Source of the DNA: Prevotella sp.
Lineage (GTDB): Bacteria > Bacteroidota > Bacteroidia > Bacteroidales > Bacteroidaceae
Assembly (NCBI GenBank): GCA_017960525.1
Contig: JAGCZA010000021.1
Coordinates: 1 to 47,712 of the forward strand
Direction: 5' to 3'
DNA: 47,712 nt
Shown one piece after another: positions 1-47,712 of the stretch. Numbering within the stretch: the first letter of the stretch is position 1; the number at the start of each line of letters is the position of its first letter. The position numbers were made by a program, and so were the translations under genes. Below the pieces are notes generated by a model. It saw nothing but the letters and a program-made list of their open reading frames with translations. It made no database searches and was not told the origin of the DNA.

Positions 1-483
1 AGCATCAAGTACTTTGACCCGATGACCAACGAGAGTTACACGCCATACGTCATCGAGACCTCCATCGGCGTCGACCGCATGTTCCTCTCCATCATGTGCC
101 ACTCCTACGAGGAGGAGAAACTGGAGGGCGGCGAGACCCGCGTGGTGCTGAAGTTGCCCGCAGCCCTGGCCCCCGTGAAGTGCGCCGTAATGCCGCTGGT
201 GAAGAAGGACGGCCTGCCCGAGAAAGCCCGCGAAATCATCGACCAACTGAAGTATCACTTCGCCTGCCAGTACGACGAGAAGGACAGCATCGGCAAGCGC
301 TACCGCCGCCAGGACGCCATCGGCACGCCCTACTGCGTGACCGTCGACCATGAGACGTTGAACGACGGCTGCGTCACCCTGCGCTTCCGCGACACGATGG
401 AACAGGAGCGTGTGGCCATCAGCGAACTGAATGCCATCATCGAAGACAAGGTGAGCATTGCCTCGCTGCTGAAGAAACTGTAA
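1..483 (+). CDS. glyS: glycine--tRNA ligase, C-terminal part (5' truncated by window edge)
   Basis: The frame is open from base 1 (SIKYFDPMTNESY...) to the TAA at 481-483, so only the last 160 residues are present. The piece carries the class II core signature VIETSIGVDRMFLS (conserved motif-3 Arg in GVDR), followed by an anticodon-binding fold with APVKCAVMPLVKKDG and IDQLKYHFACQYDEKDSIGKRYRRQDAIGTP. That pattern is typical of the dimeric (alpha2, eukaryote-like) glycyl-tRNA synthetase used by Bacteroidetes. The enzyme charges tRNA-Gly in the cytoplasm. An FKBP-type isomerase gene follows 14 bases downstream, a neighbour I recall from other Bacteroidales. The family call is firm; the true start lies outside the window. 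Confidence 0.93.
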   Translation, partial: SIKYFDPMTNESYTPYVIETSIGVDRMFLSIMCHSYEEEKLEGGETRVVLKLPAALAPVKCAVMPLVKKDGLPEKAREIIDQLKYHFACQYDEKDSIGKRYRRQDAIGTPYCVTVDHETLNDGCVTLRFRDTMEQERVAISELNAIIEDKVSIASLLKKL

Positions 484-497
484 CACACGGAAAGACT

Positions 498-1157
498 ATG
501 AAGTTTATTTCCCTTAGACAACTCAGACAACAAGGACAACTATTCATCATAGGTTGCCTTGGCTGTCTGAGTTGCCTTTTCATTTCGTGCGGTGAGGACG
601 ATGCCACAGTCGACGAATATGCCGACTGGACCGCACGCAACGACCAGTTCCTGGCTGCGCTGGCCAACGACTCGCTGCGCCAAGCTGGCTGGTACAGGTA
701 CAAGAAATACTCGCTCAACGACGAGAGCGAGGGTACGATTTCCCAATATATCTACGTGAAAGTGGTGGAGAGCGGCGACGGCCTGGACTGCCCCATGTTC
801 ACCGACTCGGTGCGCGTCTGCTACCAAGGGCGCCTCATCCCAACGGTGCTGCACCCTGAAGGTTACGTGTTTGACGGCACCATTTACGGGACATACAATC
901 CGGCGACGAACTCGAACACGAAGTTCCTGCTGTCGTCATCGTCGATTATCGACGGCTTCAGCACCGCACTGCTGCACATGCACCGTGGCGACCACTGGCG
1001 CGTCTACATCCCCAGCGAATTGGCTTACAAGGAGACAGTAAACGGTGTCATCCCCGCCCACAGCCTCCTCATCTTCGACCTGACGCTCATCGATTTCAGC
1101 CCCGCCGGGCAGGTTATGCCAGTATGGAGCAGCAGGGAGATGATGGATGAGTGGTGA
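498..1157 (+). CDS. FKBP-type peptidyl-prolyl cis-trans isomerase, lipoprotein
   Basis: 219 residues. The N-terminus has a basic start, a hydrophobic segment and a lipobox (LFISC, Cys31), so it is probably a lipoprotein anchored on the periplasmic side. Residues about 103-200 look like an FKBP fold: DSVRVCYQGRLI, the GYVFDGT stretch in place of the usual G..FD.T, IIDGFSTALLHMHRGDHWRVYIPSELAY, and IPAHSLLIFDLTLIDF. These are the standard FKBP segments for V.Y.G, W..al..M..G and IP..s.L.F.v.L. Its expected role is to speed proline isomerisation during folding of exported proteins. It lies 14 bases after glyS and its TGA directly abuts the ATG of the next gene, so the three genes are likely co-transcribed. 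Substrates are unknown. Confidence 0.85.
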   Translation: MKFISLRQLRQQGQLFIIGCLGCLSCLFISCGEDDATVDEYADWTARNDQFLAALANDSLRQAGWYRYKKYSLNDESEGTISQYIYVKVVESGDGLDCPMFTDSVRVCYQGRLIPTVLHPEGYVFDGTIYGTYNPATNSNTKFLLSSSSIIDGFSTALLHMHRGDHWRVYIPSELAYKETVNGVIPAHSLLIFDLTLIDFSPAGQVMPVWSSREMMDEW

Positions 1158-1841
1158 ATGGGAGGATATATCTTCGACTTTGGAGGCACCCTCGACACGG
1201 GCGGATGCCATTGGGGGCGAGTGCTATGGCACGCATACGAGCGTTGTGGCGTGGGCGTTGGGGAAGCGCATTTCCGCGAAGCCTACGTCTTTGCCGAGCG
1301 CACGATGGGCAGACTGCCTTTGGTCAAGCCCATATTCTCTATGCGTGAGACGCTGGCCGTCAAGTTGCGCCTGCAGTTCGACTGTCTGGCGGATATGGGT
1401 TGCACCACCGACCGTTCCTTGGCCGAGAAGGTGCTGGCCGACGTGTGTGCTTTGGCCGAGGGCTGTGTGGCGCATAGCCGTGAGGCGCTGCTTCGGCTGA
1501 AGGCGCAGGGGAAGCCTTTGGCGCTGGTGAGCAATTTCTACGGAAATCTGCCTGTGGTGTTGCGGGACTATGGTCTTGACGGTTGTTTCGATGCTGTGAT
1601 AGAGTCGGCTGCTGTAGGTGTGCGCAAGCCAGACCCCCGCATCTTCCAGATGGGTGTGGAGACCCTTGGAATGACGCCTGAAGAAGTGACGGTGGTGGGC
1701 GACAGCATCGCCAACGATATTATTCCTGCCCGTAGCATAGGCTGTCACACGGTGTGGCTTGAGGGCGAACAATGGTCTGACGCTCCCATTGACCGTTCAC
1801 TCCCCACTCGAATTGTTTCCGATTTAGATGAGTTAGTGTAA
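1158..1841 (+). CDS. HAD-superfamily hydrolase
   Basis: 227 residues, starting directly at the preceding stop (TGAATG). All four HAD motifs can be placed: motif I YIFDFGGTLDT with nucleophile Asp7, motif II LVSNF with Ser125, motif III RKPDP with Lys157, and motif IV GDSIANDI with Asp182 and Asp187. Residues between about 20 and 90 form a helical cap. The second aspartate of the usual DxDGT motif, normally the general acid/base, is Gly9 here (DFGGT). That is unusual for a phosphatase, although I recall similar D-F/Y-G-G-T variants in Bacteroidales relatives. The substrate cannot be told; a small phosphometabolite is the default guess. It ends before a promoter and repeat region. Confidence 0.85.
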   Translation: MGGYIFDFGGTLDTGGCHWGRVLWHAYERCGVGVGEAHFREAYVFAERTMGRLPLVKPIFSMRETLAVKLRLQFDCLADMGCTTDRSLAEKVLADVCALAEGCVAHSREALLRLKAQGKPLALVSNFYGNLPVVLRDYGLDGCFDAVIESAAVGVRKPDPRIFQMGVETLGMTPEEVTVVGDSIANDIIPARSIGCHTVWLEGEQWSDAPIDRSLPTRIVSDLDELV

Positions 1842-1856
1842 CTTTTCCTTGTTTTT

Positions 1857-1888
1857 TTTCGTCATTTCATTTTTTTTATGTAAATTTG
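1857..1888 (+). promoter_or_regulatory. Bacteroidetes-type promoter of the pectate lyase gene
   Basis: TTTC (1857-1860), 20 bases, then TAAATTTG (1881-1888), which matches the TTTG-N20-TAnnTTTG pattern of the primary Bacteroidetes sigma factor. The transcript would start near 1895, giving an untranslated leader of about 205 bases that contains the whole repeat array at 1946-2030. Confidence 0.6.
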
Positions 1889-1945
1889 CGCCCAAATTAT
1901 GACGAAGAAAAAATGTATCATACATACCCGATAAATCGGGGTCTG

Positions 1946-2030
1946 AAATTGGTTCGTCCTAACTAAGAGTTTGGTTCGTCCAAACTGGTGGTTTGGTTCG
2001 TCCAAAGTAGGAGTTTGGTTCGTCCAAATT
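1946..2030. repeat. array 1: four 19-base palindromes at 22-base pitch
   Basis: Units begin at 1946, 1968, 1990 and 2012. The consensus is AGTTTGGTTCGTCCAAACT: 7-base arms AGTTTGG/CCAAACT around TTCGT. The 3-base spacers are AAG, GGT and AGG. The first unit is degenerate and the second is perfect. The array ends 69 bases before the pectate lyase ATG and lies inside its predicted 5' leader. In RNA each unit could fold into a 7-bp hairpin with a 5-base loop; in DNA each could be a two-fold operator, with 22 bases placing all units on about the same helical face. The same unit occurs reversed at 14409-14493. Confidence 0.9.
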
Positions 2031-2099
2031 TTAAGGGAGGTATCCAAGCGAAATCGTGAAGAAGAAAAAGACAAAACTAACTGTATATACTAACTAAAG

Positions 2100-5000
2100 A
2101 TGAAACCAACTAAAAGACTATTCATGGCCCTGCTGATGATGGCAGGCATTGTGGTTGCTGATGCACAGCAACTGGCATTCCCCGGCGCACAGGGCTGGGG
2201 GCGTTTCGCCACTGGCGGACGTACAGGTAAAGTTTACCATGTGACTAACCTCAAGGACTCTGGCACAGGTTCGCTCCGCGACGCCGTGAGCCAGCCCAAC
2301 CGCATCGTTGTCTTCGATGTGGCGGGTGTCATCAACATCAGTTCGCGTATTGTTTTTTCCAATAACCTCTATGTGGCCGGACAGACGGCTCCTGGCGAGG
2401 GCATCACCGTCTATGGCGACGGTGTGTCGTTCTCAGGCGCAAACAACATCATCGTGCGCTATATGCGCTTCCGCATGGGCCATAATGGCAGTAGCGGCAA
2501 AGACTGTGCAGGCATCGCCAATGGCGCCAATATGATTTTCGACCACTGCTCCTTCGCCTGGGGACTCGACGAGACCTTCTCCATCAACCCTGACGGCAAG
2601 GGCACCACGCCGCAGAACATCACCCTGCAGAACAGTATCGTGGGCCAGGGACTGATGACCCACTCGGCTGGCGGATTGATGCAGACCGACTATATCTCGC
2701 TCATCGGCAACTTCCTTTGCGACAACTCCACCCGTAACTTCAAAATCAAGGGCATCAACCAGTATGCCAACAATATTGTCTATAACTGGAGCAATGGCGC
2801 CTACATTATGGGCGGCGACTCTGAGGGCAAAAGTTACGTGAACATCCAGTCGAACCTCTTCATCAACGGCCCGGCAAAGGGTGGCGCAGCCTTCACCGGC
2901 GGCAATGCCGACTTCCATTGCTACGGCGACGACAACTGGCAGGACCGCAACATCGACGGAATTTTCGACCCCTCCATCATCACCGACTATAACGCCGCCA
3001 CACGCGAGTCGGAGCCTTATCCCTATCCTGAATTGCAACTGAACCCAGGCGACAAACTTTTGGAGACCAATCTTCCCACAGTAGGCGCGTCGCTGCCCTA
3101 CCGTGATATGGTGGACTGCTATATGGTGGACGAAGTGATGTCGTATGGCAAGAGTGGCGCCCTCATCAGCAATGAGGAGTCGCTCATCTATGGTGCCCCC
3201 TCCACCTGGAATGTTTATGCCGGTGTGAAGAAACAAGACTCCGACGGCGACGGAATGCCCGACGAGTGGGAAATAGACAATGGCACCGACCCGGCAAAGG
3301 ACGATGCGATGGTGATTGACTCAAATGGCTATGCCAATATCGAGAACTACATCAACGAGATTACTGTGGACGACCGCGACTACTTCCTGCGCGCTCCAGT
3401 CGGCCTGACCCTCGACAAGGCCACCACTACCACGCTGGCCGTCAGTTGGCGTGACTATACCTACGACGAGACAGGCTTTATCGTGGAGATAAAGAAGGAC
3501 GGCCAGTGGACTGTGGCAGGCGAGACGGCGGCTAACACCACGTCGTTCACCATCACCGGCCTGGAGCCTGGCACGAAATACGCGGTGCGCGTGAAAGCCG
3601 ACTCCCACATCGACAGTTCCGACTATACGCCTGAGACAGATATGTCTACGCGGCCATTGGAGGTTGGCGTCATCGACCTGGACAGTTACCTCCCTGATTA
3701 CACTTGGACGGGCGGAGACTATGACAATGCACAGGCCGAGGGGAAGAACGTGCTGCTGGCCCCCACCGAAGGCCAGACGTTGACGCTGGCAGAGGCCACC
3801 CAGCCCGCCGCCGTCGTCTATAAGGAGCCTCTGGCCCTCACCGTGGGTGGGGCGGCCATCGGCGGCACCGCATCGGTGAACAAGGGTGGCGCAGGCACGC
3901 TGACGCTTACTGGTAGCAACACCTATACGGGTGCTACTGTGTTGCACGACGGCGTGCTGGAGTTTTCGACGCTGAAGAACGGCGGCTCGGCATCGGCCAT
4001 TGGCAGTAGCGTGGAGTTCGCCCAGAACTGGATTGCCGACGGCGGTACCTACCGCTACACGGGCAGCGCCACTACGACCAATCGCTCGATGAAACTCTCG
4101 TCCACTTCTACGCTCGACATCAAGTCTGCCGTAGTCACTATGAATGGTGTCATTGAGGGCAGCGATGCCAATGCTAACTTCATCATCGACGGTGCTGGCC
4201 AGATTACCGTGGGCACGACAGGATTCTTTGGCTACAAGGGGGCCACCGTGCTGAAGGGCAGCACTCTCTATCTGAGCACTACTGACATCTCTAAGGCTGG
4301 CATCGGTTCCTCTTCGAAACTCGTTATGCAGGGCGGAACGTTGAGGACCAAGGGCGAGTCAAGCGGCTACGAGACCTATTCCTTCCCCATCGAAGTGACT
4401 GAGGGCACTACCTCGGTGTTTGCCCCCAACCGCAACTGCTACATCAACAACAAGGTGACGGGTGCAGGAAACATACAACTCAACATCCCTTATCTGCGCG
4501 AATATGTGCAGGGCGACTGGAGCGGCTTTACCGGGCGGTTCATCGCTAACGGCATATCGAGCGACAAGCGCGGTTCGCTGCTACTGCTCGACAAGTCGCC
4601 GAACCTGAACAAGGCCATTATCGAACTGAAAGGCAACGCCAACCTGTGCTATTGGAGCACCAGCGGCAACCTGACCATCGGCGGTATTTCGGGCACCAGC
4701 ACTACCTATATCAACGGTTCCAGCAAGCAGACCGACGGCTTCACCTGCACGTGGACGGTAGGTTCGGCCAACAGCGACGAGACCTTCGCCGGCAAGATCA
4801 ATAACTGGTCGTGCTCAGGCAGCGGCCATACCGGCACTGTAAACATCGTGAAGACCGGCACTGGTCTCTGGCGACTCACTGGCAGCAACGACTATAAAGG
4901 CACTACGAAAGTGAACGCAGGTACGCTCATCGTCAACGGCACGAATAGTGGTACGGGAGCCGTCACCGTGAGTGCCGACGCCACCCTGGCTGGTAAGGGT

Positions 5001-6089
5001 AGTGTGGCTGGAGCCGTCACCGTCAATGGCACTATCCAGGCTGGCGACACCCTCATCAACGGCTCGAAACTGACATTGAAGAGCACCCTGAGAGTGAACA
5101 AGAGCGGCATAGTGAACATTCCTGCTACGGCCACCAAATGCAACACCCTGGCCGTTACTGGCAACATCACCTTGGTCGAAGGGGCTACGCTGATGATTGC
5201 CAATGGTGTGCTGTCAGAGGCTCCTGCCGACGGCACATCCTACAAGGTGTTCACTCCTGGAGGAACCATTACGGGAACCTTTGCCGAGATCCTGCCCGCC
5301 ACGCCTGGTGAGGGGTTGATGTGGGACACCAGCGAACTTTACACCACCGGCGTGCTTAAAGTGACAAGAGATGGTGAGGACCCTAACCCAGACGACCCCG
5401 ATCCCGACCCCGACCCGCAGCCCGTGGAGATGGAGACCAAGACGGCGCTCATCTCTTGGGACAACGTGACGGCCAGTAGCGTTGACAATAGTGAGTACAA
5501 CAACCAGGTGACTGGCAACGACGGCACCTACGCTGAGGGCTTCAAGATGGTGCTCACCGGCAATCTGGAGAAGACCTATTCAGCAGCCGACAAAATCAGC
5601 GTCGTCTTTGGGGAAGAGAACATCAGCCGCACCACTATCAAGACAAGCAATGGTGCTATGAACACCGTCTATCTGCCGAAGGGGGCCGTGGCCACGAAGA
5701 TGACCATCTGGAGTTACACCAACTTCACCAAGGATACTGAACCGCGCACCAGTTATTGGGCCAGCGTGGGAGGCACCGACTACACCGTGGAGAATGCCAC
5801 CATCCTGCAGGCAAAGAAGAACACCAGTAACCCCGACCACGTCAGTTTCAGCCTGCCCGCTCTGAGCAAGGTGGAGTTCAAGAACAGCGGCGAACAGCAG
5901 TGCATCGTCCTGGCCATCGACTACGTCTATCCCATCAAGGGTGACGTCAATGCTGACGGACTGGTGAACCACGCCGACCTGGTTAGGCTCGTCGAAATCG
6001 TTGGCAGCAACGGCGAGGCCGATGTCAATGACGACGGAAAAACTGACGTGGGCGACATCACAGCAATACTTGGAATCCTATCTCGGTAG
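2100..6089 (+). CDS. secreted pectate lyase-like multidomain protein with dockerin-type tail
   Basis: 1329 residues with a signal peptide (about 1-22, ending ADAQQ). Residues about 24-420 form a right-handed beta-helix resembling family 1 polysaccharide lyases (AFPGAQGWGRFATGGRTGKVYHVTNLKDSGTGSLRDAV, then the pectate-lyase-like IFDHCSFAWGLDE). This domain would cleave pectin or a related uronic polymer outside the cell. DSDGDGMPDEWE is a calcium-binding thrombospondin-type-3-like linker. A fibronectin type III domain follows (about 435-520), then autotransporter-associated beta-strand repeats (GGAGTLTLTGSNTYTGATVLHDG, TGTGLWRLTGSNDYKGTTKVNAG). A low-complexity linker rich in Asp-Pro leads to a further beta domain and a C-terminal dockerin-like pair (GDVNADGLVNHADLV, ADVNDDGKTDVGDIT). 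No susC/susD pair is adjacent. The lyase assignment is good; specificity is inferred. Confidence 0.82.
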   Translation: MKPTKRLFMALLMMAGIVVADAQQLAFPGAQGWGRFATGGRTGKVYHVTNLKDSGTGSLRDAVSQPNRIVVFDVAGVINISSRIVFSNNLYVAGQTAPGEGITVYGDGVSFSGANNIIVRYMRFRMGHNGSSGKDCAGIANGANMIFDHCSFAWGLDETFSINPDGKGTTPQNITLQNSIVGQGLMTHSAGGLMQTDYISLIGNFLCDNSTRNFKIKGINQYANNIVYNWSNGAYIMGGDSEGKSYVNIQSNLFINGPAKGGAAFTGGNADFHCYGDDNWQDRNIDGIFDPSIITDYNAATRESEPYPYPELQLNPGDKLLETNLPTVGASLPYRDMVDCYMVDEVMSYGKSGALISNEESLIYGAPSTWNVYAGVKKQDSDGDGMPDEWEIDNGTDPAKDDAMVIDSNGYANIENYINEITVDDRDYFLRAPVGLTLDKATTTTLAVSWRDYTYDETGFIVEIKKDGQWTVAGETAANTTSFTITGLEPGTKYAVRVKADSHIDSSDYTPETDMSTRPLEVGVIDLDSYLPDYTWTGGDYDNAQAEGKNVLLAPTEGQTLTLAEATQPAAVVYKEPLALTVGGAAIGGTASVNKGGAGTLTLTGSNTYTGATVLHDGVLEFSTLKNGGSASAIGSSVEFAQNWIADGGTYRYTGSATTTNRSMKLSSTSTLDIKSAVVTMNGVIEGSDANANFIIDGAGQITVGTTGFFGYKGATVLKGSTLYLSTTDISKAGIGSSSKLVMQGGTLRTKGESSGYETYSFPIEVTEGTTSVFAPNRNCYINNKVTGAGNIQLNIPYLREYVQGDWSGFTGRFIANGISSDKRGSLLLLDKSPNLNKAIIELKGNANLCYWSTSGNLTIGGISGTSTTYINGSSKQTDGFTCTWTVGSANSDETFAGKINNWSCSGSGHTGTVNIVKTGTGLWRLTGSNDYKGTTKVNAGTLIVNGTNSGTGAVTVSADATLAGKGSVAGAVTVNGTIQAGDTLINGSKLTLKSTLRVNKSGIVNIPATATKCNTLAVTGNITLVEGATLMIANGVLSEAPADGTSYKVFTPGGTITGTFAEILPATPGEGLMWDTSELYTTGVLKVTRDGEDPNPDDPDPDPDPQPVEMETKTALISWDNVTASSVDNSEYNNQVTGNDGTYAEGFKMVLTGNLEKTYSAADKISVVFGEENISRTTIKTSNGAMNTVYLPKGAVATKMTIWSYTNFTKDTEPRTSYWASVGGTDYTVENATILQAKKNTSNPDHVSFSLPALSKVEFKNSGEQQCIVLAIDYVYPIKGDVNADGLVNHADLVRLVEIVGSNGEADVNDDGKTDVGDITAILGILSR

Positions 6090-6113
6090 TAATCATCCCA
6101 AATTCTTTCATTT

Positions 6114-7052
6114 ATGCGACGAGTTTTTGGCATAGGCGAGACCGTTCTCGACATTATCTTCAAGGAAGACCAGCCCATTGGCGCAGTACCGGGCGGGTCG
6201 GTGTTCAACAGCATCATCTCGCTGGGAAGGGCGGGCGTCAAGGCCTCCTTCATCAGTGAGACGGGAAACGACCGCATCGGGCGGCGCATCATCGGTTTCC
6301 TGGAAGAGAACGGTGTCGATGCCTCGTCGGTATATGTCTATCCCGACTCGAAATCGCCCATTTCGTTGGCCTTCCTCAATGAGCAGAACGATGCCGAGTA
6401 TATCTTTTATAAAGACCATCCCAGCGACCGGCTTGATTTTGTAAGCCCTGAGGTGGGGCCTGACGACATCGTGCTCTTTGGTTCCTACTATGCCGTGAAT
6501 CCCGTCATTCGCCCTCAAGTTCAGGGTTTCTTGGAGCATGCCCGCCGGCAGGGGGCTATCCTCTACTACGATGTGAACTTCCGTGCCTCGCACAAGAACG
6601 AGGTGGTAAAACTCACACCCAGCATCCTTGAGAATCTGGAGATGGCCGACATCGTGCGCGGCTCCAGCGAAGACTTTGAGGTGATGTTCCGCTCGTCAGA
6701 CCCAGATCAGGTGTACCGCTCGCAGATTGCGTTCTACACCAAGAAGTTCATCTTCACGCAAGGAGCCGGCCCCGTAGAACTGAGGGACGAGGGCGGCTTC
6801 CGCAAGCAGTACCCCATCGCCCACACGCAGACGGTTAGTACCGTGGGGGCTGGCGACAATTTCAATGCCGGGTTTGTCTATGGCCTTATCAAGTATGGCA
6901 TCACCCGTGAGCAGATGGGCAATGCCCTGACCGAGGCGCAATGGGACGGTTTGGTAGACTGTGCTTTAAAATTCTCGGCCAATGTCTGCCAGCACATCGA
7001 CAATTATGTCACCTCCGACTTTGGCCGTCAGATGAGTGAGGCCCTACATTAA
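6114..7052 (+). CDS. PfkB-family sugar kinase (fructokinase-like)
   Basis: 312 residues, the usual length for the ribokinase/PfkB family. The N-terminal signature is present (GIGETVLDIIF then GAVPGGSVFNSIISLGRAG, with the Gly-Gly substrate contact). The C-terminal signature is STVGAGDNFNAGFVYGL, where Asp248 of GAGD would be the catalytic base and the preceding glycines form the anion hole. The enzyme would transfer phosphate from ATP to a sugar in the cytoplasm. The overall pattern (VRGSSEDFEVMF, YYDVNFRASH) resembles fructokinase-type members, but the sugar is not determined. It starts 24 bases after the lyase gene and is followed 9 bases later by the next gene, so it sits in a plus-strand run. 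Confidence 0.85.
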   Translation: MRRVFGIGETVLDIIFKEDQPIGAVPGGSVFNSIISLGRAGVKASFISETGNDRIGRRIIGFLEENGVDASSVYVYPDSKSPISLAFLNEQNDAEYIFYKDHPSDRLDFVSPEVGPDDIVLFGSYYAVNPVIRPQVQGFLEHARRQGAILYYDVNFRASHKNEVVKLTPSILENLEMADIVRGSSEDFEVMFRSSDPDQVYRSQIAFYTKKFIFTQGAGPVELRDEGGFRKQYPIAHTQTVSTVGAGDNFNAGFVYGLIKYGITREQMGNALTEAQWDGLVDCALKFSANVCQHIDNYVTSDFGRQMSEALH

Positions 7053-7061
7053 CATAACAGA

Positions 7062-7607
7062 ATGAAGCGTATAAGGTTAAGATTTGAAAATATGCAGCAA
7101 GTGTCGGGTGGCGATGGCATTGCCATTGTCTTGCTTACCGACGAGGAGCGGCGGCGTGCGCTGACCGTCATTTGCGACGAGCCGATACAGCAGCAACTGC
7201 TTTTGCGTTTGAAGGCCCCGAAAGAATGCGCCACGATGTTGCCCGAAGCACTCCTGACGTTGCTACCCTCCACTTACGAACTGATGGTGTTTGGCCTTTA
7301 CGACGGGCAATACCAGGTGGCGATGATGGGTAACGACGGCGAGACCGTCAGGCTCCGTATGAGCGACGCCGTGCTGCTCACATTGATGTCTGACATTCCT
7401 CTGTACATAGAAGAAGGGCTGATGGCCCGCCAGAGTGTGCCTTTCGAGGAGAAGGCGACGGGCATCGCCATTCCCATCAACACAATGGATGTGGGCAGAT
7501 TGAAACTCGTGATGCAGAAAGCCGTCGATGAGGAGAACTACGAATTGGCCTCACAACTGCGCGACGAAATCAAACGCCGTCATTCCGAACTCCCCCAAAA
7601 ATCTTAG
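7062..7607 (+). CDS. bifunctional nuclease family protein (DUF151) with UVR motif
   Basis: 181 residues. Residues about 5-130 match the BFN/DUF151 fold (ERRRALTVICDEPIQQQLLLRLK, TYELMVFGLYDGQYQVAMM, VRLRMSDAVLLTLMSDIPLYIEEGLM). The C-terminus has a UvrB/UvrC-type motif (LKLVMQKAVDEENYELASQLRDEIKRR, about 144-175). This two-part layout is the usual Bacteroidetes form. Plant members of the family were reported to have DNase and RNase activity; the bacterial role is not settled. It is cytoplasmic, with no signal peptide, and lies between the kinase and rsmE on the same strand. Confidence 0.85.
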   Translation: MKRIRLRFENMQQVSGGDGIAIVLLTDEERRRALTVICDEPIQQQLLLRLKAPKECATMLPEALLTLLPSTYELMVFGLYDGQYQVAMMGNDGETVRLRMSDAVLLTLMSDIPLYIEEGLMARQSVPFEEKATGIAIPINTMDVGRLKLVMQKAVDEENYELASQLRDEIKRRHSELPQKS

Positions 7608-7630
7608 CATCGGCCTGTTTACTGAAGAAT

Positions 7631-8356
7631 ATGAAAGAAGAGCGTTATTTCTATGTTCCCGATGCCGCCACACAAGGTGAGTTGCCAGCCGATGAGGCCG
7701 TGCATGCCGTGCGTGTGTTGAGGCTGAAGCCGGGCGATGAAATGATGCTGATGGACGGGCAGGGCACTTTCTTCCGCGCCGAGGTGGCTGAGGCCACGCA
7801 GAAACGCTGTTCCTACATCGTCAAGGAAGATCTGCCGCAGCAACGACAATGGACCGGGCGTGTGCATCTGGCTATTGCCCCCACGAAGTTAATGGATCGT
7901 ATGGAATGGCTTGTCGAGAAAGCCACGGAGATAGGCATCGACGAACTCTCGTTGCTGCATACACAGTTTTCCGAGCGCCTCTCGGTGAAGTTGCCGCGCA
8001 TGGAAAAGATTGCTGTGGCGGCTATGAAGCAGAGCCGCAAGGCTTGGTTGCCTGTTCTGAATGATATGGAAAACTTTCGCAAGTTCCTGGCCCGTCACGC
8101 TACGGGCCGCCGTTTCATTGCCCATTGTTATGAGGAGGTGGAACGCACCGACCTTTTCGACGAGTTGCAAAAAGGCGGTGAAGGGGAGGATGCCCTGGTG
8201 CTGATAGGCCCCGAAGGTGACTTCTCCATCGACGAGGTGCGTATGGCCGTCGAGGCAGGCTATATCCCCGTGACTTTAGGCAAGAGCCGTCTGCGCACAG
8301 AGACTGCCGGACTGGCCGCCGTGATGATGATGCAATTGGCAAAAAACAAAAGATAA
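7631..8356 (+). CDS. rsmE: 16S rRNA (uracil-1498-N3)-methyltransferase RsmE
   Basis: 241 residues, close to the usual RsmE length. It has an N-terminal PUA-like segment (HAVRVLRLKPGDEMMLMDGQGTFFRAEV, about 25-52) and a C-terminal SPOUT knot. The S-adenosylmethionine site is seen in LVLIGPEGDFS (residues 189-199) and LGKSRLRTETAGLAAV (216-231), the two diagnostic RsmE motifs. KLMDRMEWLVEKATEIGIDEL is also characteristic. The enzyme methylates N3 of U1498 in 16S rRNA in the assembled small subunit. It lies 23 bases after the bifunctional-nuclease gene and 7 bases before a DUF3256 gene. Confidence 0.95.
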   Translation: MKEERYFYVPDAATQGELPADEAVHAVRVLRLKPGDEMMLMDGQGTFFRAEVAEATQKRCSYIVKEDLPQQRQWTGRVHLAIAPTKLMDRMEWLVEKATEIGIDELSLLHTQFSERLSVKLPRMEKIAVAAMKQSRKAWLPVLNDMENFRKFLARHATGRRFIAHCYEEVERTDLFDELQKGGEGEDALVLIGPEGDFSIDEVRMAVEAGYIPVTLGKSRLRTETAGLAAVMMMQLAKNKR

Positions 8357-8363
8357 TGAAAAT

Positions 8364-8819
8364 ATGAACAAGAAACACATCATAATTCTCATTTCCCTCT
8401 TCTCATTTCTCACTTTGCAGGCACAGACTATGCGCGACGTGTTCAAGGCTATGCCCGATTCTGTCCTGCCCACTCTTACCACCAACAACCGGCTCGATAT
8501 GATTGACTTTATGGAGGCCAAGATGAAGGCTGAGGTGACCAATCTGCTCGATGGCAAGAGTGAGATGCTCGCGCTGACTGGAGACTCTCTTTGCATCCGT
8601 ATGAGCGACGCCCTGACGGTGGAGATGAAGACGGTGCTTGCCGCCGACACCATTTGTGCCGTGCGCCTGAAAAGCGTCTGCCAGACTGCAAACCGGCAAG
8701 CACGTCACGTGGTGGAGAATGTTTACTCGTTGCCAGGTTGGACGCTGTCCTCTTCACAAGTGTTGGAGTCCACCCTTTTGAGCCGAGACGACAAGATGTT
8801 GCAAGGCGTGGCCCGCTGA
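8364..8819 (+). CDS. DUF3256-like secreted protein
   Basis: 151 residues with a signal peptide (IIILISLFSFLTLQAQ, cleavage near residue 20). The body (MRDVFKAMPDSVLPTLTTNNRLDMIDFMEAKMKAEVTNLLDGKS) matches my memory of DUF3256, a small exported Bacteroidales family often found next to rsmE. As I recall, family members are nearer 200 residues, so this one may lack part of the C-terminus; no frameshift is obvious at its end. Function is unknown. The start is 7 bases after rsmE, so translation is probably coupled. Confidence 0.7.
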   Translation: MNKKHIIILISLFSFLTLQAQTMRDVFKAMPDSVLPTLTTNNRLDMIDFMEAKMKAEVTNLLDGKSEMLALTGDSLCIRMSDALTVEMKTVLAADTICAVRLKSVCQTANRQARHVVENVYSLPGWTLSSSQVLESTLLSRDDKMLQGVAR

Positions 8820-8857
8820 CATCGCTATAACGAATCAAATATGCTAATACCATAAAT

Positions 8858-11563
8858 ATGAAGATAAAGAGTAAAACCATTGTCCTTTGCTTGGGCTTGT
8901 GCCTGTTCTCCTTGGTTGCCTTTGCGCAGAAGACAGGACACACGCTGAATGTCAGTGTTACTGATGCCTCCACCCGCGAATCGGTGGTTATGGCCACCGT
9001 GGAACTTCTGCCCACAGGAGTCGCTACCACCACCGACCTTGATGGAAAGGCCACGCTGACCAATATCCCGACGGGACGTTACACCTTGCGCCTGCGCTAC
9101 GTGGGAATGGAGACGCTGGAGCGTGCCGTGATGGTTGATAAGGATTTGACGATGCAGTTGCGTCTCACGCCCACCAGTCTGGCTTTGAAGGAGGTCACCG
9201 TGACGGCCCAGCAGAAGGAGAGCGGTGCATCGACAGCCAGCGTCGTGGGCCGGCAGGCCATCGACCACTTGCAGGCTACGAGCCTTGCCGACGTGATGCA
9301 ACTCATCCCTGGCCAACTGATGGGCAACCACGACCTGACGCAACAGGCCAATCTGCAACTGCGCTCTCTGGTGAACAACAACACGGCAGCCTTCGGCTCC
9401 AGCATTGTGGTGGACGGTATGCCCATTTCCAACAATGGCCAGTTGACGCAGGGGCAGTTCTCTTCCACGGCCTTTACCGGCACTGACTTGCGCCAGGTGT
9501 CGGCCGACGACATCGACAATGTGGAAATCATCCGTGGTATTCCGTCGGCAGAATATGGCGACCTGACCAGCGGTCTGGTTGTGGTACATTCGAAGGTGGG
9601 CGTCACCCCGTTGCAGGTGAAAGCCAAAATCAACCCCGGCCTGCAGAACTACAGCGTGGGCAAGGGTTTTGCCCTTGCCAAAGCCGGCATCCTCAACGTT
9701 AGTGGCGACTATGCCAAGGCTTGGGGCGACCCCCGACAGAAGACGCGCTCCTACGACCGCTATACCGTGAACCTGGGCTATGGCATCGACTTCTCCAAGA
9801 AATGGCATACCGACACGAAGGTGCGCTTTATGCAGGCCAAGGACTGGACGGGCAACGACCCTGACGCACAGGACGACGGCACCTACTCGAAGAACAAGAC
9901 CACAACCATTGGTCTGACGCATAATGGCCGTGTGCGCCTTGATTTGCCTTTGGCCCGCTCCCTGAAGTACACCGCTGGTATCAGTTACAGTATCATTGAC
10001 TCCCACAACTCCAGTTTCGTGGCCAACAGCACCGGTCTGCTGCCCATCCTCACGGCACGCGAGACGGGCTACTATGACGTGCCTTGGATGACCACCTCCT
10101 ACTTGGCCACGGGCATCACCGAGAGCCGCCCTGGCAATGTTTTCTTAAAGTTGACCGACGATTTCTTCCTGCGCAAGGGCAAGACCGTGCAGAGTTTCAA
10201 ACTGGGTGCTGAGTACCACTACGACTGGAACACCGGCCGAGGCTATTACAACGACGACGAGGCACGGCCTTACCGGCCCAACAGCAGCGGACGTCCACGC
10301 GCCTTCGACGACATCCCCGGCCTGCACCAATTGTCGGCTTTCGCCGAGGATCAGTTCACTTGGAACATCAACAAGGTGAACCGTCTGCGCATCGGACTGG
10401 GCCTGCGCTTCACCGCCTTGCAGCCATTCGGCGACGTGGCCACCACGGCCCTCTCGCCCCGCGTGAACGTGGCTTTCACCGCCACGAAATGGCTCAACTT
10501 GCGTTTAGGTATTGGAATGAACTCGAAGACGCCGGGCCTGAACTACCTCTATCCCGACAAGAAGTACGACGACAATGTGGCCGCCAACTATATGCCGCAG
10601 GACGGCTCGAAACAGGTGCTGAACTACCATACGCAAGTCTATGACGTGAAGTATTCTGAAGGGATGAAGAACGCCACGACCACCAAGATTGAGGGTGGCG
10701 TGGACGTGAAACTGCCTGGTGGTCGCAAGGTCAGTGTGCTGGCCTATCACGACAAGACACCTGATGGTTTCGGTGCCGTCACGGAGTATTTCACCTATAA
10801 CTATAATTACTATACGCTCGACGCCCAGCACAACACCATCGACAATCCTGCCAGTATTGAGAACCGTCTGGTCTATATGACCACAGGTATGATAGGCAAC
10901 ACCAACACCACGGTGAACACAGGCGTGGAACTGGATTGCGACCTGGGCGAAGTAAAGCCCCTGATGACCCGCTTCTACCTGAGCGGTGCCTGGAGCCAGA
11001 CGAAGACGTGGAGCACGGATATGAACTCGCAATCGGTGCGCAACGCCCTGCTGCCTGCCAGTTATCAGGCCATCGGTGCCACGCCGTTCAAGGTGGTCTA
11101 TCCCTCTGGCGAGGACTATATGCGCTACCGCCGATTCATTACCACCCTGCGTGCCGTTACCCATATCCCAAGGTTGAAGATGGTGGCCTCGTTCACCGCA
11201 CAGGCCATCTGGCACAACTCCAACTATAGTTTCATCGCCGACAAGGAGGTCATTGGCTACATCACGCCCGACCTGGTCTATCACCACCTCAATGGTGAGC
11301 AGTCCATCAATTTCGACGGCGGACAAGTGGCTGTCAGCGACCTCGCCATCAAGCACACCGACAACGACCCCACGAAGAACCCTGTTACCTGGAACCTCCA
11401 GGCCCGCCTCTCCAAGGAACTGGGAAATGTGGGAAGTCTTTCCCTCTATGTGAACAATGCCCTGTTCTATGAACCCTACCTCAGTGGCAACAACACCTCG
11501 ACCCTTACCCAGCGCAATACTGGCACCTTCCAGTTTGGGGCCGAACTTTCCCTTAACTTCTGA
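8858..11563 (+). CDS. TonB-dependent outer-membrane receptor
   Basis: 901 residues. There is a signal peptide (about 1-23), a carboxypeptidase-D regulatory-like domain (about 27-107, VSVTDASTRESVVMATVELLPTGVATTTDLDGKATLTNIPTGRYTLRLRYVGMETL), then a plug domain (LADVMQLIPGQLM...SIVVDGMPISNNGQ...IDNVEIIRGIPSAEYGDLTSGLVVVHSK) and a 22-strand-type barrel ending in FGAELSLNF, whose terminal Phe suits the BAM machinery. It would take up a ligand across the outer membrane using TonB energy. It is followed by a DUF4876 lipoprotein rather than a SusD-type binding protein, so a classical glycan system is unlikely. The HMA-domain protein four genes downstream suggests a metal or metallophore ligand; that is inference. 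Confidence 0.9.
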   Translation: MKIKSKTIVLCLGLCLFSLVAFAQKTGHTLNVSVTDASTRESVVMATVELLPTGVATTTDLDGKATLTNIPTGRYTLRLRYVGMETLERAVMVDKDLTMQLRLTPTSLALKEVTVTAQQKESGASTASVVGRQAIDHLQATSLADVMQLIPGQLMGNHDLTQQANLQLRSLVNNNTAAFGSSIVVDGMPISNNGQLTQGQFSSTAFTGTDLRQVSADDIDNVEIIRGIPSAEYGDLTSGLVVVHSKVGVTPLQVKAKINPGLQNYSVGKGFALAKAGILNVSGDYAKAWGDPRQKTRSYDRYTVNLGYGIDFSKKWHTDTKVRFMQAKDWTGNDPDAQDDGTYSKNKTTTIGLTHNGRVRLDLPLARSLKYTAGISYSIIDSHNSSFVANSTGLLPILTARETGYYDVPWMTTSYLATGITESRPGNVFLKLTDDFFLRKGKTVQSFKLGAEYHYDWNTGRGYYNDDEARPYRPNSSGRPRAFDDIPGLHQLSAFAEDQFTWNINKVNRLRIGLGLRFTALQPFGDVATTALSPRVNVAFTATKWLNLRLGIGMNSKTPGLNYLYPDKKYDDNVAANYMPQDGSKQVLNYHTQVYDVKYSEGMKNATTTKIEGGVDVKLPGGRKVSVLAYHDKTPDGFGAVTEYFTYNYNYYTLDAQHNTIDNPASIENRLVYMTTGMIGNTNTTVNTGVELDCDLGEVKPLMTRFYLSGAWSQTKTWSTDMNSQSVRNALLPASYQAIGATPFKVVYPSGEDYMRYRRFITTLRAVTHIPRLKMVASFTAQAIWHNSNYSFIADKEVIGYITPDLVYHHLNGEQSINFDGGQVAVSDLAIKHTDNDPTKNPVTWNLQARLSKELGNVGSLSLYVNNALFYEPYLSGNNTSTLTQRNTGTFQFGAELSLNF

Positions 11564-11578
11564 GAACAGATTGAAGAT

Positions 11579-12817
11579 ATGACAACGAAACACCTCTCCT
11601 CTCACTTTCGTTTAGTAGGTTGCGCAATCTTCGCAACCCTCCTCGCTTCCTGCGTCGATTTCGACGATGCCACCCACGCCCTCTCCGCCCGCGTGCAATT
11701 GTCGCTGCCAAGTGAGTTTACCGCAAACACCGGCCTTGGCGGCCACGACGTGACGCTCACTATGGGCACGCAGAGGCACACCGCCACCACCGACGCTGAG
11801 GGTATCGCCACTTTCACAGGGCTTGTACCCGATGTTTACGACATATCGTGTTCGTGGACCATTAGCGCTGAAGAGTATCGTGCTCTTACTGGTGATGCGC
11901 AGGTCATTAGCGGCGCCTCCATCAGCGGTTCGCTCAACCAGCGCCTTATCACCCAGGACGAGACCATCAGCCTGCCCACCAGCCTGAGCATCGACCGCGA
12001 CATCATCATTGGCAAGATATTCTATGCTGGCTCGAAGGACCTGAACAATCGCACATATATGGCTGGCAAATACGTTGAGTTGTACAACCAGAGCAATGAT
12101 ACAGTCGATGTCAGCGGACTCTATCTCGGTCTCGTTGAGGGAGAAAGCACCCAGGCCTACACCTTGGAGAACCTGCACGAGGTCTATGAGGACAGCGTCA
12201 TTCTGCTCAAACAGGTGTTCCGCATACCAGCCGATGCACCTTATTGTGTGGCTCCTAGCGGCACGGTGCTCATCGTGAACAGCGCCATTGACCACACGCC
12301 CAACGACACGCTGGAGAACGACCTCACGGATGCTGACTTCGAGGCCAAGGACACCAGTGGAAAGATGCAGAACAACCCCGCCACGCCGGCATTGGAACTT
12401 GTCTATACGATGTACCCCTCCGTGTCGAATATGAACCTTGTGCAGAGCGGCCCTTGTGGCGTGGTCATCTTCCGCACCGATGACGACGTTACCACCTGGC
12501 CCCTGACCTATCCCTACGGCAAGACCGCTGGCAACCAATGGATTCTGTGCCCCAAACGGCACATCATTGACGGCGTGGAGTGCCTCCGACTGACCAACAA
12601 GACACCTGCCGTGGACGTTGGCACTAAGCGACTCTATGCCGACATCGACGCTGGCTACACCGTTATCAACGCCATCAGCGGTTGGAACGGCGAGGTGGTC
12701 TATCGCCGCACCAGCAAGTTGATGCCCGACGGACGCCCCATCCTTACGGACACCAACAATTCAAGCAACGACTTCCAAACATCGACAACGATAAAACCGA
12801 GAGAGTATGACAAATAG
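11579..12817 (+). CDS. DUF4876-like surface or periplasmic lipoprotein
   Basis: 412 residues with a lipobox at LLASC (Cys25), so lipid-anchored. Residues about 30-115 form an Ig-like or carboxypeptidase-regulatory-like beta domain (TANTGLGGHDVTLTMGTQRHTATTDAEGIATFTGLVPDVYDIS). The main body (IIIGKIFYAGSKDLNNRTYMAGKYVELYNQSNDTVDVSGLYLGLVEG) matches what I recall of DUF4876; KYVELYNQSNDTVDVSGLYLG resembles a lamin-tail-type beta sandwich. In Bacteroidetes such proteins accompany TonB receptors and may act as the ligand-binding partner, as SusD does for SusC. It starts 15 bases after the receptor gene and overlaps the next gene by 11 bases. Ligand unknown. Confidence 0.75.
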   Translation: MTTKHLSSHFRLVGCAIFATLLASCVDFDDATHALSARVQLSLPSEFTANTGLGGHDVTLTMGTQRHTATTDAEGIATFTGLVPDVYDISCSWTISAEEYRALTGDAQVISGASISGSLNQRLITQDETISLPTSLSIDRDIIIGKIFYAGSKDLNNRTYMAGKYVELYNQSNDTVDVSGLYLGLVEGESTQAYTLENLHEVYEDSVILLKQVFRIPADAPYCVAPSGTVLIVNSAIDHTPNDTLENDLTDADFEAKDTSGKMQNNPATPALELVYTMYPSVSNMNLVQSGPCGVVIFRTDDDVTTWPLTYPYGKTAGNQWILCPKRHIIDGVECLRLTNKTPAVDVGTKRLYADIDAGYTVINAISGWNGEVVYRRTSKLMPDGRPILTDTNNSSNDFQTSTTIKPREYDK

Positions 12818-14390
12818 TACAGGACGAAAGGTGATAGGTTTATCATTTATCATTTGTCATTTATCATTTGGCACCGCACAAGCCCAGGAAGGCCTCTATC
12901 GCTACCAGGACGCCACACAACTTTGGCGGCTCACCGACAATGCCGCCGGACTGGGTATAGACAATAGCGCAAACCGTGGCTATGCTGAGTTCCGCCTCCA
13001 ACATACTGACGGCGACTACCACCGCGTGCAGGAGGGTGGTCAGCGGAACGAACTGACTTTTGAGACTGAGCGCTATCAGCACATCGGCCAGTTCCTGGTG
13101 GGTTATGGCCGCTTCCAGTTCGATATGGACCGCACGAAAGACCGTAGTTGGGCCGACGTGATGCGTCCCTACGACTCAAATCCTTTCTATGGTGGAAGTA
13201 GCGTCAGCGGCAAGTACGACCGTCAGCAGTTCGACCTCTCGGCGGCCCTTTCCACCATTCCCATACCGTTGGCAGGCGAAAAAGCCGACAGGGAACTGAC
13301 GCTGGGCGCACGGCTCGACTACAACGTGGGCGACCTGAGCCGCCTACGCGACCCGCGCTCCCGTTCTGAGTTGCTCGACTATAAGATTTCCCCTGCCGTG
13401 ACCTATTCCTTTGGCCACAACACCCTCGGACTCAGCGGCTACTACCATCGCCGCAAGGAGAAAATTCCCAATATGACCACCGTTCAGCAGGACCCGAATC
13501 TCGCCTACTACCAGTTCTATGGTCTTGGCGAGGCCGTCGGCGCCATAGGAGGCTATAGCGGTTACCAGCGCGAGTGGGTCAACCACGAGTTCGGTGCAGA
13601 ACTGACCTATGGCTTAACGCCCAACTCCCAATTCTCAACCCTTAACTCCATTGGTATCGCCCGAGGCAAGGAGGACGTTTGGGGACAATACAAGTTCTCT
13701 CCAGGCCGTTATACGACATATATTTACAAGGCCGCGTCGCGCAATCGCATTGCCTCCGACCGACTTCTCCACACCATCGACATCGAGGCGGAGTGGCAAC
13801 AGGGCTATGCTGACGAATACCGCCAGCAACTCGTTCAGGAGAAAGATGCCGAAAAGGGCTACACCAGTTACCGCTACGACACGCAGATAGAGTATCGCAA
13901 GCGCCAGCAACTGACCACCATCGACGCCTCGCTCCACTATCGTCTCAACACGTTGGGAGAGTCGTCGCCCACGCCTGCCATTACGGGCTATTTCGGCTTC
14001 CTGGCCCGCCTCTCTGGCTCCACCACGAAGCACCTCCTGCCCGCATCGGAGTTGAAGCACCAGCGGTTGGACTTCTCCCTCGAAGGCGGTTATGGCCTGC
14101 TCAACGACCGCCTTTGGCTCGACGCCACCGCCACCTATAGCCGTGCCCTGAAGGCCGACCTGACTTTGGCCGATGCCACCACGGAAGTGGCCCGCCAGGT
14201 GCTCCTGCCTGATATGGCCTACTACGACGCCGACTACTGGCGCGGCCAGATTTCGGCCAAGTACCTTTTCCCCCTGAAGTTGAAAGGTCAGAGCAACACT
14301 TTCTACGTGAAAGCCTACGCCGACATCATCAGCGCACAGCACTCACAAGACCGCAAAACCGTGGGCTTCACTTTCGGCCTTTACAACTGA
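12807..14390 (+). CDS. DUF6850-type outer-membrane beta-barrel protein
   Basis: 527 residues. A signal peptide (about 1-27, ending AQAQ) precedes a protein of alternating aromatic and polar strands (FETERYQHIGQFLVGYGRFQFDMDRTKD, LTLGARLDYNVGDLSRLRDPRSRSELLDYKISPAVTYSF, TVGFTFGLYN), as expected of an outer-membrane barrel. I recall this family as DUF6850, found with DUF4876 proteins and TonB receptors. No plug domain is visible, so it is not itself a TonB receptor. Its start overlaps the DUF4876 gene by 11 bases, which implies tight co-expression. Possible roles are a second pore or a surface assembly factor for the same ligand; neither is shown here. Confidence 0.72.
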   Translation: MTNSTGRKVIGLSFIICHLSFGTAQAQEGLYRYQDATQLWRLTDNAAGLGIDNSANRGYAEFRLQHTDGDYHRVQEGGQRNELTFETERYQHIGQFLVGYGRFQFDMDRTKDRSWADVMRPYDSNPFYGGSSVSGKYDRQQFDLSAALSTIPIPLAGEKADRELTLGARLDYNVGDLSRLRDPRSRSELLDYKISPAVTYSFGHNTLGLSGYYHRRKEKIPNMTTVQQDPNLAYYQFYGLGEAVGAIGGYSGYQREWVNHEFGAELTYGLTPNSQFSTLNSIGIARGKEDVWGQYKFSPGRYTTYIYKAASRNRIASDRLLHTIDIEAEWQQGYADEYRQQLVQEKDAEKGYTSYRYDTQIEYRKRQQLTTIDASLHYRLNTLGESSPTPAITGYFGFLARLSGSTTKHLLPASELKHQRLDFSLEGGYGLLNDRLWLDATATYSRALKADLTLADATTEVARQVLLPDMAYYDADYWRGQISAKYLFPLKLKGQSNTFYVKAYADIISAQHSQDRKTVGFTFGLYN

Positions 14391-14408
14391 GCGAAAAATG
14401 GCCCCAAA

Positions 14409-14493
14409 AGTTTGGACGAACCAAACTCCCACTTTGGACGAACCAAACTCATAGTTTGGACGAACCAAACTCCCACTTTGGACGAACCAAATT
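14409..14493. repeat. array 2: four 19-base palindromes at 22-base pitch (inverse of array 1)
   Basis: Units begin at 14409, 14431, 14453 and 14475. The consensus is AGTTTGGACGAACCAAACT, the exact reverse complement of the array 1 unit. The spacers are CCC, CAT and CCC. Units 1 and 3 are perfect; units 2 and 4 begin ACTTTGG. The array fills most of the 129-base gap between the barrel gene and the next secreted-protein gene, ending 26 bases before its ATG. I see no convincing promoter in this gap, so it is probably transcribed inside an operon. Confidence 0.92.
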
Positions 14494-14519
14494 TTACTAC
14501 AACAAATTAATAACGTATT

Positions 14520-15689
14520 ATGAAGAAGATTCTACCGATTTTAGTTGTTATTTTATCTTTGTCATTTAGTAGCGCAAATGCACAGACCAAGGACAACCCC
14601 TACACCGTGGCTCAATTGCTGGCCCAAAAGGACGCCCTTGCCGCCTCTGGCGAGACCGTCTGGGTGAAGGCCGACCTCAAGGGTCTGGGCGAGGACGGTA
14701 CAAAGACGAACAACGCCGATACTGAAGATGCCGAAGGTAAGACCGTGCGAAATATGGCCGCGCTATTTGCCGACGCCACAGGCGAGTTCGTGGCCTACAG
14801 CTGGCAGATTCTCGGCAAACTGGACATTGCCGACCTGACAAACACCAAAGACCTGCTCATCGCTCTGACATACGGCACCGCAGGTCATCCTTACGGCAAT
14901 TCGGCCTACCCGCAGTATGCCAGCAGCGAGGAGCCTACAGACCCGCATTTCTCCCTCGGCGAGGTGCACGGTGCGCTGAAACTGGACATCAAGAACGGCT
15001 TCCGGGGCTACCACATAGCCAGCAGCTACCTCGTTCCGCGTGAGATAGTCGCCGCCAGGGTTTCGTCTGGCTATACTGCCAAGAATGGGGCCACCGTCAG
15101 CTACGGCTACTACGACGGTGCGGAGGAAGGCAAGAACTACATTATCAACAAGAACACAGCCTTGGTGCTCCTTGCCTACGCCGGCACCTACGACTTTGTG
15201 CTCTCCGCCGACTACTACGAGCAAATCAATAGCAATAGCCTGAACGGGGGAGAGACGGCTGGCGTGAACACCATTCCGATGAAGAACAATGCCCTGCGCT
15301 ACCACTACCGCTTTGTGGCCAATGGCGACAAAGTGGGTTTTGAGCGCAATTGTGAAGAGTCTACGCAAGTGCGCTTAGACGCAAAGGACGAGGTCTATAT
15401 GACCATCAATGGCAACGACAACCATTTCTACGGCAACTGGACTTGGGAAACCGACGACAAGAACTGGATTTCTTGGGCAGGACAGGCCATCGCCGACTTC
15501 CACGACGAGCCTGTTGCCACGTTGAAGGGCGACGTAAACGCCGACGGCTACGTGGATGTGGCCGACATCTCGACCATCCTCACCGTGATGGCCGATAGCG
15601 GCAACGACCCCAAGGCCGACGTGAATGTCGATGGCACCGTAGATGTGGCCGACATTTCCTCGGTACTCACCATTATGGCTGAAAACTAA
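14520..15689 (+). CDS. secreted protein with C-terminal dockerin-like repeats
   Basis: 389 residues. A signal peptide (about 1-21, SSANAQ) is followed by an OB-like segment (NPYTVAQLLAQKDALAASGETVWVKADLKGL) similar to DUF6359-type domains of Bacteroidetes surface proteins; I am not certain of that family. The middle (about 130-320) is beta-rich and unrecognised. Residues about 330-389 hold two calcium-binding dockerin-type repeats (GDVNADGYVDVADISTILTVM and ADVNVDGTVDVADISSVLTIM), each with the D-x-N-x-D-G-x-x-D loop. The same tail type ends the lyase at 2100-6089. No cohesin is seen in the window, so the tail may be an export or anchoring signal rather than a cellulosome plug. It is followed 27 bases later by the HMA protein. 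Confidence 0.75.
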   Translation: MKKILPILVVILSLSFSSANAQTKDNPYTVAQLLAQKDALAASGETVWVKADLKGLGEDGTKTNNADTEDAEGKTVRNMAALFADATGEFVAYSWQILGKLDIADLTNTKDLLIALTYGTAGHPYGNSAYPQYASSEEPTDPHFSLGEVHGALKLDIKNGFRGYHIASSYLVPREIVAARVSSGYTAKNGATVSYGYYDGAEEGKNYIINKNTALVLLAYAGTYDFVLSADYYEQINSNSLNGGETAGVNTIPMKNNALRYHYRFVANGDKVGFERNCEESTQVRLDAKDEVYMTINGNDNHFYGNWTWETDDKNWISWAGQAIADFHDEPVATLKGDVNADGYVDVADISTILTVMADSGNDPKADVNVDGTVDVADISSVLTIMAEN

Positions 15690-15716
15690 AAAACACCACT
15701 AATAACGACAATCTAT

Positions 15717-16451
15717 ATGCGGAGTTTATTATTTCTTCTTTTTTCTTTCTTATTTAGCCCCGCAGGGGCGCAGGTGACCATCACCCTGCGCATCAAGGGT
15801 ATGAAGTGCGAGGAGTGCGGCCACAAGGTGATGGTGGCCGTGAAGCAATTGCCAGGCATAGAGAGTATGCGTTTCAATTACGAGCGGCGCACCACTACCA
15901 TCGTCTATGACCCCACGCAGACTTGTGTCGATTCGATTGAGGCTCGCCTTGCCGCTACGGGCCGCTACAAAGCGTCGTCCTATAGCCCCGACGAGGTCAT
16001 CCGTCGCGGGTTCGGCCTCCGTATGGACGATATGCATTGCCAGAAGTGCGCCGACCGCATTGCCGCCAAGTTGAAGCAGATAGAGGGCATTGATAGTATG
16101 TCACCTCATTTGGACAAGAACTACTACTTTATCCGTTACGACGCCAACCGCACCAGCAAGGCCGTCATCAGAGAGGCCCTGCAAGGCCTGGGCTTCACGC
16201 CCGTGAACTACTATTCAGGGCCGAAGGTCAGTTACGCCTACTACAACATTCCCGCCACGCAGACCACGCAGGAGACAATGGACGAAGTGCTCATACTTAA
16301 AGGCGTGGAGGACGTGAACGTCAATCCGGCCAGGAAGTCGCTCGCCGTCACCTACTTCACCGACGAGACCAATGCCGACCAGCTGCTGGCCGACATCCGT
16401 GCCGCCGGAATAGAGGCCCAGGTGCCCCCGCCACACGAGTGCAAGGAGTGA
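15717..16451 (+). CDS. periplasmic protein with three heavy-metal-associated (HMA)-like domains
   Basis: 244 residues with a signal peptide (about 1-18, SPAGAQ), so exported. Domain 1 (about 20-86) has a metal site GMKCEECGHK (Cys31, Cys34). Domain 2 (about 99-162) has MHCQKCAD (Cys108, Cys111). Domain 3 (about 171-236) keeps the fold pattern but has ATQTTQ where CxxC should be, so it probably does not bind metal the same way. The protein ends PPPHECKE, with a His and a Cys. HMA domains pass Cu(I) and similar soft or divalent ions between partners; here the site would be the periplasm, facing the TonB receptor system upstream. It is the last gene of the plus-strand run. The metal and partner are inferred only. 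Confidence 0.85.
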   Translation: MRSLLFLLFSFLFSPAGAQVTITLRIKGMKCEECGHKVMVAVKQLPGIESMRFNYERRTTTIVYDPTQTCVDSIEARLAATGRYKASSYSPDEVIRRGFGLRMDDMHCQKCADRIAAKLKQIEGIDSMSPHLDKNYYFIRYDANRTSKAVIREALQGLGFTPVNYYSGPKVSYAYYNIPATQTTQETMDEVLILKGVEDVNVNPARKSLAVTYFTDETNADQLLADIRAAGIEAQVPPPHECKE

Positions 16452-16485
16452 TTCTTCCGCTTTTAGCAAGTTTTCACATTTCAGA

Positions 16486-16517
16486 TTTCTCAGTTTCGCA
16501 AAAACTTCGTATCTTTG
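16486..16517 (+). promoter_or_regulatory. promoter of the toxin-antitoxin operon
   Basis: TTTC (16486-16489), 20 bases, TATCTTTG (16510-16517). The leader of about 90 bases contains a 14-codon reading frame (ATG at 16538, TGA at 16580-16582) of doubtful meaning before the antitoxin start at 16612. Confidence 0.55.
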
Positions 16518-16611
16518 CCGCAAAACTATTCATCGTAATGGGAGTGAGATTCGATAGCGCAGAGCAGCATAGCGGACAATGAGACAATAACAACTTAATA
16601 ATAAAATATAT

Positions 16612-16839
16612 ATGCCACAACTATTAGTAACAGTTAGCGACCAGGCAATGCTTCCGAGGGTGAGAATGGCTATAAAAACCCTGCGGGGGGTTGACAACGT
16701 GGTTACACCAAGAACGACCGATAACAAAGCGAAGGCTGAAACGAAAGCAAACATCAAAGATGCGCTCGAACAACTGAAACAGTATAAGGAAGGAAAAATG
16801 TCTTTCCGACCTGCTGAAGCCCTCATTGACGAATTATGA
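16612..16839 (+). CDS. probable antitoxin of a type II toxin-antitoxin pair
   Basis: 75 residues. The N-terminus (PQLLVTVSDQAMLPRVRMAIKTLRGVDNVV) is a beta-alpha segment, and the C-terminus (NIKDALEQLKQYKEGKMSFRPAEALIDEL) is a helix plus a toxin-wrapping tail of the kind seen in many small Bacteroidetes antitoxins. I cannot name the family. Its TGA overlaps the ATG of the next gene (ATGA at 16836-16839), the classic arrangement for an antitoxin-first operon. It would bind and neutralise the RelE/ParE-like toxin and probably repress the promoter at 16486. Confidence 0.7.
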   Translation: MPQLLVTVSDQAMLPRVRMAIKTLRGVDNVVTPRTTDNKAKAETKANIKDALEQLKQYKEGKMSFRPAEALIDEL

Positions 16840-17168
16840 AAATCGAGACATCACCACGCTTTGAAAGGGAGTTGAAAAACCTTGCAAACCATTATCACTC
16901 GGTAAAGCAAGACTATAAGGTCTTCCTGGAGTCACTAAAAGAAAACCCATTACAAGGAACAAGCCTTGGAAAGGGAATTAGGAAGGTGAGAATGACTATC
17001 ACCGACAAAGGGAAAGGCAAAAGCGGAGGTGCCAGAGTGCTTACTTACACTGCACTATTGACTGAGAACAATGGAACACTACTGTTGTTGACTATCTACG
17101 ATAAGTCCAATAGAAGCACAATGACTGACAAAGAGATTAGAAATCTCATTAAACAATGTGGAATCTAA
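16836..17168 (+). CDS. RelE/ParE-superfamily toxin
   Basis: 110 residues, a typical RelE/HigB-type length. ETSPRFERELKNLANHYHSVKQDYKVFLESLKENPLQGTSLGKGIRKVRMTITDKGKGKSGGARVLTYTALLTENNGTLLLLTIYDKSNRSTMTDKEIRNLIKQ follows the RelE pattern: an N-terminal strand and helical hairpin, a basic KVRM...GGARV core strand, then a LLLTIYDKS strand and a final helix. Such toxins usually cleave mRNA on the ribosome or bind gyrase; residues alone do not tell which. It overlaps the antitoxin by 4 bases. The following large secreted-protein gene starts 52 bases later with no clear promoter of its own, so read-through is possible. Confidence 0.8.
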   Translation: MKIETSPRFERELKNLANHYHSVKQDYKVFLESLKENPLQGTSLGKGIRKVRMTITDKGKGKSGGARVLTYTALLTENNGTLLLLTIYDKSNRSTMTDKEIRNLIKQCGI

Positions 17169-17220
17169 CAATTATTTTTTATTATCTAACCCTAATTATT
17201 ACCTAAAAAACAAAAAGCGT

Positions 17221-20200
17221 ATGAAAAAGATTTTATCTTTAGTCTGCCTTTTAATGCTGGCTATGACGTCGGTATGGGCAGGTGAGGTCGCTACGTTCAA
17301 CCTTAGCAAATCTCCGGGAACTTCAACGCCCGAGGGGTTCTTCACCCACGAAGCAGCATCTGCGGCTGGTAAGTGGAACTGGAACTCGAAGTTCAATGGC
17401 GCCGAGTACGATGGTATGTCGTTCTCCCAAGGTTTGAAGATGGAGGGAGCCACTGCAATTGACTTCACCACACCAGAAGTTTCAACGGTGACCATTGTTC
17501 AGAGCACCTGGAGTTCCAACACCATCAAACTCGACGGTACGGAATTAGCCATAACCGATGCCGCTGATGGCACTGGGTGTCGCATCTACACCGTGAAAGA
17601 TGTTCCGGCCGGTGACCACGTCATTGCTCGTGGTTCTGGCGAGAGCGGACTGTTCTACATCAAAGTGGAATGGGAAGCCACAAAGACCGTGACCTTCATC
17701 AACGATGCCAATTGGGAAACGGTCTATGTCTATGCCTGGGACAAAGACAACAATCCCGTGACGGAGGAATGGCCGGGCACGGTGATGACCGAAAAAGATG
17801 TTGAAAATAATTACATCTGGACTACAAAGGCAGACCCCGTTGGAATCCTCTTTGGTAACGGCACCGCTCAGACTACTGACCAGGACTTCAAGGATGGCGG
17901 CGTGTACAATTCTTCTGGCCGTGTCATCGCTTTGAGCGATTTCTCTGCCACCTTCAAGACCGACGGTATGGACGAGGTTTGGGCATACGTTAAGAACGGT
18001 AACGATGAGGCTTTGGGCGGATGGCCTGGCACAAAGATGGAGGGCGGCAATGGCGAGTTCTCAATTGCCATCAAGGCCGAGGAGGCTCCTAAGACCATTA
18101 CCTTCCACAACAATGCCGGTGAACAGACTCCTGATTGGACCTTCGAGGATGGCAAGGTTTACGAGTACTATCTGAATGATTACGCCGTAACCTTCACCAC
18201 CGATGCCGCTTGGGAAAATGTCTATGCATACGCCTGGAGCGGTGAGGGAGAAGATGTCAAGGAGTTTGCCGGCGCCCAGCCTGGCACGCCAATTACCGCC
18301 ACAGACGGTGTCTACAATTTCTCATTCAAGGCTTTCAACGCTCCTGAACGTATTCAGTTCAACAATGGTGATGAGGACAAGACTCCCAACCTGGATTTCA
18401 TCGACGGCCGTGCATACAAGTGGAATACCACTATGGACCCCATCTTCAAGTTTGAAGGCTCTGAGGAGGCTATCCCCGCTGGAACAACATTGGAAGTGAA
18501 GAACGGTGAGGAAGTTGTTGCTACGTTGACCTTCGGTGTATCGGGTGGCGCAGACTTTACTGCTCCAACAGCCCGTGCCAACGATGATTGTGCCGCCTTC
18601 CAGTATTATACTGGCGGTAATGGCGAGAACGGCGATGCCAACAGCGGTACTGTTTACACCATCAAGCCTGTCTACGACGGAACCATCACCGTGGGCGTAT
18701 GGCTCAATGCCAACAAGTCCTTCTACATTCAGGAGGATGGCACGTCGCTTGCTGGCTTTGACGGCTTCAAGAATGAGTACGCATCTGGCACTACCTTTGA
18801 GTTCGCGGTAAAGGCTGGAAGCGAGTACAAGGTTTATTGCACTGGCTCGAAACTCGGTTTCTTCGGTTTCGACTACCAGTACGCCTCACCTTCTTCTTCT
18901 ACTACTACTGCTACATTCAACTTCGCCGACCCGAACTTCCGCGAGAACATTGGCGAGGCTATGACCGACACGAAGGGCTACATCTACAACGAGACCTTCA
19001 CCGCTGAAGGCGCAACCCTGAAGATTACCGCCGGTTCCGCTCCTTCGCGCATCTACACCGACACCAACCGCGGCCAGTGCCTGGTGACCTATAAGGAGTA
19101 CACCACCCTCACCTTCGAGGCTCCTGAAGGCAAGGCCATCACGCAGATTGAGTTCACCGCCGCTGGCAACAGCAACATCAATAACTTCACCGCTTCTTCA
19201 GGTGCTATCGAGGGTATGACCTGGACGGGCAACGCCGACGGCGTGCGCTTCCTCCAGGGCGGCACCAGCTACCTGGCCAATGCCATCGTCACGATGGTAG
19301 ACGAGACAGCTGCAACCGAGACATTGATGCCTCTCGACTACACAATTTGCGCCAACATCGCTGCCTTCAACGCCCTTGAGCCTGGCACATACGCCAGGGT
19401 GATGCTGAAGGACGCAGAGGTTATCGGCAAGAGTGCCGACGGCTACAGCACCGTATTCATCCAGGATGCTACCGGCGGTGCTTGGATTCAGTACACCTCG
19501 CTGAACGACAAGCTTCAGGAGATGACCAAGCTCAACGGCGACATCTACACCATCAAGCGTGTTGCCAGCGGCAACCCGCAGCTGAAGGAAGCCGAAGATA
19601 CTCCGGAGAGCAAGTTTGAGGCTGAGGCTATCAGCGAGCTCACCGTCATCGAGGGCGCTACCATCGCTGAGGTGAACGTTCCTGAGAACCTGAACCGCGT
19701 GGTGAAGTTCACCGGCGCAACGCTCGAAGAGACCAGCGCAACAGCCGGTACCCTTACCCTCGGTGAGGAGACCATCGGTGTGAACAACGGTGCCGCGACC
19801 GCCAACCAACAATTGCACAAGATTGCCGAATGGGCAAAGGACACCAAGCTGGAGAACGTCACCATCGTGGCCATCCTTGTTGCCAAGAGTGCTACAGAAA
19901 ACCAGCTGCTGCCCATCAGCATCGAGCTGGCAGGTGAGACCGTAGCCGAAGAGACCCTCAACGTGGAGCGCTATCCCGGTATGGGCTATACAACCACCGA
20001 GGCTACTGTCGACTTCACCGCTGCCAAGGCCTTCCTCGGCGTGGAGGAACTGACCGACAATATGCTCTGTATTGTCAATCCTGATGGCACCGAAGTTGGT
20101 TCAACGAGCACCGACGGTTGGTTCAACACCAGGGGCTATGCTGAGACTTGGGGCGACCTTAACGCTGAGGAAGAGGAATCCGACAAGGCCGGCATCAATG

Positions 20201-21306
20201 TCAAGTTCTTCCAGGCTATCCCTGATGGCATATTCACCATCTGCGATATGAACGGTGCTGACGAACTGGGAGCAACCTACACTACCAAATGGGCCCTGAA
20301 GGCCAACGGCAAGAGCTACATCTACAACATCAACGTGACCTTCGTAGAGGCTCCCGACGCCGGCGACATCACCATCTCTGACCTGAGCATCGTGACCAGC
20401 GTTGAATATGAGACCTCTGAGGGCAGCTATACGGAGAAGGTCGCCTCGCTGACCGACGAGCAAGTGGCAAGCATTAAGGCTGAACTGGGCCTGGAGTCAC
20501 TCTCCGATGCCGTAGTCTATGTCTACAACCCCACCACTCAGGAAATGCTGTTTGACACCAACGACGGCTGGCGCGACGCTAATGGTGATTCGCACGGCTG
20601 GACTGGTGACGCTGAGGCTCCCGCTTGCGTGAAGTACACCGACGGACAGAACTACCTCTGCTATAACATTGGCGGCCTCGAAGCACAGACCATCAAGACC
20701 TACTGGGCCATCACCTACAACAAGAAGGCCGTGCTCGTAGAGGTTGACTTCATCTATGTTGAGCCTGCGGAAATTGTACGTGAAATTGTCGACCTGGGCA
20801 TCAAGACCTCTGTCACCTACGACGTGAACGAGGCCAGCTACACCGAGAAGGTGGCCAGCATCACTGCTGAGCAATTGCAGAGCATCCTCACCACCCTGGA
20901 ACTGGAGAGCGTTGACGAAGGAGAGGTGTACGTCTACAACCCCACCACTCAGAAACTTATCAAGGATGGCAACGACGGCTGGCGCGACGCCAACGGTGAC
21001 TCGCACGGCTGGACAGGCGATGCCGATGCCCCATTCTGCGTCCAGTTCAGTAATGGCCAGGACTACGCCTGCTACAACCTGAAGGCTATGAACACAGGCA
21101 CCACGGCTATCTACTGGGCTATTGCCAATGCCACAAAGGCCGTGCTCGTCGAGATTGACTTCATCTACGAGGGTGTGGTCGATGGTATCAACGCCATCAT
21201 CACCAACCAGAACGGCGATGCCATCTACAACCTGCAGGGCGTGCGTCTGAACAAACTTCAGAAGGGCCTGAACATTGTGGGCGGCAAGAAGATTGTCGTG
21301 AAGTAA
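17221..21306 (+). CDS. large secreted repeat protein with CBM26-like and DUF4859-like domains
   Basis: 1361 residues from the ATG at 17221, which opens a clear signal peptide (KKILSLVCLLMLAMTSVWA); an upstream in-frame ATG at 17158 would spoil it. After a beta domain, about residues 155-390 hold three starch-binding-module-26-like repeats (VTFINDANWETVYVYAWDKD..., ATFKTDGMDEVWAYVKNG..., VTFTTDAAWENVYAYAWSG...). The middle has two further beta-sandwich modules and an OB-like region (YARVMLKDAEVIGKSADGYSTVFIQDATGGAWI). The C-terminal third has three DUF4859-like repeats; the last two share GWRDANGDSHGWTGDA, suggesting recent duplication. The tail (IYNLQGVRLNKLQKGLNIVGGKKIVVK) is of the kind seen on Prevotella-type exported proteins. 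It probably binds glucan at the surface; no catalytic domain is recognised. Confidence 0.75.
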   Translation: MKKILSLVCLLMLAMTSVWAGEVATFNLSKSPGTSTPEGFFTHEAASAAGKWNWNSKFNGAEYDGMSFSQGLKMEGATAIDFTTPEVSTVTIVQSTWSSNTIKLDGTELAITDAADGTGCRIYTVKDVPAGDHVIARGSGESGLFYIKVEWEATKTVTFINDANWETVYVYAWDKDNNPVTEEWPGTVMTEKDVENNYIWTTKADPVGILFGNGTAQTTDQDFKDGGVYNSSGRVIALSDFSATFKTDGMDEVWAYVKNGNDEALGGWPGTKMEGGNGEFSIAIKAEEAPKTITFHNNAGEQTPDWTFEDGKVYEYYLNDYAVTFTTDAAWENVYAYAWSGEGEDVKEFAGAQPGTPITATDGVYNFSFKAFNAPERIQFNNGDEDKTPNLDFIDGRAYKWNTTMDPIFKFEGSEEAIPAGTTLEVKNGEEVVATLTFGVSGGADFTAPTARANDDCAAFQYYTGGNGENGDANSGTVYTIKPVYDGTITVGVWLNANKSFYIQEDGTSLAGFDGFKNEYASGTTFEFAVKAGSEYKVYCTGSKLGFFGFDYQYASPSSSTTTATFNFADPNFRENIGEAMTDTKGYIYNETFTAEGATLKITAGSAPSRIYTDTNRGQCLVTYKEYTTLTFEAPEGKAITQIEFTAAGNSNINNFTASSGAIEGMTWTGNADGVRFLQGGTSYLANAIVTMVDETAATETLMPLDYTICANIAAFNALEPGTYARVMLKDAEVIGKSADGYSTVFIQDATGGAWIQYTSLNDKLQEMTKLNGDIYTIKRVASGNPQLKEAEDTPESKFEAEAISELTVIEGATIAEVNVPENLNRVVKFTGATLEETSATAGTLTLGEETIGVNNGAATANQQLHKIAEWAKDTKLENVTIVAILVAKSATENQLLPISIELAGETVAEETLNVERYPGMGYTTTEATVDFTAAKAFLGVEELTDNMLCIVNPDGTEVGSTSTDGWFNTRGYAETWGDLNAEEEESDKAGINVKFFQAIPDGIFTICDMNGADELGATYTTKWALKANGKSYIYNINVTFVEAPDAGDITISDLSIVTSVEYETSEGSYTEKVASLTDEQVASIKAELGLESLSDAVVYVYNPTTQEMLFDTNDGWRDANGDSHGWTGDAEAPACVKYTDGQNYLCYNIGGLEAQTIKTYWAITYNKKAVLVEVDFIYVEPAEIVREIVDLGIKTSVTYDVNEASYTEKVASITAEQLQSILTTLELESVDEGEVYVYNPTTQKLIKDGNDGWRDANGDSHGWTGDADAPFCVQFSNGQDYACYNLKAMNTGTTAIYWAIANATKAVLVEIDFIYEGVVDGINAIITNQNGDAIYNLQGVRLNKLQKGLNIVGGKKIVVK

Positions 21307-21326
21307 CCACGCTGGTTCATACACAC

Positions 21327-21364
21327 AAAAAAAGGCGGGGAGTGCGGCTCCCTGCCTTTTTTTT
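21327..21364. terminator. bidirectional intrinsic terminator
   Basis: A 9-bp stem (21334-21356, GGCGGGGAG/CTCCCTGCC with one G-T pair) is flanked by an A-run on the left and a T-run on the right, so it can serve both the large secreted-protein gene (plus) and the convergent HU/smalltalk genes (minus). A near-identical copy is at 33023-33060. Three CTCACCT repeats (period 7) follow at about 21365-21388. Confidence 0.85.
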
Positions 21365-21387
21365 CTCTCACCTCTCACCTCTCACCT

Positions 21388-21492
21388 CTAAGCTCTAAAA
21401 AAGCAACTCGTCGTGGTGAGTGCCGTGAGGAAGGCGGTGAGCGCGGCTACTATCATCTTCACCGCCAACTCCAGAAGTCGTTTCTTGGTCAT
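21388..21492 (-). CDS. smalltalk-type micro-protein (34 residues)
   Basis: ATG (21490-21492 on the complement) to TAG (21388-21390), reading MTKKRLLELAVKMIVAAL then TAFLTALTTTSCFFRA. It has a basic start, one hydrophobic helix (about 9-27) and a TTTSC motif near the end, the pattern I know as the Bacteroidales 'smalltalk' family (about 30-35 residues, usually between an HU-like gene and an amidase). It begins 19 bases after the HU-like stop on the same strand, preceded by a purine-rich GGGAGGA. Function is unknown; a small membrane peptide or lipopeptide is possible (SC could be a lipobox-like end). No amidase follows here; the next element is the shared terminator. Confidence 0.75.
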   Translation of the reverse strand: MTKKRLLELAVKMIVAALTAFLTALTTTSCFFRA

Positions 21493-21511
21493 TGCCCAGT
21501 CCTCCCGTTCC

Positions 21512-22012
21512 TTACTCGTCGTCGCCGTAGTCCACCATCTGGCCGTCGACGATGCGCTTGGGCTTGCCGTTCTTGTCCCAAATCATACGCTGCTCGAATA
21601 TGACGGACTTTTTGAGTTTGCGGCTGGTGATGTCGCCGTGGCTGGAGTTGGCCTCAGAGCCTTCGGGCAGATAGCGGATGTGCACGCCCTGCAGGTAACT
21701 CTCCAGGTTGTAGTTCACGGGCGTCTCAGCCCCCTTTGCCTCGAGCGTGGGGTAGAACTTTCCCAGCCCGTCGAGTTTCACGGCCACGCCCTGCTTCACC
21801 AGCTCCAGCATACAGGAGGTGAACTTCGAGAGCACGCCATAGACCACGTCCTCGGTGTAGATAGAGCCGTGCTCGGCGATGTGTGCGGCCAGGCCGCGAA
21901 GGTTGAGCGTGGAGAGCACCACGGCTCGGGGGTACCACTTGCCAAAGGCGGTGCTGTCTTCATTCGAGTTCTGCTTCAGGTCGTACTGCATTGAAATTTT
22001 GTTGGTTGCCAT
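21512..22012 (-). CDS. HU-like DNA-binding protein
   Basis: 166 residues from the ATG at 22010-22012 (MATNKISMQYDLKQNSN). Reading could start further upstream in frame, but that would cross the promoter box, so the internal ATG is preferred. The fold matches the long Bacteroidetes HU/IHF-like family: GLAAHIAEHGSIYTEDVVYGVLSKFTSCMLELVKQGVAVKLDGLGKFYPTLEAKGAE is the helical body and first strands, followed by a beta arm and a long basic C-terminus (SRKLKKSVIFEQRM). It would bind and bend DNA. It is divergent from the leucine-rich-repeat gene and sits directly before the smalltalk gene, a standard pairing in Bacteroidales accessory islands. Confidence 0.85.
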   Translation of the reverse strand: MATNKISMQYDLKQNSNEDSTAFGKWYPRAVVLSTLNLRGLAAHIAEHGSIYTEDVVYGVLSKFTSCMLELVKQGVAVKLDGLGKFYPTLEAKGAETPVNYNLESYLQGVHIRYLPEGSEANSSHGDITSRKLKKSVIFEQRMIWDKNGKPKRIVDGQMVDYGDDE

Positions 22013-22090
22013 AATCTTGTGTGTGTTTTTTTGGTTTGTTACTAATGTTAATTTTTCTCGTGTGTGTCTTCCTGGTACCTTTCGACGATG

Positions 22091-22122
22091 CAAAGTTACG
22101 ACATTTCTGCGCTCCCTCCAAA
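22091..22122 (-). promoter_or_regulatory. promoter of the HU-like gene
   Basis: On the minus strand TTTG (22119-22122), 20 bases, TAACTTTG (22091-22098), followed by CATCG. Spacing is exact for the Bacteroidetes consensus. The leader to the ATG at 22012 is about 70 bases. Confidence 0.75.
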
Positions 22123-22213
22123 TTTCACCCCTCCAATTGGGCCGATTTTCAGCACGAACTGGCTGAATTGAAATTTTCACGTCACTTTACACCGAGTTTT
22201 GCGGAAAAAGTTG

Positions 22214-22221
22214 TAACTTTG
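22214..22221 (+). promoter_or_regulatory. -7 box of the leucine-rich-repeat protein gene
   Basis: TAACTTTG followed by CACC, 38 bases before the ATG at 22260. The -33 position lacks TTTG, so only the downstream box is convincing. Confidence 0.5.
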
Positions 22222-22259
22222 CACCGTCAAAAAAAAACCAATTAACCACCAGAAAAAAA

Positions 22260-24737
22260 ATGAAACAATCCATTACCATTACCATTACCCTGCTGCTGCT
22301 GGTGGTGCTCACCCCGGCCACGGCGCAGACGGTTCATGTTTACAGAGACGAAAACGGCGACGATTGGCATTATACGTCTGAAAACAACGTCACAACTCTG
22401 ATAAAATATTACACCTCCCGTGCAGACGTAGACGTGACGACGCCCACCCAGATTGACGGCCACATCTTGACGGCAATTGGCAATGGGGCGTTCAAAGATA
22501 AAAACTCGCTGAAGAACCTGACGATTTCCGAAGGCGTTGAGAGCATCGGTGACAATGCTTGCACAAACTGTATAAATCTGGCCAGCGTCAATCTCCCCAG
22601 CAGCGTCAGGAGCATCGGTAATGAAGCATTTAACTTGTGCAAAAGCCTGACAAGCATCGAGATTCCTGATGGCGTAGAGGAGATAGCAGATGGCACATTC
22701 TCTGGCTGCGCAAGCCTGGCCAGCGTCACCATCCCCGGCTCTGTGAAAACCATTGGCAAAATGGCTTTCCTTGGCTGTACGGCCCTGAAGAGCATCACCA
22801 TCCCGAACAGCGTCACCAGCATAGGAGAAAATGCTTTTTATCATAGGGACAAGGCAGACCACTGTGCTCCGGATAATGTCTATTTTGCCGGAACGTTTGG
22901 CGAGTGGAAAAGCGTGACAAGAGGCTCACAAGCCTTTGGTAATTATGATTACTATAAAATAGAAATCTTCCACTGGCTTTGCACGGTCACCTTCGACGTG
23001 CAGGGCCACGGCACGGCACCGGCTCCCCTGGTGTTATATTCGAATATCGGCACCCTGACCGAGCCGGAAGCCCCTGTGGCCAAGGGCTACGAGTTCGGCG
23101 GCTGGTACACATTTGCCGACTGTAGGGATGGTTCCAAAGTCGATTTCGGCTACGGAGTTACATACGACCGCACACTCTACGCCAAGTGGACACCGCTGGA
23201 AAACACCATCACCTTCAACCTGGGCGGGAAAGGCACACCCATCCCCTCCCAGACGGTGGCATCGGGCAACCTGGTGGCAGAACCCCCCGTCCAGTTCGAC
23301 GGCGATGAAGGCATAGAGGGGTGGTACACCGACGCCGACAAGACCCAGCCCTACGACTTCACCACACCAGCCGACGAGACGATGACCCTCTACGCCAAGT
23401 GGGCAGCAGCAGGCACGGCCACCATCGCCACCACCGGCGACGGCACCGCCGTGCTCACCGACACCAAAGGCCGGCCCTACACCGAGGGCAAAATCATGCC
23501 CGGCGTCTACACGCTCACCGTCACCCCCGCCGAGGGCAAGACTTTCACGGGCCTCTATAAGCGACTGGCCCGCGACGGCGGCACATCGCCCATGCCTGAA
23601 AACATAGCCGGCAGCTCTCAGAAGACCTTCACCCTCGACCTGACCGACTACGACGCCGAAATCAGCGTCAACTTCACCGACTCACCCATCGTCACCGTCA
23701 CCACCACCACCGACGGCATCAGCACGGCAGGCAGCTGGACACTCACCGACGGGCACAGCCGCACCTACACAGACGGCAGCCCGGTTTACCCCGTAGGCGA
23801 TATAACAACAGAAGCCGACAAAATGACGCTGGAAGTCACGCCAGGCACGGACGCAAAATGGGCCATGATTATCGTGAACAACGGCAAAAAACAGCAAGTC
23901 GACCCAGATTCACACAGCTACACCTTCACGCCTAATGGCAGCATCGACATCGAGTTGTTCTTCTACCACAAAGACCTCGGCATGATAGAAATAGCCGATA
24001 ACTCAAATGCCGATGTCACAGATAAAATCGTAGTCAACGAAGGCCAGAGACGCATGGTGAAGCTCACGGGGCGCACACTCTTCCGCGACGGCTCGTGGAA
24101 CACCATCTACCTGCCCTTCGACCTCGACATTGAAGGCAGCGCCCTCGACAAGAAGGGCGTCACCCTGATGGAGCTCGACACCGAAAACTCCTACTTCGGC
24201 AACGGCACCCTCCACCTGAACTTCATCGATGCCGGGAAAACCATCAAGGCAAGCAAACCCTACATCATCAAGTGGACATCATCAAGCTACAACATCACCA
24301 GCCCCGCATTTGTCGGCGTCACCATCAAAGGCTTCGAGGGCACACCCAGCAGCAGAGACGAAGCCGTCTGGTTCGTAGGCCATTACTCCGCTGAAACCTA
24401 CAACAACGAAAAGGACATCCTCTACCTCGGAGCCGACAACACCCTCTACTACCCCGACGGCGTAGTCACCATCGGCCCCTGCCGCGCCCACTTCGAGCTG
24501 CAAAACGGCCTCACCGTCGGCACCGCCGACGGCAACGTGCGCACCTTCAGCCTCAACTTCGGCGACGCCGACGAAACGGACATACGCGACCTGCACAACG
24601 CATCCGACGCCTCCACACATCCGTCCACTCCCTCCGCCTGGTACACCCTCGACGGCCGCCGCCTCTCCACCCAGCCCGCCGCCAAGGGCCTCTACATCCA
24701 CCAAGGCCGCAAAGTGGCGGTGAAGAGAAAATCGTGA
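22260..24737 (+). CDS. secreted BspA-type leucine-rich-repeat protein with InlB B-type repeats
   Basis: 825 residues with a signal peptide (about 1-22, TPATAQ). Residues about 65-215 are tandem BspA/LRR_5 repeats (LKNLTISEGVESIGDNACTNCINLASVNLPSSVRSIGNEAFNLCKSLTSIEIPDGVEEIADGTFSGC). Two Listeria-Bacteroides InlB B-type repeats follow (VTFDVQGHGTAPAPLVLYSNIGT...GWYTFADCRDG...LYAKW and ITFNLGGKGTPIPSQTV...GWYTDADKTQPY...LYAKW, about 238-385). The remainder is beta-rich and ends AWYTLDGRRLSTQPAAKGLYIHQGRKVAVKRKS, a tail similar to that of the protein at 17221-21306. Such proteins bind host or neighbour-cell surfaces. It diverges from the HU-like gene. Its stop codon is the first TGA of a TGACATCG repeat run. 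Confidence 0.85.
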   Translation: MKQSITITITLLLLVVLTPATAQTVHVYRDENGDDWHYTSENNVTTLIKYYTSRADVDVTTPTQIDGHILTAIGNGAFKDKNSLKNLTISEGVESIGDNACTNCINLASVNLPSSVRSIGNEAFNLCKSLTSIEIPDGVEEIADGTFSGCASLASVTIPGSVKTIGKMAFLGCTALKSITIPNSVTSIGENAFYHRDKADHCAPDNVYFAGTFGEWKSVTRGSQAFGNYDYYKIEIFHWLCTVTFDVQGHGTAPAPLVLYSNIGTLTEPEAPVAKGYEFGGWYTFADCRDGSKVDFGYGVTYDRTLYAKWTPLENTITFNLGGKGTPIPSQTVASGNLVAEPPVQFDGDEGIEGWYTDADKTQPYDFTTPADETMTLYAKWAAAGTATIATTGDGTAVLTDTKGRPYTEGKIMPGVYTLTVTPAEGKTFTGLYKRLARDGGTSPMPENIAGSSQKTFTLDLTDYDAEISVNFTDSPIVTVTTTTDGISTAGSWTLTDGHSRTYTDGSPVYPVGDITTEADKMTLEVTPGTDAKWAMIIVNNGKKQQVDPDSHSYTFTPNGSIDIELFFYHKDLGMIEIADNSNADVTDKIVVNEGQRRMVKLTGRTLFRDGSWNTIYLPFDLDIEGSALDKKGVTLMELDTENSYFGNGTLHLNFIDAGKTIKASKPYIIKWTSSSYNITSPAFVGVTIKGFEGTPSSRDEAVWFVGHYSAETYNNEKDILYLGADNTLYYPDGVVTIGPCRAHFELQNGLTVGTADGNVRTFSLNFGDADETDIRDLHNASDASTHPSTPSAWYTLDGRRLSTQPAAKGLYIHQGRKVAVKRKS

Positions 24738-24767
24738 CAAGTGACATCGTGACATCGTGACATTAAG
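24735..24767. repeat. TGACATCG tandem repeat, copy 1
   Basis: Starts at the TGA stop of the leucine-rich-repeat gene: TGACAAG, TGACATCG, TGACATCG, TGACATTAAG. The same string recurs inverted at 24865-24898 and direct at 32397-32428, each ending in the TGACATTAAG form. Confidence 0.85.
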
Positions 24768-24864
24768 CACCTTTCGAAGTGCAAAAAATAGGTTTATTAT
24801 TATATAGATTATATATATAATAATAAAAATTCCACTCCCCCATTGTTCCGCATATACGGAACAC
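24768..24864. other. intergenic core between inverted TGACATCG repeats
   Basis: Holds a partly palindromic run around CTTTCGAAGTG next to copy 1, an AT-only stretch around 24790-24830, and a perfect 6-bp hairpin GTTCCG-CATATA-CGGAAC next to copy 2. No gene is visible. The inverted repeats plus internal palindromes could terminate transcription from the left or form a protein-binding cruciform. Confidence 0.5.
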
Positions 24865-24898
24865 CTTAATGTCACGATGTCACGGTGTCACGATGTCA
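24865..24898. repeat. TGACATCG tandem repeat, copy 2 (inverted)
   Basis: The complement reads TGACATCG, TGACACCG, TGACATCG, TGACATTAAG. Together with copy 1 it forms an inverted repeat around a 97-base core; together with copy 3 it brackets 24.9-32.4 kb. Confidence 0.85.
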
Positions 24899-24984
24899 TT
24901 TTTTTGAAAAAAAGCGTTCAATCTCGGATTTTATTTGTTTTTTTGCATCGTAAAAAGTATTGAGAATCTCTAACATACATAAAT

Positions 24985-26931
24985 ATGGCAAGTGCTAATT
25001 ATACAGAAGAGCAAGTATCGGGTGAAGGAGAACTGATGGACAAGGAACACTATTTGGGTTTATTCTCCACAAACCGCATCAATAAACTGCTTATCTATTC
25101 ACTAACGCATAGTATTAACGATACCCTGCACTTTGACTTTCTGATTAAGAACCTATACCATCGCATGATTTTCACCGCTTGTGCATTGGTTGCTAAACGG
25201 TATGGAGCCACCTTGGTTAAGGGTATGTCGTTCAAACTTTTCACCACCTCAATTCGTGAAACGCTGGAAAACTCTCTATCCGAAGATTTGATAAAGAACA
25301 AGAAACTTCAAATACTTTTGGACGTATTTTCAGAAATCAAGCTTAATACCCAGTGTAAACAGGAGGCTATCAATCAGTTCATTGAAGATGTCTCAAAGAT
25401 TTCTGATAATATCAACTCTGACTTTTGGAACGGTGAGGACGTGATGGCCATTTTCTTCAATGAGTTTAACCGATATAAGGCAAAATCAGAGTCCGGCCAA
25501 GTGTTTACCCCTGATCACATCACATCGTTCATGTATCAGATAACCGACACGACTAAACAGGACACAGTGCTTGATGCAGCATGTGGAAGCGGCGCCTTCC
25601 TCGTAAAAGCAATGTGTAACATGGTTAAGGAAGCAGGTGGTGTTCGTACTCAGGAGGCACGTGAGATTGCCCAAACGCAACTCTATGGTATTGAGTTCGA
25701 CCGTGAAATATATGCATTGGCATGTGCCAATATGCTGATCCATAAGGATGGTAAGACCAATCTTGAACACATGGACAGCCGATCGGTAGATGCAGGATGG
25801 TGGATTCGCCAGAAACCTATTACTAAGGTGCTAATGAACCCTCCTTTCGAGAACAAATACGGCTGTCTTGATATTGTTGAGAATGTGCTCAACAATGTAC
25901 CCAAAGGTACTATATGTGCGTTTATTTTGCCCGACAACAAGTTGGAAAAAGCCCGAGGTCGTGTGCGTCGGTGGATGCAGAGTCACCGACTAACAAAAAT
26001 TATTAAGCTGCCAAAAGAGATATTTTCTGGAGTTACAACAAGTATATTCATGTTTATTGTAGGTACTCCCCAGCATAAGCAGGACATCTTCACATGCTAT
26101 ATGGCAGAAGATGGATTGGAAACTATCAAAAACCAAGGACGTCAGGACATTCGTGGACGATGGGAGGCTATTGAACGGCAGTGGGTGGATATTGTTCGTA
26201 AGCAATCAGGCAGCGATACCATTCAGTGGATACATCCCGATGAGCATTTGAGTTATCAGGAAGAAATCAAGGTGCCAATGCCGACGCGAGTTGATTTTAT
26301 GAAGCGTTCATTGGCTTACGCATTGTTCAAACAGGAGATTGAAGAAGCGCCATTCTTTGAAAATGTCAGTGCGAATTGTCTATACGGAACTCCACTAAAG
26401 GACGAATACAAACAAATTATCAGTTCTTCTGAAGATATAGAAATCCCGCTCGACACCCATAAGTGGAAGAATTTCCGGTTGGGAGGAAAAGACGGTTTGT
26501 TTACGATATCAAAAGGTAGTCGTCTGACAAAAGCCGACCAACGTGATGGGCGAATTAACTATGTGGGTGCCTCAGCCTTTAATAACGGCATTACTAATCA
26601 TATAGGCAACGACGACGAACTTTGTTCAGCGGGCACAATTTCCGTCTGCTATAATGGTTCTATCGGAGAGGCCTTCTATCAAGACCAACCATATTGGGCT
26701 ACTGATGATGTAAATGTATTAGTACCCCGTTTCCCTCTGACGCCTTCTATTGCAATCTTTATTGCAACGGTTATCAAGAACGAGAGTGTGAAATATGCTT
26801 TTAACAATAAATGGACGAAGGAACTGATGGAAAAGTCGGAAATCATTTTACCATCGAAACCTGATGGAACTCCGGACTTTGACTTTATGGAGCAGTATAT
26901 TCAATCATTGCCATATTCGAGATTCTTCTAA
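24985..26931 (+). CDS. N6-adenine DNA methyltransferase fused to a type I-like specificity domain
   Basis: 648 residues. A helical N-terminal region (about 1-150) precedes GQVFTP (171-176, motif X region), the AdoMet motif DAACGSGAF (197-205) and the catalytic motif NPPF (285-288). This is the HsdM-type gamma layout. From about 460 onward the protein reads like an HsdS target-recognition half (WKNFRLGGKDGLFTISKGSRLTKADQRDGRINYVGASAFNNGITNHIG...GTISVCYNGSIGEAFYQDQPYWATDDVNVL). Such fusions occur in BcgI-like and type IIG enzymes, but I see no nuclease motif in the N-terminus and no nuclease gene next to it, so it may be an orphan methylase or lack a partner encoded elsewhere. The gene is more AT-rich than its left neighbours, suggesting transfer. 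It is followed by an XRE/ImmA-IrrE regulator. Confidence 0.85.
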   Translation: MASANYTEEQVSGEGELMDKEHYLGLFSTNRINKLLIYSLTHSINDTLHFDFLIKNLYHRMIFTACALVAKRYGATLVKGMSFKLFTTSIRETLENSLSEDLIKNKKLQILLDVFSEIKLNTQCKQEAINQFIEDVSKISDNINSDFWNGEDVMAIFFNEFNRYKAKSESGQVFTPDHITSFMYQITDTTKQDTVLDAACGSGAFLVKAMCNMVKEAGGVRTQEAREIAQTQLYGIEFDREIYALACANMLIHKDGKTNLEHMDSRSVDAGWWIRQKPITKVLMNPPFENKYGCLDIVENVLNNVPKGTICAFILPDNKLEKARGRVRRWMQSHRLTKIIKLPKEIFSGVTTSIFMFIVGTPQHKQDIFTCYMAEDGLETIKNQGRQDIRGRWEAIERQWVDIVRKQSGSDTIQWIHPDEHLSYQEEIKVPMPTRVDFMKRSLAYALFKQEIEEAPFFENVSANCLYGTPLKDEYKQIISSSEDIEIPLDTHKWKNFRLGGKDGLFTISKGSRLTKADQRDGRINYVGASAFNNGITNHIGNDDELCSAGTISVCYNGSIGEAFYQDQPYWATDDVNVLVPRFPLTPSIAIFIATVIKNESVKYAFNNKWTKELMEKSEIILPSKPDGTPDFDFMEQYIQSLPYSRFF

Positions 26932-27105
26932 TAACCATGTCAGAGATTTCAGAGTTATCGGAGAATTCATAGGAGTAGTTGATTGAATTCGTCGATTATC
27001 CGTTAAACAAACTTAATTATTCATCTAATACGCAACATTTGAAATATTTTTGCATAATTTTGTTGCCTAAAAGAAATATAACTCAGAATCATAGAGTCAG
27101 AAGTT
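26932..27105. other. intergenic region upstream of XRE regulator
   Basis: AT-rich. Contains TAATTTTG at 27055-27062, a plausible -7 box for the regulator gene, but the nearest TTTG (27038-27041) is only 13 bases away, so the promoter is uncertain. Short reading frames here have no recognisable product. Confidence 0.4.
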
Positions 27106-28161
27106 ATGGATTACAAGGAAATTTTCGGGCGAAGGCTAAAGAGCGCCCGGTTAATGAAACGACTTACAATGGATGAACTTTCATTGCGTACAAACGGAGA
27201 GGTGAGCAAGCCGAACATCTCGAAGTACGAGGCTGGCAAAATGATGCCGTCCTCAAAGGTTCATATTGCGCTGGCAAAGGCTCTCGGAATGGACTTCGAT
27301 TACTTCTTCCGTCCTGTGACGGTGCATATAACCCGCCCGGCAGATTATCGCAAAAAGGCGAAACTAAGCAAGGGCGATGAGAAAGCCATCACCGAAGAGG
27401 TGAAGGACAAAGCCGAGCGTTATCTGGAGATTGAGGACACGATGGGTGTAAGTATGAAGTTCGACTACGACCTGAGCGACATCGTGGTTTCGAATAGAAA
27501 CGACGTTAAGCGCGTGGTGGCCCGTATTCGTCAGGACTGGCATTTAGGACTTGGCCCACTTAGCAACATTATTGACCTGTTGGAGGCTCATGGCGTGCGC
27601 ATGATAGAAATTGAGGCTCCCGATGAGTTCGACGGCATGTGTATATTCGTGGGGGAGAACAAACCAGTGATTGTGCTGAACAAGCATTACACTGTTGAAC
27701 GTAAACGATACACAGGACTGCATGAGTTTGGTCATTCTGTTATGCGGATGAGTGACAGCCTTTCTCAGAAAGAAAAGGAGGAACTATGCAATTATTTCGC
27801 TGGCGAGATGCTACTTTCATCAGATGTGCTTCATCAGGTGTTTGGCAAGCGAATTAATAAGGTGTTCTTGAATGAGGTAGGCCGTCTGCAGACCCAGTTC
27901 GGCATCAGTATCGATGCCATTTTCCATCGCCTGAAGGACGAGCGCATCTTGAACGATGCTCTCTACACCCAGTTCTATATTAAACAGAATTTGAATCCGA
28001 GACTGAAGGCTTGGGCAAAGACTTCTACTTATCTGGGAGAAGAAACCTCTTACAGATTCTCGCGTATGGTGTATCGTGCACTTGCTGAGGGCCTCATCAG
28101 CGAGGAGAAGGCAAACGAAATACTTGGTACAAACGAAATTTCTTATATTGACAACAAATAG
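27106..28161 (+). CDS. XRE-family regulator with ImmA/IrrE metallopeptidase domain
   Basis: 351 residues. The N-terminal helix-turn-helix (about 5-65, FGRRLKSARLMKRLTMDELSLRTNGEVSKPNISKYEAGKMMPSS) is of the Cro/C1 type. Residues about 150-290 form an ImmA/IrrE (COG2856) zinc peptidase: LHEFGHSVMRM gives HExxH at 206-210, and EKEELCNYFAGEMLLSSD supplies the usual third ligand glutamate (about 226). Related proteins are antitoxins or cut phage-type repressors on a signal. The stop is 2 bases before the ATG of the next gene, a clear two-gene unit. It probably controls its own operon and perhaps the methylase upstream. Confidence 0.88.
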   Translation: MDYKEIFGRRLKSARLMKRLTMDELSLRTNGEVSKPNISKYEAGKMMPSSKVHIALAKALGMDFDYFFRPVTVHITRPADYRKKAKLSKGDEKAITEEVKDKAERYLEIEDTMGVSMKFDYDLSDIVVSNRNDVKRVVARIRQDWHLGLGPLSNIIDLLEAHGVRMIEIEAPDEFDGMCIFVGENKPVIVLNKHYTVERKRYTGLHEFGHSVMRMSDSLSQKEKEELCNYFAGEMLLSSDVLHQVFGKRINKVFLNEVGRLQTQFGISIDAIFHRLKDERILNDALYTQFYIKQNLNPRLKAWAKTSTYLGEETSYRFSRMVYRALAEGLISEEKANEILGTNEISYIDNK

Positions 28162-28163
28162 AT

Positions 28164-29078
28164 ATGGAGCTAATGAACTTTGTGGTTGCCGAAAAGGCGA
28201 CAATTGAACATTTCAGTCTCGACAGGATAATGAATGCCATCGTCAAGGCATTTGAGACGGTAAACGAACCTACAGATATTGGGAAGGCCGAAAGATTTCT
28301 TGGCAAAATAACGATGACCCAATACACATACGCGGACTTGGGAGGCAAAATGAAAGCACAAGTACGCGACGGACAAAGACACGGCATGTTCGAAGTAATG
28401 GATTTGGAAGGTGACACATGGGACGAGTTCCTGGATTTCCGCCAAACCAGCTGCAGCTGTATATCGTGGGAGCAGAGCGCTGCGCTGTTCTGGTCACAGA
28501 AGATTCCCGATTGTTGGTTGGTGAGCGAGTCGGAACAAGTGCTGGACTTTGCCCATAGTTTAGGAGTTCCTATTATGACCATCGAAGAGATGCAAGAGGC
28601 CTTTTTTGCAGACGAGGTATTCGAGACGGTGGACTGTCCACCGCCATCTCCTGTTGTGGGTCCATTCGACCCCCGCGTTGATGCTGACAAGGTTGAGGCT
28701 GCCTTTAGTGATAGGCTGGACGGAGATTTGGCTGTACTTAAGCAGAAGTCATATTGGGTTGTCGTCTGTGTGCTCTTCGAATGGTTCGGCTGGCTCAGAC
28801 TTCGCAAGCGTGCCGACTTCTGCCAGTGGATTAACGCTCATTTCCATTTCGACAAGCCCATTGTTGCTGAGATTGACTTAAAGTCTGCTATTAATAAAAT
28901 TAATGTAAAGGAGCACAACCTTAATCATTGGCCTGATAATCAATACCGAGACCTTGCCTACATAATCAAAGACATATTCTTTGGCGAACGTCAGGGTCTG
29001 ACAAATGGCTTTTACGTTTATGCTAACGAGCCGCTCTATCTGAAGCCTGGAAAGATGTGGCGACGCAAAGATTGGTAG
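28164..29078 (+). CDS. unrecognised protein with possible PIN-like region, partner of the XRE/ImmA-IrrE regulator
   Basis: 304 residues, no signal peptide and no membrane segment. Start at 28164 chosen for its 2-base distance from the preceding stop; an in-frame ATG at 28173 is an alternative. I do not recognise the whole protein. Residues about 100-150 (SCISWEQSAALFWSQKIPDCWLVSESEQVLDFAHSLGVPIMTIEEMQEAFF) look like the back half of a PIN-like nuclease fold, where an acidic cluster precedes a strand-helix 'lgvpi.t..e' ending. A Pro-rich linker (CPPPSPVVGPFDP) separates a C-terminal part with Trp/Phe-rich helices. ImmA/IrrE regulators commonly sit next to toxin-like genes of this sort, so a toxin role is plausible. 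The gene ends 43 bases before a strong terminator. Confidence 0.5.
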   Translation: MELMNFVVAEKATIEHFSLDRIMNAIVKAFETVNEPTDIGKAERFLGKITMTQYTYADLGGKMKAQVRDGQRHGMFEVMDLEGDTWDEFLDFRQTSCSCISWEQSAALFWSQKIPDCWLVSESEQVLDFAHSLGVPIMTIEEMQEAFFADEVFETVDCPPPSPVVGPFDPRVDADKVEAAFSDRLDGDLAVLKQKSYWVVVCVLFEWFGWLRLRKRADFCQWINAHFHFDKPIVAEIDLKSAINKINVKEHNLNHWPDNQYRDLAYIIKDIFFGERQGLTNGFYVYANEPLYLKPGKMWRRKDW

Positions 29079-29120
29079 GCTCGTTATACCTTCCGATATA
29101 CTTTCCAAACATTGGAATAT

Positions 29121-29157
29121 ACCCGATATACCTTAGTGTATATCGGGTTGTTTTTTT
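29121..29157 (+). terminator. intrinsic terminator after the PIN-like gene
   Basis: Perfect 11-bp stem ACCCGATATAC (29121-29131) / GTATATCGGGT (29138-29148) with a 6-base loop, then TG and a T-run. It closes the methylase/regulator segment. Confidence 0.9.
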
Positions 29158-29181
29158 CTCTTTCTGCTAAGAAAAACGCGC

Positions 29182-29189
29182 TAATTTTG
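29182..29189 (+). promoter_or_regulatory. -7 box upstream of the SSB-like gene
   Basis: TAATTTTG followed by CAAATG, about 92 bases before the ATG at 29281. No good TTTG lies at the -33 position, so support is partial. Confidence 0.45.
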
Positions 29190-29280
29190 CAAATGCGAAC
29201 AAGAAACCACGGGCTCTATAAACCCCGTTTGGGTGAGTTCCAAGAAGTAAAATCAGTTTAACAAAAAGCAAGTAAAAACT

Positions 29281-29562
29281 ATGCAGGCAAACATCATGAA
29301 AGTGAAAAGCTGCGGCGAGTTGTTCTATGTGAAGAGCGAGAAGGCCGACAGCGGGCAGATGGCCAAGCGCAACCTGGTGCTCCAGGAGATTGGCGGCAAG
29401 TTCGAGAACTCTTACCTTGTGGCAGCCCTCGGCAATCTGGCAGTATGCCAGTTCTACGAAGGCGACGTGGTCATCACAACCCTTCGGTTCTCTACACGTG
29501 AATACAATGGGCAGACGTTTCAAGACATCGTGGCCACGGACATTATTAAAGTAAACAGATAA
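29281..29562 (+). CDS. DUF3127-like OB-fold, SSB-like protein
   Basis: 93 residues. The pattern is a five-strand OB fold: IMKVKSCGELFYVKSEKADSGQMAKRNLVLQE, then FENSYLVAALGNLAVCQFYEGDVVITTLRFSTREYNGQTFQDIVATDII. The ending 'reYnGr.f.di.a..i' is what I recall from DUF3127, a predicted single-strand DNA-binding family of Bacteroidetes. It lies upstream of a primase/ATPase-like gene on the same strand, consistent with a small replication cassette. The ATG at 29281 is followed by a second in-frame ATG at 29296; either could be used. Confidence 0.65.
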   Translation: MQANIMKVKSCGELFYVKSEKADSGQMAKRNLVLQEIGGKFENSYLVAALGNLAVCQFYEGDVVITTLRFSTREYNGQTFQDIVATDIIKVNR

Positions 29563-29646
29563 GTTTCACCCAGAGTTGAAGCGTAGGATGTTCCCGGGTA
29601 AATGCGCAAAGAATCTGAACTTCTTCTCGCAATTCGACTCAAAACG

Positions 29647-30075
29647 ATGAAAAAACAAAATTACAGCCAGCACATTCTCCACGACGTGCAGATGGACACA
29701 CAGACAACATTCATGGCAGGCGGCGACATCAACATCTACCCATGCTCGTGGGAAGAAGACAAGGCCCCCGTGACGGCCAACGGCAAAGGCATCGTGCGCT
29801 ATCGCGCAGGAGTGATGGTCGAGGAAGACGGCAGGACACGCATGAAGCGTTACCGCGACGGCTTGAACGGCCCAAAATACGAGACGCTCTTCCAGACAGC
29901 CCACGCCGATGTGAAGCGTACACGCGAAATGAACCACGGCAAGCGCGGGTGCCTGAAGGTGGAATTCAGATTCCCCCGCCGCTATCCGCTCTCGCTGATG
30001 AAGAGCCTCTTCCAGAAGGAGTCCGAAGAAACTATGGCCTATTTCAGTTCAAGAAAGGAGGAAACCGTATGGTAA
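29647..30075 (+). CDS. unrecognised small protein upstream of the primase-like gene
   Basis: 142 residues from the ATG at 29647 (MKKQNYSQHILHDVQMDTQ); an in-frame ATG at 29602 would add 15 residues. No signal peptide. The sequence is rich in basic and aromatic residues (IVRYRAGVMVEEDGRTRMKRYRDGLNGPKYETLFQTAHADVKRTREMNHGKRGCLKVEFRFPRRYPLSLMKSLFQKE), compatible with nucleic-acid binding. I do not recognise the family. Its stop overlaps the next gene by 7 bases, and the AAGGAGG before that gene's start lies within this one, so the two are translationally coupled. I recall small unnamed proteins at this spot before BT4734/DUF3987 genes in Bacteroidales. Confidence 0.6.
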   Translation: MKKQNYSQHILHDVQMDTQTTFMAGGDINIYPCSWEEDKAPVTANGKGIVRYRAGVMVEEDGRTRMKRYRDGLNGPKYETLFQTAHADVKRTREMNHGKRGCLKVEFRFPRRYPLSLMKSLFQKESEETMAYFSSRKEETVW

Positions 30076-32399
30076 ACAGACTGATAGCACTGAACACGAA
30101 GCATTTCGCCGACAAGCAGAAGAACCATCGGGGATATGCAGAGACACAGACTGGCGAGCAACTCGACGAGTTGCTCCGCCAAGAGTGGCTTCGCCGCGAT
30201 GTGGCCGACATACGTGCCGGACGGGAGGAAAAGAAGGACTGGCTGCCATTCATCTGCCCTCACTACACGGCGTTCCGTGACAACCATCGGGCACAGGACA
30301 GCATCATCCCCGAGGCATTCACCTTTATGACGTGCGTGGATATTGACAACCCCAAACTGGTGCGCGGAGCCTTTGAGAAAGCCTTGCAGGTGAACAACGA
30401 CGAACTGTCGGAGTGGCACGATATGGTGCTGCGTGAGGCTTATTCGGCTCGTGGCAAGGGCCACATCTACATCCGCATTCCGAAAGGTATGACCATCGAA
30501 GAAGCACAGCGTGCCTTCTGTCAGGAGATTGGCTTCAATGCAGACGAACTGCTCGACTCGTCGTGCTTTACACCAGAACGCTTCATCTATGTGACGGGCA
30601 TCGACCAGGAAATCTTCCGCTCCACCCACTGGCTCGAACCCATCGAGGGCGAAGAACTGGAGGAGCGACGCGAGGCCTATCTGATGAGAGGACTCGACGT
30701 GGACGGGAGAAAACTGCAGGCCCCGCCAAGCACCGCAGCAGGACGCGAGGCCGCCAAAGACAAATTCCCCCAAGAGTTCAAAGGACTGGCCTACGATGCC
30801 ATCGTCGCCGAGTATTGGCGCAGAACGGGCGGCATACCTTCAGAGGGAGAGCGCAACAAGCGGCTGCACCAGTTGGCGGCCAACCTGAGGGCCATCTGCG
30901 ACAACCAGGAAGAGTGGCTGCTGGAGGTGATGCCCCGGCTGGGACTGTCGGAACTGGAGATGAAAGCCATCGTCCACTCAGCCTGCAAGGAACCCACAAA
31001 GGGCTCGCGAATCATCGACCAGATTGTGAAGGCAATGACAGTTGAAAGAGACGACACCCACCTGGTAGAGCCAAACGACTACGACGGCGACAACACCCCA
31101 CTCGGAGCACAGATAGCAAAGTTGCTGCCCATAGGACTCAAAGAAAGCCTCGCAGGCGTACCGCCAACCATGCACATGCCCGTGCTCTGCGCTGTGCTCC
31201 CGCTGGCTGCCGCCTACGCCGACCAAGTGGAGGTGTGCTATTGCGACGGAGAGAGGCAGAAACTCGGGATGATGTCAATCATCTACGGCGAACAGGCATC
31301 AGGCAAGTCGGTCTGCAAACATGCCGTCAACATCTGGAAGCAACAACTCGACGAAGAAGACGCACTCGCACGAAAGCGCGAAGACGAGTGGAAAGAGCGC
31401 AAAAAAGGCCGCAAAGCCAGCGAGAAAGCCCCAGAAGACCCAAAAGTGCTCATCCGCACGGTGCCAGTCACCGTATCGTGCTCAACGCTACTGAAACGTC
31501 TGAAAAATTCGTGCGGACACACCCTCTACTCATTCGGAGAGGAACTGGACACGCTCAGGAAGACCAACGGAGCCGGCTCGTGGAGTTCAAAGTACGACAT
31601 CTACCGACTGGCCTTCGACCCGCTCGACTCAGAGTGGGGCCAGGACTACAACAGCGACCAGGCCGAGTCGGGCGTGGTGAAGGTGGCCTACAACTGGACG
31701 ATGCTGGGCACCAGCGGCGCTGTGCGCAAGTGCTTCAAGACCGACAACATCGAAAACGGGCTCTCAAGCCGCATACTGCTGGCAGAAATGCCCGACACGG
31801 CCTTTGCCAAAATGCCACGCTACGGCCGACGCTCACCCGACGATGAAGCCAGGATACAGCAAGCCGTCACACGACTGCGCTCCTGCAGTGGCTACATAGA
31901 CACACCGCGACTGCGCAAAGCCATCGACCAGTGGGTAGAGGAAAAGCGAATAGACGCCCTGAAAGACATCGACCACGTGAAAGACACCTATCGACGACGG
32001 GCAGCCGTCATCGGCTTCCGCTGCGGAGTCATACACCACCTGCTGACGCTGGGCGACAGACAGACCGCTACCTTCAACTCGAAAGAGACAAAAGCCACAG
32101 TCGACTTCGCCCTGATGATGGCCGAATACTGCCTGAAACAACAAATCAAGACCTTCGGCGACGTGCTGCAAAACCAGTATGCCGACTCACTCACAAAAAG
32201 CCAGCGCACAGGTGCAAACAACTACATCTTCGACCAGTTGCCACCCACCTTCACAGCCGACGACCTGGCCGCACTGAAGCAAGGCGCACTGCCACGCAAC
32301 TCCATCATCAAAATCATCTCGCGCTGGAACCGCGACGGATGGGTGGAGAAAGCAGACAACAGGCGGTGGAGAAAAGTACCGGCAAGCCAAAAAAAGTGA
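30069..32399 (+). CDS. BT4734/VirE-N-like primase-ATPase protein with DUF3987-type C-terminus
   Basis: 776 residues. The start at 30069 (MVNRLIALNTKHFADKQKN) has an AAGGAGG site 12 bases upstream; the frame stays open to 29742, but that part overlaps the previous gene in another frame. Residues about 30-200 resemble the BT4734/BF3469 N-terminal domain (FTFMTCVDIDNPKLV, GKGHIYIRIPKGMTIEEAQ, SSCFTPERFIYVTG), thought to be primase-related. A helical linker leads to a P-loop ATPase region: GEQASGKS at 407-414 is a Walker A motif, and a DUF3987/helicase-like body follows (TLLKRLKNSCGHTLYSFGEELDTLRK). Such proteins occur in mobile or phage-satellite islands of Bacteroidales, often near HU-like and amidase genes. 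Its TGA begins TGACATCG repeat copy 3. The exact biochemical role is not known. Confidence 0.78.
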   Translation: MVNRLIALNTKHFADKQKNHRGYAETQTGEQLDELLRQEWLRRDVADIRAGREEKKDWLPFICPHYTAFRDNHRAQDSIIPEAFTFMTCVDIDNPKLVRGAFEKALQVNNDELSEWHDMVLREAYSARGKGHIYIRIPKGMTIEEAQRAFCQEIGFNADELLDSSCFTPERFIYVTGIDQEIFRSTHWLEPIEGEELEERREAYLMRGLDVDGRKLQAPPSTAAGREAAKDKFPQEFKGLAYDAIVAEYWRRTGGIPSEGERNKRLHQLAANLRAICDNQEEWLLEVMPRLGLSELEMKAIVHSACKEPTKGSRIIDQIVKAMTVERDDTHLVEPNDYDGDNTPLGAQIAKLLPIGLKESLAGVPPTMHMPVLCAVLPLAAAYADQVEVCYCDGERQKLGMMSIIYGEQASGKSVCKHAVNIWKQQLDEEDALARKREDEWKERKKGRKASEKAPEDPKVLIRTVPVTVSCSTLLKRLKNSCGHTLYSFGEELDTLRKTNGAGSWSSKYDIYRLAFDPLDSEWGQDYNSDQAESGVVKVAYNWTMLGTSGAVRKCFKTDNIENGLSSRILLAEMPDTAFAKMPRYGRRSPDDEARIQQAVTRLRSCSGYIDTPRLRKAIDQWVEEKRIDALKDIDHVKDTYRRRAAVIGFRCGVIHHLLTLGDRQTATFNSKETKATVDFALMMAEYCLKQQIKTFGDVLQNQYADSLTKSQRTGANNYIFDQLPPTFTADDLAALKQGALPRNSIIKIISRWNRDGWVEKADNRRWRKVPASQKK

Positions 32400-32428
32400 C
32401 AAGTGACAAGTGACATCGTGACATTAAG
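32397..32428. repeat. TGACATCG tandem repeat, copy 3
   Basis: Starts at the TGA stop of the primase-like gene: TGACAAG, TGACAAG, TGACATCG, TGACATTAAG, ending 12 bases before the DUF5675 ATG. Direct relative to copy 1, inverted relative to copy 2. Confidence 0.85.
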
Positions 32429-32439
32429 TACTATAGACT

Positions 32440-32856
32440 ATGGAACTGATACTGGAAAGAATAGCAAAAAGAAAGACCTACACCATAGGTCACCTGAGCG
32501 TGAAAGGGCAGGCCGAACCCTTCTGCGACACGCTGGAACCCACCTGGCGCGACTACAAGAGCGGGGCCTACAAGATGAAGGGGCACTCGGCCATACCCGA
32601 AGGGCGCTACGCCGTGGTCATCTCATACTCGCCGAAGTTCAGGGAGTGGCTCCCCATCCTGCTCGGCGTGCCCAAGTTCAGCGGCGTGCGCATACACGCG
32701 GGCAACACCGCCAGCGACACCGAGGGGTGCATACTCGTGGGCAAGAACCGCGAAGTGGGCAAGGTGCTCGACAGCCGCATCTGGCTCCGACGCCTGAAGC
32801 AGAAAATAGTCGGGGCCAAGGACAGGGGCGAGGCCGTCTGGCTGACGGTCAAGTAA
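32440..32856 (+). CDS. DUF5675 family protein
   Basis: 138 residues, no signal peptide. MELILERIAKRKTYTIGHLSVKGQAEPFCDTLEPTWRD opens as in DUF5675 proteins of Bacteroidales and their phages. Conserved points are the GHSAIPEGRYAVVISYSPKF segment and the VRIHAGNTASDTEGCILVG core, where His, Asp and Cys are spaced like an L,D-transpeptidase-type or papain-like active site (H-x(13)-C). That resemblance is only visual. In related islands this protein takes the place of, or sits beside, an amidase, so a cell-wall role (lysis or modification) is a reasonable guess. It is convergent with htpG, sharing the terminator at 33023-33060. Confidence 0.8.
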   Translation: MELILERIAKRKTYTIGHLSVKGQAEPFCDTLEPTWRDYKSGAYKMKGHSAIPEGRYAVVISYSPKFREWLPILLGVPKFSGVRIHAGNTASDTEGCILVGKNREVGKVLDSRIWLRRLKQKIVGAKDRGEAVWLTVK

Positions 32857-32868
32857 CCCCTTCAACTC

Positions 32869-32984
32869 AAAACTCCCCTCCCTTGTAGGGGAGGGGTTAG
32901 GGGTGGGGTCAGTGCCTTTTTTGAGGCTGATGGAATATTACAGACCCCACCCCCTGCCCCTCCCCTTGAAGGGAGGGGAGTTTT
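32869..32984. repeat. REP-like GC-rich inverted repeat, copy A
   Basis: Two 42-base arms, 32869-32910 and 32943-32984, are near-perfect inverted copies: AAAACTCCCCTCCCTTGTAG... against its complement ending GAGGGGAGTTTT. Each arm also holds a small internal palindrome (CCCCTCCCTT..AGGGGAGGGG), and the two arms enclose 32 unique bases. Related copies are at 38171-38208 (one arm) and 47484-47586 (two arms, opposite layout). Confidence 0.85.
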
Positions 32985-33022
32985 GTCAGCAGCGATGCAC
33001 CGAGGGAACGACTGACACACAT

Positions 33023-33060
33023 AAAAAAAAAGGCGGGGAGTGCGGCTCCCTGCCCTTTTT
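33023..33060. terminator. bidirectional intrinsic terminator
   Basis: Stem 33032-33054 (GGCGGGGAG/CTCCCTGCC, loop TGCGG) between an A-run and a T-run. It serves DUF5675 (plus) and htpG (minus). It is nearly the same sequence and orientation as the terminator at 21327-21364. Confidence 0.85.
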
Positions 33061-33081
33061 GTGTGCTTATGGGGGTGATGT

Positions 33082-35142
33082 CTATTTGATGAGGTCCACC
33101 GAGCGGCGGAGGAAGCGGTCGAGGGCTTCGCCCTTGAGCATACCGTTTTGTAGCAGGGCCAGGTCGATGAGTTGGTGCACGATGTCGTTCTTCTGGGCGT
33201 AGTCGGCTATCACTTGTTGCTTCTTGGCCTTCTGCTCGTCGATGGCTTTCTGCGTGTTGGCCTTTTCGTCCTTCTCCTCCTGGGTGATTTCCTCGGGCTT
33301 CTTCTTGTCCGTCTGCTGGTTCAGGGCGGCCAGACGGGCTTCCTGGCCCCTGATTTCGCTTTCGATGGGCTTCAGCGTGTCGCTGATGGCGGCCTGGGTG
33401 TCGCCGAGCACGCGCTTGATGAGCGGGTGGTCGCTATTGAGCACCAGATTGTACGAGTCGGGCATCTGTCCGTAGAAGCCCATTCCCTGCTGGTAGCGGC
33501 TCATCTCCTTCATACGGCGCATCCACTCGTTCTGGGTGATGACCACGGGGCGCTGCTCCTCGCCGAGGGCGTTCACCTCTACCATATACTCGGTCTTGTC
33601 GGTCTTTGGCATTTGCGAGCGGAACACGTCTGACAAATTGTCACGCTCCTGGTCTGTCAGGTTGCTCTTCGGGGCGTCCTCCTTCTGGATGAGGCGGTCG
33701 ATGGTGTCGGCGTCCACGCGGGTGAACCTCGACTTCTCAAACTTCTGCTCCAGGGTCTGCACCGTGGGCACGTCGAGTTGTCCGTCCATCAGCAGCACGC
33801 TATAGCCCTTGTCCTGGGCGGCCTTGATGTAACTGTACTGCTCGTCGCGGTCGGTGGCGTAGAGATAGACCAGTGTGTCGTCCTTGTCCTTCTGGCTGGC
33901 CTCGATGAGTTTCCTGTATTCCTCGTAGGTGAAATACTTCCCCTCGGTGTCTTTGAACAGGGAGAAGTCCTTGGCGCGGTCGTAGAAGTCGGCCTCGGAG
34001 AGGATGCCGTAGTTGATGAAGAGTTTCAGGTCGTCCCATTTCTCCTCGTAGGCCTTGCGGTCTTCGTTGAAGATGGCCTTCAGGCGGTCGGCCACTTTCT
34101 TGGTGATGTAGGTCGAAATCTTCTTCACCTCGCGGTCGCTCTGAAGGTATGAGCGCGAGACGTTCAGCGGGATGTCGGGCGAGTCGATGACGCCGTGGAG
34201 CAGGGTGAGGAACTCCGGCACGATGCCCTCCACCTGGTCGGTCACGAAGACCTGGTTGCAATAGAGTTGGATTTTGTTGCGCGTAATCTCGATGTTGTTC
34301 TTGATGCGCGGGAAGTAGAGGATGCCCGTCAGGTGGAAGGGGTAGTCCACGTTCAGGTGAATCCAGAAGAGCGGCTCGTCGTGCATAGGGTAGAGCGTGC
34401 GGTAGAACGACTTGTAGTCCTCGTCCTTCAGCGTCGAGGGTGTCTTTGTCCATAGCGGCTCCACGTTGTTGATGATGTTGTCCTCGGCCGTGTCCACCAT
34501 CTTGCTCTCGTCCTTGCTCCACTCTTGCTTCTTGCCGAAGGCAACGGGCACGGGCAGGAACTTGCAATACTTGTTGAGCAGGCCCTCCAGTTTGTACTTG
34601 TCGAGGAACTCCTTGCAATCGTCGTCGATGTAGAGGATGATGTCGCTTCCGCGCTCCTCGCGCTCGGCGTCGTCAATCTCGAAGGCGGGGCTGCCGTCGC
34701 AACTCCACTTCACGGCCTTGGCGCCCTCCTTGTACGACTTGGTGATGATTTCCACCTTCTTCGACACCATAAACGACGAGTAGAAGCCCAGGCCGAAGTG
34801 GCCGATGATGTTGTTGGCGTTGTCCTTGTACTTTTCCAGGAAGTCGCTCACGCCCGAGAAGGCAATCTGGTTGATGTACTTGTCAATCTCCTCCTCGGTC
34901 ATACCGATGCCGTGGTCGCTGATGGTGATGGTGCCCTTGTCGGCGTCGAGGCCGACGCGCACGGTCAGGTCGCCCAGTTCGCCCTTGAAGTCGCCCTTCT
35001 CCTGCAGGGTCTTCATCTTTTGCGTGGCGTCGATGGCGTTGCTCACCATCTCGCGCAGGAATATCTCGTGGTCTGAGTAGAGAAACTTTTTGATGACGGG
35101 GAAGATGTTCTCGGTCGTAACCCCGATGTTGCCTTTTTGCAT
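33082..35142 (-). CDS. htpG: molecular chaperone HtpG (Hsp90)
   Basis: 686 residues from the ATG at 35140-35142 (MQKGNIGVTTENIFPVIKKFLYSDHEIFLREMVSNAIDATQK); the longer frame upstream has no family match. The GHKL ATPase domain shows helix 1 with the catalytic Glu and ATP-binding Asn (LREMVSNAIDA), DHGIGM, and the lid GHFGLGFYSSFMV. The middle domain has the catalytic-loop region (IPLNVSRSYLQSDREVKKI), and the C-terminal dimerisation domain follows from about residue 500. Length is typical for Bacteroidetes HtpG. It is an ATP-driven cytoplasmic chaperone. It lies alone between two terminators; I could not find a convincing promoter in its upstream 84 bases. Confidence 0.97.
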   Translation of the reverse strand: MQKGNIGVTTENIFPVIKKFLYSDHEIFLREMVSNAIDATQKMKTLQEKGDFKGELGDLTVRVGLDADKGTITISDHGIGMTEEEIDKYINQIAFSGVSDFLEKYKDNANNIIGHFGLGFYSSFMVSKKVEIITKSYKEGAKAVKWSCDGSPAFEIDDAEREERGSDIILYIDDDCKEFLDKYKLEGLLNKYCKFLPVPVAFGKKQEWSKDESKMVDTAEDNIINNVEPLWTKTPSTLKDEDYKSFYRTLYPMHDEPLFWIHLNVDYPFHLTGILYFPRIKNNIEITRNKIQLYCNQVFVTDQVEGIVPEFLTLLHGVIDSPDIPLNVSRSYLQSDREVKKISTYITKKVADRLKAIFNEDRKAYEEKWDDLKLFINYGILSEADFYDRAKDFSLFKDTEGKYFTYEEYRKLIEASQKDKDDTLVYLYATDRDEQYSYIKAAQDKGYSVLLMDGQLDVPTVQTLEQKFEKSRFTRVDADTIDRLIQKEDAPKSNLTDQERDNLSDVFRSQMPKTDKTEYMVEVNALGEEQRPVVITQNEWMRRMKEMSRYQQGMGFYGQMPDSYNLVLNSDHPLIKRVLGDTQAAISDTLKPIESEIRGQEARLAALNQQTDKKKPEEITQEEKDEKANTQKAIDEQKAKKQQVIADYAQKNDIVHQLIDLALLQNGMLKGEALDRFLRRSVDLIK

Positions 35143-35214
35143 AATTGTATCTTTTTTAATGTTGAAGTTTCTGTCACGCCTATTGCAAATAGCGTGCCAA
35201 AAGATGTCGGCGGG

Positions 35215-35255
35215 GCACAAAAACAAGGATAACGGGCCGTAGCGGCTCGTTATCC
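35215..35255 (-). terminator. intrinsic terminator of the OmpA-like gene
   Basis: On the minus strand GGATAACG (35248-35255) pairs with CGTTATCC (35227-35234) around an inner GCCG/CGGC stem, followed by TTGTTTTTG. It lies just upstream of the htpG leader on the same strand. Confidence 0.8.
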
Positions 35256-35281
35256 CTCATTTTTGTCAGCCAGTGTAGCCC

Positions 35282-36136
35282 TTAATTGTCTGTGGGGGCC
35301 TCGCCGATGAGTTCCATAAACTCGTCGAGTTTCGGCGTGATGATAATCTGCGTGCGGCGGTTGCGCATCTTGCCCACCTCGGTGTCGTTGGGTTGCAAGG
35401 GGTTGTACTCGCCACGGCCGCCGGCGGTCAGACGCTTCGGGTCCACCCCGTACTTGGTCTGCAATTCCTGGACCACGCTCGAGGCGCGCAGGCAGGAGAG
35501 GTCCCAGTTGTTGCGGATGTTCTCGCGGCTGATGGGCACATTGTCGGTGTTACCCTCGATGAGCACGTCGTAGTCCTTGTAGTCCTTGATAATCTTGGCA
35601 ATCTTCGACAACGTCTGCGAGGCGCGGCTATTGATTTTGTAGGTGCCGCTCTCGTAGAGCATATTGTCGGCCAGCGAAATGTAGACCACGCCTTTGAGCA
35701 CCTGCACATCGACCTCCTTCAACTCCTCGCGTGAGAGCGAGCGCGTCAGGTTGTTGGTGAGCACCATATTCAGCGAGTCGCTCTTCGTCTTCACTTCCAC
35801 CAGGTGGCGGATGTACTGGTTCGACTCATTGATCTGGTCCACCAGTTTCTCGATGGAGACATTGTTCATAGCCGAATTGGTGAGGCTCTTGTCGAGTGCG
35901 GTCTGCATATTCACATATTTCACCTCCTGTGCTTCAAGGGCTTTGCGCAGACCCTCGGCCTGCTTCTCCAAACTCTCAATGCGGGCGTTCTTGCCAGCCA
36001 AATCTTCTCTTGATGCCTGCAAACTGCTGGTCAGCGACTTGTTCTCCTCCTGACAACTCAGCAGTTGCTTCTTGCTCACGCAACTGCTCATTGTCAGAGC
36101 GGCTGCCAAAGCGATAAACAATACATTCTTTTTCAT
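35282..36136 (-). CDS. OmpA-family lipoprotein (peptidoglycan-binding)
   Basis: 284 residues. The signal peptide ends in a lipobox (TMSSC, Cys19), so it is lipid-anchored. Residues about 25-110 are a coiled-coil region (LSCQEENKSLTSSLQASREDLAGKNARIESLEKQAEGLRKALEAQ). Residues about 145-275 form an OmpA C-terminal domain: VYISLADNMLYESGTYKINSRASQTLSKIAKII, VLIEGNTDNVPIS, NWDLSCLRASSVVQEL, LTAGGRGEYNPLQPNDTEVGKMRNRRTQIIITP, with the Asp and Arg that clamp diaminopimelate. It would tether the outer membrane to peptidoglycan. It has its own promoter and terminator. Confidence 0.9.
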   Translation of the reverse strand: MKKNVLFIALAAALTMSSCVSKKQLLSCQEENKSLTSSLQASREDLAGKNARIESLEKQAEGLRKALEAQEVKYVNMQTALDKSLTNSAMNNVSIEKLVDQINESNQYIRHLVEVKTKSDSLNMVLTNNLTRSLSREELKEVDVQVLKGVVYISLADNMLYESGTYKINSRASQTLSKIAKIIKDYKDYDVLIEGNTDNVPISRENIRNNWDLSCLRASSVVQELQTKYGVDPKRLTAGGRGEYNPLQPNDTEVGKMRNRRTQIIITPKLDEFMELIGEAPTDN

Positions 36137-36167
36137 AATCTTCCTTTGTTAGGTAAAAAAATCGGTG

Positions 36168-36201
36168 CAAATATACAGATATGACGGGAATAATGAACAA
36201 A
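36168..36201 (-). promoter_or_regulatory. promoter of the OmpA-like gene
   Basis: Minus-strand TTTG (36198-36201), 22 bases, TATATTTG (36168-36175), then CACC. Spacing is two bases over the usual 20. The leader to the ATG at 36136 is about 25 bases. Confidence 0.6.
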
Positions 36202-36325
36202 AGTCAATCTGTTTTTCATAATTTTCATAATAATTTAACAGAAAAAAGGAAGCGCCAAGGCGTGTTTTAACTATATACCTCCAAGTGGTAAGATAATCAC
36301 TTTCCCCCGCATTTTATAAGTTTAA
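36202..36325. other. AT-rich spacer with no gene seen
   Basis: I see no coding signal or strong hairpin here. It separates the OmpA-like promoter from the decayed toxin-antitoxin remnant. Confidence 0.5.
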
Positions 36326-36388
36326 CGGGAAAAAGGGCTCGAAGAATGGGCAAACCAGCACGAAAGAACCCCCTACGGAAACAGATGA
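36326..36388 (+). pseudogene. remnant: C-terminal end of an antitoxin
   Basis: The frame after the TAA at 36323-36325 reads REKGLEEWANQHERTPYGNR then TGA (36386-36388). The EEWAxQHxRxPxGN pattern is what I recall from the tail of small Bacteroidetes antitoxins that precede PIN toxins. The N-terminus is absent. Its TGA overlaps the ATG of the following PIN fragment (ATGA), the usual junction in such operons. Confidence 0.55.
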
Positions 36389-36468
36389 AAATAGTTCTTG
36401 ATACTAACTGCCTCGTCAACATCATTATGTGGAGCATCAGTAATAAGTGGTGGCCGCTAACTCCATAG
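36385..36468 (+). pseudogene. remnant: N-terminal end of a PIN-domain (VapC-like) toxin
   Basis: ATG at 36385 to TAG at 36466-36468, encoding MKIVLDTNCLVNIIMWSISN then KWWPLTP. IVLDTNCLV is the hallmark first strand of PIN nucleases with the catalytic Asp6 and Asn8; a full domain needs about 130 residues, so this is a 27-residue relic. It overlaps the antitoxin tail by 4 bases. The two together mark a decayed toxin-antitoxin operon convergent on tRNA-Gln. Confidence 0.6.
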
Positions 36469-36482
36469 AGGAGCAAAAAGAA

Positions 36483-36525
36483 AAATGCTATCCTGCCGAA
36501 TATCAGCGGGATAGCAATTCTTTTG
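36483..36525 (-). terminator. terminator of tRNA-Gln
   Basis: Stem GCTATCC/GGATAGC (36487-36493 with 36509-36515), followed on the minus strand by a T-rich run (36481-36486 and beyond). It lies immediately after the tRNA 3' end on the minus strand. Confidence 0.8.
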
Positions 36526-36526
36526 T

Positions 36527-36600
36527 TGGTTGGACGACTCGGATTCGAACCGGGAATGACAGAACCAAAACCTGTAGTGTTACCATTACACCATCGTCCA
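36527..36600 (-). tRNA. tRNA-Gln (anticodon TTG)
   Basis: 74 bases including an encoded CCA. Acceptor stem TGGACGA/TCGTCCA, discriminator A, D-stem GTGT/ACAC, anticodon stem ACAGG/TCTGT with loop TTTTGGT (anticodon TTG), and T-loop TTCGAAT. The T-stem (CCCGG/CCGAG) has one C-A mismatch in its second pair, which is unusual. Confidence 0.93.
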
Positions 36601-36629
36601 ATCAGTTTGCCTGTTTTCAAAATCGGCTG

Positions 36630-36661
36630 CAAAGGTACATCTTTTTTGCGAATCCACCAAA
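36630..36661 (-). promoter_or_regulatory. promoter of tRNA-Gln
   Basis: Minus-strand TTTG (36658-36661), 20 bases, TACCTTTG (36630-36637), followed by CAGCC. Exact consensus spacing, about 30 bases before the tRNA 5' end. Confidence 0.85.
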
Positions 36662-36692
36662 TATTTAGCGTTTTTTCGCAATTAGCCCCCCG

Positions 36693-37424
36693 TCAAACTG
36701 AAAACAGCTCGCGCAACACGGGCAGGGAGCGCAGTTCGGGAAAGGCAGGCAGATGCAGGCGGTAGTAGGTCTCGATGATTTCCAGCGTGCGGTTGCGCAC
36801 GGTGCGCGACAGGCGCAGATGGTGCATCGATGGGTAGTCCATACCCATCATCAGGCGGATGCGTCGGGCTTCGTGCGGGGCCAGCCATTCGTGGTGGGGC
36901 GGGGGAGTGGCACAGAAGACGCCGGCGCGCAAGTCGAAGCAGAGGGCTTTCTCTCCAGCCCCCGCCAGGTTGGGGAAGAAGCCGAGGAAGCGCGACAGGT
37001 GCATCAGGAAGACCAGGTGGAAGTTGGCGTAGTCCGCCTGCCGCCCTTCCAGCCACTCTATGCTCAGTCGCACGTAGTCGAATAGTTGCTCGTTGCGTTG
37101 CTCGTCGCGCAGGGCGTGGCAGAGAAATTCGGCGATGAACAGGCCGATGGCCAGTTTCGACGGCTCGGTGAGCATCGACGTGAGAGGCTGAAGGAGCGTG
37201 GCGTCGCGCAATTTTTGCAAATTGCTTGGCTGGCGCACGTCGGCCTCGACGGTCAGTAGCGTGAGGGGCTGGAAATATTGCTTCTTCAGTTTCGACCGCC
37301 CCGACTTCGATATGGGCACGACAAACGATTGTCGGCCAAGTTCGCGGGTGAACATATCGACTATCAGTTTTTGCTCGCCATACTTGATGGTATGGAGCAC
37401 AATTGCGTCGGTTTTTGTCTGCAT
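36693..37424 (-). CDS. recO: DNA repair protein RecO
   Basis: 243 residues from the ATG at 37422-37424 (MQTKTDAIVLHTIKYGEQKLIVDMFTRELGR). An in-frame upstream ATG would add 13 residues but crosses the promoter box, so it is less likely. The N-terminal OB fold shows the RecO pattern (DAIVL.T..YGE...IV.MFTRE.GR, then SKSGRSKLKKQYFQPLTLLTVE). A helical bundle follows (AIGLFIAEFLCHALRDEQRNEQLFDYVRLSIEWLEG) with FHLVFLMHLSRFLGFFPN. RecO helps load RecA onto SSB-coated DNA during gap repair. A TAATTTTG box (37431-37438) ends only six bases before the ATG, so the mRNA could be almost leaderless. Confidence 0.92.
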   Translation of the reverse strand: MQTKTDAIVLHTIKYGEQKLIVDMFTRELGRQSFVVPISKSGRSKLKKQYFQPLTLLTVEADVRQPSNLQKLRDATLLQPLTSMLTEPSKLAIGLFIAEFLCHALRDEQRNEQLFDYVRLSIEWLEGRQADYANFHLVFLMHLSRFLGFFPNLAGAGEKALCFDLRAGVFCATPPPHHEWLAPHEARRIRLMMGMDYPSMHHLRLSRTVRNRTLEIIETYYRLHLPAFPELRSLPVLRELFSV

Positions 37425-37478
37425 CGGGGGCAAAATTATAAAAATTTCGTGAAAAAGAAGCATTTTTCCAGTAGAAAA

Positions 37479-37510
37479 TTTGGCCAGTAGTGAAAAAAGC
37501 TGTACCTTTG
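37479..37510 (+). promoter_or_regulatory. promoter of tRNA-Glu / rpsT
   Basis: TTTG (37479-37482, extended as TTTGGCCA), 20 bases, TACCTTTG (37503-37510), then CACC. It lies 20 bases before the tRNA and is the only clear promoter for both the tRNA and rpsT. Confidence 0.85.
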
Positions 37511-37530
37511 CACCCGCTTTTCCAGCAAAT

Positions 37531-37605
37531 GGTCCCTTCGTCTATCGGTTAGGACGAGAGATTTTCATTCTCTAAAGAGGAGTTCGACTCTCCTAGGGAC
37601 TACCA
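37531..37605 (+). tRNA. tRNA-Glu (anticodon TTC)
   Basis: 75 bases including an encoded CCA. Acceptor GGTCCCT/AGGGACT (one G-T pair), discriminator A, D-stem GTCT/GGAC, anticodon stem AGAGA/TCTCT with loop TTTTCAT (anticodon TTC), T-stem AGGAG/CTCCT with loop TTCGACT. Confidence 0.96.
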
Positions 37606-37610
37606 GAAAA

Positions 37611-37740
37611 GTAAATCTGCCATCTGCGCAGCGATGCGCTACCGGCCTGCCAAAGCCGGGAAACGGCGGCAGAGGTTCCGCAAAAGCCGCAAGGCTCATA
37701 GCGGGGCAGCCCAGGGCAGTCAAGCGGCATAAGACCCACA
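37611..37740 (+). ncRNA. strongly structured RNA between tRNA-Glu and rpsT (possible rpsT leader)
   Basis: Several hairpins with stable loops: GCGCA-GCGA-TGCGC (37626-37639); CTGCC...GCCG-GGAAA-CGGC-GGCAG (37647-37672); and CCGC...AGCC-GCAA-GGCT...GCGG (37678-37704). CCGGC at 37642-37646 could instead pair with GCCGG at 37655-37659, so two folds are possible. No reading frame or terminator lies in the stretch, and the rpsT ATG is 44 bases further on, so it is probably an mRNA leader. S20 autoregulation is one possible role. Confidence 0.5.
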
Positions 37741-37783
37741 GGCTTTACAATTATTAATCACTTTTATCAACAAAAACACAGAA

Positions 37784-38035
37784 ATGGCAAACCACAAATC
37801 ATCGGTGAAGAGAATTCGCCAGGACAAGAAAAAGCAGTTACACAACAAGTATTACGCTAAGACTATGCGCAATGCAGTGCGCAAACTCCGTGCAATGACC
37901 AACAAGGACGAGGCTTCCGAGTTGTACCCGAAGGTGCAGAAGATGCTCGACAAGTTGGCAAAGACCAACATCATCCACAAGAACAAGGCCGCAAACCTGA
38001 AGTCGAGTCTGGCCCTGCACATCAACAAACTGTAA
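37784..38035 (+). CDS. rpsT: 30S ribosomal protein S20
   Basis: 83 residues, typical for S20. [38 protein letters not shown] has the diagnostic ANxKSxxKRIR start, and the three-helix bundle continues through [35 protein letters not shown]20 binds 16S rRNA early in 30S assembly. It shares the promoter at 37479 with tRNA-Glu through a structured spacer, and an intrinsic terminator follows 25 bases after the stop. Confidence 0.98.
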
Positions 38036-38059
38036 GCAAAGTAACGACAATAGAAAAGC

Positions 38060-38098
38060 AACCGCCGAAGTGTCATCACTCCGGCGGTCTTTTTTTGA
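38060..38098 (+). terminator. intrinsic terminator of rpsT
   Basis: ACCGCCG and CCGGCGGT arms around a loop that includes AAGTGTCATCACT, followed by CTTTTTTTG. Confidence 0.88.
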
Positions 38099-38320
38099 CC
38101 AATAGCTCATTTTGCATATTTTTGGGTCAGTCGATAATTCCTATGTATATAGCCTAAATCGTGCGCACCCACTCCCCTCTCATCAAGGGAAGGGACAGGG
38201 GTGGGGTCTGTAATAAAGAAAAAAAAAGACTGACCCTATTTAGAATACATAATTCAAGTTCCGAAAACTCTGGAACTGCCCCCACCCTCCCTTGCTGGTT
38301 GCCATCAACTCCATTCAAAG
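38099..38320. other. spacer with one REP-like arm
   Basis: 38171-38208 (ACTCCCCTCTCATCAAGG... ending GGGGTGGGGTC) is a degenerate single arm of the repeat at 32869-32984. A weak GC-rich echo (GCCCCCACCCTCCCTT, near 38278) may be its decayed partner. No gene or promoter seen. Confidence 0.6.
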
Positions 38321-39202
38321 TTAGCACCCCTTTCGATATTCTTTCGGACTTATGCCATTCAGGCGCGAGAAGAACTTGCTGAACGAGGGGGTGTCGGCGA
38401 AGTGGAGGCGGTCGGCTATTTGGGTGATGCTCAGTTGGGAGGTTTGCAACAGGAAGGAGGCCTCCATCAGTAGCATCTGGTTGATATAATCAACGACGGT
38501 ACGTCCAGTGACCTGACGGACCACGCGGGAGAGATAGACAGGAGAGATATGGAGCCGGTCGGCGTAGAACGGGATGTCGTGGTGCTCGGCAAAGTGGAGG
38601 GGCAGCAGACGGATGAAGCCGATGAAGATTTCCTCTACGCGCTGAGGCGTCTGGCGGTGTACGATGGCACGCTGCTGGGCGTTTTGCAGGTCGAGCAGGA
38701 ATATGGAATAGAGCATACGTAACACCTCGCCTTTATAAATATGGTCGGAATGAAGATAGCCGATGATCTCGCGCATTTTCTTGAGCAGATGCTGTGCAGC
38801 GTCTGAGGCCAGCGTCTGTTTCGGCTCGTGCAGCTGTACGATGGGCAGGTAGGCCAGATGAATGAGGTCGTGGACGGATGGCGCCTCGATGGTGACATGC
38901 TCATCGGCCATCAGGCAGTAGCCGTGGAAATCGTCGGAAGTGGCGATGACGTCGACAGGGAAGCCCGGCGAATAGGTGTACAGGTCGTTAGGGTGCAGCG
39001 TCAGATCGCGGCTATTGTAGTGAATCGTCATCCACCCTTTGTCAACCAACATAAAGGCGAAGCAGGCAAGGAATCCCCGCCTCAGGTTGGTACGAAGGAT
39101 TTTCGCCCCGTCTGTTTCCAAGCAGTACATCCCGCTGTCCCAGCCTTTTTCAGGCAAGTCGTCGCCGACAAAAATCGGCAGATATTCATTCAGTGTGTAC
39201 AC
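38321..39202 (-). CDS. AraC-family transcriptional regulator
   Basis: 293 residues. The N-terminal half is a cupin-like sensing domain (FMLVDKGWMTIHYNSRDLTLHPNDLYTYSPGFPVDVI, about 50-90). The C-terminal two helix-turn-helix units are clear: IPFYADRLHISPVYLSRVVRQVTGRTVVDYINQMLLMEASFLLQ and LSITQIADRLHFADTPSFSKFFSRLNGISPKEYRK, with the AraC signature F..FFSRLNGISPKEYR. It should activate or repress an unknown target. It stands alone, with a -7 box at 39257-39264; its neighbour at 39335 is on the same strand but has its own promoter. Confidence 0.92.
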   Translation of the reverse strand: MYTLNEYLPIFVGDDLPEKGWDSGMYCLETDGAKILRTNLRRGFLACFAFMLVDKGWMTIHYNSRDLTLHPNDLYTYSPGFPVDVIATSDDFHGYCLMADEHVTIEAPSVHDLIHLAYLPIVQLHEPKQTLASDAAQHLLKKMREIIGYLHSDHIYKGEVLRMLYSIFLLDLQNAQQRAIVHRQTPQRVEEIFIGFIRLLPLHFAEHHDIPFYADRLHISPVYLSRVVRQVTGRTVVDYINQMLLMEASFLLQTSQLSITQIADRLHFADTPSFSKFFSRLNGISPKEYRKGC

Positions 39203-39256
39203 CTCTGAAATTTACAATTTAACGATTGACTATTAACGTATTCTTATTACTGGGTG

Positions 39257-39264
39257 CAAAGGTA
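39257..39264 (-). promoter_or_regulatory. -7 box of the AraC-type gene
   Basis: Minus-strand TACCTTTG followed by CACCC, 54 bases before the ATG at 39202. The -33 position reads GATA instead of TTTG, so the promoter may be weak or activated. Confidence 0.55.
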
Positions 39265-39334
39265 CGAAATTATTCTCATAGTTGTATCACATTAGACAAC
39301 TTTTGTATTGGGCTCTACAGTGAGTGGTGGAAGG

Positions 39335-40558
39335 TCAGAATTTGATGTCGTAAGGATAGAGTCGCTGCTTGGGAGGCTCACTTCTGTGGGGTCTGGGGAG
39401 CATCTCGTGCGTGGCGGGGGCGGCCATCACCACTACAAACCTGTGGGCATAACCACTACTGACGGCAGGCAGACGACTCTGCTGGGGTTTGCCGTAAACG
39501 GCCTGACCGTCGGGGGTGACGCCCACCAGTGCCCAGCGCAAGTCCTTGCCCTTGACCTTCACGCCGGAGGTTTTGCCACCAGGCAGGGGAATGATGTGGA
39601 AGCCGTAGTCCTCAAGCGTGTTCTTGGGCCGGAACCAGCCGCCGCGCAGCGTGTCGAGCGGTGTCTGCCAGGTGCAGGCGTAGGGTCGCGTCTCGGTGCG
39701 GGCGTGGTTGAAATCAAGGTTGACCAGATGCTGATAGCCGCGCAGCATTTCCTGGCAGAAATCTTCCTGGGAGAGGCCGTAGACGCGCTTGTAGGTGACG
39801 ACGGGGTCTTCGCCGATGCGGCCCTGGCGGAACAGGTCAGCAATGCACTTACGCCCGTGCAGGTCGCTCCACCATTGCAGCACATAGGGCGAATGATAGA
39901 TGTTGTCGAGCGAGAGGAACGCCTTGTGGGTGAGCGTCTTGAATGCCTCAAAATGATAGTTCTCGTCGCGCAGCCACCAGGGGTTCACCTGCCAGAGCAT
40001 CCATTGCGAGGCCATCTCGAAGAAGCCGGTGCCGCCCCAGCACTGACCCACGCTGTCGGCCATAATCTGCGACTGGAACGAGTGACCCAGTTCGTGGGCC
40101 ATACAGTTCATTGTTTTGTCCTGAATACGGTTGGGGGCCACCCACAGTGCACCGATGTAGTTGTCGTAGGTGCCGCCGTAAGCCGTACCTTCAAGCGAAT
40201 ACATCACCATCACCATCATCTTGTAGCGGTCGGCCTTGCTGACAGGCTTGTTGGCAAAACCCAACGTGTCGCGGAAGAAGGTGTAGAACGATTGCACGCG
40301 CTCCATCAGTACGGACAGGTTGAACGCCATCGCCCTGCCCTCCAGTTGTGGCGGGTTCTGCAAATCGTTGCCGAAACCGCGCTCCCACATAAAGATGAGG
40401 TCGCGGGTCTCAGCCGAGCGGCGCCAGCACCACTTCGACGTGTCGCTCTCAAGATTCATCCCGCGCAAGTCTTCAGGAATATACACGCGCTTCTGGGCCA
40501 GGCCGGCGGCAGGGCCGAAAAGCAGCAAAGCCAAGGCTACGAGCAAATGCTTTTTCAT
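39335..40558 (-). CDS. secreted DUF6055-like protein with HExxH motif
   Basis: 407 residues with a signal peptide (about 1-21, GPAAGLAQ). The body carries MAHELGHSFQSQIMAD, an HExxH zinc-peptidase motif at 155-159, and other segments (KPVSKADRYKMMVMVMYSLEGTAYGGTYDNYIGALWVAPNRIQDKT) that I associate with DUF6055, a gluzincin-like secreted Bacteroidetes family. FFEMASQWMLWQVNPWW follows shortly after, with a possible third ligand Glu. If active it would cut a protein outside the cell or in the periplasm. It diverges from menD, each with a consensus promoter. Confidence 0.75.
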   Translation of the reverse strand: MKKHLLVALALLLFGPAAGLAQKRVYIPEDLRGMNLESDTSKWCWRRSAETRDLIFMWERGFGNDLQNPPQLEGRAMAFNLSVLMERVQSFYTFFRDTLGFANKPVSKADRYKMMVMVMYSLEGTAYGGTYDNYIGALWVAPNRIQDKTMNCMAHELGHSFQSQIMADSVGQCWGGTGFFEMASQWMLWQVNPWWLRDENYHFEAFKTLTHKAFLSLDNIYHSPYVLQWWSDLHGRKCIADLFRQGRIGEDPVVTYKRVYGLSQEDFCQEMLRGYQHLVNLDFNHARTETRPYACTWQTPLDTLRGGWFRPKNTLEDYGFHIIPLPGGKTSGVKVKGKDLRWALVGVTPDGQAVYGKPQQSRLPAVSSGYAHRFVVVMAAPATHEMLPRPHRSEPPKQRLYPYDIKF

Positions 40559-40582
40559 AAGTCAGATGGTTAGTTCAGGCTG

Positions 40583-40614
40583 CAAAATTACACATTTCCC
40601 CGCATTGCTGCAAA
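40583..40614 (-). promoter_or_regulatory. promoter of the DUF6055 gene
   Basis: Minus-strand TTTG (40611-40614), 20 bases, TAATTTTG (40583-40590), then CAGCC, 25 bases before the ATG. Back to back with the menD promoter. Confidence 0.85.
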
Positions 40615-40631
40615 TTATTGGCCCATTTATC

Positions 40632-40663
40632 TTTGGCCAGTAGGCAATAAATTCGTAACTTTG
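40632..40663 (+). promoter_or_regulatory. promoter of menD
   Basis: TTTG (40632-40635, extended as TTTGGCCA), 20 bases, TAACTTTG (40656-40663), then CAGC, 33 bases before the menD ATG. Confidence 0.88.
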
Positions 40664-40696
40664 CAGCGCGTATAACCACCTATCATATATATAATA

Positions 40697-42415
40697 ATGT
40701 ATAGCAACAAGGAAAACGTGAACATACTGACGGCGCTGCTCGTGGCCCACGGGGTGCGGCGGGCTGTGGTGTGCCCCGGCAGCCGCAACGCCCCCATCGT
40801 GCACAATCTGGACGAATGTCCGCACATTTCGTGCCTGCCCGTGACCGACGAGCGCTCGGCGGGCTTCTTCGCCCTGGGTCTGGCACAGGCTACCGACGAG
40901 CCGGTGGCGGTCTGCGTCACGTCGGGCACGGCGCTGCTCAATCTGCTGCCTGCCGTGGCCGAAGCCTGCCACCAGCACGTGTCGCTCATCGTGGTATCTG
41001 CCGACCGACCAGCCGCCTGGATTGGGCAGATGGACGGACAGACGCTGCACCAACCAGGCGCCCTGGAGCCGTGGGTGGCAAAAAGCGTGACGCTGCCAGA
41101 ACCAGACAGGGCCAGTGAGGCCGAGGCGTCCACCGCCCGATGGCATTGCAACCGACTGGTGAACGAGGCGTTGCTCGAAGCCTGGCAGGACCATCGGCCC
41201 TGCGTACACATCAATGTGCCCATCAGCGAGCCATTGTTCCAATTCACTACTGGAAAGTTGTCCGCCGAGCGCGTGATTCACCGATACGCCCCGCCTGCCG
41301 ACTACAGTTGCCTCTGCGCCCCGCTGCTGGACGACCTGACGAGCGCGCAACGCCCGATGGTGGTCTTCGGACAGATGGCCCCAGACCACTTCGACAAAAA
41401 AGTTGCCGACTATCTGTTCAGCCACGTCATTGTGCTGCACGAGCAGTTGGCAGCCTTTCCCTCGGTGAGCCACTTCGACGAGGTGCTGGCCGCCGCAGGC
41501 AATTCAGAAGATGCCATTCAGGAACTGCTGCCCGACTTTGTGCTTTACGTGGGCGGTACGCTGGTGAGCAAGCGCCTGAAAGCGTTCCTGCGACGTGCCG
41601 CCAATGCCCACGTCTGGCGCGTCAGCCCAACTGGCACCGTGGAAGACACGTTCCAAAACCTGCGCAGCATAGTGACGGGCGACGCCGAGTTCACTTTGAA
41701 CGCCCTGAGCGAAAAACTTGCCAGACAGCATTGGAGCAAAGGCTTGGCCTATCGCCGCCAATGGCTGAAACTGCTGCAACAGGCCAGCAATCTGGCACAG
41801 ACCTACGCCCCACCCTACTCGCAGATGGCTGCCGTGAAGCAGTTGGAGCAACGACTGGAGCGGCTGTCCGACCAGGAAATGCCCGTCGTGCACTATGCCA
41901 ACAGTTCGGCCATACGCCTGGCCAACATCTACGCCCGTCACCACGTGTGGTGCAATCGTGGCGTGAACGGCATTGAGGGCAGCGTGAGCACAGCCGCCGG
42001 CTTTGCAGCCGCCACCGACGACGACCGTATGGTGGTTTGCGTGGCGGGCGACCTGAGTTTCTTCTACGACCAAAACGCCCTGTGGAACCAGAATCTGAGG
42101 GGAAATCTGCGCATCCTGCTACTGAACAACGGCAAGGGCGCCATCTTCGACCTGCTGCCAGGGCTGGAGCAAAGTCCCGCCCGCGACCGACTGGTGAGCG
42201 CCTGCCACCAGACCAGCGCCGAGGGCATCTGCCGACAGAACGGCATCGGCTATCTTGCCGCCCGCAATGCCGACGAGTTGGAGCAAGGTCTGGACTGGCT
42301 GCTCAGCCCAGGCGGCGACCGCCCTACCCTGCTCGAAGTGTTCACCAGCGCGCAAGCCGATACCAACACCTACGCAGACTACTACAAGTGGATATGCAAC
42401 GGAATTGATAGTTAG
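40697..42415 (+). CDS. menD: 2-succinyl-5-enolpyruvyl-6-hydroxy-3-cyclohexene-1-carboxylate synthase MenD
   Basis: 572 residues, the expected MenD length. It is thiamine-diphosphate dependent: an N-terminal PYR domain (VVCPGSRNAPIVHN, the catalytic-Glu region TDERSAGFFALGLAQAT, VTSGTALLNLLPAVAEAC), a middle domain, and a C-terminal PP domain with the cofactor motif GDLSFFYDQNALWNQNLRGNLRILLLNN. The enzyme joins 2-oxoglutarate and isochorismate in menaquinone synthesis, in the cytoplasm. Other men genes are not adjacent; the usual menF/menB neighbours are missing, so the pathway must continue elsewhere. Its TAG lies inside the first unit of repeat array 3. Confidence 0.95.
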   Translation: MYSNKENVNILTALLVAHGVRRAVVCPGSRNAPIVHNLDECPHISCLPVTDERSAGFFALGLAQATDEPVAVCVTSGTALLNLLPAVAEACHQHVSLIVVSADRPAAWIGQMDGQTLHQPGALEPWVAKSVTLPEPDRASEAEASTARWHCNRLVNEALLEAWQDHRPCVHINVPISEPLFQFTTGKLSAERVIHRYAPPADYSCLCAPLLDDLTSAQRPMVVFGQMAPDHFDKKVADYLFSHVIVLHEQLAAFPSVSHFDEVLAAAGNSEDAIQELLPDFVLYVGGTLVSKRLKAFLRRAANAHVWRVSPTGTVEDTFQNLRSIVTGDAEFTLNALSEKLARQHWSKGLAYRRQWLKLLQQASNLAQTYAPPYSQMAAVKQLEQRLERLSDQEMPVVHYANSSAIRLANIYARHHVWCNRGVNGIEGSVSTAAGFAAATDDDRMVVCVAGDLSFFYDQNALWNQNLRGNLRILLLNNGKGAIFDLLPGLEQSPARDRLVSACHQTSAEGICRQNGIGYLAARNADELEQGLDWLLSPGGDRPTLLEVFTSAQADTNTYADYYKWICNGIDS

Positions 42416-42494
42416 AAGGTATATAACTCATAGTTAGAAGGTATATAACTACCAGTTAGAAGGTATATAACTCATAGTTTGAACGGTTGTAATT
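42410..42494. repeat. array 3: four 19-base units at 22-base pitch, different palindrome
   Basis: Units begin at 42410, 42432, 42454 and 42476. The first three are identical, AGTTAGAAGGTATATAACT (arms AGTTA/TAACT); the fourth, AGTTTGAACGGTTGTAATT, is divergent. Spacers are CAT, ACC and CAT, the same set as in arrays 1 and 2 when read on the C-rich strand. The first unit contains the menD stop codon (TAG at 42413-42415). It lies before the promoter of the next gene, so it is the 3' end of the menD transcript. Confidence 0.92.
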
Positions 42495-42523
42495 TCAAGT
42501 CTCCAGTTTTTTTTGCCTTTTTA

Positions 42524-42555
42524 TTTGGCCAAGAGCAATAATTGTTGTACTTTTG
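42524..42555 (+). promoter_or_regulatory. promoter of the PaaK-like ligase gene
   Basis: TTTG (42524-42527, extended as TTTGGCCA), 20 bases, TACTTTTG (42548-42555), then CAGC, 44 bases before the ATG at 42600. Confidence 0.88.
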
Positions 42556-42599
42556 CAGCGGTTTAAGCAAAATGACTAACCAACACAACATAAAAAACA

Positions 42600-43907
42600 A
42601 TGATTTGGAATCCCAACAAAGAGTGCATGAGCCGCGACGAAAGGAGCGCCCTGCAGGGCAAGCGGCTGCACAAAATTGTAGAATACGTGTACCACAACGT
42701 ACCGTTCTACCGTAACAAACTGCAAGAACTGGACATCCGACCGGACGACATCCAGACCATCGAGGACATCAAGAAGTTGCCCTTCACCACCAAGAAGGAC
42801 CTGCGCGACAACTATCCCTTCGGTCTGCAGGCTGCACCGATGAGCGAGATTATCCGCGTGCACGCCTCGTCGGGCACCACGGGCAACCCCACCATCGTGG
42901 GCTACACCCGTAAGGATGTCGGCGTGTGGAGCGAGTGTATGGCCCGCTGTCTGACGGCCTACGGCGTGACCCGCGACGATATCTTCTCAGTGGCCTACGG
43001 CTACGGTCTCTTCACCGGCGGACTGGGCGCACACTACGGCGTGGAGCACCTGGGTGCCAGCGTCATACCGGCTGGAACGGGCAATACTGAGAAGCACCTG
43101 AAGTTGATTCGCGACCTGGGCATCACCGGCATAGCCTGCACTCCGTCGTACGCCCTCTATCTGGCCGAGACAATGGAAAAGATGGGCATCACCAAGGAGC
43201 AAATCAAACTGCGCATAGGCGCTTTCGGTGCAGAGCCTTGGACGGAGAGTATGCGCAAGGAGATAGAGGCACGACTGGGCCTGAAGGGATACAACATCTA
43301 CGGACTGAGCGAGGTGATGGGCCCGTCGGTGAGTTACGAGTGCCAGATGCAGCACGGCTCGCACATCAACGAAGACCACTTCTACCCCGAAATCATCAAC
43401 CCCACCACGCTGGAGCCGCTGCCCACAGGACAGACGGGCGAGTTGGTCTTCACCACGCTGACCAAGGAGGGTATGCCCGTGCTGCGCTACCGCACCCGCG
43501 ACTTGTGCTCGCTGCTGCCGGGACAGTGCGACTGCGGCCGCACCAACGTCCGTATGGGCCGCATTGAGGGCCGCTCAGACGATATGCTCATCATCCGAGG
43601 CATCAACGTGTTCCCCTCGCAGGTGGAGAGTGTTGTTCTCTCGATGCCGGAGTTTGCACCGCGCTATATGCTGGTGGTCGACCGCGTGAACAACCTGGAC
43701 ACCCTGCAGGTACAGGTGGAGATGCGCCAGGAGGTATTCACTTCGACCTTCGACACGCCCGCCGCCGTAGACCAGTTGGAAAAGAAACTGGCCGCCAAAC
43801 TGAAGAGCGTGCTGAGCATTGCTGCCAAGGTGCAACTAAAAGCCCCTGGCACCATAGAGAGGAGCCAGGGGAAGAGCGCTCACGTCATAGACAAGCGCAA
43901 ACTGTAA
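42600..43907 (+). CDS. phenylacetate--CoA ligase family protein (PaaK-like)
   Basis: 435 residues, the usual length. The AMP-binding motif is HASSGTTGNPTIVGYT (about 84-99). Further adenylate-forming motifs are YNIYGLSEVMGPSVSYEC and LRYRTRDL, and the C-terminal subdomain has GRSDDMLIIRGINVFPSQVE and the end ERSQGKSAHVIDKRKL with a catalytic Lys. It would activate an aryl acetate (phenylacetate, indoleacetate or similar) to its CoA thioester via the AMP ester. In Bacteroidales these ligases are usually tied to oxidation of aromatic 2-oxo acids by an indolepyruvate-type oxidoreductase, but no such genes are in the window. It is convergent with ffh, only 8 bases apart. Confidence 0.92.
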   Translation: MIWNPNKECMSRDERSALQGKRLHKIVEYVYHNVPFYRNKLQELDIRPDDIQTIEDIKKLPFTTKKDLRDNYPFGLQAAPMSEIIRVHASSGTTGNPTIVGYTRKDVGVWSECMARCLTAYGVTRDDIFSVAYGYGLFTGGLGAHYGVEHLGASVIPAGTGNTEKHLKLIRDLGITGIACTPSYALYLAETMEKMGITKEQIKLRIGAFGAEPWTESMRKEIEARLGLKGYNIYGLSEVMGPSVSYECQMQHGSHINEDHFYPEIINPTTLEPLPTGQTGELVFTTLTKEGMPVLRYRTRDLCSLLPGQCDCGRTNVRMGRIEGRSDDMLIIRGINVFPSQVESVVLSMPEFAPRYMLVVDRVNNLDTLQVQVEMRQEVFTSTFDTPAAVDQLEKKLAAKLKSVLSIAAKVQLKAPGTIERSQGKSAHVIDKRKL

Positions 43908-43915
43908 AGGGCGGC

Positions 43916-45256
43916 CTATCGCTTCATATTCTTCATCGCAGCGGCCATCTGGGCCATACGGCTGCGGTCCATATTGGAGAACATCTTCATGGCCTTCTTC
44001 GTCTGGTCGAACTGCTTCATCAGACGGGTTACATCCTCAATCTTCGAGCCGCTGCCACGGGCAATCCGCTGGCGGCGGCTTTGGTTGATGATATCGGGAT
44101 TCTTGCGCTCGGCGGGCGTCATACTCTGGATGATGGCCTCAATCTTCTTGAAAGCGTTCTCGTCGATATCAATGTCCTTGATGGCCTTGCCAACGCCGGG
44201 AATCATCGAGGCCAGTTCCTTGATGCTGCCCATCTTCTTGATTTGCTGGATTTGCGACATAAAGTCGTCGAAGTCAAACTTGTCCTTGCGGATTTTCTTC
44301 TCCAGTTCCTGGGCCTGCTTCTCGTCGAACTGCATCTGCGCACGCTCCACCAGGCTCACCACGTCGCCCATACCCAGGATGCGGTCGGCCATACGCTGGG
44401 GGTGGAACACGTCGATAGCGTCCATCTTCTCGCCCGTACCCACAAACTTGATGGGCTTGGTCACCACCGTACGGATGCTCAGGGCGGCACCGCCACGGGT
44501 GTCGCCGTCGAGTTTGGTCAGCACCACGCCGTCGTAGTCCAGTTTGTCGTTGAACTCCTTGGCCGTGTTCACGGCGTCCTGACCCGTCATAGAGTCGACC
44601 ACAAAGAGGGTCTCGTCGGGCTTGATGGCCCACTTCAGGGCGGCAATCTCGTTCATCATCTCCTCATCGATGGCCAGACGGCCGGCAGTATCGACGATGA
44701 CCACGTTGTAGCCCTCCTGCTTGGCCTTGCGGATGGCGTGCTGCGCAATGGCGACGACGTCGCGGTTCTCAGGCTCGGTGTAGACATCGACGCCCACACT
44801 TTCGCCCACCACCTTCAACTGCTCGATGGCGGCAGGGCGGTAGATGTCACAGGCCACGAGCAGCGGCTGCTTGTGCTGGCGCGTCTTCAACAGATTAGCC
44901 AACTTGCCGCTGAACGTCGTCTTACCGGAACCCTGCAGGCCCGACATCAGGATGATGGCAGGGCGGTTTTCCAACTTCATATCCACGGCCTGGCCGCCCA
45001 TCAGGGCTGTCAGTTCGTCGTGAACAATCTTCACCATCAACTGGCTGGGCTTGATGGCTGTCAGCACGTTCATACCCAGGGCCTTTTGCTTCACGGTATC
45101 GGTGAACTGCTTGGCCACCTTATAGTTTACGTCGGCGTCGAGCAGGGCACGGCGCACGTCCTTGAGGGTCTCAGCAACATTTATCTCGGTTATCTTACCC
45201 TCACCTTTCAGAATTTTGAACGACCTCTCCAGCCGTTCCGACAGGTTCTCAAACAT
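43916..45256 (-). CDS. ffh: signal recognition particle protein Ffh
   Basis: 446 residues. The N domain is MFENLSERLERSFKILKGEGKITEINVAETLKDVRRALLDADVNYKVAK. The G domain has GLQGSGKTTFSGKLA (P-loop), DTAGRLAIDEEMM, the specificity element TKLDGDTRGGAALSI and GTGEKMDAIDVFHP. The M domain (about 300-446) contains the Met-rich signal-binding and RNA-binding helices (RMAQMAAAMKNMKR end; INQSRRQRIARGSGSKIEDVTRLMKQF). It delivers nascent membrane proteins to the SecYEG translocon with 4.5S RNA and FtsY. It is the third gene of the minus-strand tonB-like/polyprenyl synthase/ffh group, 43 bases after the synthase. Confidence 0.97.
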   Translation of the reverse strand: MFENLSERLERSFKILKGEGKITEINVAETLKDVRRALLDADVNYKVAKQFTDTVKQKALGMNVLTAIKPSQLMVKIVHDELTALMGGQAVDMKLENRPAIILMSGLQGSGKTTFSGKLANLLKTRQHKQPLLVACDIYRPAAIEQLKVVGESVGVDVYTEPENRDVVAIAQHAIRKAKQEGYNVVIVDTAGRLAIDEEMMNEIAALKWAIKPDETLFVVDSMTGQDAVNTAKEFNDKLDYDGVVLTKLDGDTRGGAALSIRTVVTKPIKFVGTGEKMDAIDVFHPQRMADRILGMGDVVSLVERAQMQFDEKQAQELEKKIRKDKFDFDDFMSQIQQIKKMGSIKELASMIPGVGKAIKDIDIDENAFKKIEAIIQSMTPAERKNPDIINQSRRQRIARGSGSKIEDVTRLMKQFDQTKKAMKMFSNMDRSRMAQMAAAMKNMKR

Positions 45257-45299
45257 TTCCTTCTATTCTTGTGTTTTTATTGTTGTTTCCTTGATAGGT

Positions 45300-46280
45300 T
45301 TACCACTCGCGTTGCATCAGCGACGCCGTGTAGCGGCGCAGTTGCTCCTTCTGTTCGTCGGGCACGTTCACCTGGTTGAGCAGACGAATGCCCTGCTCGA
45401 AGTAGTAACTGATTTTCTGTTCGCACAGGCTGCGAATGCCAATTTCATCGTACAGGCGGGTCACGGCGGCAATCTTCTCCTGGCGGTCGAAACTGGCAGC
45501 ACCAATCCAGCGGGTCAGTTCTTCACGCTGGCGGGCGTCGGCACGGTTCACGGCGTTGATGAGCATATAGGTCTTCTTGTTCGACGTGATGTCGCCGCCA
45601 ATGGCCTTGCCAAACACCTTCGGGTCGCCGTAAACATCGAGCAAATCGTCCTGCAACTGGAAGGCCAGGCCAATCTGCTCGCCAAACTTGTAGAGCAGTT
45701 GGGCATCGTCTTCGGAAGCGTCGCCCAAGATGGCGCCAATCTTCAGCGCACAGGCCAGGAGCACGCTCGTCTTCAGGCGAATCATCTCGATATACTCGTC
45801 CTCGGTCACATCCAAACGTGTCTCAAAGTCCATATCGTACTGCTGGCCTTCACCAATCTCCAGAGCCGTCTCGGTGAAGAGGGCCATCACCTGGGGCAGA
45901 TAGTGTGCCTCCACTTGCTGCATACGCTGGTAAGCCAGCACGAGCATAGAGTCGCCAGAGAGGATGGCGGTGTTGGCGTCCCATTTCTTGTGCACCGTTT
46001 CATGGCCGCGTCGCAAATCGGCATTGTCCATCAAGTCGTCGTGCAACAGCGTGTAGTTGTGGTACGTCTCCAGACCCAGGGCAGACATCAGAATGTCTTG
46101 CGGGTTCGCCTTGAACATATTGTAGCCCAGCAGCATCAGCACGGGGCGCATGCGCTTGCCTCCCAGCGAGAGCACATACTTCACAGGGTCATAAAGCGAA
46201 GCAGGACGGCGGTTATATGCCAGCCCGTCAAGCCCGTCGTTTACCATTTTCAGAATTTCGTCGGCAGTGTAAAGTTTCAT
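45300..46280 (-). CDS. polyprenyl (isoprenyl) diphosphate synthase
   Basis: 326 residues from the ATG at 46278-46280 (MKLYTADEILKMVNDGLDGLAYN); a longer frame upstream overlaps the tonB-like gene end and has no family match. The first aspartate-rich motif is LLHDDLMDNADLRRG and the second is QLQDDLLDVYGD; GGKRMRPVLMLL and the KKTYMLINAV lysines are the remaining substrate contacts. It condenses isopentenyl diphosphate with allylic diphosphates, giving farnesyl-to-octaprenyl-type chains for quinones or cell-wall carriers; chain length cannot be read with confidence. It starts 29 bases after the tonB-like stop and is followed by ffh. Confidence 0.92.
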   Translation of the reverse strand: MKLYTADEILKMVNDGLDGLAYNRRPASLYDPVKYVLSLGGKRMRPVLMLLGYNMFKANPQDILMSALGLETYHNYTLLHDDLMDNADLRRGHETVHKKWDANTAILSGDSMLVLAYQRMQQVEAHYLPQVMALFTETALEIGEGQQYDMDFETRLDVTEDEYIEMIRLKTSVLLACALKIGAILGDASEDDAQLLYKFGEQIGLAFQLQDDLLDVYGDPKVFGKAIGGDITSNKKTYMLINAVNRADARQREELTRWIGAASFDRQEKIAAVTRLYDEIGIRSLCEQKISYYFEQGIRLLNQVNVPDEQKEQLRRYTASLMQREW

Positions 46281-46309
46281 ATCTTTTTCGTTTTTGTTTA
46301 TTTTTCCAT

Positions 46310-47017
46310 TCAAAGGTGGAACACCACCGGGATGCACACCTTGGTGCGGCAGGGCTGGTCATTCTGTATGCCTGCCGACCAGCGGGGCATCATACGCAAC
46401 ACGCGCAGCACCTCGCGGTCACAAACGGGGTCGAGTGATTTCACTATCGCCACGTCAGTAATCGACCCGTCCTTATTGACAATGAACTCGGCCACCACTT
46501 TGCCCTGCAACTTGCGCTGCTCGGCTGCACGCGGGTACTTTAGGTTGCGCGTCAGCCATTTCATCATCTCAACGGCACCGCCCGGGAACTGGGGCAGGTC
46601 CTCCACGATGCGGAAACTGATGGCCTCCTCGTCGTCGGGGGCTGGCGGTTCAATTGTTATTTCCTCCTCGTCGTCCAGGGCCTCCAAATCGCCATTCATA
46701 TCGGTCTCCACAGATTCGTCGTCCTGGCGAAGTTCCTGTTCCGCTTCTTCTTCGTCGGCCACCACAATCTTTGTGGTCGGGCTTGGCTCTGCCTTGGGTG
46801 CAAGCGCCAGTTCGTTCTCAGGGCGCAGCAACGGCGACAATTCTGCATCGACAGAGAGCATCTCCAGCAACTCAGGGTCATCGAGCGGGTCATCTGGCTC
46901 AATAGTGTACTCAAAGCCCACGAACAGCAATGCCAAAGCCAGCACCAGCCCCAGCAGGAACCGCTGCATACGCCCTCTTTCCAAATCTGCCTGGCGGCTT
47001 TTTTTTATCTCCAGCAT
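46310..47017 (-). CDS. energy transducer TonB-like protein
   Basis: 235 residues from the ATG at 47015-47017 (MLEIKKSRQADLERGRMQRFLLGLVLALALLFVGFEY), giving the standard cytoplasmic start and one membrane helix (about 17-35). A long acidic periplasmic linker follows (EDDESVETDMNGDLEALDDEEEITIEPPAPDDEEA-like), where many TonBs have Pro-Lys runs. The TonB C-terminal domain is at about 145-235: DLPQFPGGAVEMMKWLTRNLKYPRAAEQRKLQGKVVAEFIVNKDGSITDVAIVKSLDPVCDREVLRVLRMMPRWSAGIQN. It would couple the proton motive force to TonB receptors, perhaps including the one at 8858-11563. First gene of its operon. Confidence 0.9.
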   Translation of the reverse strand: MLEIKKSRQADLERGRMQRFLLGLVLALALLFVGFEYTIEPDDPLDDPELLEMLSVDAELSPLLRPENELALAPKAEPSPTTKIVVADEEEAEQELRQDDESVETDMNGDLEALDDEEEITIEPPAPDDEEAISFRIVEDLPQFPGGAVEMMKWLTRNLKYPRAAEQRKLQGKVVAEFIVNKDGSITDVAIVKSLDPVCDREVLRVLRMMPRWSAGIQNDQPCRTKVCIPVVFHL

Positions 47018-47064
47018 AGTAGTCTTAGGCACGCCGACGGGCCAGTATGCCCTGGAATCGGGTG

Positions 47065-47096
47065 CAAAGGTACGAATAAAATGCGAACCCACCAAA
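47065..47096 (-). promoter_or_regulatory. promoter of the tonB-like/polyprenyl synthase/ffh operon
   Basis: Minus-strand TTTG (47093-47096), 20 bases, TACCTTTG (47065-47072), then CACCC, 47 bases before the tonB-like ATG. Confidence 0.88.
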
Positions 47097-47203
47097 ATTG
47101 CTAACATCTTTTCACCTCGGAGACGCCCTGAACCGTGTCAATTGTAATGACAAATATAACTCCTGCTAACTCTATAAATAATGCTGGCTAAACATATTGC
47201 GGA

Positions 47204-47301
47204 TGGTTCTGCAAGATTCTGTGTTGATGTCATACAACGAATTATATGGTGCAAACCCTGGGGTAGGACGAAATCAGACCAACACAAAATCTTGCAGAAC
47301 C
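47204..47301. repeat. 22-base inverted repeat forming a long hairpin
   Basis: GGTTCTGCAAGATTCTGTGTTG (47205-47226) is the complement, with one mismatch, of CAACACAAAATCTTGCAGAACC (47280-47301), around a 53-base loop. TTGCGGAT occurs as a direct repeat next to both arms (about 47198 and 47304). No gene lies inside. It may be a small mobile-element remnant or a structured RNA. Confidence 0.75.
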
Positions 47302-47401
47302 TTGCGGATTATCCACCGGTCAAAGAGGGCTATTTACAGGGCTTTTGAAGGCGAAGAATACACAGAAAGAAGAAAGCAAGGTGCGGAAAATGCGAGATTT
47401 A

Positions 47402-47433
47402 TTTGGCCATTTCATCAAAAAATAGTACTTTTG
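47402..47433 (+). promoter_or_regulatory. consensus promoter with no clear gene after it
   Basis: TTTG (47402-47405, extended as TTTGGCCA), 20 bases, TACTTTTG (47426-47433), then CAGC. It is followed by a REP-like repeat and leads toward the window edge, so its gene probably begins outside. A second TATGTTTG at 47609-47616 could also serve that gene. Confidence 0.7.
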
Positions 47434-47483
47434 CAGCAAACTTTTCTAATAAGACGAAAACAAACAGGGATAATAACAATACT

Positions 47484-47586
47484 GACCCCACCCCCAACCC
47501 CTCCCCTACAAGGGAGGGGAGTCCCTGCGGATAGGTTTGTGGTGGCAATTCCCCTCCCTTCAAGGGGAGGGGCAGGGGGTGGGGTC
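47484..47586. repeat. REP-like GC-rich inverted repeat, copy C
   Basis: Arms 47484-47521 (GACCCCACCCCCAACCCC...) and 47551-47586 (...GGCAGGGGGTGGGGTC) are inverted copies of the same element as 32869-32984. Here the GACCCC ends face outward, whereas in copy A they face inward. Confidence 0.85.
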
Positions 47587-47712
47587 TGTATCCTTTAGTT
47601 ATATAGTTACTATGTTTGCAGCGGCTAACGCGCAAGAGTGCGGCAGAGGCAGCACCTTAAAGATAAAATATTGAAGGATTGGCGGGGCACGAAGGAGTTA
47701 GTTCCTTCGCTG
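47587..47712. other. window end, no gene seen
   Basis: After copy C the sequence has one possible -7 box (47609-47616) and no reading frame that I would call a gene. The short frames across 47018-47600 are broken up by repeats and are not coding in my view. Confidence 0.5.

Follow-up and report, generated by a model that had tools for sequence, protein, structure and literature searches.

Tandem palindrome arrays with a constant 22-bp pitch form a dispersed, lineage-specific family in Prevotella and may be iteron-like

An origin of the iteron type is recognised by tandem repeats, at least three in number and some 20 bp long, spaced by helical turns. The lambda O protein binds its four iterons, and these lie inside the O gene itself. 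RepA_N iterons are described, in the part of PMC7145576 drawn on here, as semi-palindromic direct repeats. Among dispersed palindromes of the REP type, one class (CGTC) has no dedicated transposase according to the sections of PMC3733652 used here. In Bacteroidales, the BrickBuilt MITE of Porphyromonas gingivalis is built of a 23-nt unit repeated without spacer in 1 to 22.8 copies, carries IS5-like terminal repeats and occupies 19 loci (passages of PMC4596501).

Here we describe palindrome arrays detected in a 47,712-nt stretch of a Prevotella genome, referred to as the window. Array 1 consists of four 19-base units on the forward strand, located at 1946..1964 (AAATTGGTTCGTCCTAACT, with degenerate outer arm), 1968..1986 (AGTTTGGTTCGTCCAAACT, with perfect 7-base arms), 1990..2008 and 2012..2030 (outer arm end CCAAATT). 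Arm complementarity of units 1-4 is 4/7, 7/7, 5/7 and 6/7, respectively. Unit starts at 1946, 1968, 1990 and 2012 bear out the exact 22-base pitch reported in the first-pass annotation, and the two further arrays that it had noticed are also present. Array 2 (14409..14493, reverse strand), with four units of the array 1 type, lies between a DUF6850 gene and the next gene. Array 3 (42410..42494, reverse strand) contains three units of a second type (AGTTATATACCTTCTAACT) and a degenerate fourth one; its unit 1 includes the stop codon (42413-42415) of a TPP-enzyme gene (40697-42415). The window arrays are not due to chance: six overlapping three-unit sites were counted in the window and none in 20 letter shuffles of it. 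Covariance model R1, constructed from 59 varied arrays, matches array 1 at 1968-2030 with E 3.6e-9, this stretch being itself among the rows used for building the model.

Array 1 is flanked by a HAD-type hydrolase gene on one side and by a gene that is pectate lyase-like in its N-terminal part on the other (2100..6089, forward strand). The latter resembles the solved pectate lyase 9buj_A (E 6.2e-34), and its Pfam matches comprise fn3 and repeat domains only. Upstream of the array, TAAATTTG (1881..1888, forward strand) fits TAnnTTTG, the Bacteroidetes-type -7 promoter element; a sigma-70 promoter scan found nothing. With this possible -7 box, array 1 would fall in the 5' leader, and such a location in the lyase mRNA is plausible.

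Other repeats also occur in the window. Two opposed sets of GTGACATC-type short repeats (24729-24763 and 24869-24898) flank an AT-rich stretch; the pair, spanning 24729-24898, is situated upstream of a type I methylase/specificity fusion gene and resembles an iteron-flanked origin. At about 32394-32423, a single set of the GTGACATC type separates a DUF5675 gene from one that matches DUF3987 weakly. Positions 32880-32985 contain a different inverted repeat, of the type GGGGAGGGG/CCCCTCCCC, and a repeat similar to it by eye is present in the cobB linker of genome G022 (L146).

In the host genome (3.97 Mb), the two-unit pattern AGTT-N11-AACT-N3-AGTT-N11-AACT has 338 matches per strand with up to two mismatches, compared with 2 for the reversed-pattern control, and 242 with one mismatch, compared with 0. 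A unit-specific pattern gives 304 matches (173 + 131) and none in the control. After the match lists had been merged, at least 119 separate places, on 65 contigs, were seen to carry more than one unit. Among 49 distinct arrays of this genome, those of three units (20) and four units (22) prevail, next to 6 with five units and a single one with six, outer units being accepted at a loose threshold of 11/19 letters. All units share the same orientation in 45 of the 49. Successive type-A cores in the loci read from this genome are spaced by 22 in 99 of 101 pairs, the remaining two spacings being 29 and 44. A search with free gap length gave 127 matches; all 100 of those listed have a total length of 29 or 51 and a 5-base centre, with a step of 22 in 40 rows and 44 in 60. 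Unit number thus varies and pitch does not. The first-pass annotation had held that the absence of other arrays, or freely varying pitch and copy number, would speak against a family; many arrays with constant pitch were found, and only unit number is variable, so that its "always four units" fails and its "always 22 bases" stands. Spacers are more varied than the small set (CCC, CAT, ACC, CCT, CTT) that it had proposed, and the outermost arms are often, by eye, the most degenerate, a tendency which it had worded as a rule. Another palindromic repeat of this genome (GCCGTAACC...GGTTACGGC) adjoins an array at L006 2888-2980, and the same letters appear in one array unit (L204).

Constancy of pitch is also apparent in other genomes. 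Ninety loci that had been selected by protein and in part overlap (305 kb) were scanned at pitches 16-35, and three-unit palindrome arrays were found 9 times at 22 and not at any other pitch. In a second scan, which covered 12 pitches, all 9 hits were at 22, and shuffles gave none. The 9 hits fall on 7 different places, in several of which units are without AGTT, and 7 of the 9 are cobB loci or loci fetched by a query holding a translated array, only L178 and L264 being free of such ascertainment. Since units in the pitch-scan loci include TATTCCCACGTTGGGAATA and TGTTTCCCCCAAGGAAACA, AGTT is not universal. What nearly all units have in common is NRTTY...RAAYN, with NRTTYNN as loose half-site.

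Scanning of other genomes for three perfect units retrieved at least 110 stretches, nearly all from Bacteroidales; the 22-base geometry thus occurs in other members of this order as well. Before arm matches were counted, we removed three stretches from other phyla (L032, L072, L135), two that looked like chance matches (L016, L017) and repeated, overlapping retrievals of a single place. L033, labelled as a non-Bacteroidales MAG, was retained because its flanks match a Bacteroides locus. One of the removed stretches, L072 (4460-4588), contains a five-unit array of similar geometry in Bifidobacterium, beside a gene that by eye may encode an integrase.

Model R1 was applied with strict filters, with 89 candidates scored per genome and both strands counted. 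Of 36 genomes sampled from the genus, 18 gave arrays, that of the host among them, and of 24 sampled from other genera none did. The number of matches ranges from 0 to at least 89 among congeners and is highest in the host genome. In G006 the simple pattern is uninformative, as it gives 31 matches in both the search and the reversed control; model R1 finds 41 there (both strands). Half-sites are much more similar between arrays of one genome (0.886, 81 pairs) than between genomes (0.547, 2845 pairs), and none of 2000 label permutations reached the within-genome value. Identical 19-mers are shared by 44 of the 81 within-genome pairs and by 35 of the 2845 between-genome pairs; this analysis covers 77 arrays from L031-L110, in 41 genomes. 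Each lineage has its own unit letters, and pitch, palindromic arms and the loose half-site are shared.

More than 100 dispersed palindromic sites in the host genome might be taken for chromosome-organising sites comparable to those of Noc or ParB. Some units (ATTCCC..GGGAAT) do resemble Noc/ParB sites. On the other hand, model R1 with its strict filters finds no array in 18 of the 36 genus genomes, and counts vary widely between genomes, so we consider this explanation improbable.

Further, we examined the location of arrays relative to genes. Of 108 arrays, some of them from the host genome, 49 lie between genes in tandem, 20 between divergent and 20 between convergent genes, and 19 inside ORFs (simple ORF calls, some of them spurious). 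The corresponding numbers for the 49 host-genome arrays are 27, 11, 5 and 3, with three more at contig edges. In the host-genome loci the median distance of an array is 28 bp to a stop and 121 bp to a start, and many arrays are located just after stop codons. No target-gene class or regulon is visible among the neighbours in either set.

The most common neighbours of arrays are genes for BT4734_N-VapE primase-helicases (9 loci) and DUF6078 proteins (9), with a large-protein family close behind (8). The part of PMC5862659 seen by us lists BT4734 among the archaeo-eukaryotic primase families. In a neighbour count from which duplicates and host-genome loci had first been dropped (136 loci, 881 kb), 9 loci contain a BT4734_N/VapE gene matched from its start and beginning 240, 241, 241, 244, 248, 248, 249, 265 and 279 bp from the array; only two further VapE hits were obtained, both partial. 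DUF6078 was hit in 10 of the 136 loci, with starts 94-335 bp from the array in 7, and four loci carry VapE and DUF6078 on opposite sides of the array.

Helically phased palindromes with a common half-site, and their near-constant distance to VapE starts in the nine loci, would suit operators of a global oligomeric transcription regulator. Such a role is nevertheless quite unlikely, given the lack of a target-gene class, the convergent and in-ORF sites and match numbers ranging from 0 to at least 89 between congeners. The idea that array 1 holds operators of the lyase gene is not supported either: arrays occupy tandem, divergent and convergent regions and the inside of ORFs, and in several relatives one stands in frame within cobB.

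Palindromic arms covary across species: 88.1% of cells are paired, and 262 double changes were counted, compared with 121 in shuffles. Since 7-pair hairpins are possible and many arrays closely follow stop codons, it could be thought that arrays fold, within mRNA leaders and tails, into rows of RNA hairpins that control translation, decay or termination. Covariation across species would, however, also be expected of half-sites of one protein. What an RNA hairpin requires is covariation specific to each unit, and this is not observed among units that differ in both arms: the match to the own right arm is 0.617 and that to the arm of another unit 0.619 (n=420). A paired test using opposite-side halves only (125 arrays) likewise gives no difference between own and swapped arms at positions 5, 6 and 9, and a slight deficit at 7 (p 0.03). 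At positions 8/12, pairing inside units is less frequent than pairing across units of one array (0.177 vs 0.274, p 1e-5, 125 arrays); half-sites acting independently do not account for such an effect at the level of the unit.

Because own arms match no better than swapped ones, arms behave as interchangeable half-sites of one recogniser. Successive half-sites point in opposite directions and follow each other at 10-12 bp (mean about 11), which places them on one helical face and suggests a line of protein dimers as the natural reading. The constant pitch despite sequence turnover, along with the equal match of own and swapped arms, is better accommodated by phased protein sites than by RNA hairpins, for which an exact 22-base pitch would be unnecessary. 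Arrays between divergent genes and inside coding sequence also speak against hairpins in transcripts; a scan for terminators gave no such site at array 1, and an Rfam search gave no match at the window arrays or at arrays of 16 other loci. We regard the hairpin explanation as decidedly unlikely. Of the two mechanisms proposed in the first-pass annotation, sites for an oligomeric protein on one helical face thus fit better and serial hairpins worse, and the sequence comparisons favour protein-bound double-stranded DNA.

Arrays within the cobB gene illustrate, at a single place, how unit letters differ by lineage. In L068, L112 and L139 an in-frame array separates the N-terminal domain from GATase_3. 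The cobB protein was searched for in 60 genomes and hit in 16, two of these hits being weak (G016, G029). By eye, an array is present in G018, G025, G013 and, in degenerate form, the host genome, each with different units, and it is missing in G034, G020, G032, G009, G015 and the outgroup G050. In the remaining cases another repeat occupies the array place (G022), the join is shortened and frame-shifted (G035) or the copy is diverged (G006). In G033, cobB is split, where others carry the array, by a divergent 386-aa ORF with an MPDHLHA (HUH) motif (L154 277-1437). The best family match of this ORF is a REP-associated transposase model, below threshold (E 0.0029). The cobB pattern may have arisen through insertions that occurred more than once or through an old array whose units changed in concert. 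Elsewhere arrays appear to be inherited in place: L090 and L091 differ by exactly one unit, L059 and L109 by a few changes, and L033 and L061 by none.

High copy number, intergenic location, lineage specificity, palindromic structure and patchy occurrence between congeners are features that would be expected of a selfish REP/REPIN-like repeat without host function, copied by a RAYT-type (Y1) transposase. The HUH-motif ORF at the cobB array place of one relative is consistent with this, as is the single locus (L178) of 30 with a RAYT-like or Y1 gene that has an array nearby. Nevertheless, co-occurrence is poor. Y1_Tnp (PF01797) gave no hit in 8 of the 18 array-bearing genomes, and no array was detected near Y1 genes in 19 fetched stretches, the one positive stretch of the batch being a VapE locus. 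The Y1 gene of the host genome is weak and not near an array, and neither the host genome nor G018 contains the RAYT-like protein found in L154. Neither is there a conserved GTAG or CGTC tag at one end of the arrays, whose conserved ends are AGTT/AACT or, more widely, NRTTY. This explanation is rather unlikely, and neither co-occurrence nor proximity supports a RAYT/Y1 transposase as mobiliser.

Arrays were also inspected for marks of insertion. Flanking direct repeats score 4.80, compared with 4.58 in shuffles, a value equalled in 15 of 200 shuffles, and thus give no sign of target-site duplication. No sharp element ends were found at arrays, and the host-genome arrays that were profiled share no long flanks, showing weak terminal similarity only. 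Inverted repeats are present on both sides in 13 array loci, with or without VapE, and in those aligned the inverted repeats carry a second short repeat.

We next turn to replication genes. Arrays are located inside O-like replication genes in two of four viral-contig matches: L252 10465-11349 (PF04492, E 4e-11) and L253 257-1153 (PHROG O-like, E 5.7e-6, with helix-turn-helix domains as Pfam hits). In the viral contigs no VapE homologue was confirmed, one stretch matching a peptide pattern. Model R1 finds an array with E 0.1 or below in three of 30 PF08800 loci (L264, L258, L262), with one weak match among these; the other 27 show none with this model, and most VapE genes have no array. G008 has two model R1 matches, one per strand of a single place, which lies upstream of the sole PF08800 gene in that genome. 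No BT4734_N or VapE homologue was detectable in the host genome, the empty answer of one of the searches carrying little weight. PF08800 gave no hit in 5 of the 18 array-bearing genomes, the host and four congeners, by which BT4734/VapE is rejected as a requirement for arrays in these five; its closeness to the array in the nine loci is strong all the same. The window arrays and most others are not beside or inside a replication gene. Geometry as in the phage O-gene arrays, together with VapE proximity in some relatives, fits iteron-type sites; the array-bearing genomes with no VapE hit and the VapE loci with no array speak against them.

Our best, still tentative, explanation is that the arrays constitute a dispersed, lineage-specific, iteron-like DNA lattice with fixed 22-bp pitch, the copy in the lyase leader being incidental. 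Array 1 would represent one copy of a family of tandem 19-base palindromes, mostly with three or four units, and dimers of one DNA-binding protein would line up on successive units, by analogy with lambda O. In some relatives the array would sit in the control or origin region of a BT4734_N-VapE gene, often with DUF6078 opposite. Other copies, that of the lyase leader included, may have spread in the manner of REPs or MITEs by some enzyme. We infer protein binding, replication initiation as original role and movement of copies alike. Any effect of array 1 on lyase expression would be incidental.

A narrower variant would see the arrays as dispersed replication iterons, that is, origin sites of VapE/BT4734-type mobile modules that spread as solitary copies and could titrate the initiator of incoming relatives or pair with it. 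We consider it unlikely. If it were true, more than 100 chromosomal iterons would amount to a form of incompatibility immunity, in which unit letters turn over with the initiator and the lattice stays fixed.

Returning to the iteron-like lattice, more than 100 scattered copies with letters that differ by species and a constant 22-base spacing give array 1 the appearance of a docking site for some DNA-binding protein, perhaps one involved in replication, and not that of a single-gene switch. Geometry that is kept while letters are lost across the genus, at more than 100 places in one genome, suggests that the specificity of a protein evolves together with its sites genome-wide. Finding the binding protein would tell whether gut Bacteroidales possess scattered sites of replication, a nucleoid system or a palindromic-repeat family independent of RAYTs, and the near-constant place of the array before some VapE genes provides a concrete locus for testing.

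The arrays can finally be compared with known systems. In the open-licence literature searched, the parts available to us contain no description of such arrays. Two partly seen sources may leave room for earlier sightings: PMC4596501 mentions 22-nt tandem repeats of P. gingivalis W83, not located, which may or may not be of the present kind, and PMC8040213 reports 250 palindromic candidate RNAs of human microbiomes. BrickBuilt, as presented in the passages of PMC4596501, is likewise a dispersed element of Bacteroidales with short tandem repeats of similar length within an inverted-repeat element. Unlike its 23-nt repeats, which come with a leader and a tail terminated by IS5-like repeats, our arrays have a 22-bp pitch and mostly 3-6 palindromic units, and no IS5-like terminal repeats were found at them.

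With REPs, BIMEs and REPINs the arrays share short palindromes in high copy number that are dispersed, mostly intergenic, lineage-specific and at times located in genes. They differ in being an exact tandem 22-bp lattice with half-sites exchanging between units, in having no GTAG/CGTC tag and in the lack of a linked Y1 transposase among the loci searched; a Y1/RAYT gene with the repeat on its two sides, which the CGTC class can do without, was not found. Iteron clusters and lambda-type origins differ in another respect: more than 100 copies are present here in one chromosome, most of them not beside a replication gene, and no initiator was identified in the host genome. Their likeness to the arrays concerns the structure itself, as both have three or more tandem palindromic repeats of about 20 bp at helical-turn pitch, in helix phase, which in known origins and in some of our loci lie beside or inside a replication gene.
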